Positions 1 to 42,646 of a stretch of DNA of 42,646 nt are shown in pieces. The DNA lies in contig VYCM01000041.1 of the NCBI GenBank assembly GCA_009843915.1, positions 1-42,646 on the forward strand, written 5' to 3'. The stretch comes from Acidimicrobiaceae bacterium. Lineage in GTDB: Bacteria; Actinomycetota; Acidimicrobiia; Acidimicrobiales; Aldehydirespiratoraceae. A program made the translations under genes and the position numbers. Below the pieces are notes generated by a model that was given only the letters and a program-made list of their open reading frames with translations, made no database searches and was not told where the DNA came from. Position 1 is the first letter of the stretch. Every line of letters begins with the position of its first letter.

Positions 1-2
1 GC

Positions 3-389
3 GAGCTGGTGTCGCTCAAGTTCGAGAAGCGCCAGGCGGCCGCCCTGGCCGAGTACCTGGAACGGGTGCTGAACGAGCTGCCCGACGCCGAGGAAGCAGA
101 CCCGCCTGACGACCTCGACATGCGCGAACCGGTAGTGGAGGCGTGGACGATCGGCGCCCTCGGGATCGCCTACGACCAAGAGGAGGGTCTCGTGATCCTC
201 GTGGCCGAGGAGTTGGTCGAGGACCCCGACGACACCGGAGCGTCGGCTCGGTTCACGCTGACCCGCCCCCAGGTCAGGGCGCTGGTGACCCGGGCCCGGG
301 CCGTGGTTGCCGCCGGCCGTCCGCCGTGCCCGTTCTGCCTACGGCCCCTGGAGCCGTCCAACAGAGACTGGTGCCCGTGCCACAACTGA
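3..389 (+). CDS. DUF3090 family protein, C-terminal part (5' end outside window)
   Basis: The reading frame is open from the first bases of the window, and the family is normally near 180-200 residues, so about a third of the protein lies upstream. The GTG at position 9 is probably not the real start. The visible part has the family's central helix (KFEKRQAAALAEYLERVL), a beta-rich core and a closing cysteine cluster, CPFCLRP followed by WCPCHN, that looks able to bind a metal. DUF3090 proteins are widespread in actinobacteria and have no established biochemical role. The stop codon overlaps the start region of the next gene, a kinase-like protein that accompanies DUF3090 in many actinobacteria, so the two are probably co-transcribed and work together. 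Family assignment is by recognition of the C-terminal pattern. Confidence 0.8.
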   Translation, partial: ELVSLKFEKRQAAALAEYLERVLNELPDAEEADPPDDLDMREPVVEAWTIGALGIAYDQEEGLVILVAEELVEDPDDTGASARFTLTRPQVRALVTRARAVVAAGRPPCPFCLRPLEPSNRDWCPCHN

Positions 390-1144
390 GCGCGGGTGAG
401 AGCGCCGGCAGCCAGTCCCCGATCAGGGACCGCCCCCCGATCGAGACTGCCCGTGCCCTGACGCTGCTGTCCAGCGGCGATGTGGAGTTGAGGGGGAGAA
501 TGCCCTACAGCTCCAATGCGACTTTCCTAGTGGACGTGACCCATGAGGGACTCGACGCTCAGGCCATCTACAAGCCGGTGCGGGGTGAGCGGCCCCTGTG
601 GGACTTCCCTTCCGGCCTGGCCCACCGCGAGGCCGGCGCGTTCTGGATGGACGCCGCGCTCGGGTGGGACGTGGTTCCCCCCACCGTGGTGCGCGACGAC
701 CTGCCCTTCGACGAGGGGTCGCTCCAGCTGTTCATGCCCGCCGATTTCGAGGAGCACTACTTCACACTGGTGGAACAGGAGCGGCTCCGGCCCGAGCTGG
801 AGCGCATCTGCGCGCTCGACATCGTGATCAACAACACGGACCGCAAGTCGGGCCACTGCCTGCTCGGCACCGACGGCACCGTCTGGGCCATCGACAACGG
901 CCTGTCGTTCCACTCCCAGTTCAAGCTGCGCACCGTGATCTGGGACTTCGCCAACGAGCCGCTGCCCGACGAGGTGAGCCGGGCCCTGCGCTCATTGCGG
1001 GACACCGGCCTTCCCGAGCCCCTGGCCACGGCGCTCACGGCCCAGGAGCAGGACGCCACCCTGGCTCGGGCCGAGACGCTGCTGGACGCGGGACGGTTCC
1101 CGTCCGACGGCCACGGCCACCGCTGGCCCTGGCCGCTGGTCTAG
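371..1144 (+). CDS. SCO1664-like PI3/PI4-kinase-fold protein
   Basis: About 257 residues, resembling the actinobacterial SCO1664 family, which has a phosphatidylinositol 3-/4-kinase-like fold. Visible kinase elements are AIYKPVRGERP with the presumed ATP-contacting lysine, a catalytic-loop-like LDIVINNTDRKSGH with D and N in place, and a metal-loop-like WAIDNGLSFH. The frame stays open upstream, but that stretch is a shadow of the DUF3090 gene. In-frame GTG codons at 371 and 377 overlap the DUF3090 stop by about 19 bp and are the sensible starts; the choice between them is uncertain. The substrate of this family is not established: protein or lipid phosphorylation is inferred from the fold only. 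It is probably translationally coupled to the upstream gene and ends just before a hairpin that separates it from the convergent locus. Confidence 0.82.
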   Translation: MPVPQLSAGESAGSQSPIRDRPPIETARALTLLSSGDVELRGRMPYSSNATFLVDVTHEGLDAQAIYKPVRGERPLWDFPSGLAHREAGAFWMDAALGWDVVPPTVVRDDLPFDEGSLQLFMPADFEEHYFTLVEQERLRPELERICALDIVINNTDRKSGHCLLGTDGTVWAIDNGLSFHSQFKLRTVIWDFANEPLPDEVSRALRSLRDTGLPEPLATALTAQEQDATLARAETLLDAGRFPSDGHGHRWPWPLV

Positions 1145-1149
1145 TCCGT

Positions 1150-1166
1150 GAGGCGGGTCCCGCCTC
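1150..1166. terminator. Hairpin between convergent genes
   Basis: GAGGCGG and CCGCCTC form a perfect 7-bp stem with a 3-nt loop in the 26-bp gap between two convergent stop codons. There is no T-tract, so a bidirectional intrinsic terminator is plausible but not certain. Confidence 0.45.
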
Positions 1167-1170
1167 GCGG

Positions 1171-2220
1171 TTAGCTCCGCAGGCGCGAGGCGCTGACTTC
1201 GCGCATGCGGGCCAGCACATCCACACCCAACTGGTGCCAGACGTGCAGCAGGTCCACCAGCACCCAGTTCTCCCGGATCAGCAGCCGGTCCTCGCCGCCG
1301 GCGGGGTCCGGAGACCGCTCCACCCGCCAGAAGTCGAGGCTGCGCATGTCGATCCGCCGGCCGGCGGGAGCGATGCCGAGCCACCCGTCACCGGTGACGG
1401 TCATGTGCATGCCCGGCCACGCGGTCACCGCCACGTAGTCACCGTCGGCGAAGTAGCTGTGCTCGCCGTGGTAGCCCCCGCCGCGGTCGGGCATGGCGGC
1501 AAGGAACGGGATCTGGTGCCAGCGGCGGAAACCGTCGACGCCGCGGGCGGTCCCGATCCCGGCCGGCCCGTACCAGCTGAACTTCGGGTGCCACCAGTGC
1601 TCGAGGTTCATCGCCTCGACGGGTCTTGCCGGGTGCTTGACCATGTCGCTGAGCATCCCGACGACATGGCGTAGGCTCGCCTCTGAACGGGCGGGATCAC
1701 GGGGCCCCGGCACGAGGCCGTCACCGGGTGCGGGGCCAGGAACGTGCCACTCGCGGCCGAGCGACGGACCCATGGGCCACGTCCCCGACTGGATCATCAG
1801 CTCGGGCAGGTCCCAGAGAGCCTGCATCTCGACCACCCGGCCATCGGCTACCCGGTAGTACTCGTGAAACCTCATGGCGGCCTGCTGGCCCGACGGCGGG
1901 ATGCCGCAGAACGGCCCGACCCAGGTACCCGTGTAGTGCCCGCAGCACCCCACCCAGCCGTTGTCGTATGGGTCCGGGCCGGCCATAACGATCGTGTCGC
2001 GCCGCTCGAGGTCGGGCATGGCCCTCTGCAGCGGGGCCAGCGCCTCGCCCAGCAGGCCGGAGGGACCGTCGAGATCCTCGAAGGGGTGGGCCAGGTGAAC
2101 CTCGGCGTCCGGCGCGAACACTGCGTCCAGCGCCGCGCTGACCCGGTCGTCGTCGTAGTCATAGAGGGCGGCGCGCAGCGGACTGAGCAGCGCCTTGTTG
2201 GCGTTATGGGCGTCGCTCAT
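1171..2220 (-). CDS. Two-domain SnoaL/NTF2-like protein (paralogue 1)
   Basis: About 349 residues built from two NTF2/SnoaL-like halves, roughly residues 10-145 and 185-349. SnoaL-fold proteins are small cone-shaped domains that act as cyclases, isomerases, hydrolases or binding subunits; the reaction here cannot be read from sequence. The ATG at 2220 is preferred because AGGA lies 9 nt upstream; a GTG at 2241 would overlap the stop of the upstream gene. It shares several blocks with the protein at 4564-5616: RVADGR at the end of the first half, GPxGIG near the start of the second, and NWV followed by DLLH close to the C-terminus. The two are therefore ancient duplicates. It is the last gene of the ABC transporter locus, 17 bp after the MetE-like gene. 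Cytoplasmic, with no signal peptide. Confidence 0.72.
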   Translation of the reverse strand: MSDAHNANKALLSPLRAALYDYDDDRVSAALDAVFAPDAEVHLAHPFEDLDGPSGLLGEALAPLQRAMPDLERRDTIVMAGPDPYDNGWVGCCGHYTGTWVGPFCGIPPSGQQAAMRFHEYYRVADGRVVEMQALWDLPELMIQSGTWPMGPSLGREWHVPGPAPGDGLVPGPRDPARSEASLRHVVGMLSDMVKHPARPVEAMNLEHWWHPKFSWYGPAGIGTARGVDGFRRWHQIPFLAAMPDRGGGYHGEHSYFADGDYVAVTAWPGMHMTVTGDGWLGIAPAGRRIDMRSLDFWRVERSPDPAGGEDRLLIRENWVLVDLLHVWHQLGVDVLARMREVSASRLRS

Positions 2221-2237
2221 GGCCCGCAGTCCTGAGA

Positions 2238-3389
2238 TCACCAGAGCCGGCTGCTGGCCAGCTCGGCTCCCTTGGCCAGGGCGGCCAGCTTGGCGTAGGC
2301 GATCTCCGGGTCGATGCCCGCGTAGCCGGCGAAGGTGGAGAACCCACAGTCGGTCCCCGCTATCACCCGCTCACGCCCCACGATCGCCGCGAACCGCTCG
2401 ATCCTCTGCGCAATCAACTCGGGATGCTCCACGAAGTGGGTGGTGGTGTCGATCACGCCCGGCGCCAGCACCAGGTCGTCGTCGAGGTCCGCCTCCGCGA
2501 AGACCGTCCACTCGTGGGCGTGCCGGGGGTTGGCCGTCTCGAACAGCAGCGTCCGGGGCTTGGCGGCCAGCGCGATGGGCAGCACCTGCTCCATGGGCGC
2601 GTCTTGGGTGTGGGGTCCCTCGTAGTTTCCCCAGCACACGTGCAGGCGGATCCGGTCGGCGTCGATGTTCCGCACCGACCAGTTGAGGGCCTCCACTGCC
2701 ATTCGGGCGGCCCGCTCGTAGGCCTCGTCGGGCTGGCCCTTGAACATCATGTGCCGGCCCAGCCCGAGGTCGGGTGAGTCGAGCTGGAGCAGGAATCCCG
2801 CCGTCACGATGGCCTCGTACTCCAGACGCATCGCCTCGGCCAGGGCGTAGAGGTACTCCTCGTGGTCGCCGTAGTAGTCGTCAGGCTGGAACAGCGCGAT
2901 CACACCCGGAGAGGCCGCGTTCATGAATCCGCCCTCGGGCCGGTGACGCTCCAGCGCGGCGGCGAAGTTGGCGATGTCACGCCGGCAGGGCTCGCGGTCG
3001 GTGGGCGCCACGGGCCCCACGCAGCGGGGCCGCGTGTAGGTGGGGGTGCCGCCGCTGGCGGCTTGGCGCTGGAGGAACGACGGGTACTCCTCGAGGTCGG
3101 CGGGCGCCCGTCTGGGGCTGTCACCGGCGAAGCCGCTGATCCGGTACTTGATGTAGGTGGCGTAGCTGAGCTTGCTCATCTCGCCGTCGCTCACCAGGTC
3201 CACACCCGAGGCGACTTGGCGGGCGACCACCTCGTCCACCGCGGCAGCCACCGTCGCGTGGTGCTCGTCGATGTCGACCTCGTCCTCGTTCTCGATCGCG
3301 AACACACCGGCGGTCACCGCCTCCGAGCGCGGCAGGCTGCCGACGTGGGTGGTGAGGATCCGCCCGGCACCCTCCGTCGGAGCGCTCAT
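2238..3389 (-). CDS. Cobalamin-independent MetE-like zinc methyltransferase
   Basis: 383 residues, about half the length of true MetE and matching its C-terminal catalytic barrel (COG0620/UROD-MetE superfamily). The N-terminus TTHVGSLPR is a family hallmark. The expected zinc ligands are present: H250 and C252 in HVCWGN, E284 in FETANP, and C348 in GTDCGF. This group includes short methionine synthases and thiol alkyltransferases such as epoxyalkane:coenzyme M transferase. The zinc site activates a thiol, but the alkyl donor and acceptor here are unknown. The start overlaps the ATPase stop (ATGA at 3386-3389), and the gene lies inside a transport operon rather than beside methionine genes. 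I therefore infer transfer of a methyl or alkyl group to or from the imported compound. Confidence 0.83.
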   Translation of the reverse strand: MSAPTEGAGRILTTHVGSLPRSEAVTAGVFAIENEDEVDIDEHHATVAAAVDEVVARQVASGVDLVSDGEMSKLSYATYIKYRISGFAGDSPRRAPADLEEYPSFLQRQAASGGTPTYTRPRCVGPVAPTDREPCRRDIANFAAALERHRPEGGFMNAASPGVIALFQPDDYYGDHEEYLYALAEAMRLEYEAIVTAGFLLQLDSPDLGLGRHMMFKGQPDEAYERAARMAVEALNWSVRNIDADRIRLHVCWGNYEGPHTQDAPMEQVLPIALAAKPRTLLFETANPRHAHEWTVFAEADLDDDLVLAPGVIDTTTHFVEHPELIAQRIERFAAIVGRERVIAGTDCGFSTFAGYAGIDPEIAYAKLAALAKGAELASSRLW

Positions 3390-4564
3390 GATCTGATGGC
3401 GAGATGGGTCTGGCGGTCGAAGAAGTGCAGGTGCCGCGCATCCACGTTCACTCTGGCCCGGTCGCCGACCCTCGCAGTGGACGAGGCCGAGAAGCGGGCG
3501 GTGCAGCGTCCGCTGTCCCGCAGCTCGTCGAGGGCGTCGGGGTCGCCACTGTCGACGCTCGGGGCGCTGAGATTGAAGTGGACCAGCGTCTCGGCCCCCA
3601 GCGCCTCCCGGACGTCCACCGTGGCGTCGAGACGCTGGTCATCGGGGTGGTCAGCCACGACCGCGGCGTCCTCGAGGTGCTCGGGGCGGATACCGACGAC
3701 AACCGGGCGGTTCAGGTGTTCGGCGAGCGCGGGGCGCTCGGCGAACACCTCTGGGGGAACCGCCAGGCGCTGGTCGCCGAGGACCACCGAGTAGCGGTCA
3801 CCGCCGGCCTCCTCGTGCCGCTCGAGGGTGGCCTCGTAGAGGTTCATCGAGGGAGACCCGATGAAGGCGGCGACGAACACGTTGTCGGGACTGCCATAGA
3901 TGCCCTCGGGCGTGTCGACCTGCTGCAGGATGCCGTCCTTGATCACGGCCACCCTGTCGCCCATGGTCATGGCCTCAACCTGATCGTGGGTCACGTAGAA
4001 CGTCGTGACTCCCAGCTCGCGCTGGATCCCGGCTATGTCGGCCCGCATCTGCACTCGCAGCTTGGCGTCCAGGTTCGACAGCGGCTCGTCCATGAGGAAG
4101 AGCGCGGGGTGGCGCACGATGGCCCGCCCCATGGCGACCCGCTGCCGCTGGCCACCGGACAGGTGAGCGGGCTTCTTCTCGAGCTGCTCGGTCAGTTCCA
4201 GGATCTCGGCTGCCTGGCGCACCTGTGCCTCGCGTTCGGCCCTGGGCACGCGTCGCAGCTTCAGCGGGAAGGCGATGTTCTCGGCCACCGTCATCTGCGG
4301 GTACAGGGCGTAGTTCTGGAACACCATGGCCATGTCGCGATCCTTGGGGGCGACGTCGTTGAGGCGGCGGTCGCCGACGTAGATGTCGCCGCTGGTGATG
4401 TCCTCGAGCCCGGCGATCATCCGCAGAGCAGTCGACTTGCCGCACCCGGAGGGACCAACGAGCACCAGGAACTCGCCGTCATCGAGGTGCAGGCTGAGGT
4501 CCGTGATGGCACGGAAGCCGTTGGGGTAGTCCTTGACGAGGTTCTTGAGGGTGACGGTGGACAT
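3386..4564 (-). CDS. Carbohydrate-type ABC transporter ATPase (MalK/UgpC/MsmX family)
   Basis: 392 residues. Walker A GPSGCGKST spans residues 37-45, the Q-loop is VFQNYALYPQMTV near 81-93, the signature LSGGQRQRV is at 135-143, and Walker B LFLMDEP is at 155-161 followed by the D-loop SNLDAKLR. The region after about residue 240 is the regulatory TOBE-type domain of MalK-like ATPases (GIRPEH motif). It should power import through the two permeases encoded upstream. Its ATG overlaps the stop of the preceding SnoaL-like gene as TGATG, and its own stop overlaps the next start, so translation is tightly coupled. MalK-type ATPases sometimes serve several importers, but this position suggests a dedicated role. 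Confidence 0.93.
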   Translation of the reverse strand: MSTVTLKNLVKDYPNGFRAITDLSLHLDDGEFLVLVGPSGCGKSTALRMIAGLEDITSGDIYVGDRRLNDVAPKDRDMAMVFQNYALYPQMTVAENIAFPLKLRRVPRAEREAQVRQAAEILELTEQLEKKPAHLSGGQRQRVAMGRAIVRHPALFLMDEPLSNLDAKLRVQMRADIAGIQRELGVTTFYVTHDQVEAMTMGDRVAVIKDGILQQVDTPEGIYGSPDNVFVAAFIGSPSMNLYEATLERHEEAGGDRYSVVLGDQRLAVPPEVFAERPALAEHLNRPVVVGIRPEHLEDAAVVADHPDDQRLDATVDVREALGAETLVHFNLSAPSVDSGDPDALDELRDSGRCTARFSASSTARVGDRARVNVDARHLHFFDRQTHLAIRS

Positions 4565-5616
4565 CAGAACTCCTTGATCCCGAGCAGGTGACGCATGCGA
4601 TCCAACGGCTCCAGTCCCTGCTGGGACAGCCAGTGGAGCAGATCGATGAACACCCAGTTGTCAGCGAGCTTGTCGCCTTCGCGGCGGTACACATCCACGA
4701 CCCGCATCTCTGCGGGACCGCTGGCCGGCAGCCCGAGAAAGCCACCGCGGGGCCGGTGGGACACGTTGGCCCACCCGAACCACGCCGCGTAGCGGCCCTC
4801 GGCCAGCCGGGCAACATGGCCGTGGAACTCCTTGTCGGTCAGGCCGAAACGGAACGGGAGCGAGTGCTGCTGCCGGTAGCGCTCGATCGTGTAGCTGGCG
4901 CCGATGCCGTCGGGTCCGACCCAGAGCATGTCGTCGTGCCAGCAGCGGGCCAGAACCTCGTGGGGCAGCCGGTCCTCACCGGACTCGCGAGCGATGCGGT
5001 TGGCCTCGCTGAGGTCTTCCGCCATGCGCCGGGCCAGGGCCAGGGTGGCCTTGCCCTCGGCCGGGTCCTGCTCGTCGTAGAGCAGGCCATCACCCGTACG
5101 GGGGCCGACGTAGAAGCCGGGCTGGCCGGTGGGGGGCGGCAACGGGAACTGGCCGGCCTGGCGCATGACGCTCAGCAGGTCACAGAACATGGCCGTCTCG
5201 GCGATGCGGCCGTCGGCGACCCGGCTGAACTCGGCGTAGCGCAGCAGCGCCACCCGCCGGGTCGGGGGCATGTCGAGCCATGGCCCGTCGAAGAGGCCCA
5301 TCAGGTGGCCCATGGAGCACACCCAGGTGGTGGCCCCGTCGTCGACGTCGTTGGCTCCGGCGAAGAACACGTCGCAGCGGCGTTGAAGGGGGGCCATGGC
5401 TCGCACCAGCGGCTGCCAGAAGACCTCGGCCACAGCCTGGACACCCCGCTGCTCGTAGAAGGGGTGCATGCCACGCCAGAGGTAGTCCTCGGACACACCG
5501 GCCCCCAGCGCCTCGGCGATGTCGCCGGTCGTGGCGTCCCTTGCCCGGCACGCCGCGCCCAGCGCCTCGTGATAGTCCAGCACCACCTTCTTGGCTTCCT
5601 GAAGGTGCGCGGCCAC
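4564..5616 (-). CDS. Two-domain SnoaL/NTF2-like protein (paralogue 2)
   Basis: 350 residues, with two SnoaL-like halves separated near residue 170. It shares with the 1171-2220 protein the blocks VADGR, GPDGIG, LPF and the C-terminal NWVFIDLLH. Tryptophan- and histidine-rich stretches (WRGMHPFYE, CWHDDMLWVGP) resemble pocket-lining segments of SnoaL-type enzymes. No catalytic residue can be named with confidence. It starts with GTG 6 bp after the MalG-like permease stop, and its stop overlaps the ATPase ATG, so it sits between transporter components. That position implies a job linked to the imported substrate. Cytoplasmic; no signal peptide or membrane segment. The enzyme activity is unknown, and a binding or scaffold role is also possible. 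Confidence 0.72.
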   Translation of the reverse strand: MAAHLQEAKKVVLDYHEALGAACRARDATTGDIAEALGAGVSEDYLWRGMHPFYEQRGVQAVAEVFWQPLVRAMAPLQRRCDVFFAGANDVDDGATTWVCSMGHLMGLFDGPWLDMPPTRRVALLRYAEFSRVADGRIAETAMFCDLLSVMRQAGQFPLPPPTGQPGFYVGPRTGDGLLYDEQDPAEGKATLALARRMAEDLSEANRIARESGEDRLPHEVLARCWHDDMLWVGPDGIGASYTIERYRQQHSLPFRFGLTDKEFHGHVARLAEGRYAAWFGWANVSHRPRGGFLGLPASGPAEMRVVDVYRREGDKLADNWVFIDLLHWLSQQGLEPLDRMRHLLGIKEF

Positions 5617-5622
5617 GGCTGC

Positions 5623-6708
5623 TCAGCCCTTGACTGCGCCGGCGCCGAGACCCCGGACGAGGTGCTTCTGGAACAGGATGATCACGATCACGATGGGAAG
5701 GGTGATCGACACCGACGCAGCCGCCGCTTCGGTGATCGTGCGCGAGCTCTCGCCGCCGGTCAGCGACACGATCGCCACCGGCAGCGTCCACTCCGTGGGG
5801 GCCAGCACCCTCACGAACAGGTACTCGTTGTAGGCCAGCAGCATCGTGAACAGGCCCGTCGCGATGATGGCGGGCCACATGATGGGGATGATCACCTTGC
5901 GGAAGGCCTGCAGCCGGGTGGCGCCGTCCATCATGGCGGCCTCCTCCATCTCCTTGGGCACCTCGATGAAGAAGCTGCGCAGCATCCAAATGGTGAACGG
6001 CTGGTTCACGGCCACCAGGGCGAGCACGATGGCCAGCCGCGTGTCCAGGACTTGAAGGGTGTCGATTCCGGGGAAGTCGATCAGAGGGAAGTTCCAGGAG
6101 CCGACGCCGGTGCTGGTGAGCCACTCGTCGATCTCCTTGGCGCCGAAGAAGTACGGGAGCACGAACGCCGTCCGGGGCAGCGCCCGGAATCCCAGTGCGA
6201 CGATCAGGATGACCGCGCCGGAGATGCCGGTGTAGCGGGCAAGGCCGTATCCGGCCAGCAGCCCGATGGACAGCGAGATGAGCATGGTCAGAAGCGTGAC
6301 GACGACGCTGTTGACCAGGAAGTCGTACTCGTCGTTGGCCTCCCAGAATCGGGGGAAGCGCCACAGCGCGACGCAGATCACCGCGGTGGCTCCCAGGAAC
6401 CACGGCCAACCATGGCGGGCACGGCGCCCGATCAGGCCCAGCGCAGCGGCGATAGCGGCGATCACCAGTACGAACGCCAGCACGCCCCACATGTTCACGT
6501 CGTCAGAGTCGAGCCAGAAGTTGCGGTAGGCGTTGGCCGTGGTCTCGTACCCCCACAGCACGGGGGTCTTCGAGGCGACGTCGCGGGTGAACTTGATGGA
6601 CGTCTGGGCGGTCCACACGAACGGTGTGACGCTCCACACCACCAGCAGGATCATTACGGCGTGGAGCGCGATCCGTGATGGCCGGATAGAGGGCCGCGAG
6701 AGCTTCAC
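5623..6708 (-). CDS. Carbohydrate ABC transporter permease (MalG-like) with extra hydrophobic insertion
   Basis: 361 residues, clearly longer than the usual 270-300. The first membrane segment is at residues 15-33. The core permease domain runs from about residue 128, with the EAA loop EVPKEMEEAAMMDGATRLQAFRKVIIP contacting the ATPase. The family's usual short link between segment 1 and the core is replaced by about 55-60 residues (66-122) containing two extra hydrophobic stretches, near 74-94 and 102-117. The C-terminus LFQKHLVRGLGAGAVKG is typical of MalG-type subunits. It starts with GTG 3 bp after the MalF-like stop. With that partner it forms the membrane channel. The effect of the insertion is unknown. 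Confidence 0.92.
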   Translation of the reverse strand: MKLSRPSIRPSRIALHAVMILLVVWSVTPFVWTAQTSIKFTRDVASKTPVLWGYETTANAYRNFWLDSDDVNMWGVLAFVLVIAAIAAALGLIGRRARHGWPWFLGATAVICVALWRFPRFWEANDEYDFLVNSVVVTLLTMLISLSIGLLAGYGLARYTGISGAVILIVALGFRALPRTAFVLPYFFGAKEIDEWLTSTGVGSWNFPLIDFPGIDTLQVLDTRLAIVLALVAVNQPFTIWMLRSFFIEVPKEMEEAAMMDGATRLQAFRKVIIPIMWPAIIATGLFTMLLAYNEYLFVRVLAPTEWTLPVAIVSLTGGESSRTITEAAAASVSITLPIVIVIILFQKHLVRGLGAGAVKG

Positions 6709-6711
6709 GGG

Positions 6712-7578
6712 TCAGGTCCTCTCCGCGATCTGGTCGCGGTAGCTGCGCCACAGGAACGGTATGAGCACGACGAAGATGCCGATGACGGTGAGGACCGCGA
6801 TGGCGTTGCCCTTGCCCAGCCGGCCGATGTCGAAGGCGGTGGCGATCCTGACGTTGTAGACCGCCAGGGTGTGGGCCTCGGTGAACCGGTTGCCGGTCCA
6901 CACGAACACGCTGTCGTAGACGCGGTAGGCGTCCATGACCGAGATCAGGCCCACGAACACCACCAGCAGCCGCAGGTGCGGCAGGGTGACGTGCCAGAGG
7001 TTGCGCCAGAAGCCGGCCCCGTCGAGGGCCGCTGCCTCGACCCGCTCCTCGGGAAGCGTCTGCAGCCCCGCGAAGAAGGTGATCATGGCGAAGGGCATGA
7101 CGTACCAGATGTACTGGACCACGATCAACACCTTGACGTTTGAGGCGCTGACCGCGAAGGCGTCGTCGGTGAACACCTCCCACAGCCAGGAGACCAGTCC
7201 GCCCCGCTCGAACAGGTCCTCGTAAATGAGCGTCCCCACTACGGGGGTGACGATGAACGGGAGCAGCAGCGCGGCCATGTAGATGGCACGCCCTCGCCCG
7301 ATCCGGTCGAGCAGCAGCGCCACGGCGAGGCCGAAGACCATCGACGCCGGCACGGTTACCACGACGAATACCAGCGTGAACTGCACCGCGGCCCAGAACT
7401 CCGGGTCCGACAGCACGTCGCGGTAGTTGTCCCAGCCCACCCATTCGGGGTTGTTGAGGTCTCGGAGGAGCAGCTTCTGGAAGCCCAGCCAGACCGTGGT
7501 TATCAGCGGGAACACCATCAGGGCCAGCATGACGATCACGCTCGGGATGGTGAACCACCAGAACGTTCGTCGATTCAC
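6712..7578 (-). CDS. Carbohydrate ABC transporter permease (MalF-like)
   Basis: 288 residues with about six membrane segments, the first at residues 9-28 (WFTIPSVIVMLALMVFPL). The ATPase-docking EAA loop is TLPEERVEAAALDGAGFWRNLWHVTLP, near residues 175-200. It pairs with the downstream MalG-like subunit. The GTG start is supported by GGGAGGA 7 nt upstream. The gene follows the binding-protein gene after 92 bp that contain a strong hairpin, while everything downstream is packed with few or no spacer bases. The substrate class (sugar, polyol or glycerol-phosphate-like) is inferred from the subfamily only. Confidence 0.93.
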   Translation of the reverse strand: MNRRTFWWFTIPSVIVMLALMVFPLITTVWLGFQKLLLRDLNNPEWVGWDNYRDVLSDPEFWAAVQFTLVFVVVTVPASMVFGLAVALLLDRIGRGRAIYMAALLLPFIVTPVVGTLIYEDLFERGGLVSWLWEVFTDDAFAVSASNVKVLIVVQYIWYVMPFAMITFFAGLQTLPEERVEAAALDGAGFWRNLWHVTLPHLRLLVVFVGLISVMDAYRVYDSVFVWTGNRFTEAHTLAVYNVRIATAFDIGRLGKGNAIAVLTVIGIFVVLIPFLWRSYRDQIAERT

Positions 7579-7617
7579 GGCCGTGTCCTCCCGCTTGGGA
7601 ACCCTACGCGTTGGGGG

Positions 7618-7661
7618 GACTGGGGGTAGGCGGGGTCGGAACCCATCGCCTACCCCCAGTC
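7618..7661 (-). promoter_or_regulatory. Long intercistronic hairpin after the binding-protein gene
   Basis: Two 15-base arms, 7618-7632 and 7647-7661, are perfectly complementary and enclose a 14-nt loop that can itself pair GGGT with ACCC. The hairpin begins 10 bp after the stop codon of the solute-binding protein and ends about 40 bp before the MalF-like start. There is no T-tract. Such stems often stabilise the upstream message or partly terminate transcription, so that more binding protein than permease is made; that role is inferred here. Confidence 0.7.
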
Positions 7662-7670
7662 ATCCAAGTG

Positions 7671-9167
7671 CTAGAGCAGTCCCTGCTCGGACGCCTCGGC
7701 CAGGTAGGCGGCCTCGGCGGCGGCCAGGGCGTCGGCGACCGGCGTGCCGTCGAGGATCGTCACGAGCGCCTCGCCGAGCTTGGCCCGGGCCAGGCCGGCG
7801 GCCGGATGGGTGAGGTCGGCTCCGCGACCCCGCACCAGGCTCGCCTCGGCCGCAGCCGCGTCGCGCGGGCCGTTGGGATGGGACACGCCTGTGCGAGTCA
7901 CCAGGCCGAACTCGGCCGCAGCCTCCTGGCTCTCGAGGTCGGTGGCGGCCAGCATCACCAGGAAGATGTGCTCGACCATGTCCTCTGGGGTGCCGACCGG
8001 GATCATCCAGCCGTCGATGTAGGCCGGCGCGGCCACGGTGTCGCCACCGGTGCCGAGCGCGGGCGCGAACTGGATCTCGCCCACCACGGTCGAGGCCTCG
8101 GGGTCGTCCATGGCCCCGGCCCGGGACGCCCAGGTGTGGCCGAGGATCGCCTCTCCAGTCTGGAAGGCGGCCTGCACGTCATCGGTGCTGTATGACCCGG
8201 CCGCGTCGGGCGCGCAGGTCTGCCACATGTCGCGCAGCAGCGTCGCGGCCTGGACTCCCTCAGGGCTGTTGAAGTTCGGCTGCCCGCTGACGGGATCGAT
8301 CGGGGTGACCCCCAGCGATCCGAGCACGCTGTCGAACTCGATCTGCCATGCCCATCCGGCGGAGAGCATGTACAGGAATCCGATGTCGTAGCCACTCGCG
8401 ATGATCTGCTGGCACGTGTCGAACGCTTCCGCGAACGTTGTCGGCACCGACATGCCCAGTTCCGCCATCGCAGGCTCGTTGTAGAAGACGTGCATGGTGT
8501 TGGAGATCATGGGGATCGAGTAGATGTTGCCGTCGATGGAGGCCATGTCCCAGAACGCAGCATCGATCTGGTCGAGATTGAACTCGTCCCGGTACTTGTC
8601 GATCAGGTCGTTGAGGGGCAGCACGAAACCCTGGTTGGCCAGCTCACCGATGAACGCGTTCGAGCCCTGGTAGACCTCGAAGGTCGGAGCACCCGTGGAG
8701 GCGTCCAGCGTCATGGCGTTGCGGGCCTCGACCGAGTCGAGGAATTGGTAGTTGAAGGAGTAGTTCCCCTCCTCGCAGTCCGCCACTTCCTCGGCGTACT
8801 GCGACACGATCGGGAACTCCCAACCCATCAGGTCGATCTCGATGTTCTCACTGGGGTTCGGGATCGGGCACTCATCGGAGATGAGCTCCATGGCCATCTC
8901 GGCCTCGGGCTCGGCCATCTCCTCCTCGGCCATCTCGGCCTCGGGCTCGGCCATCTCCTCCTCGGCCATCTCGGCCTCGGGCTCGGCCATCTCCTCCTCG
9001 GCCATCTCGGCCTCGTCGGTGGCGGCCTCTGTCGCTGCAGCCGTGGACGTGTCGGCGTCGGCTGCCGGGGCCGGCGCTTCGTCGTCATCCCCGCACGCGG
9101 CGGCGATGAGGGTCAGGGCACAGAAGGCGGCGAGGATTCGCCACCAACGGCGCGATGTTGCTTTCAT
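7671..9167 (-). CDS. Extracellular solute-binding lipoprotein of the ABC importer
   Basis: 498 residues. A lipoprotein signal peptide ends LIAAAC with the lipidated cysteine at residue 25. Next comes a low-complexity acidic and alanine-rich linker (about residues 26-95) holding a tandem repeat of EMAEEEMAEPEA. The mature binding domain follows, starting near SDECPIPNPSENIEIDLMGW. The rest resembles family 1 carbohydrate-binding proteins (COG1653): LNDLIDKY, a calmodulin-like aromatic-rich core and a C-terminal helical lobe. It should capture substrate outside the membrane and deliver it to the two permeases. AGGAGGGAAGAG just before the ATG is a good ribosome site. The 97 bp between this start and the cupin stop could hold an internal promoter, though none stands out. 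The ligand cannot be predicted. Confidence 0.9.
   Translation of the reverse strand: MKATSRRWWRILAAFCALTLIAAACGDDDEAPAPAADADTSTAAATEAATDEAEMAEEEMAEPEAEMAEEEMAEPEAEMAEEEMAEPEAEMAMELISDECPIPNPSENIEIDLMGWEFPIVSQYAEEVADCEEGNYSFNYQFLDSVEARNAMTLDASTGAPTFEVYQGSNAFIGELANQGFVLPLNDLIDKYRDEFNLDQIDAAFWDMASIDGNIYSIPMISNTMHVFYNEPAMAELGMSVPTTFAEAFDTCQQIIASGYDIGFLYMLSAGWAWQIEFDSVLGSLGVTPIDPVSGQPNFNSPEGVQAATLLRDMWQTCAPDAAGSYSTDDVQAAFQTGEAILGHTWASRAGAMDDPEASTVVGEIQFAPALGTGGDTVAAPAYIDGWMIPVGTPEDMVEHIFLVMLAATDLESQEAAAEFGLVTRTGVSHPNGPRDAAAAEASLVRGRGADLTHPAAGLARAKLGEALVTILDGTPVADALAAAEAAYLAEASEQGLL
8892..9015. repeat. 36-bp tandem repeat inside the binding-protein gene
   Basis: Three perfect copies of a 36-bp unit (8892-8927, 8928-8963, 8964-8999), plus a 16-bp partial copy, encode a 12-residue acidic repeat in the linker of the lipoprotein. 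Perfect identity at DNA level implies recent expansion or active homogenisation. Confidence 0.95.
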
Positions 9168-9264
9168 GTCTCTTCCCTCCTGAGGGATTGTTGTTGGGAC
9201 ATCTTCGACGCCTCATTGGCGCCGGAGACCATGACGGACCGGGGGCTCATGGCGGGTGGGCGGT

Positions 9265-10413
9265 TCATGGAGCAGCCCCCGACACCAGTGACGCAGGGGC
9301 CAGGTAGCCGGACGCGTCGCGACTCCAGCCGTTGTCAGCGGCCGACTGAGCGAGCGCCTCGTCCCAGAGGATTCGAGGACGCTGCTGCGAGTTGCACACG
9401 ATCAGCGCGTACGCCTCCGACTCGCCGACGTTCACGAAGTCTCTCCACGCGCCGGGAGGCACCGAGACCACGGAGCCCTCCTCGGGGCGCCCTGCCAGCC
9501 GGTCCGCGCCGCGGTTGACGGAGACCTCCCACCGCCCTCCTGTCAGGATCACGGCCTGAGGCGCGGCCAGCCGGTGCAAGCCGAAGCTTGCGCCCGGAGC
9601 GGCCCGCAACCACTCGACGCTGAACCCGTGGGGATTGGTGATCGGCGGCCGGTGGTGGCGGTCCTCGGTCACGCCGTGGCCGATGACGGGCGCCAGCTCG
9701 ACCGGCGGTGATGCGCCATTCAGGGAGACGCTCGACAGCAGGGCATGCCGCGACCAGGCGAGGTCGGCGAGCGTCACGGCCCGTGCGGCCAGATCGGTGT
9801 CGCTGTAGCTGTCCAGAGAGGACAGCTGCGACGGCCCCAGCGGTTCGACGCAATTCTTGGGAGCCCGGCCATCGGTGGCCTCGATGACGGTGCCGTCAGG
9901 CCCGAGGAACAGACCGGTCTCGGCGGCGGCCCTCAGCACACTGGGAGCCCAGACGATCCCGCCTGTCTCGTCGCCGCCGAGCACCGCGTACAGCCAGCCG
10001 TCGTCCGGGCCGATGTTCTCGAATCCCCGGAACACCCAGGTCGGAACGGAGAACACCGTCCCCGCCGAGATGTCGAGGGTCTGCTGGCCGTGCTCACCGA
10101 TCCGCATGCGCCAGGCGCCTCGAGTGCAGATGAACACCTCGGCCGTGAAGTGCATGTGCTGGTTGTTGACGACTCCGTGGCCCATTGAGGCCGCGCCGAC
10201 ATGGAAGCCGTGCGCCTCGGGGAGATTCACCACCTGGTCGGGGTTCTGCGACACGCCCGGCCCGATGAGCGAGTAGCTCGCCTTGCCGGATGAGCGGGGC
10301 AGGCGCACATCCACGAAGGCCGACCGGTCCGCGACGAACTCGCCGGGCCGGATGACCCGGCGCGCGAACTCCGAGGGATCGAGCGTCAACGCAGGTTCAG
10401 CAGCGGCTGTCAT
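9265..10413 (-). CDS. Bicupin protein
   Basis: 382 residues with two cupin domains. In the first, QHMHFTAEVFICTRG fits HxH(x)3E(x)6G (H86, H88, E92, G99), so three metal ligands are present. The second cupin motif, PTWVFRGFEN, has Arg129 where the fourth ligand histidine is usual. The second cupin (about residues 270-365) has lost HxH and the glutamate and again has Arg in PPGAWRDFVN. One metal site in the N-terminal half is therefore likely, with a structural C-terminal half. Bicupins of this kind include dioxygenases, isomerases and decarboxylases; the reaction here is not known. The ATG overlaps the LacI stop (ATGA at 10410-10413); the open frame further upstream is only a shadow of the regulator gene. 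It probably acts on the imported compound. Confidence 0.82.
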   Translation of the reverse strand: MTAAAEPALTLDPSEFARRVIRPGEFVADRSAFVDVRLPRSSGKASYSLIGPGVSQNPDQVVNLPEAHGFHVGAASMGHGVVNNQHMHFTAEVFICTRGAWRMRIGEHGQQTLDISAGTVFSVPTWVFRGFENIGPDDGWLYAVLGGDETGGIVWAPSVLRAAAETGLFLGPDGTVIEATDGRAPKNCVEPLGPSQLSSLDSYSDTDLAARAVTLADLAWSRHALLSSVSLNGASPPVELAPVIGHGVTEDRHHRPPITNPHGFSVEWLRAAPGASFGLHRLAAPQAVILTGGRWEVSVNRGADRLAGRPEEGSVVSVPPGAWRDFVNVGESEAYALIVCNSQQRPRILWDEALAQSAADNGWSRDASGYLAPASLVSGAAP

Positions 10414-11492
10414 CGGCCTGCACTCGGTTCGGTGCCGCAGTTGCGTCTGGAGTACGACCCTGGCCTCGCCCGGCCGGCGTCTCCCTTGCGGGTGGTGAGG
10501 CCGCGGCGCAGCGTGCCCGCCACCACCACCGACGGCGGTGGCGCGTCGGAGGAATCGGAGCCGTCGCCTGAGGCGAGTTCCACGGCGTGCTCGGCGAGCT
10601 GGTCGGCCGGCTGAACCAGCGTGGTCAGGTCGTAGCCGGCCCAGCTCGCCTGGGGCAGCCCGTCGAAGCCGGTCACGAGCACGTCGGCCGGCGCGGTCAG
10701 CCCGCGGCGGCGGAGGCCGTCCAGCATCCCGAAGGCCACCTCGTCGCTGCCGACCATGATCGCGTCGGGAAGCCTGTCGAGGTTCACCACCGTGTCGGCG
10801 GCCCGGTAGCCGGCGTCGTAGGTGAAGGCGCCCGCTTCCATGTAGTTGCAGGTCGCGCCGGTGGAAGCGAGCGTGCGGGCTGCGCCTCTGAAGCGAGCCC
10901 GATCGGTAGAGGCCGCCGCCACCCCTCCCAGGTAGAGGACTCGGGTGCATCCGAGGCCGGCGAGGTGGCGGGCCAGCTCTGAGGCGCCGGCCTCGTTGTC
11001 GACAGTCACCGAGGGGACGATCCCGGCCGCGTCGGGATGGTTGAAGGCCACCAGCGACAGTCCGGTCTGTCGCATCCGGGCCAGTTGGGCCTCGGCGATG
11101 TTGGCGGAGGCCAGGATCAGCCCGTCGAGGCGGTACTGCATGACCGCTTCGAGGGTCTCGTTCACCTCGGCGTGGTCGAGGAAGCTGAACAGCAGCAGTT
11201 GCCGGCCACGGGCGGTGAGACGGCGAGAGAAGTAGGTCACCACGTTCTGCCAGTACTCGCCCAGCGCGGGAACGACGGCACCGACGATGTTGGTGCGCTG
11301 GGACTTGAGGCTGCGGGCGATGGCGTTGGGCACATAGCCGAGCCGGTCCGCGGCGGCTTCGATCTTGAGGCGCGTGTCGGGTGCCACCACCTCAGGGGTT
11401 GTGAAGCACCTGGCGACGGTGGCCTGCGAGACGCCTGCGGCCGCGGCGACGTCCACTGATGTGACTGGGCGCTTGCGGTCCGGTCGGACCAT
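10410..11492 (-). CDS. LacI-family transcriptional regulator
   Basis: 360 residues. The N-terminal helix-turn-helix is at about residues 12-32 (VDVAAAAGVSQATVARCF), followed by the hinge region LGYVPNAIARSLKSQRT and a periplasmic-binding-protein-like effector domain from about residue 68 (NIVGAVVPAL) to 330. LacI regulators of importer loci usually repress until the substrate or a product binds. The operator-like palindrome just upstream of its own start suggests autoregulation and control of the genes behind it. It overlaps the bicupin gene by 4 bp. The C-terminal 25 residues (KGDAGRARPGSY onward) are basic and unlike the family core. The start is the ATG at 11492; both an AGGA element 7 nt upstream and a leaderless arrangement fit it. 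Confidence 0.93.
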   Translation of the reverse strand: MVRPDRKRPVTSVDVAAAAGVSQATVARCFTTPEVVAPDTRLKIEAAADRLGYVPNAIARSLKSQRTNIVGAVVPALGEYWQNVVTYFSRRLTARGRQLLLFSFLDHAEVNETLEAVMQYRLDGLILASANIAEAQLARMRQTGLSLVAFNHPDAAGIVPSVTVDNEAGASELARHLAGLGCTRVLYLGGVAAASTDRARFRGAARTLASTGATCNYMEAGAFTYDAGYRAADTVVNLDRLPDAIMVGSDEVAFGMLDGLRRRGLTAPADVLVTGFDGLPQASWAGYDLTTLVQPADQLAEHAVELASGDGSDSSDAPPPSVVVAGTLRRGLTTRKGDAGRARPGSYSRRNCGTEPSAGR

Positions 11493-11498
11493 CCGACG

Positions 11499-11527
11499 AT
11501 CCTATGTATACGTATTCATCGTTGCAA
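11499..11527 (-). promoter_or_regulatory. Promoter of the LacI gene, probably leaderless
   Basis: Reading the minus strand, TTGCAA (11522-11527) and TAGGAT (11499-11504) are separated by exactly 17 bp, and the -10 box lies 6 nt before the ATG. Transcription would then start at or next to the start codon. This is a sequence-only prediction. Confidence 0.6.
11504..11519. promoter_or_regulatory. Operator-like palindrome for the LacI regulator
   Basis: ATGTATACGTATTCAT pairs at 7 of 8 positions around a central CG, the usual layout of LacI-family operators. It fills the spacer between the -35 and -10 boxes, so a bound repressor would block RNA polymerase. No second copy was seen before the binding-protein gene. 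Confidence 0.75.
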
Positions 11528-11579
11528 CCACAGGCCGCGCGAGACTTGCCTTCTCGGCGAGGCGGCCGGCGTCCGAAGG

Positions 11580-12548
11580 TCAGCCGGTGTGCAGCAGGAT
11601 CTGCCTCCACACGGCTGTCTCGTCGATCAGCACCCACTCGCGGCGCAGGCCGCGAGGGCCGATTTCGGCGTGGCTGATTCCCATGACGTGGACGTCGGCG
11701 CCGCTGGGCCGGCCGAAGGCCCCCCAGCCGTCGTGGGCACCGGTCAGCGACCAGCGCAGCGCGGCCCGGGGACCCAGGCCGTCGTCGTCGCGTCCGATGC
11801 GGTGGTGGATCTCGAAGCGGGCCTGGGGCAGGGAGCTGCGCAGCCGGAGCCAGAACCGGTCGGCCTCGGCCCGTCCGTGGCCGGTGCGGCCACCTGGCAG
11901 CTCAAGTTGAACGGCCCTGTCGTAGTGCTCGGCGACCACGTCCAGGCCACCGTCCATCACTCGCTCCAACATGTCCGCATAACGGTCGCCCGCCGGATGG
12001 TCGTTGCCCGCGCCGGTGTAGGCGGGTGCGGCATCCAATGACGGGTGGAACGGACGACGGCACGCCCCGGGTCCGCCCTCCGCATCGATCTGCTCCGCGA
12101 CGTATCGCTTGGGGTCCAGGCCTAGCTGGCGCACGATCGCACCCTGGTCCCGTACCAGCCACTCGTCGTAGATCTGGTTCTGGCGGGCTGCGCAATCGGC
12201 AATGATGCGGTAGCGCAGCTGGGTGCCGGTCGGCGGCCCGTAGGCACCGTCGCCGCTGTGGGTAGCCAGCGACATGATCCGGTGCGACGACAGGAAGCCG
12301 GCCTCATCGTCGCCGCTCCAGATCACGTCCTCGCCCAGGAGCTGGCGGTCGCCGAAGGTGGCTAGGGTCGCAAGTGTGGCGGCGATCACGCCCCGGTTGC
12401 CCTTGACTATCCCCTCCGGTGACCGCACGACGATGTCGGGCGCGTAGAGCTCCTCGAGGGCGTCGACCTCGCGGCCCTCCCAGATCCGGTAGGTGATGCC
12501 GAGGATGTAGTCAGGCAGGTCCCGGTAGCGGGGGTCGAAGCCCTTCAC
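11580..12548 (-). CDS. Two-domain SnoaL/NTF2-like protein (paralogue 3, divergent)
   Basis: 322 residues with a first SnoaL-like half at about residues 10-150 (DPRYRDLPDYILGITYRIWE, YAPDIVVRSPEGIVKG) and a second at about 185-322. It shares the general plan of the two paralogues downstream and a C-terminal REWVLIDETAVWRQ that matches their NWVLVD region, but it is clearly more divergent and lacks the GPxGIG block. It lies 14 bp after etfA on the same strand and 88 bp before the LacI start, so it may belong to the etf transcript, to the transporter locus, or to both. The start is GTG at 12548, with only a weak ribosome site. The function is unknown; a role in the same pathway as the other two is inferred from synteny. 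Confidence 0.7.
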   Translation of the reverse strand: MKGFDPRYRDLPDYILGITYRIWEGREVDALEELYAPDIVVRSPEGIVKGNRGVIAATLATLATFGDRQLLGEDVIWSGDDEAGFLSSHRIMSLATHSGDGAYGPPTGTQLRYRIIADCAARQNQIYDEWLVRDQGAIVRQLGLDPKRYVAEQIDAEGGPGACRRPFHPSLDAAPAYTGAGNDHPAGDRYADMLERVMDGGLDVVAEHYDRAVQLELPGGRTGHGRAEADRFWLRLRSSLPQARFEIHHRIGRDDDGLGPRAALRWSLTGAHDGWGAFGRPSGADVHVMGISHAEIGPRGLRREWVLIDETAVWRQILLHTG

Positions 12549-12562
12549 GCTCGCCCGCCGCG

Positions 12563-13534
12563 CTAGCGGCTCTCGAGTGCCTCGGTGAGCTTGGGCAGCA
12601 CCTTGTGAACGTCGCCCACGATGCCAAGGTCGGCCACCGCGAAGATGGGGGCCTCGGAGTCCTTGTTGATGGCGATGATGTTCTTGGAGCCCTTCATGCC
12701 CACCAGGTGCTGGGTGGCGCCCGAGATGCCGCAGGCGATGTACACCGTGGGCTTGACCACCTTGCCGGTCTGGCCGACCTGGTAGCTGTAGGGCACCCAG
12801 CCCGCGTCCACGATGGCCCGGCTGGCTCCCGGCGCGGCGCCCAGCTGCTTGGCCAGGCCCTCGATCAGCGAGTACGCCTCCGCGGCGCCCAGTCCCCGCC
12901 CGCCGGAGACCACGATGGCCGCCTCGTCGAGCTTGGGGCCTTCGGACTCCTCGGTGAAGCGGTCCTGGACCACCGCGCCGCCGGTCGAGCCGAGGTCGGG
13001 AACGGGAAGGTCCACGACCTCCGCGGGCGATCCGCCGACCGCCGCAGGCTCGAAGGACTTGGGGCGGACCAGCCAGATGTCGGGGCCGCCGCCGGTGAAC
13101 CGGGAAGTCACGTTGAGAGTGCCGCCGAACACCGGCTCCACCCCCACCAGGCGGTCCCCGTCGAGGCGCAGGTCGACCACATTCGACAGCACGCTGACGT
13201 CGAGCTTCACCGACAACCGGGCGGCCACGTCGCGGCCGTCGTAGGTGGTGCCCAGCAGGATGGCGTCGGGCGCGACCACACCGCCGTCGGAGATGGCCGC
13301 GGCCACCGCCGAGGCGACCGACACGCCCTTCATGCGCCCGTCAAGATCGCCGGTGGCGTGAACCGCGGTGACCCCATGGTCACCGAGCTCGGCCGCGCAG
13401 GCCGCGCCGTCTCCCCCGCAGAACACTTCGACGGTGCCGGCCACCTCGCGGGCCTTGGCCAGCATCTCGAGCGTGATGGTGGCCACACCGTCGTCGCCGG
13501 CCTCACAGAACACCCAGATCTTGTCAAGTGCCAT
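12563..13534 (-). CDS. etfA: Electron transfer flavoprotein subunit alpha
   Basis: 323 residues. The N-terminal adenine-nucleotide-binding-like fold ([11 protein letters not shown] onward) is followed by the conserved C-terminal FAD domain: VSGGRGLG near residue 210, [25 protein letters not shown] near 240-265, [26 protein letters not shown], and the closing DLGIVGD. With EtfB it carries electrons from acyl-CoA or other flavin dehydrogenases to the membrane ETF dehydrogenase. AGGAGG lies 7 nt before the ATG. It follows etfB by 11 bp, the standard order. The SnoaL-like gene downstream hints that an ETF-dependent oxidation could feed the neighbouring locus, but the same ETF may serve general fatty-acid oxidation. 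Confidence 0.97.
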
Positions 13535-13545
13535 AGCGGAGCCTC

Positions 13546-14325
13546 CTATATGACCTTGAGTTCGTCGAGGAAGGCGACGATGCGTTCGTGGGCGTCGCCC
13601 TCGTCCACCACGACCTCACCAGCGGCCCGCTCGGGAGCCTCGGCAACGTCGGTGATCTCCTGGCCCGCACCAGCCCAGCCGACCCGCTCGGCGGCGATGC
13701 CGAGATCGGCGATCTTCAGCTGGTCGACCGGCTTGTTCTTGGCCTGCATGATCCCCCGGAACGACGGGTACCGGGGCTCGACCACTCCGGCCGTCACCGA
13801 CACCACCGCGGGCAGCGGGCACTCGACAAGGTCGGCGCCGGCCTCGGTCTGGCGGCGCACGGTGGCGGCGGAGCCCTCGACCGCGATCTCCTTGGCGAAC
13901 GTCACCGAGGGCAGGCCGAGCAGTTCGGCCACCTGAGCGGGCACCACGCCGGTGTAGCCGTCACTGGACTCGGTGGCGGCCAGCACCAGGTCGGGCTCGG
14001 CCCGCTCGATGGCTGCGGCGAGCACGCGGGACGTGCCCAGCGCGTCGGAGCCGGCAAGTACCTCGTCACTAATGAGCGTGGCCGAGTCGGCTCCCATGGC
14101 CAGGGCGGTGCGCAGGCCGCTCACCTCGTCGTTGGGCACCATCGAGACCAGGTGCACGGAACCCTCGCCGGCGGCGTCCACCAGCTGCAGGGCCATCTCC
14201 ACCCCGTAGGAGTCGGACTCGTCGAGGATGAGCTTCACGTTTCGCCGCAGCGTCCTGGTCTCGGGGTCCAGTGCGCCGGGATCGGCGGGATCGGGAATCT
14301 GCTTCACGCAGACGACAACCTTCAT
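13546..14325 (-). CDS. etfB: Electron transfer flavoprotein subunit beta
   Basis: 259 residues from the ATG at 14325. MKVVVCVKQIPDP is the family's typical beginning; the open frame upstream of it has no support. The conserved nucleotide-binding features are visible: LDESDSYGVEMALQL, VHLVSMVPNDEVSGLRTALAMGAD and the ETF-beta signature region ATESSDGYTGVVPAQVAELLGLPSVTFAKEI. It binds AMP and partners EtfA. It is divergent from the lipid-kinase-like gene at 14452, with a 126-bp intergenic region that should hold promoters for both directions; no clear pair of promoter boxes was identified there. Confidence 0.97.
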   Translation of the reverse strand: MKVVVCVKQIPDPADPGALDPETRTLRRNVKLILDESDSYGVEMALQLVDAAGEGSVHLVSMVPNDEVSGLRTALAMGADSATLISDEVLAGSDALGTSRVLAAAIERAEPDLVLAATESSDGYTGVVPAQVAELLGLPSVTFAKEIAVEGSAATVRRQTEAGADLVECPLPAVVSVTAGVVEPRYPSFRGIMQAKNKPVDQLKIADLGIAAERVGWAGAGQEITDVAEAPERAAGEVVVDEGDAHERIVAFLDELKVI

Positions 14326-14451
14326 GGGCGCCAAGTGTGCCAGCGCACAGCCAGAAACGAACCTCGCCGCACGACGAATTCGCCAACGTTTGCACACGGT
14401 CGCTAGCGGTCACGAGAGCGCGCTTGGCCCGCGAGCGGACAGACTGGGTGG

Positions 14452-15363
14452 ATGCGGGTGCTGCTGCTGGTGAACTCGGCCGCGTCGTCGGTGACCGGAC
14501 GGCGCCGCGTGGTGATCCAGAAGGCGCTGTCGGCCGACCATGAAGTGACCCTGTCCGAGACCGTCCGGCGCGGCCATGCCACACGGCTGGCCCGGTCGGC
14601 CGCCTCCGACGGCATCGACGTGGTGGTGGTGCTGGGCGGGGACGGCACGCTCAACGAGGCCGCCAACGGCCTGGCCGGCACCGACACCGCCCTGGCGGCG
14701 CTGCCGGGAGGAAGCACCAACGTGTTCGCCCGCATCATCGGCCTGCCCGACGACCCCATCGAGGCCGCCGGCCAACTCCTCGACGCTCTCGACCGGGGCG
14801 CCGTCGCCAGGATCGGTCTCGGGGTCGTTGACGGGCGGTACTTCCTGTTCCACTGCGGCATCGGGTTCGACGCGGCCGTGGTGGAGCTGGTCGAGAGCCG
14901 CGGCCCGCTGAAGCGCTGGGCCGGGCACCCCCTGTTCATCTACGCGGCGGTGACCACCTGGCTGCAGAGGGCCAACCGGCGACGGTCGCCCATGCGAGTG
15001 CTTGATGCCGGCGGCGACACGCTGGCCGAGGGTCTGTTGACAATCGTGCTCAACCTCAACCCCTACACCTACCTGGGCAGCCGCAGCTTCGACCTCGTGC
15101 CGGGCCTCGGCCAGGACGAGCCCCTCGTCACCGTGACCCTTCCCAGCCTCTCGCTGCACCGGATGCTGCCGGTGGCCCTGAAGGCCCTGCGCTCAGGTGA
15201 CGTGCGAGGCCTGCCCGGAGCAACGGTTCACGAGGGCCTGAGGGACCTGACCGTGCACGCGGAGCCGCCCGTTCCGTACCAGGCCGACGGCGACCACCTC
15301 GGCGCGGCGCCCCGCCTGAGGATCCGCTGGGCGCCCGAAGCCCTGCGGCTGGTCCTGCCCTGA
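14452..15363 (+). CDS. Diacylglycerol-kinase-family lipid kinase
   Basis: 303 residues. It has the kinase nucleotide loop GGDGTLNEA at residues 62-70 and PGGSTNVFAR at 85-94, hallmarks of the DagK/YegS/LCB5 catalytic domain. The C-terminal beta-sandwich half includes GIGFDAAVVELVE and ends in the membrane-contact region with the usual YQADGDHLG. The likely reaction is ATP-dependent phosphorylation of diacylglycerol or a related lipid at the inner face of the membrane. It stands alone on the plus strand, convergent with the glycerophosphodiesterase gene, which could share lipid turnover. The exact lipid substrate is not predictable from sequence. Confidence 0.92.
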   Translation: MRVLLLVNSAASSVTGRRRVVIQKALSADHEVTLSETVRRGHATRLARSAASDGIDVVVVLGGDGTLNEAANGLAGTDTALAALPGGSTNVFARIIGLPDDPIEAAGQLLDALDRGAVARIGLGVVDGRYFLFHCGIGFDAAVVELVESRGPLKRWAGHPLFIYAAVTTWLQRANRRRSPMRVLDAGGDTLAEGLLTIVLNLNPYTYLGSRSFDLVPGLGQDEPLVTVTLPSLSLHRMLPVALKALRSGDVRGLPGATVHEGLRDLTVHAEPPVPYQADGDHLGAAPRLRIRWAPEALRLVLP

Positions 15364-15389
15364 GCGGCTTCCTCCGTTCGGCCTCCGGC

Positions 15390-16076
15390 TCAGGCTGCGT
15401 CGACCACGGCCCGGGCCACGTCGGGCACGTCGGTGATCAGGCCGTCCACGCCCATCACCAGCAGCTCCGACATGCGCTCCGGGGCGTTGATGGTCCACAC
15501 GTTGACGGCCAGCCCGGCGTCGTGGGCCCGGCGCACGAATGCAACGTCGCACATGGCGTCGAAGGCGTGCACTGCCACCATGCTGTGGGCGCTGGCCCGG
15601 GCCACGGCCTGCGCGGGCGCCACGATCCCACAGATCAGCGCGGTGCGAATGGCCGGATCCACAGCCCGCACCGCATCCGCCGCGTCGACGTTGAACGACG
15701 ACACCACGGCCCGCTCCGGGCCGAGATAGGCCGCAATGAGGCCGGCCACCGCGTCGGCCACGAGGTTCTCGCTGTCGTAGTCGGGGTCGTCGGGCAGGTT
15801 CTTGATCTCGAGGTGCACACCCATGCCCTCGCAGGCCTCAAGCGCTTCAGCCAGGCTGGGCACGTAGTCGGGCAGTTCGTCGGCGTGGAGGTGGCCGATC
15901 CGCCGGCCGTCGGCCAAGTGGGCGTCGTGGTGGACCACGGCCACGCCGTCAGTGGTGCGGCGCACGTCGAGCTCGACCCAGTCGGCGCCGAATTCTCGGG
16001 CCAGCCGGAAGGCTTCCACCGTGTTCTCGGGCGCGGCCTGGCTGGCACCCCGATGCGCGATCACCGCTGCCACCAC
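15390..16076 (-). CDS. Glycerophosphodiester phosphodiesterase
   Basis: About 228 residues from a GTG at 16076. The frame is open to 16157, but that would overlap the divergent gene at 16150 and add residues with no family match. Catalytic features are all present near the N-terminus: AHRG with H8 and R9, ELDV with E35 and D37, and HHD with H50. The rest follows the GDPD TIM barrel (LEIKN, SSFN, VNVWTIN, GVDGLITDVPD). It hydrolyses glycerophosphodiesters to glycerol-3-phosphate and an alcohol. No signal peptide is visible, so it is probably cytoplasmic. The exact start (16076, 16073 or 16064) is uncertain. Confidence 0.92.
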   Translation of the reverse strand: MVAAVIAHRGASQAAPENTVEAFRLAREFGADWVELDVRRTTDGVAVVHHDAHLADGRRIGHLHADELPDYVPSLAEALEACEGMGVHLEIKNLPDDPDYDSENLVADAVAGLIAAYLGPERAVVSSFNVDAADAVRAVDPAIRTALICGIVAPAQAVARASAHSMVAVHAFDAMCDVAFVRRAHDAGLAVNVWTINAPERMSELLVMGVDGLITDVPDVARAVVDAA

Positions 16077-16149
16077 GGCAGTCTCGCACAGACTTGCCGC
16101 CACGGGCACGCGTGGCTGACGTCTACTACCGTGGCCAGCCCGCCCTGCG

Positions 16150-17253
16150 ATGAACATTCCCGGTGCCTCTCAAGAGTCCGACGCGAGGTGGATTCCGACG
16201 CTGCGAGTGATCGGCGCGGCCCTGATCGCGCTGGTGTTGACATGGACCGTGACGCCCGCCGCCGGCGCGCCCGCTGCGCCCGCCGGCCGCCCCGATCCCG
16301 GGGGCGAGCTCGCGTTGCCGGACCTTCGTAGCGGCCTGGAGTTTCGCTACGCGCCGATCACCCGATGCAGCCGGCTGTTCGACGAGACGTTCATCGATCA
16401 ACTCAGGGTCGCCCACCCCGGCGCACGGTTCACGGCAGCCGTCCATGACCACCGCACGGGCTGCCGGTACGAACTCAACGGCGGCCTGGAGATCACCACC
16501 GCGAGCGTCATCAAGGCCCAGGTCCTGGCGGGCGTGCTGCTGGCCGCCCAGGAAGCGGGCCGGCGGCTCAGCGAGTCCGAGGCGGCCGACGTCGAGTTGA
16601 TGATCCACTACAGCCACAACCGCCCGCCCACCTCCAGGCTGTACTTGCAGATCGGCAGCGCGGCCGGCATGGAGGCGCTGGACGAGCGCTTCGGGATCGC
16701 CGGCACGAGCCACACCGCGTGGTACGGCCGGACGCTGTCCACCGCGGAGGACCGGACGCGGCTCGTGGAGCAGCTTCTCATCGGCGGAGGGCCCCTGAGC
16801 CCTGAGTCGGTGGAGGCGGCATGGGAGTGGATGTCCAGCGTGAGCGCGGCGCAGAGCTGGGGGATCACCGCCGGCCTCCCGGCCGGATACGAGGCTGCGC
16901 TGAAGAACGGCTTCTTCCCGATGTCCGGCGCCGGGTGGCGGCTGGGCACCACCGGAGTGGTGCGCGACCCGACCGGCGGCACATACGCCATGACGGTGAT
17001 GACGGACAACAACCCGAGCGAGTCGGCCGGCATCGGGCTGGTGGAGAGGATCGCCCGCCACGTCAACTCCGCGCTCACCACCGGCGCGCCTGCCGAGCGC
17101 GCGGTGGACCTGGTGGAGTGCGTCGAGCCGTCCAGAGGATCGTCGTGGTCCTCGGCTGCTGAGATGCTCGGTGGAGTCGACGCCGCAGAGCTGAGGCGTG
17201 TCAACGGCGGCGAGCCCAGACCGCTGACCGGTCAGCGGGTCTGCTGGATATAG
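16150..17253 (+). CDS. Secreted or membrane-anchored serine hydrolase (class A beta-lactamase-like)
   Basis: 367 residues. A hydrophobic segment at about 17-39 ending in TPAAGAPA is a signal peptide or anchor. The catalytic domain keeps the SxxK tetrad as SVIK (S119, K122), an SDN-equivalent YSHN (S155-H-N157) and a KTG-equivalent KNG (K252-N-G254). The aspartate-to-histidine change in SDN and the asparagine in KTG make true beta-lactamase activity doubtful; a cell-wall peptidase-like or other acyl-serine hydrolase is also possible. Cysteines at TRCSRL and TGCRY could form a disulfide outside the cell. The gene is divergent from the glycerophosphodiesterase and 56 bp before an acyl-CoA synthetase. 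Confidence 0.85.
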   Translation: MNIPGASQESDARWIPTLRVIGAALIALVLTWTVTPAAGAPAAPAGRPDPGGELALPDLRSGLEFRYAPITRCSRLFDETFIDQLRVAHPGARFTAAVHDHRTGCRYELNGGLEITTASVIKAQVLAGVLLAAQEAGRRLSESEAADVELMIHYSHNRPPTSRLYLQIGSAAGMEALDERFGIAGTSHTAWYGRTLSTAEDRTRLVEQLLIGGGPLSPESVEAAWEWMSSVSAAQSWGITAGLPAGYEAALKNGFFPMSGAGWRLGTTGVVRDPTGGTYAMTVMTDNNPSESAGIGLVERIARHVNSALTTGAPAERAVDLVECVEPSRGSSWSSAAEMLGGVDAAELRRVNGGEPRPLTGQRVCWI

Positions 17254-17296
17254 CCCCGACGGCGTAACTTGTGAACGCGGAAGCGAGGGCAAACGC

Positions 17297-17303
17297 GAGG
17301 AGG
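17297..17303 (+). promoter_or_regulatory. Ribosome binding site fixing the acyl-CoA synthetase start
   Basis: GAGGAGG, 6 nt before the ATG at 17310. It rules out the in-frame GTG at 17271, which has no comparable site. Confidence 0.85.
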
Positions 17304-17309
17304 CCCGCA

Positions 17310-18947
17310 ATGACATTGTCAGCCGCCGAAGGGCCGACCTCGGTGCCGTTGCTGGAGGAGACGATCCCGCAGAATCTGGCCCTAACGGTCGCCGAGCACG
17401 GCGGGCGCGATGCGTTGGTGTCGGTAGAGCAGGGTCTGCGCTACAGCTATACCGAGTTCGCCGGCGAGGTCGACCGGGTGGCCCGGGGGCTCATGGGGAT
17501 CGGCGTGGCCAAGGGCGACCGGGTCGGGATCTGGAGCCCGAACTACGCCGAGTGGGTGCTGGTGCAGTACGCCACGGCTCGCATCGGCGCGATCTTGGTG
17601 ACCATCAACCCGGCTTACCGGTCCTCGGAACTCGAGTATGTGCTGAACCAGTCCCAGGTCTCGGTGCTGGTGGCGGTGGAGTCGTTCCTGACCAGCGACT
17701 ATCGCTCGATGATCACCCAGGTGTGGGACCGGGTGCGGGCCGAGCGGGTCATATACCTGCACACTTCGGATTGGGACGCGCTGCTGGAGGCGGCCGAGAC
17801 GGTGTCGGCGGACCGGCTCGAAGAGCGCAGCGCACAACTCGAGCCCGACGACGCCATCAACATCCAGTACACCAGCGGCACCACCGGCTTCCCCAAGGGC
17901 GCCACGCTCAGCCATCGCAACATCCTGAACAACGGGCTGTTCATCGGCGAGGCCTGCAAGTACACAGCCACCGACCGGGTGTGCATCCCGGTGCCGTTCT
18001 ATCACTGCTTCGGGATGGTGCTGGGCAACCTGGCCTGCACCACCCACGGCTCCGCCATGGTGATCCCCGCCGCCGGATTCAACCCCACCGCAACCCTTAA
18101 GGCCGTCGCCGCCGAGCGCTGCACGAGCCTGTACGGGGTGCCGACGATGTTCATCGCCGAGCTCGGCGAGCCCGATCTGGCCGGCTACGACCTGTCGTCG
18201 CTGCGAACCGGGATCATGGCCGGCTCGCCGTGCCCCATCGAGGTCATGCGCCAGGTGGTGGACCAGATGAACATGAGCGAGGTCACCATCGCCTACGGCA
18301 TGACCGAGACCTCGCCGGTGTCCACCCAGACATCGGCCGACGACCCCCTCGAGAAGCGGGTGACCACAGTGGGGCGGGTCCATCCCCACGTCGAGATCCG
18401 CATCGTCGACCCCGCCACCGGTGAGGTTGTTCCTCGCGGCACCAGCGGCGAGTTCCAGACCCGGGGCTACTCGGTGATGCTGGGCTACTGGAACGAGCCC
18501 GAGCGCACCGCGGAGGCCATCGACACCGACGGATGGATGCACACCGGCGACCTCGCGGTTATGGACGACGACGGCTACGTAAACATCGTCGGGCGCATCA
18601 AGGACATGATCATCCGCGGCGGCGAGAACGTGTACCCCCGCGAGGTTGAGGAATTCCTCTACACCCACCCCGACATCGTCGACGTGCAGGTAATCGGCGT
18701 GCCCGACACCCGCTACGGCGAAGAGATCATGGCCTGGGTCCAGCTGCGCGACGGCGCCGACACCACCACCGACGACATCAAGGACTTCTGCCGCGGCACC
18801 ATCGCCCACTACAAGGTGCCCCGCTACATCAAGCTCACCGACACCTTCCCCATGACCATCACCGGCAAGATCCAGAAGTTCAAGATGCGCGAGCAATCCA
18901 TCGAAGAGCTCCGCCTCGACGAAGCCGCCCAAGTCCAGAGCGCCTAG
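17310..18947 (+). CDS. AMP-dependent acyl-CoA synthetase (fatty acid-CoA ligase)
   Basis: 545 residues of the ANL adenylate-forming superfamily. Core motifs in order: P-loop [18 protein letters not shown] near residues 190-207, YGMTETSP near 330, [15 protein letters not shown], the hinge [23 protein letters not shown] and [12 protein letters not shown], and the C-terminal lysine in [12 protein letters not shown]. It activates a carboxylic acid to acyl-AMP and then acyl-CoA in the cytoplasm. The overall pattern fits medium- or long-chain acyl-CoA synthetases used in beta-oxidation. It is a single gene that ends in a hairpin shared with the convergent histidine kinase. The chain-length preference cannot be inferred. 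Confidence 0.95.
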
Positions 18948-18963
18948 CGCCGGGCGGCGCTAG
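18944..18963. terminator. Bidirectional terminator hairpin containing both stop codons
   Basis: CTAGCGCC and GGCGCTAG form a perfect 8-bp stem with the loop GGGC. The TAG stop of the plus-strand gene and the TAG stop of the minus-strand gene lie in opposite arms. There is no T-tract, so the terminator role is inferred from position and symmetry. Confidence 0.65.
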
Positions 18964-20558
18964 CCGACCGGCGATGGGACCGATCGGCGGGGGACGGTCA
19001 CCTCGATCACGGTGCCGCGGGGTGGGTCCGCCGAGACGGCCTTGATGGTGATCGAGCCGCCGAGGTCGTGAACCACGAAGGTGCGCACGATGGTGAGGCC
19101 GAGTCCGGCGTCGCGGTCCAGTGAGAAGCCCTCGGGCACGCCGGGTCCGTCATCGGCGATACGCATGGTCAACGTGCTGGCGGTGCGGGCCAGGCGCACC
19201 TCGACAAGCTCGCCCGCGCCGGCCGGGGGTGCGGCGTGCTGGAAGGCGTTCTGCACCAGCTCCACCAGCACCACCGCCAGCGGCATCGCCGTCTCGCCGT
19301 CGATCTCGCCCACAGCCCCCTCCACCTGGATCTTGGGAGGCCGCTCCACCGGCGCGAGACCGTCCTCCACCAGGCGCACAAGCGGGCCCACGACCTCGTC
19401 GAAATCGAGCTCGGAGGTGGTGTCGAGCGCCAGATGCTCATGCACCATGGCGATCGACGAGACCCGCCGCACCGAGGACTCGACGGCTGCCTTCGCCTCC
19501 GCACTGCCGAGGCGGCGAGCCTGGAGCTGCAGCAGCGAACTCACCGTCTGCAGGTTGTTCTTGACGCGGTGGTGGATCTCGCGGATCGTCGCATCCTTCG
19601 ACAGGAGCAGGCGGTCGTGGTGGCGCAACTCCGACACGTCTCGGAGCATCGCCACCGCCCCGGTGATCCGGTCCTCGGCCACCATTGGGTAGGCCCGCAG
19701 CACAACCACGATCATCGATCCGGCGGTGAACTCGGCCACCGTGGAACGCCTGCGCCAGAAAGAGCGGCGAATCACCGTGTCGTCCAGTCCCAGGTCGCTG
19801 AGCCGGCTGCCCGGCACCGGGCGTGTCACGCCCAGGCGGTGCAGGGCGCTGCGGGCGTTTGGCGAGGCGTAGCTGATCCGGCCCTCCCGGTCCAGCACCA
19901 GCACTCCATCGCCGACGCGGGGCTCCCGGAACTCGCCGACCCGCTCCATGCGCTCGTAGGGGAAGGCGCCCTCGGCGATCATCCGTGCGAAACGGCTGTA
20001 CAGACCGCGGTAGACGGTCTCCAGCGGATTCTCGTGGCGGATGGGGGCCGGCGCCGCCTCGCGCGAGAGCACCGCCACCGGCGCGTCGTCGCAACGGACG
20101 GGCACATAGTCCACGACACGGCGGCGTTCGCGCCGCGGCAGGCTGTCGACCTCCTCCACGACCGTGTCATCGCCCACGACAGGCAGTGAACCGGCCTCCG
20201 CCACCTCTGCCTCGCCCGCCTCGCCGGTATCCACCGCGGCCTGCAGCCAGGCCAGGGCCGGCCCTTGAACGATGGTGCCCACCGGGTCGACCACATGAAC
20301 GGTGGGCCCGGTGTTGGCCCGGGCGTGGGCCAACACCACGAAGTCACCGTCGGCGCTGACGGCCTCGCTGGCCGCCAGATCTGAGGCGCCCGCCATCGCC
20401 GCCGGATCGAATCCGGCGACGCAGGGGGCGTACAGCAGCAGATCCCCGAAGGAGAGGTCGGCCAGCGGCGCCCACGAGCCCACCAGCCGGTGCAGGTGAT
20501 CGATGGAGCGCTCGTCGAGCGCGGTGCCGGCCCGGGCCAACTCCGCGAGACCGACCAC
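18960..20558 (-). CDS. PdtaS-like sensor histidine kinase
   Basis: 532 residues. Its order and motifs match Mycobacterium tuberculosis PdtaS. It has an N-terminal GAF-like domain (SIDHLHRLVGSW, LADLSFGDLLLY, RANTGPTVHVVDPVGT), then a PAS domain starting near GDGVLVLDREGRISYASPNA. A HisKA_2 dimerisation domain follows with EIHHRVKNNLQTVSSLLQLQ (phospho-acceptor H329 or H330), and a HATPase domain closes the protein with ELVQNAFQHA, DDGPGVP and GLGLTIVRTF. No membrane segment is visible, so it is soluble, as PdtaS is. PdtaS phosphorylates the ANTAR-domain RNA-binding regulator PdtaR; no such partner lies in this window. The start is GTG with GGAG 10 nt upstream. It is third in the Mrp-DUF3107-kinase group. 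Confidence 0.92.
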   Translation of the reverse strand: MVGLAELARAGTALDERSIDHLHRLVGSWAPLADLSFGDLLLYAPCVAGFDPAAMAGASDLAASEAVSADGDFVVLAHARANTGPTVHVVDPVGTIVQGPALAWLQAAVDTGEAGEAEVAEAGSLPVVGDDTVVEEVDSLPRRERRRVVDYVPVRCDDAPVAVLSREAAPAPIRHENPLETVYRGLYSRFARMIAEGAFPYERMERVGEFREPRVGDGVLVLDREGRISYASPNARSALHRLGVTRPVPGSRLSDLGLDDTVIRRSFWRRRSTVAEFTAGSMIVVVLRAYPMVAEDRITGAVAMLRDVSELRHHDRLLLSKDATIREIHHRVKNNLQTVSSLLQLQARRLGSAEAKAAVESSVRRVSSIAMVHEHLALDTTSELDFDEVVGPLVRLVEDGLAPVERPPKIQVEGAVGEIDGETAMPLAVVLVELVQNAFQHAAPPAGAGELVEVRLARTASTLTMRIADDGPGVPEGFSLDRDAGLGLTIVRTFVVHDLGGSITIKAVSADPPRGTVIEVTVPRRSVPSPVG

Positions 20559-20582
20559 CGCTGCGGTTCTCCGCTCGGCCTC

Positions 20583-20810
20583 TCAGCCGAAGCCGATGGG
20601 GTGGGAGCCGGGCGGGCCCATCTCCACATGGGTGACGCGCGATGCGGTCACCGCAATCTCCCGGCCCTTGTCATCGGTCAGCCACAGCACCGGGACCTTG
20701 CCGTTCAGGGCAGCCTCGACGGACGCCTTGATGTTCTCGCGGTCGGCGTCGTCGGGGAGGTTGACGGTGATGGGTTGGGGGTTGTCGGCGATGCCGATGC
20801 GAAGCTCCAC
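20583..20810 (-). CDS. DUF3107 family protein
   Basis: 75 residues, starting VELRIGIADNPQPITVNLP. This small actinobacterial family has no assigned function. The beta-alpha-beta pattern and the ending SHPIGFG fit it. The start is set by AGGAG 6 nt before the GTG at 20810; the longer open frame overlaps the Mrp gene and is not used. It lies 11 bp after the Mrp gene and 24 bp before the histidine kinase, so the three are probably one transcript. Function unknown. Confidence 0.85.
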   Translation of the reverse strand: MELRIGIADNPQPITVNLPDDADRENIKASVEAALNGKVPVLWLTDDKGREIAVTASRVTHVEMGPPGSHPIGFG

Positions 20811-20816
20811 TCTGTT

Positions 20817-20821
20817 CTCCT
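20817..20821 (-). promoter_or_regulatory. Ribosome binding site fixing the DUF3107 start
   Basis: AGGAG on the minus strand, 6 nt before the GTG at 20810. It supports a 75-residue protein over a longer N-terminal extension. Confidence 0.8.
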
Positions 20822-21961
20822 TCAGACGATCTTCAACTCGGGATGGGTTCGTTTGGTGGGGCCGTGGGCTTCGATCCACGACGCCATCGCGACGAATACC
20901 GACGACGCTTCAGAACCGGGATCCACCGCCATTATGGGACGACCGTGATCGCTGCCCTCTCGCAGCGGGATGGTCATGGGTACCTGGCCGATGAGCTCCA
21001 CGTCGAGTATGCGGGCCAGTTCCGCTCCACCGCCCGAGCCGAAGAGCTGGTAGCGCTTGCCGTCGTCGCCGGTGAACCACGACATGTTCTCGATCACGCC
21101 TCGCACGGCGATGTTCACCTTGGAGAACATGAACGCCGAGCGCTGGGCCACCTTCTGGGCCGCGGGGTTGGGCGTGGTCACCACGTAGGCCTCGGCCCGG
21201 GGCAGGAACTGCGCCAGCGACAGAGAGATGTCGCCGGTGCCGGGCGGGAGGTCGACCAGCAGGAAGTCGGGATCGTCCCAGAACACGTCGGTGAGGAACT
21301 GCTCGAGAGCCTTGTGCAGCATCGGCCCCCGCCAGATCACCGGCTGGTCCTCCTGGGCGAAGAAGCCCATCGAGATGCAGCGCACGCCGTGCACCTCCGG
21401 CGGAACGATCATGTCGTCGATCACCACCGGGGCCCGGTCCACTCCCAGCATCCTCGGTATCGAGAAGCCCCACACGTCGGCGTCCACGACCGCCGTCGAG
21501 CGGCCCCGGGCCGCCAGGGCGACGGCCAGGTTGGCGGTGACCGACGACTTGCCCACGCCGCCCTTGCCCGAGGCGACCAGGAGCGTGCGGGTGGCGTTGC
21601 CGGGCTCTGCGAACGGGATGGCCCGACCCTCGGCGTGGCCGTGGGCAGGGGCGGATCCGGCGGTGGCGGCCGGGTTGCCGTGCAGCTTCGTGCGCAACTC
21701 GGCCCGCTCCGCGTCGCTCATCACGGTGAAGTCCAGGGTGACCGCGGCCACGCCGTCGAGCTCGAGCAGCGCGTCGGTCACCCGGCGCTGGATCTCGCTG
21801 CGCAGCGGGCAGCCAGCCACCGTGAGCGCGATGCGCACATCGGCATGGCCCCCGTCGATGGTGGAACCCCTGTACATGCCGAGATCGACGATGCTGCGGT
21901 GCAGCTCAGGGTCCTCCACCGGTCGGAGGGCCTCGATCACCTCCGCTTCCGTGACGGCCAC
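20822..21961 (-). CDS. mrp: Mrp/NBP35-family P-loop ATPase (iron-sulfur cluster carrier)
   Basis: 379 residues. An N-terminal MIP18/DUF59 domain (about 1-85, with VAGCPLRSEIQRRV) precedes the Mrp ATPase domain with the deviant Walker A SGKGGVGKSS at residues 131-140, DADVWGFS, and DLPPGTGD. The family loads and transfers iron-sulfur clusters. The CPxC pair found in many Mrp proteins is replaced by SWFTGDDGKRYQLFG, as is usual in actinobacterial members. The GTG start lies 6 nt after TAGCCT (21968-21973), a possible -10 box, suggesting a leaderless message; no convincing -35 was found. It heads the group with DUF3107 and the histidine kinase. Confidence 0.95.
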   Translation of the reverse strand: MAVTEAEVIEALRPVEDPELHRSIVDLGMYRGSTIDGGHADVRIALTVAGCPLRSEIQRRVTDALLELDGVAAVTLDFTVMSDAERAELRTKLHGNPAATAGSAPAHGHAEGRAIPFAEPGNATRTLLVASGKGGVGKSSVTANLAVALAARGRSTAVVDADVWGFSIPRMLGVDRAPVVIDDMIVPPEVHGVRCISMGFFAQEDQPVIWRGPMLHKALEQFLTDVFWDDPDFLLVDLPPGTGDISLSLAQFLPRAEAYVVTTPNPAAQKVAQRSAFMFSKVNIAVRGVIENMSWFTGDDGKRYQLFGSGGGAELARILDVELIGQVPMTIPLREGSDHGRPIMAVDPGSEASSVFVAMASWIEAHGPTKRTHPELKIV

Positions 21962-22059
21962 GGGCTTAGGCTAACGGCGTGTCCATAACGGCCCTCAGTG
22001 CGACACCGGGCAGCGACGGGGCGGCGCGCCCTGCCGCAGATCTGTAGGGGAGCGGGTCG

Positions 22060-22533
22060 ATGCTGCACCTCGTGCGCCATGCCGACGCGGGAAGCCGGAT
22101 GGCCTGGGTTGGCAACGACTTCGAGCGGCCGTTGGACGATCACGGACGGATGCAGGCCGAGGCGATCGGCGCGGCCCTGGCCTCGCGCCCGGTGCGTCGC
22201 ATCCTGTCGAGCCCGTACGTGCGCTGCGTGGACACCGTCGTGCCGCTGGGACGCATCCTGGACCTGCCCGTCGAGACCTGCGACGAGCTCGCCGAGGGCT
22301 CCTACGTCAACAGCGCCTTCGAGTTGCTGGGCTCGCTGGCCAGCGCCGAGGGCGACGCGGTGCTGTGCAGCCACGGCGATGTGATCCCCGGCCTGCTCTG
22401 GGTGCTGGACCGGTACGGGCTCGACATCGGCGAGTTGGGACGGTGCAAGAAGGGGTCAATCTGGGAGTTGGAGGTGCGCGACGGCCGAATCGTCGGCGCC
22501 GCCTACCGGCACCCCCGCACGTTCGGCGCCTGA
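22060..22533 (+). CDS. SixA-like histidine phosphatase
   Basis: 157 residues of the histidine phosphatase superfamily. The phosphate-binding LVRHADAG is at residues 4-11 (nucleophile H7), SSPYVRCVDTV provides the second arginine region, and the second catalytic histidine lies in CSHGD near residue 107. The short length fits SixA-type phosphohistidine phosphatases rather than phosphoglycerate mutases. A GGGGAG element 7 nt upstream supports the ATG. It is divergent from mrp and convergent with the disrupted small gene, with 9 bp between stops. The substrate is unknown; a phosphohistidine protein or small phosphoester is possible. Confidence 0.88.
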   Translation: MLHLVRHADAGSRMAWVGNDFERPLDDHGRMQAEAIGAALASRPVRRILSSPYVRCVDTVVPLGRILDLPVETCDELAEGSYVNSAFELLGSLASAEGDAVLCSHGDVIPGLLWVLDRYGLDIGELGRCKKGSIWELEVRDGRIVGAAYRHPRTFGA

Positions 22534-22663
22534 ACTGGCTGCTCAGGCCGTGTACTGCGGCTGGCGTGCGAACACCTCTTCCAGCAGCGGCACGAAGTCC
22601 TCCATGGGCAGGTCGTCGTAGTTGGGGTCGCGGGCACGGCCCTCGAAGATCCTGGACAGCTGT

Positions 22664-22678
22664 TCGTAGTCCTCGCGG
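22664..22678. repeat. Left 15-bp direct repeat flanking the insertion
   Basis: TCGTAGTCCTCGCGG, identical to 23180-23194. It is the duplicated part of the host gene (its DYE codons) and marks the left border of the inserted cluster. Confidence 0.9.
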
Positions 22679-22794
22679 ATAGGCGGGCGACCCGGCCCAT
22701 ACGGGGCGGGGCCGTGGCCCGAGCGGCCCGTGAGCGAAGCGAACAGGAGCGGAAATTACCACCCCGCGCCGCGATAGGCCGCGATCAATCCGCG
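22674..22794. repeat. MITE-like repeat, copy A
   Basis: 121 bp, bounded by CGCGGATAG and CAATCCGCG. It is closely similar to copies B and C, with scattered substitutions and one missing base near its right end. The left terminus overlaps the flanking direct repeat. There is no open frame of its own with a plausible start. Confidence 0.85.
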
Positions 22795-22811
22795 CTCGCT
22801 CTTTGAGGCCG

Positions 22812-22913
22812 CGCGGATAGGTGACCATCCACCGGTCGTCGAGGTTTCCCGAGTGAGCTTCGGGTGACCCGGACCAACGACGACCAGGTGGAGGTGTCTG
22901 TCATTAGAGGCCC
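22812..22913. other. Unique segment between repeat copies, with a start-like reading frame
   Basis: It begins with another CGCGGATAG terminus (22812-22820), followed by about 85 bp not found in the other repeat units. On the minus strand it contains ATG followed by codons for TDTSTWSSLVRVTRSSLG, which read on into the next repeat and stop. This looks like a fragment of a different locus carried between repeats. Function unknown. Confidence 0.5.
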
Positions 22914-23035
22914 CGCGGATTGACGGGCGACCCGGCCCATTCGGGGCGGGGCCGTGGCCCGAGCGGCCCGTGAGCGCAGCGAACAAGAGCGGAAATGACC
23001 ACCCTGCGACGCGATTGGCCGCCGATCAATCCGCG
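22914..23035. repeat. MITE-like repeat, copy B
   Basis: 122 bp with perfect 9-bp terminal inverted repeats, CGCGGATTG (22914-22922) and CAATCCGCG (23027-23035). It is separated from copy C by 17 bp and is nearly identical to it. Confidence 0.9.
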
Positions 23036-23052
23036 CTCGCTCTTTGAGGCCC

Positions 23053-23174
23053 CGCGGATTGGCGGGCGACCCGGCCCATACGGGTCGGGGCCGTGGCCCG
23101 AGCGGCCCGTGAGCGAAGCGAACAAGAGCGGGTATGACCACCCTGCGACGCGATTGGCCGCCGATCAATCCGCG
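23053..23174. repeat. MITE-like repeat, copy C
   Basis: 122 bp with perfect 9-bp terminal inverted repeats (23053-23061 and 23166-23174). The 139-bp period between copies B and C is 122 bp of element plus a 17-bp spacer. The spacer's first bases recur just before the right flanking direct repeat. Confidence 0.9.
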
Positions 23175-23179
23175 CTCGC

Positions 23180-23194
23180 TCGTAGTCCTCGCGG
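23180..23194. repeat. Right 15-bp direct repeat flanking the insertion
   Basis: Identical to 22664-22678 and 516 bp away. Together they fit a target duplication or the product of a repeat-mediated exchange. Confidence 0.9.
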
Positions 23195-23305
23195 GTGCCG
23201 TCGGCCATGGCCGTCCAGCCCACTGGGAAAGTGTCGGCGAGTGTGTCAGACATGCAGTTCACCCCTCCTCCCCTCGCGGCCGACACCGCGGGGTTACGCG
23301 GCAAT

Positions 23306-24676
23306 CTACTGCCCGATGATCTCGATGTCCGGGTAGAACGCGGCCGCCGCGAACCAGAACGTGTCGAGGTGCTCGACCGGCTCCAGCGCGGCGCCGGCCG
23401 GGTCGGACGGCTGGCCCAGGATGTCGTAGACCACGCCGGTCGTCGCATCCGCGAAGCCGCCCCCGGCACCGACGGACAGATCCAGCAGCCGGCCGTCGAC
23501 CGAGCGCACGAACACGCCGGTTGCGCCCACGTCGCGGCCCTCGGCGATGTTGCGGCGGTCGAGTGCGCTGGCCGTGCCCGGCTCGAACAGGGCCACCAGC
23601 TCACGGCCGGCGAAGGAGAACGGCACGACCCGGCGCTCAGCCAGGGCGTCCAGCGGGATCACCGCGCCCTCGCCGCCGTCCCGCAGCGCCAGCACACGCG
23701 TCAGGGGTTCGAGGCGGTCGTCGAAGGGGCCGCTGAACAGGAAGGGCCTGCTGCTGGAGTCGTAGAACTCGTAGGGGTTCTGCCCGTACGACCGGGAGTA
23801 GCCGGTGTCGAGGCTCAGCACGTGGCCCTGCGGGTGGGTCGCCAGGAAGCTCTCGTACGACACCGTCTGCACCGGGATGAAGTCGAGCTCGGTGCCGGTG
23901 AGATGGCCGACCACGGCCTGGCCGGTGTAGTGCGACCACAGGCTCTCGGTCTGGCGGTCGTACATCACCAGCGCGGAGTTGAACAGCTCGCCCGACGTGC
24001 CGAAGTCGAGGATGCGATCCCCTACCCGCCGGTCGTAGGCGACCGCGGAGTTGCACAGCGGGCAGTACGACACGGTCACCGGCACCCCTCCGACGGCGCC
24101 GTTCACCAGTTCGTGCCAGGTCATGATCCGCAGCGGGTAGGCCCGGGCGTCGCCGTTGATCTCCAGCGCGAGCACCGGCTCCACCCCCGCCAGCCAGTCC
24201 ACCTCGCCTGCCGGCTCGAAGGCGGGGTCCTCGAGCGGTGGGATCCCATCGGGCGGCGGTCCCCCGGAGAAGATCTGCCCGAGGTCGATGAGCGGCTCGG
24301 GATGGTCGGGGTGGTTGCGGTCGCGCAGCCCGCTGGGCACATCCTCACGGGGCGTGGAGGCGATCGGCTCGAAGTCGATGACCACCGGCGACGGGTCGGC
24401 CCCCGTGCTGGACGTCGCGGTAGCCGTCTCCGGAGCCGGCTCGGGCTGTTCGTCCTCGTTGTCTGCCGGCGCGGGTGCCGCGTCCCGGTCGGACTCGGCG
24501 GATTCGGTCTGCTCAGTGCCGGCTTCCTCGGCGGAGGGCGGGGGCTGAGCACCCGTGACGGGCTCGTCGCCGTTCCCGGAAGGGGATTCGGAGCAGCCGA
24601 GGACCGCAATGACGAAGGCCGCGGTCACCAAACCGGTCAGGGCTCTCGCTGAAACCAACCGCACCTTGCAGGTCAT
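23306..24676 (-). CDS. DUF3179 domain lipoprotein
   Basis: 456 residues. The signal peptide ends AVLGC with the lipidated cysteine near residue 28. It is followed by an acidic Glu/Pro/Ala linker to about residue 95 and the DUF3179 domain. Typical blocks are YPLRIMTWHELVN, VTVSYCPLCNSAVAYDR (CPLC pair), LDFGTSGELFNSALVMYDRQTESLWSHYTGQAV and LSLDTGYSRSYGQNPYEFYD. The family is common and its biochemical role unproven; the cysteine pair suggests metal or redox chemistry outside the membrane. TAGGTT lies 9 nt before the ATG, so the message may have almost no leader. It is divergent from the unrecognised gene at 24730, with a 53-bp gap. Confidence 0.9.
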   Translation of the reverse strand: MTCKVRLVSARALTGLVTAAFVIAVLGCSESPSGNGDEPVTGAQPPPSAEEAGTEQTESAESDRDAAPAPADNEDEQPEPAPETATATSSTGADPSPVVIDFEPIASTPREDVPSGLRDRNHPDHPEPLIDLGQIFSGGPPPDGIPPLEDPAFEPAGEVDWLAGVEPVLALEINGDARAYPLRIMTWHELVNGAVGGVPVTVSYCPLCNSAVAYDRRVGDRILDFGTSGELFNSALVMYDRQTESLWSHYTGQAVVGHLTGTELDFIPVQTVSYESFLATHPQGHVLSLDTGYSRSYGQNPYEFYDSSSRPFLFSGPFDDRLEPLTRVLALRDGGEGAVIPLDALAERRVVPFSFAGRELVALFEPGTASALDRRNIAEGRDVGATGVFVRSVDGRLLDLSVGAGGGFADATTGVVYDILGQPSDPAGAALEPVEHLDTFWFAAAAFYPDIEIIGQ

Positions 24677-24729
24677 ATCGGGGCAAACCTAACGTCCCAC
24701 ACACCCTGCTCTTACCAAGAGGGCGAACC

Positions 24730-25704
24730 ATGATCGATCACGCGGTTGCTCACGATCCCGACGCGGAGGCCGCTGCCGTCGTCGGCGACGGCTACGACGT
24801 GCGGGTGCTGGAACCCAGCCCGCCTGCCGTGGACGATCCACCGTTCTGGGCCGACGACCCCGCCCATCCCAGCAGCCGGGGCGCCGGTCCCGTGGTCGCA
24901 CCTCACTCAGGCGCCGACCTCACCTGGGACGACCTCATCGCCGCCCGTCCGGGCCTGGCTGACTTCGCGTCCGACCGCTGGCTGGGGGCTCGGCCGCAAC
25001 TCCCAGTTCTGCCCCCCAACTACGCATCGGCGCTGTTCGACTACCACCGGCTGGCCTATTCGGTGGTGGCCGAGGCCCGATACCAATGCAACGGCAAGTT
25101 CGGGCTGCGTTACGTGCGTGGAGGCTTCGGCACACCCTTCTTCGGCGACGACGTCCAGGTGAGGGTGGCCGGCGACCGTCTCGTGGTGCAGGAGGCCGGC
25201 CAGGCCCGGGCCGCGCCGATCACCACGCTGCGCGAGGCCGGTGAGTTCGTGGGCGTGGATCCGGGCACCACCGCTCGGGAACACGACAGCCCCGAGCTGG
25301 GCGACATCGACCGTCCACTGGACGCGCGGGTCGAGGCTGGCGAATTTCTGGGCGCCTGGTTCGGGCTGGCCACCGCCGCGCTCGAGGAACTGCGGTTCTC
25401 GCCCGGTGTGGCCGACCCCGAGCGGGTACAGCTGTGGCCCGGGCACTTCGACCCGGCCATCGCCGCCGGTGACGCGGAGTCGGGCCGCCGGGCCACCTAT
25501 GGCTTCTCCCCCGGCGACCATTCCCACGATGAGCCCTACATCTACGTGGCCGCTTGGGATGACGTCGACCGGTCCGACCCGTTCTGGAACGAGGAGGACT
25601 TCAACGGCGCTTCGCTGTCCTACAGCGCGCTGTGCGCCGCCGAGGACCATTGCGGCGCCGCGGTCGATTTCCTCAGAGACGGCTACGCCCGGCTCAGCCG
25701 CTGA
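24730..25704 (+). CDS. Conserved-looking protein of unknown function
   Basis: 324 residues that I do not recognise. There is no signal peptide or membrane segment. The central part looks like a folded, conserved core: FDYHRLAYSVVAEARYQCNGKFGLRYVRGGFGTPFFGDDVQVRV, then LVVQEAG. The C-terminal half contains LGAWFGLATAALEELR, VQLWPGHFDPAI, NYGFSPGD-type glycine and aspartate turns (here TYGFSPGDHSHDEPYIYVAAWDDV) and a final helical stretch with two cysteines. The acidic, proline-rich N-terminal 60 residues look disordered. AGAGGGCG before the ATG gives a fair ribosome site. It overlaps the ccmH/ccmI stop by 11 bp on the opposite strand. No pathway can be inferred from neighbours. Confidence 0.8.
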   Translation: MIDHAVAHDPDAEAAAVVGDGYDVRVLEPSPPAVDDPPFWADDPAHPSSRGAGPVVAPHSGADLTWDDLIAARPGLADFASDRWLGARPQLPVLPPNYASALFDYHRLAYSVVAEARYQCNGKFGLRYVRGGFGTPFFGDDVQVRVAGDRLVVQEAGQARAAPITTLREAGEFVGVDPGTTAREHDSPELGDIDRPLDARVEAGEFLGAWFGLATAALEELRFSPGVADPERVQLWPGHFDPAIAAGDAESGRRATYGFSPGDHSHDEPYIYVAAWDDVDRSDPFWNEEDFNGASLSYSALCAAEDHCGAAVDFLRDGYARLSR

Positions 25705-27070
25705 TCGCGTCTCGTAGACCTTGAGCCTCGATGAGGCGCACCAGATCGGGGGGTTGTTGCTGCAGGGCGTCGAAGGCGCTGAGATCAGTGCGGGCACCGT
25801 CGACATCGCCCTGCTGCGACCGGGCGAAGGCCCGGTAGACCAAGCCGCCGGCATGGGACCCCTCCGCAGCCAGGGCGGTGTCCAAGTATTCAACGCCTAC
25901 CGCCAGCAGTTCCGGATCACCGCTGCGAACCAGCAGCCAGCCCCGACTGGCCAGTACGTCGGGGTCGTTGGGGCGGGACTCGAGGACCCAGTCGAGGAAC
26001 TGCACGGCATCGAGCAGATCGCCCCGCGCCGCTAAGGCCTCCGCGGCGACCAGAGCGTCGTCCACGCCAAGCGCAGTCTCTCCGAAGGCGGGGCGCTCCT
26101 CGATGGCTGCCAAACCGTCAACGACCTGCAGCACGGCCGCGTGGCGGGTCTCCGTCACCCGCTCCCGCACCCTGGCCTGAGTCAGCAGTTCCTCGGCGTA
26201 AGGGGGCGGGTCGAGAGAGTCGAACACGGCCAGCTCCGACGCCGCGCCGGATCCGTCCCCCTGGTCCAGAGCCACGATGGCCCGGAAGAGCCGGGCGTCG
26301 GGGTAGGCGGGGTCCACCGCAATCGCGTCGTCGAGATACTCCACCGCCGTGTCCAGATCGCCGCGGCGGGATGTGAGCCAGCCCCGGTACGTGAGAGCCT
26401 CGGCGCTGGAGGGCTGGAGTTCGAGTGCCTCGTCGTAGGCGGTGATGGCTCCCTCCATGTCGCCTTCGCCCAACCGCCTCTGGGCCTCGAAGATCAGCTC
26501 GCGGGTAGTGACCCGTATCTCGCCGGTGATGGAGCCGTCGGTGCCGCGGCTGCCCGACGAGCGGGCCACGAGCAGTCCCGCCGCGCCGGCCACGACCACC
26601 ACGGCGACCGTCCACACCGCCGCGTTGCGCCAGCGCCGCCGCCGCACCGCCATCGGCGGCTGAGGCGTGTCCTGGGCCGAACGCCGGTCTGACCGCAGCA
26701 TCCCCACCACCACGGCCGCGATGCCGCCGCCGGCAAGGACAGGAAGGATCCACACCAGGCCGGTGATGCCCGACCCCGACGGGTTGTAGTCGATGTCGAC
26801 GTCGTAGGCGGCCACCAGATGGTCCCGGATGTAGGCGTCGTTGCGGCCCTCATCCACCCACACCGCGATCTGTCGCCGGATCTCACGGGCCACCGGCACG
26901 TCGCTCTCGGCCACCGACTGGCCTGCACACACGGGACAGGCGAAGTCCTCGGCCAGAACTCGGACCCGGTCGGCGTTGGTCTTGGGAGGGCCCTCGTCCA
27001 GCGCGCCGTACAGGAACGCCCCCGCGGCAACCACAACGGCCGCGATCCAGCTTGCGGCTCGCCAACTCAT
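25694..27070 (-). CDS. CcmH-CcmI-like fusion: thiol oxidoreductase with TPR domain
   Basis: 458 residues. The N-terminal anchor is at 7-23. A CcmH/CycL-type domain follows, with the CxxC motif in FACPVCAGQS (C45, C48) and the helical RREIRRQIAVWVDEGRNDAYI region. Next come two hydrophobic segments near 104-126 and 150-170, then a TPR region from about 188 to the end (AQRRLGEGDMEGAITAYDEALELQPSSAEALTYRGW). In System I, CcmH reduces the apocytochrome heme-binding cysteines and CcmI holds the apocytochrome; here both roles seem to be in one chain. It is the last gene of the ccm operon, overlapping ccmG as ATGA. The gene name is left open because of the fusion. Confidence 0.85.
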   Translation of the reverse strand: MSWRAASWIAAVVVAAGAFLYGALDEGPPKTNADRVRVLAEDFACPVCAGQSVAESDVPVAREIRRQIAVWVDEGRNDAYIRDHLVAAYDVDIDYNPSGSGITGLVWILPVLAGGGIAAVVVGMLRSDRRSAQDTPQPPMAVRRRRWRNAAVWTVAVVVVAGAAGLLVARSSGSRGTDGSITGEIRVTTRELIFEAQRRLGEGDMEGAITAYDEALELQPSSAEALTYRGWLTSRRGDLDTAVEYLDDAIAVDPAYPDARLFRAIVALDQGDGSGAASELAVFDSLDPPPYAEELLTQARVRERVTETRHAAVLQVVDGLAAIEERPAFGETALGVDDALVAAEALAARGDLLDAVQFLDWVLESRPNDPDVLASRGWLLVRSGDPELLAVGVEYLDTALAAEGSHAGGLVYRAFARSQQGDVDGARTDLSAFDALQQQPPDLVRLIEAQGLRDAISG

Positions 27071-27618
27071 GGTGCCGCGGAGAGCCGAGCGATCACGTCA
27101 TCGATGCCGTCAGCAGTGACCCCGCCCAACTGCTTCCACACCACCACCCCCGAGGGAGCCACGAGGTAGGACTCGGGCACACCGGTCACGCCGTAGGCGA
27201 CGGCCGCCTCGCGAGCGCCGGTGGCCACCACGGGCCAATCGCCGCCATGTGCTGAGAAGAACTCCCGCACGTTCTCGACGGTGTCGTCGAACACCACCGA
27301 CACGATCCGGGCGTCGCCGGCCGCCGAGTGGCGCTTGTCGAATTCGACGAGTTCGGGGTGCTCCATGATGCAAGGCACGCAAGTGCTCTGGAAGAAGTTG
27401 ACGACAACCCACCGTCCACGCCAGTCGTCGAGATCGAAGGTCTCGCCCGCCACCGTCATCCCGACGACAGGGGGCGCCAGTCCTCCCAGGATGGGGCTGG
27501 AGGCCCTGCGATCGAGGGCAGAGTCCCGGGTGGCCAGCACCACTACGAGCAGGGCGGCGACGACGGCAACCGGCAGCGCGATCCACAGCGACCGTCGGCG
27601 CCGGCCACCGCTGTTCAT
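27067..27618 (-). CDS. ccmG: CcmG/TlpA-like thiol-disulfide oxidoreductase
   Basis: 183 residues from the ATG at 27618, which overlaps the ccmF stop. The signal anchor is at residues 10-29. The thioredoxin fold has the active site FFQSTCVPCIMEHP (C80, C83) and a cis-proline loop GVTGVPESYLVAPSG. It would keep CcmH or apocytochrome thiols reduced on the outer face of the membrane. The longer open frame upstream of the ATG overlaps ccmF and is not real. Position in the ccm cluster makes CcmG the best name; by sequence alone it could be any TlpA/ResA-like protein. Confidence 0.9.
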   Translation of the reverse strand: MNSGGRRRRSLWIALPVAVVAALLVVVLATRDSALDRRASSPILGGLAPPVVGMTVAGETFDLDDWRGRWVVVNFFQSTCVPCIMEHPELVEFDKRHSAAGDARIVSVVFDDTVENVREFFSAHGGDWPVVATGAREAAVAYGVTGVPESYLVAPSGVVVWKQLGGVTADGIDDVIARLSAAP

Positions 27619-29579
27619 GCCGGCGCCTCCACCGCGGCGGCCTCGGTGGGTTGGCGGCGCCCCGATCGCGAGGGCACGAGCGACAGGGCCGTCCCGAGAG
27701 CCATCACGATTCCACCCAGCCACAGCCACACCACCAGCGGCTGCACCGTCACCCGCAGGATCACCCGGTCCGCGCCGGCCTCCTCAGGGAACTGCAGCAC
27801 CGCCAGCGCGACGTCGTCGCGCAGGGTGGACCGCACCGACGGGATCCCGATGGTCTGGGACGCGAACGGGTAGGTGGCGATGGCCGGCCCGTACGTCTTG
27901 GCGTCGTCGACGCGCACGAAGGCCACCCGCTCGGTGCGGTTCTCATGGGCCACGACCGCCGATCCCACGTAGACCACCTCGTGTCCCGCGAACGATGCCG
28001 GCTGACCGGCCTCGAGATCGAACTCGGCCTGGCGCACATAGGACTGGCTGGCCGCGAAGGCCACCGCCACCAGAACTACGCCCAGGTGCACGATCATGCC
28101 GCCGTTGGTGCGCCCCACCAGGCCGCGCCAGCGGTGGCGGCGCACGGCCAGAAGGATCTGGCGCAGCGCGGCGCCGCCCGCGAAGCCGCCCAGGCCGAAC
28201 GCCAGCAGAGCGGCCCATCCCCGGGCCCCCGCCACTACCGACAACACCAGTGCCGCGGCCGCGATCCACATCGGCACCATCAGCCTCCGGCTCAACAGCT
28301 CCGTCGGCGGGCGTCGCCCCTCCCCGCCCCAGGGCAGCATCGGCGCCACCGCCATGAGGAACAACAGCGCGAAGCCGATGGGCCGCGTCATCCGGTCGAA
28401 ATACGGGTTGCCCACCGAGATGGTGCGACCGTCGAAGGCCTCCACCAGCAGCGGGAACACCGTGCCGAGCAGCACCACGAAGGCGAACGCAGCGAACAGG
28501 GCGTTGTTGGCCAGGAACGCTCCCTCACGCGATACCGGCGTCGCGATCCGGCCCGGTGTGCGCAGTTGGTCGCCCCGCCAGGCGATGAGGGCCAGCGAAA
28601 CGGCCACGATGACCGCGAAGAAGCCGAGGATGGCCGGACCGATGCCCGACTCGGTGAAGGAGTGAACCGAGGCGATCACCCCCGAGCGGGTGAGGAAGGT
28701 CCCGAGGATCGTGAGCGAGAAGGTGGCGATCACCAGCGAGAGGTTCCAGACCCGCAGCATCCCCCGCCGCTCCTGAACCATCACCGAGTGCAGGTACGCC
28801 GTGCCGGTAAGCCAGGGCAGGAACGAGGCGTTCTCCACCGGATCCCAGGCCCAGTACCCGCCCCAGCCCAGCGTCTCGTAGCTCCACCAGGCGCCGAGCA
28901 CGATGCCGAACGTCAGGAAGCCCCATGCGGCCACGGTCCAGCGCCGGGTGGCGGCCAGCCATCCCTCCCCGAGCCGCCCGGTGGCCAGCGCGGCCACCGC
29001 GAAGGCGAAGGGCACGGTGAATCCCACGTAGCCGAGGTACAGGATCGGCGGGTGGAACGCCATCAGGATGTGGTTCTGAAGCAGCGGGTTGGGGCCCGGG
29101 CCGTCGTAGCCGGGGGGTACTTCGACGGCGATGAAGGGGTCGGCCGGGCCGACCATGAGCGCGTAGAAGAAGGCGCTGACCGCGAACATCACCAGCATCG
29201 CCCACGCCAGCATCGGATCGTCGCCCCGGGCGCGGAACTTCACCGCCACAGCCACCGCATAGCCGCACAGCACCAGCGCCCACAGCAGGATCGACCCCTC
29301 CAGCGCCGACCACAGGGTGGCCACGTTGAAAACGGGCGGGGTTGTGGACGAGCCGTTGTCGGCTACGAACTTCACGGTGAAGTCCCGGGTGATGAGGGCC
29401 CGTTCCATCACCACCACCGCCATCACCGCGGCGGCGGCCATACCGAAAGTGAGCTGGCGGGCGTAGCGGCCCCAGGACCGCAGGTGACCGGTGAGGCCCA
29501 ACCCGGTGACTACAAGGCCCATCAGGGCCGCGCCCAGCCCCGCGGCGACGGCCGCCGAGCCGAGCGCTGCGTTGCTCAC
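27615..29579 (-). CDS. ccmF: CcmF heme lyase component
   Basis: 654 residues with about 14-15 hydrophobic segments. The WWD domain is clear: GAWWSYETLGWGGYWAWDPVENASFLPWL, near residues 240-270. The flanking heme-iron histidines are present in LLQNHILMAFHPPILYLGY and FLTRSGVIASVHSF. CcmF accepts heme from CcmE and attaches it to apocytochrome with CcmH. The length fits the family (630-680). It starts with GTG 25 bp after ccmE and overlaps ccmG by 4 bp. Confidence 0.97.
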   Translation of the reverse strand: MSNAALGSAAVAAGLGAALMGLVVTGLGLTGHLRSWGRYARQLTFGMAAAAVMAVVVMERALITRDFTVKFVADNGSSTTPPVFNVATLWSALEGSILLWALVLCGYAVAVAVKFRARGDDPMLAWAMLVMFAVSAFFYALMVGPADPFIAVEVPPGYDGPGPNPLLQNHILMAFHPPILYLGYVGFTVPFAFAVAALATGRLGEGWLAATRRWTVAAWGFLTFGIVLGAWWSYETLGWGGYWAWDPVENASFLPWLTGTAYLHSVMVQERRGMLRVWNLSLVIATFSLTILGTFLTRSGVIASVHSFTESGIGPAILGFFAVIVAVSLALIAWRGDQLRTPGRIATPVSREGAFLANNALFAAFAFVVLLGTVFPLLVEAFDGRTISVGNPYFDRMTRPIGFALLFLMAVAPMLPWGGEGRRPPTELLSRRLMVPMWIAAAALVLSVVAGARGWAALLAFGLGGFAGGAALRQILLAVRRHRWRGLVGRTNGGMIVHLGVVLVAVAFAASQSYVRQAEFDLEAGQPASFAGHEVVYVGSAVVAHENRTERVAFVRVDDAKTYGPAIATYPFASQTIGIPSVRSTLRDDVALAVLQFPEEAGADRVILRVTVQPLVVWLWLGGIVMALGTALSLVPSRSGRRQPTEAAAVEAPA

Positions 29580-29604
29580 GGTCCTGGGGTCGGGCGGATC
29601 CGGA

Positions 29605-30171
29605 TCACGGCAGCGAGAAGACGCCCTCGTCGGCTTCGACGATGCGCTCGTCGTAGTCGTCGCGGTTGCGGTAGTCGTTGTCGTGCTTCACCAGCATCCG
29701 GTCCGACGCGAAGTGCCAGCCGTCCTTAGCGACCGCCGGGTCCGGGCCGGAGCCTTGCTGCCAGGCCCCTTCGAGCACTACCGGCACGCCGGGCTGGAAC
29801 AGTTCGGGCGGATCACCGGTGTGGACCACATCCACCACCTCGCCGTTGAAGCCGACGGCGAAGACCAGCACCGGCCGGTCGTCCCAGAAGGCATGCACCG
29901 GATGGTCCAATGGTGTCCCCTGCAGACGGAAGCGCTGCGAGGCCAGCTCATCGCGCCGCTCGACTGCCTCGTCGGCGTTGTAGAAGAACAGCGCGGCGTC
30001 ACCGAGCAGGTTCGACACCAGCAACGCCACTCCTCCGACCACGACCACGGTTACCAAAGCCGCGATCAAACGCCGAGTCCGGGCGGGGCGTCGAACAGGC
30101 CTCGGGGTGAGCGGCGAGAGTTCCGAGAGTTCCGTGCCCACGACGCCTTCCTTGTCATCCATCGCTCTCAC
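29605..30171 (-). CDS. ccmE: CcmE heme chaperone
   Basis: 188 residues. One membrane anchor at 35-56 is followed by the OB-fold heme-binding domain (FFYNADEAV, FRLQG, VFAVGFNGEVVDVVHTGDPPELFQPG). The heme-attachment motif LVKHDNDY contains H163 and Y167, the canonical HxxxY of System I, not the CxxxY variant of some archaea and other lineages. The C-terminal tail is longer and acidic. The GTG at 30171 overlaps the ccmD stop and has GAGG 7 nt upstream; an ATG at 30162 is an alternative. It carries heme from the CcmABCD complex to CcmF. Confidence 0.92.
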   Translation of the reverse strand: MRAMDDKEGVVGTELSELSPLTPRPVRRPARTRRLIAALVTVVVVGGVALLVSNLLGDAALFFYNADEAVERRDELASQRFRLQGTPLDHPVHAFWDDRPVLVFAVGFNGEVVDVVHTGDPPELFQPGVPVVLEGAWQQGSGPDPAVAKDGWHFASDRMLVKHDNDYRNRDDYDERIVEADEGVFSLP

Positions 30172-30296
30172 TCGCCGTCCTCGCCGCGGGCCCGCCGCAG
30201 CAGCCGCCGGCCGCGCACGACCAGGCTGGCCGCGTAGATGCCGACTGCGGCGAGTGTGACGCCCCAGGCGCCGAGCACGTAGCCGGCCTGGCTCAT
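30168..30296 (-). CDS. ccmD: CcmD-like small membrane protein
   Basis: 42 residues, one membrane segment (YVLGAWGVTLAAVGIYAASLVV) and a basic tail RGRRLLRRARGEDGE, the standard build of CcmD. It overlaps ccmC (ATGA at 30293-30296) and ccmE (GTGA at 30168-30171). CcmD helps release holo-CcmE from the CcmABC transporter. The small size makes similarity weak; position and topology carry the call. Confidence 0.82.
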   Translation of the reverse strand: MSQAGYVLGAWGVTLAAVGIYAASLVVRGRRLLRRARGEDGE

Positions 30297-31072
30297 CGGC
30301 CGGCCTCGGCTCGCCGGGCCGCCATCGCCTCGTGGAGTTCGCGGGCCTGGATTTGCCGCTCCAGCCATCCGATGCGGAAGCGGTGCACCATCATCCAGCA
30401 GATGGCCATGGCGGCCACGACGAAGGCCAGGAACAGGGTGAACAGCGTGAGGTCCTCGAGCTTGCCTTCGGTGAGCGAGGACTGCTGGTGCAGGGTGCGG
30501 TTGGCCCACCAGTTCACCGACCGGTTGACGATCGGCAGGTTGACCGCGCCTATCAGCCCCACCACCGCGGCCCGGGTGGCCACCGAGGTGGCGTCGCCGC
30601 CGAGCGCCCGAACCGACAGGTACCCCACCATCACCAGGAACAGGATGAGGCTGGTGACGAGACGTACGTCCCCCCACTCCCAGTAGGTGCCCCACGTGGG
30701 ACGGCCCCAGAGCATGCCGGTGACCAGCATCAGACCGCAGAGCAGGACGCCGACCTCGGCGGCGGCGTGGGCGGTGACGTCCCACCACACCGACTTGCGC
30801 CACAGCCACATCACCGAGCCGACCGCGGTCAAGCCGAAGGCGACGTAGGCCCCGAGAGCCGACGGAACGTGCACGAAGATGATGCGCACCGTGTCGCCCT
30901 GGACGTCGTCGGCCGGGACGGCCAGAAGCCCCAGCGCAGCCACCGCGGCCAGGCCGATCAGGGTGGCCAGCCCCAGCCAGAAGGTGAAGCGCGACCCGGT
31001 GCGAGCGGGGCCGCCCAGATAGGAGGCGACCAGCGCTTCGTCAGGCGTGGCCAGCGATCCCACCGGCGTCAT
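30293..31072 (-). CDS. ccmC: CcmC heme handling protein
   Basis: 259 residues from the ATG at 31072, which overlaps the ccmB stop. Six hydrophobic segments are present. The WWD region reads WGRPTWGTYWEWGDVRLVTSLILFL, near residues 130-155, and the heme-binding histidines sit in IIFVHVPSA and NRTLHQQSS. The size and motif fit CcmC, which loads heme onto CcmE. A frame extension to 31159 has no family match. Confidence 0.94.
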   Translation of the reverse strand: MTPVGSLATPDEALVASYLGGPARTGSRFTFWLGLATLIGLAAVAALGLLAVPADDVQGDTVRIIFVHVPSALGAYVAFGLTAVGSVMWLWRKSVWWDVTAHAAAEVGVLLCGLMLVTGMLWGRPTWGTYWEWGDVRLVTSLILFLVMVGYLSVRALGGDATSVATRAAVVGLIGAVNLPIVNRSVNWWANRTLHQQSSLTEGKLEDLTLFTLFLAFVVAAMAICWMMVHRFRIGWLERQIQARELHEAMAARRAEAGR

Positions 31073-31764
31073 GCTTCCTCCAGCAGCGGGCCGTAGACGA
31101 CCGCGCCCACCACCGCGTTCGCCGCCGCGAAGCCCGCCAGCAGGCCGATCCAGGACCACCCCTCCACCGCGACGGTGCCGAACCCGTCGGCGAAGGCGCG
31201 GGTGGCCGCGATCAGCACCGGCGCCGACACTGGGAGCAGCAGGATCGGCAGGACCGTCTGATGGGCTCGGACTCCTGCTACCACAGCACCGAGCAGGCTA
31301 CCGGCGGCAGCCAGGCCCACCGTCGCAGCGATGCAGGTAGCGGCGACCAGCGGCACCGACTCGACCTCCGCGTCGTACAGCAGCACAACGCCCGGAACCA
31401 GCAGCACCTCCACCACCAGCAGCTGCACCGCCACCGCCGCGGCCTTTCCCACGAAAGCGGCCGCAGGGGCCATCCCGCTGAGCAGCAGCACCCGGCGGGC
31501 TCCGTCGGCGGACTCCACCGCCGCGGACCGCTGCACCGCCACGACGGTGACGAACAGCACCGTCATCCACAGCAGGCCCGGCGTGGCCAAACGCAGCGTG
31601 GGCCGGTTGGCGTCGAGGGCGAACCCGAACAGCACGAGCACAAGAAGCGCGAAGGGCAGGACCTGGCCCAGCGTGGTGCGGGCCCGCCATTCGATGCGCA
31701 GGTCCTTGGCCGCCACCAGCCGGGCATCCCCGACGAAGCCTCCCAGCCCGGTCCAGGCGCTCAC
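31069..31764 (-). CDS. ccmB: CcmB ABC-type membrane subunit
   Basis: 231 residues with about six membrane segments. The opening AAKDLRIEWRARTTLGQVLPFALLVLVLFGFALD is the recognisable CcmB start. It pairs with CcmA as the ATP-driven part of the complex that frees heme-loaded CcmE. The start is GTG, overlapping the ccmA stop (GTGA at 31761-31764). Confidence 0.92.
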   Translation of the reverse strand: MSAWTGLGGFVGDARLVAAKDLRIEWRARTTLGQVLPFALLVLVLFGFALDANRPTLRLATPGLLWMTVLFVTVVAVQRSAAVESADGARRVLLLSGMAPAAAFVGKAAAVAVQLLVVEVLLVPGVVLLYDAEVESVPLVAATCIAATVGLAAAGSLLGAVVAGVRAHQTVLPILLLPVSAPVLIAATRAFADGFGTVAVEGWSWIGLLAGFAAANAVVGAVVYGPLLEEA

Positions 31765-32408
31765 GATTGCGCCCTCTCAGACAGCGTTCCGCCCGCCATC
31801 GTCACCGTGCGGGTGGCGAGTCCGCCGGCCGGCCCTGTCTCGTGGGAGGCCAGTACGACCGCGGCGCCGGCCGCGGCCGCGGCTGTCACGAGGCTGTCGA
31901 CGATCGCGCGCCCGTCGGAGTCCAGCCCGGCGTGCGGCTCGTCAAGAAGCCACAGTTCGGGCCGCCGCACCACGATGGCGGCCAGCGCCACCCGGCGTCG
32001 CTGGCCGGCCGACAGCCGAGCGGTGGGCACATCGCGCAGCCGCTGAGGAAGCCCGAGGCGATCGAGCGCGCCCGTCACATCGGCTTCGGCCACCCTGGAC
32101 GCCCGGGCCCACACCTGGAGGTTCTCGGCCGCGCTCAACTCACCGTAGAGCGCGGTGTCGTGGCCAAGCAGACCCACCCGGCGGCGCACTGCAGCCCGGT
32201 CGGCGCCAAGGTCGCAGCCCAGCACGTCACCCTGCCCCTCCGACAGGCGCAACAGTCCGGCGCACAGGTGCAGCAGGGTGGACTTGCCCGCGCCGTTGGG
32301 CCCGCGCACCAGGACCACCTCGCCGGGCACGACCTCCAAATCGGCTCCGGCCAGCGCCGGGAAGCCTCCCATCAGCACGACCGCGCCGCTCAGGCGCACC
32401 GCGGTCAC
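31761..32408 (-). CDS. ccmA: CcmA ABC ATPase
   Basis: 215 residues. Walker A is GPNGAGKST at 36-44, the signature LSAGQRRRVALA, and Walker B LWLLDEPHAGLD. The short length and the neighbouring ccmB identify it as CcmA. It is the first gene of the ccm operon. The 90 bp upstream contain no clear promoter boxes. A 15-codon open frame there overlaps the GTG start but its ribosome site is too close to be convincing. Confidence 0.94.
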   Translation of the reverse strand: MTAVRLSGAVVLMGGFPALAGADLEVVPGEVVLVRGPNGAGKSTLLHLCAGLLRLSEGQGDVLGCDLGADRAAVRRRVGLLGHDTALYGELSAAENLQVWARASRVAEADVTGALDRLGLPQRLRDVPTARLSAGQRRRVALAAIVVRRPELWLLDEPHAGLDSDGRAIVDSLVTAAAAAGAAVVLASHETGPAGGLATRTVTMAGGTLSERAQS

Positions 32409-32498
32409 GATGTCATCCGGCGATCGAAGGCGCGCGCCCGGGCCTGAGCCATCCCTCCAGCGTAAGAGGCCGAGCGGGTCAGGCTCGTCGTCGCCCGG

Positions 32499-33290
32499 TT
32501 AGGCCACCGGATAGAAGTGCCCGGCGTTGACCACGAGCGTCTGGCCGGTGATCATCCGGGCCCGTTCCGACGCCATGAACACGACCGCTTCGGCCACATC
32601 GGAGTCGGTGGGCATCTCCCGCAGGGCCATTCCTTGGGCGATCTCGTGCTTGACCTCCTCGACGGTGATGCCCCTCGTGCCGGCCTGCCACTCGCAGTAG
32701 AGCTTGACGTTGGGTCCCCACATCCAGCTCGGAACCACCGTGTTGACCCTGATGCCGGACGGACCCAGCTCCGCAGCCAGATCGCGAGCCAGCGACAGCA
32801 GCGCCGATTTGGCCGCCCCGTACGGGCTCTGGGGGAACTCCGCCACCGGCCTCATCGAGGCCTGCGATCCGATCAGCACCACCGACCCCCCGCCGGCCGC
32901 GACAAAGTGGGGCTCGACCGCCCGCACCACGTGCACCGCGCCAAGCACGTTGACGGTGAGGTTGAGTTCCCAGTCCTCATCCGTGGTGCGGTGCCACGCA
33001 CCCTTCTGGGTGTCGAGGGCAGCCACGTTGACCACCGCGTGGAGCTCACCGAAGCGAGCCGCGGCCGCGTCGGCCGCGGCCGTGCAGTCCTCCTGGCTGG
33101 TGATGTCGCCCGCGCACGCCACCACCCGCTCGCCGGTGGGGTCGAGCTCGGCCGCGGCCTCGGCCAAACGCTCAGCGTTGCGGGCCATCACCGCCACATT
33201 GGCGCCGTCGCGCAAGGCCAGGCGGGCACAACTGGCGCCCAAGCCGGGGCCGACACCCACCACGAATACGGTTCGTCCTTCGAGGATCAT
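32499..33290 (-). CDS. SDR-family NAD(P)-dependent oxidoreductase
   Basis: 263 residues from the ATG at 33290. The Rossmann motif is VVGVGPGLGASCARLAL, residues about 8-24. AGDITSQED supplies the cofactor-adjacent aspartate, NVAALD the structural motif, LIGSQASM the catalytic serine region and YGAAKSAL the catalytic Tyr and Lys. Classical short-chain dehydrogenase of about 250-280 residues acting on an alcohol or ketone; the substrate is unknown. The TAA stop lies 90 bp before ccmA, and the gene is probably a separate unit. Neighbouring MaoC, CoA-transferase and thiolase genes suggest lipid or hydroxyacyl catabolism, but this is only context. Confidence 0.92.
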   Translation of the reverse strand: MILEGRTVFVVGVGPGLGASCARLALRDGANVAVMARNAERLAEAAAELDPTGERVVACAGDITSQEDCTAAADAAAARFGELHAVVNVAALDTQKGAWHRTTDEDWELNLTVNVLGAVHVVRAVEPHFVAAGGGSVVLIGSQASMRPVAEFPQSPYGAAKSALLSLARDLAAELGPSGIRVNTVVPSWMWGPNVKLYCEWQAGTRGITVEEVKHEIAQGMALREMPTDSDVAEAVVFMASERARMITGQTLVVNAGHFYPVA

Positions 33291-33346
33291 GGCCCCAGTC
33301 TCTACCGTTACGGAGCCGCTGCCAACGAGGCCGGCTAGATCAGCGT

Positions 33347-34936
33347 CTAGGGCAGAGGCTGCCAACGAAGCGGGCGGTCCTCCAGGGCGCAGGCGACATC
33401 GAGTTCGGCCCCGGGCTCGGCCAGAAAGTCGGCAACGATCCGGTCGACGCAGTTGTCATAGCCCCACACCCAAATGCCGTGGCCGCGAGTGCGGGTGACG
33501 ACGTGCGTGCCGCGGGGCAGATGCTCCGCGGCTGCCTCCGCGAAGCTCGGAGGCGTGATCGGGTCGAACCTCCCGGAGATGAGCAGGACCGGAAGATCGC
33601 TCCGAACCGGCTCGGTCGGCAACGTAGACGCCTCTATCGCCCACGGCTCGCACTGCGCGGACAGGCCCTCCCCCACCACCGCTGCCCCGAACGCGCCGAT
33701 CCCCGGAGGCGGCCCCGATGCTTGTGGCAACCACTCCGCGCATGTCACGGCTGCGAACGTCGCTGGCGCGCCGGTGTGCGCCTGCTGGGAAGCGGTCTCA
33801 ACTCCTAGCAGGGCCACCGCTTGGGCTGCGGTGAGGCCACCGTCCTCGTCCGAGTCGGCTTCCTCCCCACGCGCCAGTCCCGCCAACACCCCTGGAACCA
33901 GGGTCGCGGTGAAGTCGTTGTAGAACATCTGGAACACAACACCCGCGACAGAGTCGCCATCGACAAGTGCGTCGAAGGGCTCGAGAAGAGTCGTCTCGTT
34001 CGCTGAGAAGGGGACGACGATCGGATCTGCGTTGAATCGAGGGATGAGTTCTGCGAGCAGCCCGGCCATGGTCGCGCCCTCCCCGCTGGTGGCCAGAATG
34101 GCGGCGCACGCTGGATCACCGCTGCACTCCTCGTCGAGTTCCCGGACGACCCGTTCGGCGCCCTCGGCAATGGCGGCATCCAGGTCGAAGTGCCCGGGAT
34201 ACACGCCGTCGAGCACCGCACCGGACAGGCCGCCGGGAGCGTCTCGCAGCACCTCCAGGGCGATCGTTGTGCCGTAGCTCACGCCATAGAGGAGCCAACG
34301 GTCATATCCCAGCGCGGTCATTACATCGACGACGTCGGCCGCGTGGGCCTCGGTCGAAGTGTGAGTGAACACGGGGTCGCTCTTGAAGCGGTCTGAGCAT
34401 CGGGCGAAGGCCTCCGATGCGATGGCCGTGGCCTCGTCGCGGGATGCCTCGAGGATCTCTGCCAGCCTTACCTGCCATTCACCGCACCAGTAGTTGGCGC
34501 TGCCGAAGCCGACACCCCGCTGATCGATGAGCACCTGCGGGTAGGGACGGCTCGGCAAGAACCGCGCCAGATCGCTGCTGGCACCACCGGGACCACCTTG
34601 CAACACCGCGAGGGGCGTAAGCGGCTTTTCGCCGGTGCCGGGACGGATGGCCACGCTCACGCCCATGTTGCCCGCGGCCGGGTCGGCCCGATCGATCGGG
34701 ACGATGACCCAGACACACCTCAGTCCGGTTCCCACCAGGCCCACGGGACAGTCCTGTTCGACGACATCGCCGGGCTCGCCGCTCACCTCGACCGACGGAT
34801 CGGCGTAGGTGACCTCCGAGTAGTCGTAGGGGTCCCCCACTTCAACGAAATCCGAACGGCTGGACCCGCCCGAGCAGGCGACCACTGCGAGGGCCATCAC
34901 CACAAGCGCCGCAACGGCGATCAATCCCTTGTTCAC
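33347..34936 (-). CDS. TAP-like alpha/beta hydrolase lipoprotein
   Basis: 529 residues. The lipoprotein signal ends VVAC (Cys about residue 21). It has an alpha/beta-hydrolase fold: oxyanion loop LQGGPGGASSD, nucleophile elbow YGVSYGTT with S220, acid LLISGRFDPITPP, and catalytic histidine RTRGHGIWVWG. The C-terminal part fits the TAP-like C-terminal domain of tripeptidyl/prolyl aminopeptidases (S33 family). It probably cleaves short peptides or ester substrates outside the membrane. Several cysteines (CPVGLVGTGLRCVW, CSGDPACA) may form disulfides. The start is GTG, 24 bp after the EthD-like gene, with AGAGGTC upstream. Confidence 0.88.
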   Translation of the reverse strand: MNKGLIAVAALVVMALAVVACSGGSSRSDFVEVGDPYDYSEVTYADPSVEVSGEPGDVVEQDCPVGLVGTGLRCVWVIVPIDRADPAAGNMGVSVAIRPGTGEKPLTPLAVLQGGPGGASSDLARFLPSRPYPQVLIDQRGVGFGSANYWCGEWQVRLAEILEASRDEATAIASEAFARCSDRFKSDPVFTHTSTEAHAADVVDVMTALGYDRWLLYGVSYGTTIALEVLRDAPGGLSGAVLDGVYPGHFDLDAAIAEGAERVVRELDEECSGDPACAAILATSGEGATMAGLLAELIPRFNADPIVVPFSANETTLLEPFDALVDGDSVAGVVFQMFYNDFTATLVPGVLAGLARGEEADSDEDGGLTAAQAVALLGVETASQQAHTGAPATFAAVTCAEWLPQASGPPPGIGAFGAAVVGEGLSAQCEPWAIEASTLPTEPVRSDLPVLLISGRFDPITPPSFAEAAAEHLPRGTHVVTRTRGHGIWVWGYDNCVDRIVADFLAEPGAELDVACALEDRPLRWQPLP

Positions 34937-34960
34937 GACCTCTGACCTCTTGTTTTTGAC

Positions 34961-35761
34961 TTACCAGAGTCGATCGGTGTAGGTGTCCGTGCCGACGATT
35001 GTGGGCAGGAACGGCGCGGCGAACACGACGTTGCCCGCACCCGCGTCGGCGAGCCCGGCTGCGTAGGCCCGGAACCGGTCCCACGCGTCGGCCGGATCGC
35101 CGTCCAGGAAGAACATCTGCACCTGGCGTTCGGCCGGCCCGGCCGGGGTGCCCAGGTCCATTGGTGCCCGCTCGGTCTCGCCGCCGACCGGGTCGATGTA
35201 GCGCCACGACACCATCGAAGCCACGCTCGAGCCGTCCATCAGCGCAGGCAGCGCCTCGGCCCGCAGGTGGGCGTCGAGCCCGTCGATGTCGGTGCCCTCA
35301 GCGGGGTCCACCGCCACGACGACCAGGCCCTGGTAGGGGTGGTCGAGGGCCAGCTCGATGGGCACGGGGTCGTGGTCGCGGTAGCGCGACCACGGCTTGT
35401 GGAGCAGCACCGTGTGGGCGTGGATCCGGTTGTTGAAGCCCCGCCCCTCCTTGTAGAGCTCCACCACCTGGTCGATGGCCCACGCGAAGTGCTCGCGGTG
35501 ACGGCCCTCGTGAACCCAGTAGATGGCCAGGTACGAGCCCGCTTCGGTGGGCACCGCCAGCGGGGAGTCCTCAGGAAACCGCAGGTCCTTCAGGTCGCGG
35601 GTGGCCACCCAGCGCCGTCCGGCGAACAGCCACGGACCGATGAGGCACCCCGCGTAGAAGTGGTCACGCTCGTACCAGCGGTTGTAGTCCACCTCGTGGC
35701 CGCGCTCGGGGTCGACCATGGTGAACAGGCAGCTGCCGACCCGAACGGGATAGGTGTTCAT
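34961..35761 (-). CDS. EthD-like ferredoxin-fold protein
   Basis: 266 residues. The N-terminal EVDYNRWYERDHFYAGCLIGPWLFAGRRW pattern recalls EthD/dimeric alpha-beta-barrel proteins, where a Tyr-Asn-Trp-Tyr and downstream His line the cavity. The second half (PYQGLVVVAVDPAEG, LPALMDGSSVASMVSWRYID) looks like a second copy of the fold, so it may be a single-chain dimer. The function is unknown; relatives sit in catabolic clusters. It overlaps the MaoC gene by 4 bp (ATGA), which implies coupled expression and a shared pathway. Confidence 0.6.
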   Translation of the reverse strand: MNTYPVRVGSCLFTMVDPERGHEVDYNRWYERDHFYAGCLIGPWLFAGRRWVATRDLKDLRFPEDSPLAVPTEAGSYLAIYWVHEGRHREHFAWAIDQVVELYKEGRGFNNRIHAHTVLLHKPWSRYRDHDPVPIELALDHPYQGLVVVAVDPAEGTDIDGLDAHLRAEALPALMDGSSVASMVSWRYIDPVGGETERAPMDLGTPAGPAERQVQMFFLDGDPADAWDRFRAYAAGLADAGAGNVVFAAPFLPTIVGTDTYTDRLW

Positions 35762-36234
35762 GAGTCGAACACCGTCCGGGTCACCCAGTCAGCTACTAGG
35801 GCGGGTCTTGTGCCGCCCTCGATCTCGATGGTGATCGTCGTGACGGTCTGAACGGAGGCCGGCTTCAACTCCACCGACTTGACCACGGCGTGGGCCCGCA
35901 CCCGTTTGCCCCGGCTGACGGGGCTGATGAACCGCACCCGGTCGAGGCCGTAGTTGATGCCCATGACCACGCCGTCAAGCCGGGGCGTGTCCGAGGGGAC
36001 CGACTGCATCAGGTGGGTGAGCATCGACAAGGTGAGGAAGCCGTGGGCGATGGTGCCGCCGAACGGCGTCTCGGCCTTGGCCCGCTCCTCGTCGATGTGG
36101 ATGAACTGGTGGTCAACGGTGCAGTCGGCGAAGGCGCTGATCTGCTCCTGGGTTATCTCGAACCAGTCTCCGTACCCGCGCTCGTCGCCCTCTTGGGCCT
36201 TCAAGACCGGAAACGCGGCTTCAGCGCTGCTCAT
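35758..36234 (-). CDS. MaoC-like enoyl-CoA hydratase (hotdog fold)
   Basis: 158 residues. The R-hydratase motif is recognisable in DCTVDHQFIHIDEERAKAETPFGGTIAHGF, with catalytic D41 and H46. The length and single hotdog domain fit R-specific enoyl-CoA hydratases. GGGGAG 4-5 nt before the ATG supports the start. It is the first gene of a two- to three-gene unit with the EthD-like protein and hydrolase. It would hydrate a trans-2-enoyl-CoA; the substrate is unknown. Confidence 0.92.
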   Translation of the reverse strand: MSSAEAAFPVLKAQEGDERGYGDWFEITQEQISAFADCTVDHQFIHIDEERAKAETPFGGTIAHGFLTLSMLTHLMQSVPSDTPRLDGVVMGINYGLDRVRFISPVSRGKRVRAHAVVKSVELKPASVQTVTTITIEIEGGTRPALVADWVTRTVFDS

Positions 36235-36280
36235 GCGGCTCCCCTTTCGTAGCTGGGGCGGACGGCGCCAAGCTACCGGC

Positions 36281-37150
36281 CTAATTCTCCCGCAGGGCCT
36301 GTTCGAGCAGCAGACCGGCTGGATGGGGAGCCGCGCCTGAGCGGCGAGCGATCACCAGCTGGCGCCGGGCCAGGATCTCGCACCGGACAAGGGGCTGCTC
36401 GCCCCACTCGGCCTGGACAACCGGGAGGACCGACCAGCCCAGGCCGAGCCTGACCATCTCGCACAGCACTTCAGGCTGATGAGACTCGGCGACCACCTCA
36501 ACAGGCGCGCCTCGCCGCCGCAGAGCGGCCTCGATCCCGGAGCGGGTGTGAGCGTTCCGGGGGAACAGCACCCAAGGCCCCCAACCCGCGCTGGGACCGG
36601 GATTGCGGCGCCCGTCGGGCGCGTAGATTGCGAGATCCTCGGTGAGCAACACTTCGGTGCTGACTCCTCGGGGCCGCTCCGCAGGCTCCACACACACGGC
36701 CAGGTCCAGAGATCCGTCCACCAGCTCGCGCAGCAGGTCGCCCGAGGGTCCCACGCGCAGATGGATGCGCAGTTCGGGATGCTCGGCGCGGAACTGTCGC
36801 AGCGCCTCGCCGTGGTGCTGGACGGCGGACGCGTCGATCATGCCGAGGCGCAGCCGGCCGTGGTCGCCGGAGCGGGTGCGCCGGGCCCAGCCGGCGAGGT
36901 CGGCGGTCAGGGCCACCACTTGGCGGGCGTGATCGAGGACCGGCTCGGTGTCGGCTCGCAGCACCCGGCGCCGGCCCTCCCGGTCGAACAGGGAAACGCC
37001 GACACGGCGTTCGAGCTCGGCCAGACCCTGGGAAAGGGCCGACGGGCTCACTCCGACCTGCTCGGCGGCCAGCGCGAACGTGTCCGAGTCGGCCACCGCG
37101 ACCAGATACTCGAGTTGGCGGATGGAGAGATCGGGCAGAGATTGGGGCAC
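36281..37150 (-). CDS. LysR-family transcriptional regulator
   Basis: 289 residues. The winged helix-turn-helix is at about 9-67 (SIRQLEYLVAVADSDTFALAAEQVGVSPSALSQGLAELERRVG), and the effector-binding domain starts near 95 (GRLRLGMIDASAV). It starts with GTG and is divergent from ino1 with a 69-bp gap. LysR proteins typically bind a T-N11-A palindrome between divergent genes, and such a site is present (37182-37200). It is therefore a good candidate to control both itself and ino1. The effector is unknown. Confidence 0.93.
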   Translation of the reverse strand: MPQSLPDLSIRQLEYLVAVADSDTFALAAEQVGVSPSALSQGLAELERRVGVSLFDREGRRRVLRADTEPVLDHARQVVALTADLAGWARRTRSGDHGRLRLGMIDASAVQHHGEALRQFRAEHPELRIHLRVGPSGDLLRELVDGSLDLAVCVEPAERPRGVSTEVLLTEDLAIYAPDGRRNPGPSAGWGPWVLFPRNAHTRSGIEAALRRRGAPVEVVAESHQPEVLCEMVRLGLGWSVLPVVQAEWGEQPLVRCEILARRQLVIARRSGAAPHPAGLLLEQALREN

Positions 37151-37181
37151 AGGTGCATAATAGTTCAGTTTTACTTCATTA

Positions 37182-37200
37182 AATTGCCATTAGCTCAATT
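37182..37200. promoter_or_regulatory. LysR-type palindrome (T-N11-A)
   Basis: AATTG and CAATT are separated by 9 bp, giving the T-N11-A form expected for LysR regulators. The left arm overlaps the -35 box of ino1, and the site lies 31 bp upstream of the LysR start codon. Confidence 0.65.
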
Positions 37201-37212
37201 GTTCCTTATGTT
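37184..37212 (+). promoter_or_regulatory. Promoter of ino1, probably leaderless
   Basis: TTGCCA (37184-37189), 17-bp spacer, TATGTT (37207-37212), then 7 nt to the ATG at 37220. Transcription would begin at the A of that ATG. No ribosome site precedes any nearby start, which fits a leaderless message. Confidence 0.65.
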
Positions 37213-37219
37213 ATGTGCC

Positions 37220-38530
37220 ATGACCCTCACTGCAGCCCGACAAATCGCCCCCGCGACCGGCAATCTCGGCGTGCTGACGCCGGGAATGGGGGCGGTGGCG
37301 TCCACCTTCGTCGCCGGGGTGACCGCGGCCCGCCGGGGCCTGAACCCGCCCATCGGCTCGATCAGCCAGATGGCCCACATACGTCTCGGAACCAAGACCG
37401 AGAACCGCAATCCCCCCATCCGGGAGTTCGTGCCCCTGGCCGGGCTGGACGACCTCGTGTTCGGCGGCTGGGATCCCCTGTCGGCCAACGTGCTGGAGGC
37501 GGCTCGCACCTGCGGCGTGCTGGAAGAAGGCGATCTGGGAAGCATCTCGGCCGAACTCGAGGGTGTGGTCGCCATGGACGCCGTGTTCGATCAGCGCTGG
37601 GTCAGCCGTCTGGACGGCGTCAGGGTCAAGCCGCACATGTCCAAGTGGGATCAGGCCCAGGCGCTGATGGACGACATCGAGAGCTTCCGCAGCACCCACG
37701 ACTGCGACCGGCTGGTGATGGTGTGGTGCGGATCCACCGAGGCGTTCTCGGAGCCCACCGAGGTGCACGAGTCGGTTGAGTCCTTCGAGGCGGGGCTGAA
37801 GGCCGACGACGATGCCATCGCCCCCAGCCAGATCTACGCCTACGCGGCGCTGCAGAGCGACGTGCCCTTCGCCAACGGAGCCCCCAACCTCACCGTGGAC
37901 CTGCCGTGTATGGAGGAGCTGTCCCGCATCCGGGGCGTTCCCGTCGCCGGCAAGGACTTCAAGACCGGCCAGACCCTGATGAAGACGCTGATCGCGCCCG
38001 GTCTGAAGGCCCGGATGCTGGGCCTGCGGGGCTGGTACTCCACCAACATCCTGGGCAACCGCGACGGCGAGGTGCTCGACGCCCCCGAGAACTTCAAGAC
38101 CAAGGAGGTCTCCAAGCTGGGCGTGCTGGGCACGATCCTGCAGCCCGAGCTGTACCCCGACCTCTACGACGAGATCCACCATGTGGTGCGCATCAACTAC
38201 TACCCGCCCCGGGGCGACAACAAGGAGGGCTGGGACAACATCGACATCTTCGGCTGGCTCGGCTACCCGATGCAGATCAAGGTCGACTTTCTGTGCCGGG
38301 ACTCGATCCTGGCCGCGCCCATAGTGCTCGACCTGGCCCTGTTCATGGACCTAGCCGCCCGGGCCGGCGAGTCGGGCGTGCAGGAGTGGCTGAGCTTCTA
38401 CTTCAAGGCGCCGCAGCCCTCATCCGAAGCCGACGTTGAGCACGACCTGTTCATCCAGCAGACCAAGCTGAAGAACACCCTGCGGGAGTGGATGGGCGAG
38501 GAGCCCGTCACCCACAGCGAAGCCGGCTGA
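37220..38530 (+). CDS. ino1: Inositol-3-phosphate synthase (long form)
   Basis: 436 residues. The NAD-binding region is NLGVLTPGMGAVASTFVAG near 15-33. The catalytic lysine cluster is in AGKDFKTGQTLMKTLIAPGLKARMLG (K245, K248, K255), followed by STNILGNRDGEVLDAPENFKTKE. It converts glucose-6-phosphate to inositol-3-phosphate, the entry to inositol lipids and mycothiol. The length and the many extra segments differ from the roughly 360-residue synthase of mycobacteria and look more like the 430-residue bacterial form known from Bacteroidetes and some others; this is judged by eye. The ATG at 37220 is favoured over 37208 because the -10 box overlaps the latter. Open frame further upstream is antisense to LysR and is not coding. 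Confidence 0.92.
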   Translation: MTLTAARQIAPATGNLGVLTPGMGAVASTFVAGVTAARRGLNPPIGSISQMAHIRLGTKTENRNPPIREFVPLAGLDDLVFGGWDPLSANVLEAARTCGVLEEGDLGSISAELEGVVAMDAVFDQRWVSRLDGVRVKPHMSKWDQAQALMDDIESFRSTHDCDRLVMVWCGSTEAFSEPTEVHESVESFEAGLKADDDAIAPSQIYAYAALQSDVPFANGAPNLTVDLPCMEELSRIRGVPVAGKDFKTGQTLMKTLIAPGLKARMLGLRGWYSTNILGNRDGEVLDAPENFKTKEVSKLGVLGTILQPELYPDLYDEIHHVVRINYYPPRGDNKEGWDNIDIFGWLGYPMQIKVDFLCRDSILAAPIVLDLALFMDLAARAGESGVQEWLSFYFKAPQPSSEADVEHDLFIQQTKLKNTLREWMGEEPVTHSEAG

Positions 38531-38538
38531 CCGTCCGA

Positions 38539-40992
38539 TCAGGACTCGGCGGCGAGAAGGTCGATCTCAAGGATCCCTCGGCTGAGCAGGTCCTCGATGG
38601 CGGTCTCGTCGAGGCCCAGTTCGGCCACAATTTCCCGGGTGTGTTGGCCCAGGCCGGGGGCGGGCCGGATGTCGGCGTCGGCCATGCCGGTAGCCGTGAA
38701 GGCTGGGCCCTCGAAGGTCATGACCCCGATGGGTGGTTGGTCCAGCTCCACCAGGTAGCCCCGGGCCGCCAGGTGCGGGTCCTGGAGCTGCTGCGAGGAG
38801 GTGAGCATCGGGCCGGCCGGCACGCCCGCGGCCAGGCACACGTCGGTGACGGCCTGCTTGGACAGCGTCCGGGTCCATGCCGACACGGCCTCCTCCACCT
38901 CGTCCTCCCGCCCGCGGCGGGCTTCCACGGTTTCCAGCGTCGGGTCGTCCAGTCCGGCCAGTCCCGCCAGCGCGGCCCACTCGGCGTCATCGCGACAGCA
39001 GATCGCCACCCACTGGTCCTCGCCGCCGCACGGGAACATGCCCCAGGGTGCGCCCAGGTCCCTGCGGTTGCCCTGGGGCGTCACCGAGCCCGGCTTGAGT
39101 GACTCCCGGGCCAGCAGGTCGCCCATCACCCCGACGGTCTGCTCGACTTGGCACACCTCGCTGTGGCAGCCGCGCGTCATCACGCCCCGGCGCCGTCCCA
39201 GCACCCCGGCAACCGCGGCCAGCGCTCCCATGCGGCCGGCCCAGTGGTCCGGGAAGATCGCCTGCGACCCCGACGGCCGGTCGACGTCGGAATAGTCCCA
39301 CAGGTGGGTCATTCCCCCGGTCACCTGGGTGTTGGGGCCGTAGCCCTTCCAGCCCGACCACGGGCCGGAGGAGCCCATGAGCTGGCTGGAGACCATGATC
39401 ACATCGGGGTTGGCCGCCGCGAAGTGCCGGTATCCCAGCCCGAGGTCGTCCATGACCCCGGTAGAGCCGTTCTCCACCACCACATCGAAGCGGGCCGCGC
39501 CCCCGGCACCGGCTGCTAAGTCCAGCAGCATTCGGCGACCCTCGTCGGACTTGGCGTCGACGCCAAGGCTCCGTTTCGAGCGCGACGAAGAGGCGAACGA
39601 GGGCGACATCTCCCCGCCCAGAATCACCCGAATGAAGTCGGGGTATGTCCTGCTCTCGATCTTGATGACATCGGCGCCGTACTCGGCCAGCATCCGGCTG
39701 ATCTCCACCCCGACCCCGCCGTGTCCGAAGTCGGCGACGCGGATCCCGGACAGGGGCAGGGCCGGCTCGGGAGCCGACTCCGGCACCGGCGGCCAGGCGA
39801 CCAGGCCATCCGCCGGTCCGGGCGTTGCCTCGGCGTCGAGGGCGGCCAGGACCTCGTCGGTGTGCTCGCCCAGGTGCGGGGGGCGCCCGGTGGGGCCGAC
39901 CCGCTCGCCGTCGGTCTCCATCCAGCCCGACGGCAGGCTCATCACCCCTCCGGTGGTCAGTGGCACCCGGTCGAAGGTCTTGCGGGCCTCCAAATGGTCG
40001 TTAGTGATCACGTCGCCGGGCTTGAGGATCGGAGTAGCCACGATGCCCCGTCGCTGGGCCTCCTCGGACACCTCCTCCATCGTCATGGTGGAGAACAGCT
40101 CCTCGTAGAGCGGGTTGAGCACCGCGTCGGCGATCAGGAACCGGCTGATGAACCCGTCGTACTCGGGGTCCTGCAGGTAGTCGGGCTCGCCCAGCCAGGC
40201 CCTCATGGCTTGCCACTGGCGGGGGCTGAGCACGACCAGGCGCACGAAGCCGTCGGCCGCGGCCAGGATCGTGTACACCGGGCCGGGGCCGGCCCTGATC
40301 TCCATCGGCTCGACGCCCTCGATCATGGCCTTGGAGGAGTTGGGCAGCGACCAGTCGGTGATCTGGGCGGCCGCCTCGTTGGCCGACACGTCGATGAGCT
40401 GCCCAGCACCGTGGCTGAGCCGCTGGATTAGGGCGCAGACGATGGCGAAGGCGGCGGTCAGGCCGGCGACGTCGCCCGAGATGTTGCCGGGAGGCATCAG
40501 GGGCTCGCGCTCGGGCAGGCCTGCCTTCCAGCACATGCCCGAGGTGGCGTCGATCACCGAGCCCGGCACGTCGCGGCCCGAGTAGGGGCCGCTGCGTCCG
40601 TAGGCGGTGATCGAGGCGACCACCAAGTGCGGGTGACGGGCCGCGATCGCCTCGGCCTCGAGCTCGGGGGCGCCCACGTCTGCGGCCGCGCCGGGCTCGG
40701 CCGAGCCGATCAGCACATCGGCGGACGCGAGCAGGGATTCGAAACTCGCCATGCTGGCGGCGTCGCCGGGGTCGATCACGACGCTGCGCTTGCCACAGTT
40801 TCGCATGGTGAAGAACAGCGAGTGCTCCGGGGTGAGCGGGTCGAGGGGCGGGAGGCTGCGGCTGGGCGACCCCTCGGGCGGCTCGACCTTGATGACGTCG
40901 GCACCCAGGTCGCTGAGAAGCCGGCCGCACAGCTCACCCCGATCCACCGCAAGATCGATGACTCGAACGCCGGTGAGGGGTCGAACGGGCAT
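38539..40992 (-). CDS. Tandem class III CoA-transferase (two CaiB/BaiF domains fused)
   Basis: 817 residues, twice the usual 380-410. The first domain (about 1-395) starts LTGVRVIDLAVDRGELCGRLLSDLGADVIKVEPP, and the second (about 420-817) starts LSGIRVADFGHGGVGVEISRMLAEYGADVIKIE. Each has a candidate catalytic aspartate: D174 in NISGDVAGL and D582 in IFPDHWAGR. Family III enzymes form interlocked dimers and move CoA between acids, so this chain may be a covalent dimer. It lies 1 bp after the thiolase and 8 bp from the convergent ino1 stop. The substrates are unknown; with thiolase and OB-fold partner it suggests activation and cleavage of an acyl compound. Confidence 0.93.
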   Translation of the reverse strand: MPVRPLTGVRVIDLAVDRGELCGRLLSDLGADVIKVEPPEGSPSRSLPPLDPLTPEHSLFFTMRNCGKRSVVIDPGDAASMASFESLLASADVLIGSAEPGAAADVGAPELEAEAIAARHPHLVVASITAYGRSGPYSGRDVPGSVIDATSGMCWKAGLPEREPLMPPGNISGDVAGLTAAFAIVCALIQRLSHGAGQLIDVSANEAAAQITDWSLPNSSKAMIEGVEPMEIRAGPGPVYTILAAADGFVRLVVLSPRQWQAMRAWLGEPDYLQDPEYDGFISRFLIADAVLNPLYEELFSTMTMEEVSEEAQRRGIVATPILKPGDVITNDHLEARKTFDRVPLTTGGVMSLPSGWMETDGERVGPTGRPPHLGEHTDEVLAALDAEATPGPADGLVAWPPVPESAPEPALPLSGIRVADFGHGGVGVEISRMLAEYGADVIKIESRTYPDFIRVILGGEMSPSFASSSRSKRSLGVDAKSDEGRRMLLDLAAGAGGAARFDVVVENGSTGVMDDLGLGYRHFAAANPDVIMVSSQLMGSSGPWSGWKGYGPNTQVTGGMTHLWDYSDVDRPSGSQAIFPDHWAGRMGALAAVAGVLGRRRGVMTRGCHSEVCQVEQTVGVMGDLLARESLKPGSVTPQGNRRDLGAPWGMFPCGGEDQWVAICCRDDAEWAALAGLAGLDDPTLETVEARRGREDEVEEAVSAWTRTLSKQAVTDVCLAAGVPAGPMLTSSQQLQDPHLAARGYLVELDQPPIGVMTFEGPAFTATGMADADIRPAPGLGQHTREIVAELGLDETAIEDLLSRGILEIDLLAAES

Positions 40993-40993
40993 G

Positions 40994-42190
40994 TCAGCGC
41001 TCCTTTTCCGTGCCGAACACTCCGACGAAACTCACGATCTCGCCGGGATAGCCACCCAGATTATGGGTGAGGCCCAGGGTGCGATCCGTCTCAGGGATGC
41101 AGCGGTCGTCGGGGGCCTCACCCCGCAACTGCAGCCACACCTCGTACAGCATCCGCAGGCCGCTGGCCCCCACCGGATGGCCGAACGACTTGAGCCCGCC
41201 GTCGGTGTTGACGGGCAGTTCGCCGTCGAGGTCGAAGACCCCGTCGAGAACGTCGCGCCAGGCGGTGCCTCGCTCCGAGAACCCAAGGTCCTCCATCAGC
41301 ACCAGCTCGGTAGGGGTGAAGCAATCGTGCACCTCGGCCAGGGCCAGCTGCGACCGAGGATCGGTCACGCCGGCCTGGGCGTAGGCGTCGGCCGCGGCCT
41401 GAGCGCACTCCGGCATGGTGGTGTAGTCGTAGTCGGGGTCGAGCGACCCTGCCCCGGTGCCGGTGACCACCGACAGGCCCTTGACGTACAGCGGGTTGGC
41501 GCACCAGCGGTGGGCGTCTTCGGCCCGGCACACGATGGCGGCCGCGGCTCCGTCGGCCACCCCGGCGCAGTCGAACACCGACAGCATCCCGGCCACTGCG
41601 GGCATCTCGCAGATCCGCTCGGCCGACATCTCCCGGCGGAACTGGGCTAGGGGGTTGCGGGCGCCGTTGTAGTGGTTCTTGGAGGCGATTCGCGCTGCGA
41701 CATAACGCAACTCGTCGCGGTCGACCCCGTAGCGGTCGGCGTAGGCGGGCAGCATCAGGCTGAACATGGCCGCGGCGGTGAGCGTGCGCTGGGTGCCGTC
41801 GGCGGGGATGGGAAAGGCGTTGAGGCCCTGGTAGCCGCCGTCCTTGACCTTCTCAGCCCCGAGAGCCATGGCGGTGTCGTAGGCACCGGAGGCCACCGCG
41901 TAACACGCCTGGCGCAGGGCCTCGGAGCCGGTGGCGCAGTAGTTCTCCACCCGGGTGACAGGCTTGCCTTGGATCTTGAGAGGCCCGGCCATGCCCAGCC
42001 CGGAGGCGGCCGACTGCGACGTGCCGAACCAGAAGGCGTCGATGTCGCCCTGAGCGATGCTGGCTGAGCGGTAGGCCGAGTGGGCCGCGTCGATGATCAG
42101 GTCGTCGAGGGAGGCGTCCCAGTGCTCGGCGAAAGGGGTGCAGCCCATGCCGATGACGGCCACCCGGTCGGTGATGCCGTGCGAGCTCAC
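40994..42190 (-). CDS. Thiolase of the SCP-x/acetyl-CoA acetyltransferase type
   Basis: 398 residues. The nucleophilic cysteine is C85 in VENYCATGSEAL; the later histidine motifs are AEVHDCFTPTE and GGLKSFGHPVGASG. The HDCF form and the need for a partner OB-fold protein are typical of SCP-x-like thiolases used for sterol side chains and other branched acyl-CoAs, as opposed to biosynthetic acetyl-CoA thiolases. It starts with GTG overlapping the stop of the OB-fold gene (GTGA at 42187-42190). It probably acts with that protein as a complex. Confidence 0.93.
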   Translation of the reverse strand: MSSHGITDRVAVIGMGCTPFAEHWDASLDDLIIDAAHSAYRSASIAQGDIDAFWFGTSQSAASGLGMAGPLKIQGKPVTRVENYCATGSEALRQACYAVASGAYDTAMALGAEKVKDGGYQGLNAFPIPADGTQRTLTAAAMFSLMLPAYADRYGVDRDELRYVAARIASKNHYNGARNPLAQFRREMSAERICEMPAVAGMLSVFDCAGVADGAAAAIVCRAEDAHRWCANPLYVKGLSVVTGTGAGSLDPDYDYTTMPECAQAAADAYAQAGVTDPRSQLALAEVHDCFTPTELVLMEDLGFSERGTAWRDVLDGVFDLDGELPVNTDGGLKSFGHPVGASGLRMLYEVWLQLRGEAPDDRCIPETDRTLGLTHNLGGYPGEIVSFVGVFGTEKER

Positions 42191-42646
42191 AGGCTGGCTC
42201 CGGGAGGTTCACCGCCGGACGCGCCGTCCCTCAAAGGTCGGGCCTTCCAGAAGTAGTTGTGGATGTCGTCGGCGGTGTAGAGCCGCCGGAACGTGGGCAC
42301 GACCCGCATGCCCACATGCACCTCGTCGGCATCAATATCGGTGAGCTCCAGGGGGACCCGGCCGCCGCCGTCGAAGTCCACCACCGCGAACACGGTGGGC
42401 GGGCTGGGCGAGTAGGCGAGCCGGTCCACGGTGAAGCTGGCGACGGTGCCGGAGGTGTGGGCCATGGGCGCCGGGTCCATTTCGTCGGCCGCGCCGCCCT
42501 TCTCCGACACCCGGGCCGGGGGAAGGTGCACCATCTCGCTGGACCGGTCCCGGGAACCGGTGAACCCGTACTTCCAGTCGGTCCGGCGGTTGGCGGCCGA
42601 CGACGAGGGGCGGGCCGGGGCCGGCCGGTTCGGGGGCTCGACCGTC
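42187..42646 (-). CDS. OB-fold (DUF35-type) acyl-CoA-associated protein, 5' end outside window
   Basis: The minus-strand frame is open to the window edge, so the start lies further on and the ATG at 42534 is internal. The OB-fold part reads GTVASFTVDRLAYSPSPPTVFAVVDFDGGGRVPLELTD and ends FRRLYTADDIHNYFWKARP, typical of the DUF35 OB-fold found alone or at the end of HMG-CoA-synthase-like proteins. The preceding segment (YGFTGSRDRSSEMVHLPPARVSEKGG) aligns by eye with the zinc ribbon, but all four expected cysteines are replaced by D, S, S and G. It should partner the thiolase. It could be a stand-alone protein or the tail of a larger fusion. Confidence 0.82.
   Translation of the reverse strand, partial: TVEPPNRPAPARPSSSAANRRTDWKYGFTGSRDRSSEMVHLPPARVSEKGGAADEMDPAPMAHTSGTVASFTVDRLAYSPSPPTVFAVVDFDGGGRVPLELTDIDADEVHVGMRVVPTFRRLYTADDIHNYFWKARPLRDGASGGEPPGASL

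What the first reader, a model, noticed from the sequence alone, without database searches (positions are those of the whole stretch)
1171..12548. LacI-controlled importer locus with three SnoaL-like proteins and a MetE-like enzyme, substrate unknown
Seen: a full carbohydrate-type ABC importer is interleaved with two related two-domain SnoaL/NTF2-like genes, a zinc MetE-like methyltransferase, a bicupin and a LacI regulator; a third SnoaL-like gene and etfBA lie upstream. Gene overlaps tie most of the set together. Known: such importers usually travel with glycosidases, kinases or dehydrogenases, none of which is here. Inference: the imported compound carries a transferable methyl or alkyl group and is processed by SnoaL-fold enzymes, which would be a new catabolic route.
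Basis: partly seen in the sequence, partly recalled or inferred. Interest (0 to 1): 0.75.

Follow-up and report, generated by a model that had tools for sequence, protein, structure and literature searches.

The report
Widespread uncharacterised SnoaL catabolic gene cluster
This stretch of DNA, probably from an Acidimicrobiia bacterium, holds one version of a gene cluster shared by many unrelated bacteria that seems to import and break down an unidentified small molecule carrying a methyl group, possibly a natural algal sunscreen.

Summary
One minus-strand run (12548-1171) encodes three two-domain SnoaL proteins, LacI, a bicupin, a complete CUT1 ABC importer and a zinc MetE-like enzyme. It is no local accident. 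Of the 80 best MetE-like loci kept from one genome scan, 62 carry SnoaL genes, 64 the cupin, 58 LacI, and 55 have at least four of six core partners. Relatives show parts missing here: a HisD-like dehydrogenase (55 of 80), an SDR (51), an alpha/beta hydrolase (44) and an aldolase, HpaI or RraA. ABC importers pair with RraA; TonB receptor/symporters pair with HpaI. This looks like a modular catabolic pathway, which my paper searches did not find described.

The HisD-like partner is neither histidinol nor DHPS dehydrogenase by motif (0 of 63). MetE zinc and homocysteine residues are invariant in 25 aligned sequences. L-serine ammonia-lyase lies by the cluster in 8 of 68 genomes searched, but in 0 of 8 sampled later.

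My best reading is catabolism of mycosporine-like amino acids: SnoaL enzymes release the amino acids, the MetE-like enzyme takes the O-methyl, and the other enzymes degrade the C7 ring. The substrate is inferred, not shown (about 0.32). etfBA is not part of it.

The parts
11580..12548 (-). SnoaL_C, two-domain SnoaL/NTF2-like protein (322 aa)
   Evidence: PF12680 64.6 bits, PF07366 60 bits, both over cut-off; 66% identical to the G075 copy; relatives form a clade of 62 sequences in 57 loci (the window copy was not in that tree)
10410..11492 (-). LacI-family regulator (360 aa)
   Evidence: PF00356 45.9 bits, PF13377 81 bits, over cut-off; LacI ORF in 58 of 80 relatives
11505..11518 (.). operator-like palindrome TGTATACGTATTCA between SnoaL_C and lacI
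   Evidence: 6 of 7 half-site matches; palindromes of the same form in the same gap in L113:875, L018:898 and L022:629; none found in the stretches read of L019, L021, L023. The pattern search used the site itself, so its chance figure proves nothing about this site
9265..10413 (-). bicupin, two cupin domains (382 aa)
   Evidence: PF07883 37.7 and PF00190 30.4 bits, over cut-off; start at 10413; H85, H87, E91 (Ruegeria numbering) the same in 57 of 57 aligned
7671..9167 (-). extracellular solute-binding protein, sugar type (498 aa)
   Evidence: PF01547 96.1 bits; nearest solved chains are mostly sugar- or polyol-binding proteins
7619..7660 (-). perfect 14-bp inverted repeat between SBP and permease genes (arms 7647-7660 and 7619-7632)
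   Evidence: sequence
6712..7578 (-). ABC permease, MalF/UgpA type
   Evidence: PF00528 over cut-off; best NCBIfam UgpA, below its cut-off
5623..6708 (-). ABC permease, MalG/UgpE type
   Evidence: PF00528 over cut-off; best NCBIfam GlcU/MalG, below cut-offs
4564..5616 (-). SnoaL_B, two-domain SnoaL/NTF2-like protein (350 aa)
   Evidence: PF07366 56.1 bits; AlphaFold model pLDDT 94.7, both halves match NTF2/SnoaL folds; clade of 22 sequences in 22 loci, support 1.0
3386..4564 (-). ABC ATPase, UgpC/MalK type (392 aa)
   Evidence: NF008653 447.7 bits over its 432 cut-off
2238..3389 (-). MetE-like zinc methyl/alkyl-transferase, catalytic half only (383 aa)
1171..2241 (-). SnoaL_A, two-domain SnoaL/NTF2-like protein (356 aa)
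   Evidence: PF07366 80.2 bits; shares a clade of 30 sequences with the Ruegeria and Vibrio pelagius copies, support 0.86

Best explanation
The locus is the Acidimicrobiia version of a widespread import-and-catabolism module for a small polyol-like compound that carries a transferable methyl group (this part about 0.85). My best identification of the compound is a mycosporine-like amino acid, MAA (shinorine, porphyra-334, mycosporine-glycine) or its core 4-deoxygadusol. Proposed steps, all inferred: (1) LacI de-represses on uptake by the ABC importer, or by TonB receptor plus symporter in other lineages; (2) the two-domain SnoaL enzymes hydrolyse the C=N/C-N links and release Ser/Thr and Gly, leaving 4-deoxygadusol; (3) the MetE-like enzyme moves the O-methyl to a zinc-bound thiol, most likely homocysteine; (4) HisD-like dehydrogenase and SDR oxidise the ring CH2OH to COOH; (5) cupin and/or alpha/beta hydrolase open the resulting cyclic reductone, giving a C7 acid with the skeleton of 4-carboxy-4-hydroxy-2-oxoadipate (CHA); (6) an RraA- or HpaI-type aldolase splits it into pyruvate and oxaloacetate. 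By recalled structures the two carbon skeletons match: seven carbons, a quaternary C-OH bearing the C1 branch, flanked by two CH2. In the window genome the HisD-like gene, followed by an SDR gene, lies on another contig (C13).
Against: No substrate, product or mutant evidence exists. The serine lyase is not near, or not found, in the other 60 of 68 genomes, in no ABC/RraA-type locus checked, and in none of the stretches fetched from 8 gammaproteobacterial genomes sampled afterwards; its enrichment was noticed after the fact. As a control, threonine-lyase-like ORFs occur within 10 kb in 3 loci (L041 in full; L064 and L084 only 38% alike), so in-locus serine lyase (4 of 80) is not far above that. 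SnoaL_B also occurs without the cluster (G560, G619; Vibrio). SDR plus lactonase-like amidohydrolase plus KDG-type aldolase also fit an O-methyl sugar or sugar acid. A methyl ether is a poor donor to a zinc thiolate. A related MetE-like gene sits in folate-C1 loci, where it could use 5-methyl-THF. Vibrio harveyi itself could not be checked.
Confidence: 0.32

Rival explanations
1. The same module degrades an O-methylated sugar or sugar acid: SDR oxidises it to a lactone, amidohydrolase/SMP-30 opens it, HisD-like oxidises the terminal CH2OH, SnoaL proteins act as dehydratases or isomerases, HpaI/RraA cleaves, and the MetE-like enzyme deals with the methyl.
For: CUT1 importer, LacI and sugar-type binding protein; the amidohydrolase resembles L-fuconolactonase and HpaI resembles 2-dehydro-3-deoxyglucarate aldolase, both below cut-off; SMP-30/gluconolactonase and an aldolase at the cluster edge in L108.
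Against: No glycosidase, kinase or known sugar-acid dehydratase is among the recurrent families I labelled; serine lyase beside the cluster is unexplained; an unactivated methyl ether cannot easily give its methyl to a zinc thiolate.
Confidence: 0.22
2. The substrate is another methoxylated or methylated natural product (methoxy-aromatic, methoxy-cyclitol, C7N cyclitol), degraded by the same logic towards CHA-like acids.
For: In Novosphingobium, Sphingobium and Croceicoccus a 51-53% identical MetE-like gene and a small NTF2/SnoaL gene lie in or near loci with a GcvT-fold protein, MetF and PurU; ligA is also there in Novosphingobium and Croceicoccus, ligK in Croceicoccus. Halobellus has a DesA/LigM-like protein (below cut-off) about 9 kb or more from its SnoaL/MetE-like set. 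A SnoaL-like protein, MgaD, has a putative role in syringate catabolism (PMC12314914, passages).
Against: A sugar-type importer is unusual for aromatic acids; no extradiol dioxygenase or GcvT-type demethylase is among the recurrent families labelled in the main cluster.
Confidence: 0.2
3. The MetE-like protein is an ordinary core methionine synthase, or a recycler of 5-methyl-THF, and handles only downstream C1 units; the SnoaL pathway itself involves no methyl on the substrate.
Against: It tracks the SnoaL/cupin/HisD set (55 of 80 loci with at least 4 of 6 partners); sequence scores far below methionine-synthase cut-offs (best 102 of 406 bits). But the 80 loci are the best hits only, and 6 of them have no partner.
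Confidence: 0.15
4. A sulfonate (DHPS-like) pathway, since the HisD-like enzyme is nearest to DHPS 3-dehydrogenase HpsN.
For: HpsN 8v35 at 385 bits against 237 for the best histidinol dehydrogenase.
Against: The HpsN-specific final His of G-R-Y-A/S-H (PMC11382572, passages) is missing in 60 of 60 readable motifs.
Confidence: 0.03

Closest known systems
MetE / core methionine synthase (3rpd, 1xdj)
   Different: 15-20% identity; the N-terminal half is absent; genetic context is catabolic
Syringate/3-O-methylgallate catabolism (DesA, MgaC/DesC, MgaD, LigK/GalC)
   Same: A SnoaL-like protein (putative tautomerase), an alpha/beta hydrolase, methyl removal and a CHA-aldolase end (PMC12314914, PMC8091115, passages)
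   Different: No ring dioxygenase or GcvT-type demethylase labelled in the main cluster; uses a CUT1 importer and HisD-like/SDR dehydrogenases
HpsN, R-DHPS 3-dehydrogenase
   Same: Nearest solved relative of the HisD-like partner
   Different: Lacks the sulfonate-recognising His motif
UgpABCE/MalEFGK-type CUT1 importer
   Same: ATPase over the UgpC cut-off; permease and SBP Pfam families over cut-off
   Different: Substrate unknown; SBP and permeases match no specific NCBIfam model over cut-off
Bacterial MAA conversion suggested for Vibrio harveyi
   Same: Removal of Ser/Thr from shinorine and porphyra-334 (PMC3083659, passages), the proposed first step
   Different: No genes are named in the passages I read

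Membership tests
MetE/core methionine synthase | zinc ligands His, Cys, Glu, Cys | tested here: met
   H250, C252, E284, C348 invariant in 25, aligned to MetE chains; HxCWGNxEGP in 81 of 84 labelled ORFs, one of the misses (L039_6663) lacking every motif
MetE/core methionine synthase | homocysteine-anchoring Ser, Glu, Asp | tested here: met
   S18, E70, D204 invariant in 25 and aligned with MetE motifs; VGS[LF]PR in 79, D[GS]E in 83, QxDxPD in 83 of 84; their role in MetE is recalled
MetE/core methionine synthase | N-terminal half of full-length MetE | tested here: not met
   383 aa aligning with the C-terminal half, e.g. 394-733 of 1xdj
MetE/core methionine synthase | makes methionine | not testable with these tools
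   scores below all methionine-synthase cut-offs listed
Epoxyalkane:coenzyme M transferase | CoM-binding residues | tested here: inconclusive
   no such chain named among the PDB hits; relationship recalled only
HpsN (DHPS dehydrogenase), for the partner in relatives | G-R-Y-A/S-H motif | tested here: not met
   0 of 63 (60 read otherwise, 3 unreadable)
Histidinol dehydrogenase, for the partner in relatives | G-S-A-P-L motif | tested here: not met
   0 of 63 (60 read otherwise, 3 unreadable)
SnoaL/NTF2-like | Pfam SnoaL over cut-off and NTF2-like fold | tested here: met
   three proteins over cut-off; fold modelled for SnoaL_B only
CUT1 ABC importer | SBP, two permeases, MalK/UgpC-type ATPase | tested here: met
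LacI regulator | LacI HTH plus periplasmic-binding-like domain | tested here: met
   the operator is only proposed
CHA aldolase (RraA-type partner in relatives) | catalytic Arg-Asp | tested here: met
   25 of 27; substrate not testable; no RraA or HpaI gene in the window cluster, family members elsewhere in the genome
MAA catabolic pathway | acts on an MAA | not testable with these tools
   no biochemical data; circumstantial only

The most novel reading that the evidence does not exclude
A complete bacterial pathway for mycosporine-like amino acids in which NTF2-fold hydrolases strip the amino acids and a zinc MetE-like enzyme, without folate or cobalamin, removes an enol methyl ether by transfer to homocysteine, followed by conversion of the deoxygadusol ring into CHA, pyruvate and oxaloacetate.
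Probability: 0.2. Interest if true: 0.92.

Novelty: new variant of a known kind. Interest (0 to 1): 0.7.

Why it matters
A catabolic module shared by Acidimicrobiia, Alpha-, Beta- and Gammaproteobacteria, Chloroflexi and SAR324 MAGs and, in more distant form, a haloarchaeon points to a common natural compound whose breakdown I did not find described. If the compound is an MAA, it would give genes for the fate of a major class of algal and cyanobacterial sunscreens (none found in my searches) and a B12- and folate-free O-demethylation. Even if not, it gives testable roles to three SnoaL families, a third HisD subfamily and a MetE-like family that records call only 'ester cyclase', 'histidinol dehydrogenase' or 'methionine synthase II'.

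Tried and rejected
DHPS/sulfonate pathway: rejected on the HisD motif. etfBA as part of the unit: rejected. Serine lyase next to the clusters of L029, L085, L073 and L081: coordinates allowed it, contig lengths refuted it; seven other coordinate-compatible or nearby serine-lyase matches were refuted the same way. Vibrio pelagius serine lyase lies beyond a sarcosine oxidase operon and was not counted. Check of 8 new gammaproteobacterial genomes with SnoaL_B-like genes, two of them weak matches: serine lyase in none of the stretches fetched, large clusters in 4 (further SnoaL places of three of these genomes not fetched). Naming a Vibrio harveyi genome was not possible. Paper searches listed nothing that describes the system or MAA catabolic genes (openly licensed papers only; listings and beginnings of abstracts seen). 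Fold searches list many NTF2 enzymes and identify no reaction. The Poisson estimate for 8 serine-lyase neighbours (lambda 0.45, P about 3e-8; 5 lineages P about 1e-4) uses rough inputs (60 copies, 30 kb, 4 Mb), is post hoc and counts L035. On rechecking, the threonine-lyase control came out weaker for me than first written, so I lowered the MAA odds from 0.35 to 0.32 and the novel case from 0.22 to 0.20.
Full report
WHAT IS THERE. The window has a minus-strand run SnoaL_C, LacI, bicupin, SBP, two permeases, SnoaL_B, ATPase, MetE-like, SnoaL_A between 12548 and 1171. The Pfam assignments quoted pass their cut-offs; the ATPase also passes the UgpC cut-off (447.7 of 432 bits). Neighbouring genes overlap or lie within a few bases, except 87-97 base gaps before lacI, before the SBP and before the first permease. 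The last gap holds a perfect 14-bp inverted repeat. A LacI-type palindrome, TGTATACGTATTCA, lies at 11505-11518 between SnoaL_C and lacI. Palindromes of the same form occur in the same gap of G075, L018 and L022; none was found in the stretches read of L019, L021 and L023.

CONSERVATION. tblastn of SnoaL_B found 23 plasmid records: Vibrio, roseobacters, Ensifer, Rhizobium, Paracoccus, Halobellus. In Ruegeria conchae, orthologues of SnoaL_A, B and C, the MetE-like protein (59% identical), cupin, LacI and the ABC genes form one cluster with an SDR, a HisD-like protein, further SnoaL genes and an amidohydrolase. Counting each of those 80 loci once: cupin 64, SnoaL_C 58, SnoaL_A/B type 52, any SnoaL 62, LacI 58, HisD-like 55, SDR 51, alpha/beta hydrolase 44, ABC permease (PermG type) 33, HpaI 29, RraA 25, TonB receptor 20, sodium symporter 16, amidohydrolase 14. 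At least four of six core partners (cupin, SnoaL_C, LacI, HisD, SDR, abH) occur in 55; six loci (L056, L058, L072, L083, L092, L093) have none of the partners. Labels come from similarity clusters within about 10 kb, so common families (SDR, ATPase, LacI) may include unrelated neighbours; ten loci are shorter than 9 kb, so absences there mean little. ABC permease and RraA go together in 19 loci, ABC and HpaI in 2, TonB/symporter/MFS without ABC and HpaI in 23, and with RraA in 1: two editions of one pathway. In the tree the SnoaL_C clade has 62 sequences in 57 loci, SnoaL_A 30 and SnoaL_B 22 sequences, one per locus (the window's SnoaL_C frame failed the length filter).

THE WINDOW'S OWN LINEAGE. 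G075, of the same family, has SnoaL_C, LacI, HisD-like, an SDR (34% to its nearest labelled relative), cupin, abH, SBP, two permeases, SnoaL_B, ATPase, MetE-like and SnoaL_A on one strand. The window cluster lacks HisD, SDR and abH; a HisD-like gene 79% identical to the in-cluster one of L019, followed by an SDR gene, is at C13:29320 onwards. RraA-like (2) and HpcH/HpaI-like (3) matches lie on other contigs; their orthology was not tested. In a class sample SnoaL_B homologues were in 4 of 198 genomes, the own one included.

SERINE LINK. L-serine ammonia-lyase (TIGR00720, 621 and 685 bits against a 345 cut-off for the two tested) was first seen inside the loci L034, L042, L046, L048 and Vibrio L012. 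I then searched 68 of the 80 genomes (18 and 50). New cases on the same contig, within about 1 kb of the locus edge: L025 and L026 and L089. For L035 it lies on a separate 3.9-kb contig with homologues of the cluster's abH and cupin. Total 8 of 68, or 7 without L035, in about five lineages by record titles. Threonine ammonia-lyase: in 46 genomes or records only L041 itself; across all loci L041 plus two 38% relatives, 7 to 10 kb from the MetE-like gene. Against the link: no ABC/RraA locus checked has it, and none of the stretches from 8 later genomes did.

WHY MAAs. The substrate should explain a sugar-like importer without glycosidases, a methyl-handling enzyme, a CH2OH-to-COOH type dehydrogenase, an aldolase of the CHA/KDG type, and serine. 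MAAs have a polyol-like cyclohexenone/imine ring with an O-methyl, a quaternary C-OH bearing CH2OH, and Gly plus Ser or Thr (structure recalled). Demethylated, oxidised and opened, that skeleton is the skeleton of CHA. [quoted passage not shown] Two kinds of Vibrio record carry SnoaL_B with symporter and MFS genes, one of them with LacI and serine lyase. This remains inference: the catabolic module is well supported, the compound is not.

RELATED CONTEXTS. In three sphingomonads a 51-53% identical MetE-like gene with a small NTF2/SnoaL gene lies in or near a locus with a GcvT-fold protein (LigM/DesA kind by context) and folate C1 genes. In Halobellus a MetE-like gene, five SnoaL genes and, about 9 kb away, a DesA/LigM-like protein share one region. 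This favours a link of the MetE-like/SnoaL pair with methoxy compounds, but also allows use of 5-methyl-THF.

VERDICT. Observation confirmed; interpretation partly supported; a new variant of a known kind (a catabolic operon) built from known families in a combination that the searches named did not find described.

Noticed in passing
L109:14995-16520, L110:14995-16508, L111:14992-16508: In Novosphingobium, Sphingobium and Croceicoccus plasmids a MetE-like gene overlaps a small NTF2/SnoaL gene followed by an IclR regulator, in or near loci with a GcvT-fold protein, MetF, PurU and FolD: a possible unrecognised step in methoxy-aromatic C1 handling.
   Followed up: partly
HisD-like ORFs in 55 of 80 loci, e.g. 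L063:3525-4856: A third histidinol-dehydrogenase subfamily, motif G[KR][FY]P[ML], distinct from HisD and HpsN; plasmid records call it HisD.
   Followed up: partly
L016:10596-16989: Haloarchaeal plasmid (Halobellus limi) with five SnoaL genes, a MetE-like gene and in the same region a DesA/LigM-like protein: an archaeal version with other ABC genes.
   Followed up: no
L017:9359-28984: Ensifer adhaerens plasmid carries two adjacent clusters of this type, each with its own ABC genes and SnoaL_C.
   Followed up: no
window 7619-7660: Perfect 14-bp inverted repeat between the binding-protein and permease genes, without a T run; possibly an mRNA-stability hairpin.
   Followed up: no
window 434-1144, plus strand: PI3/PI4-kinase-like domain protein near the window edge (PF00454 33.9 bits), convergent with SnoaL_A.
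   Followed up: no
L141:6400-10536: SnoaL_B homologue without the cluster, beside two PLP enzymes (D-cysteine desulfhydrase-like and cysteine desulfurase-like, both below cut-off), again amino-acid chemistry.
   Followed up: partly
L112:12028-15785: Rhodococcus plasmid where a MetE-like gene overlaps a 2-oxoglutarate/Fe oxygenase gene, with a phytanoyl-CoA dioxygenase-family gene further on: a different context for the family.
   Followed up: no
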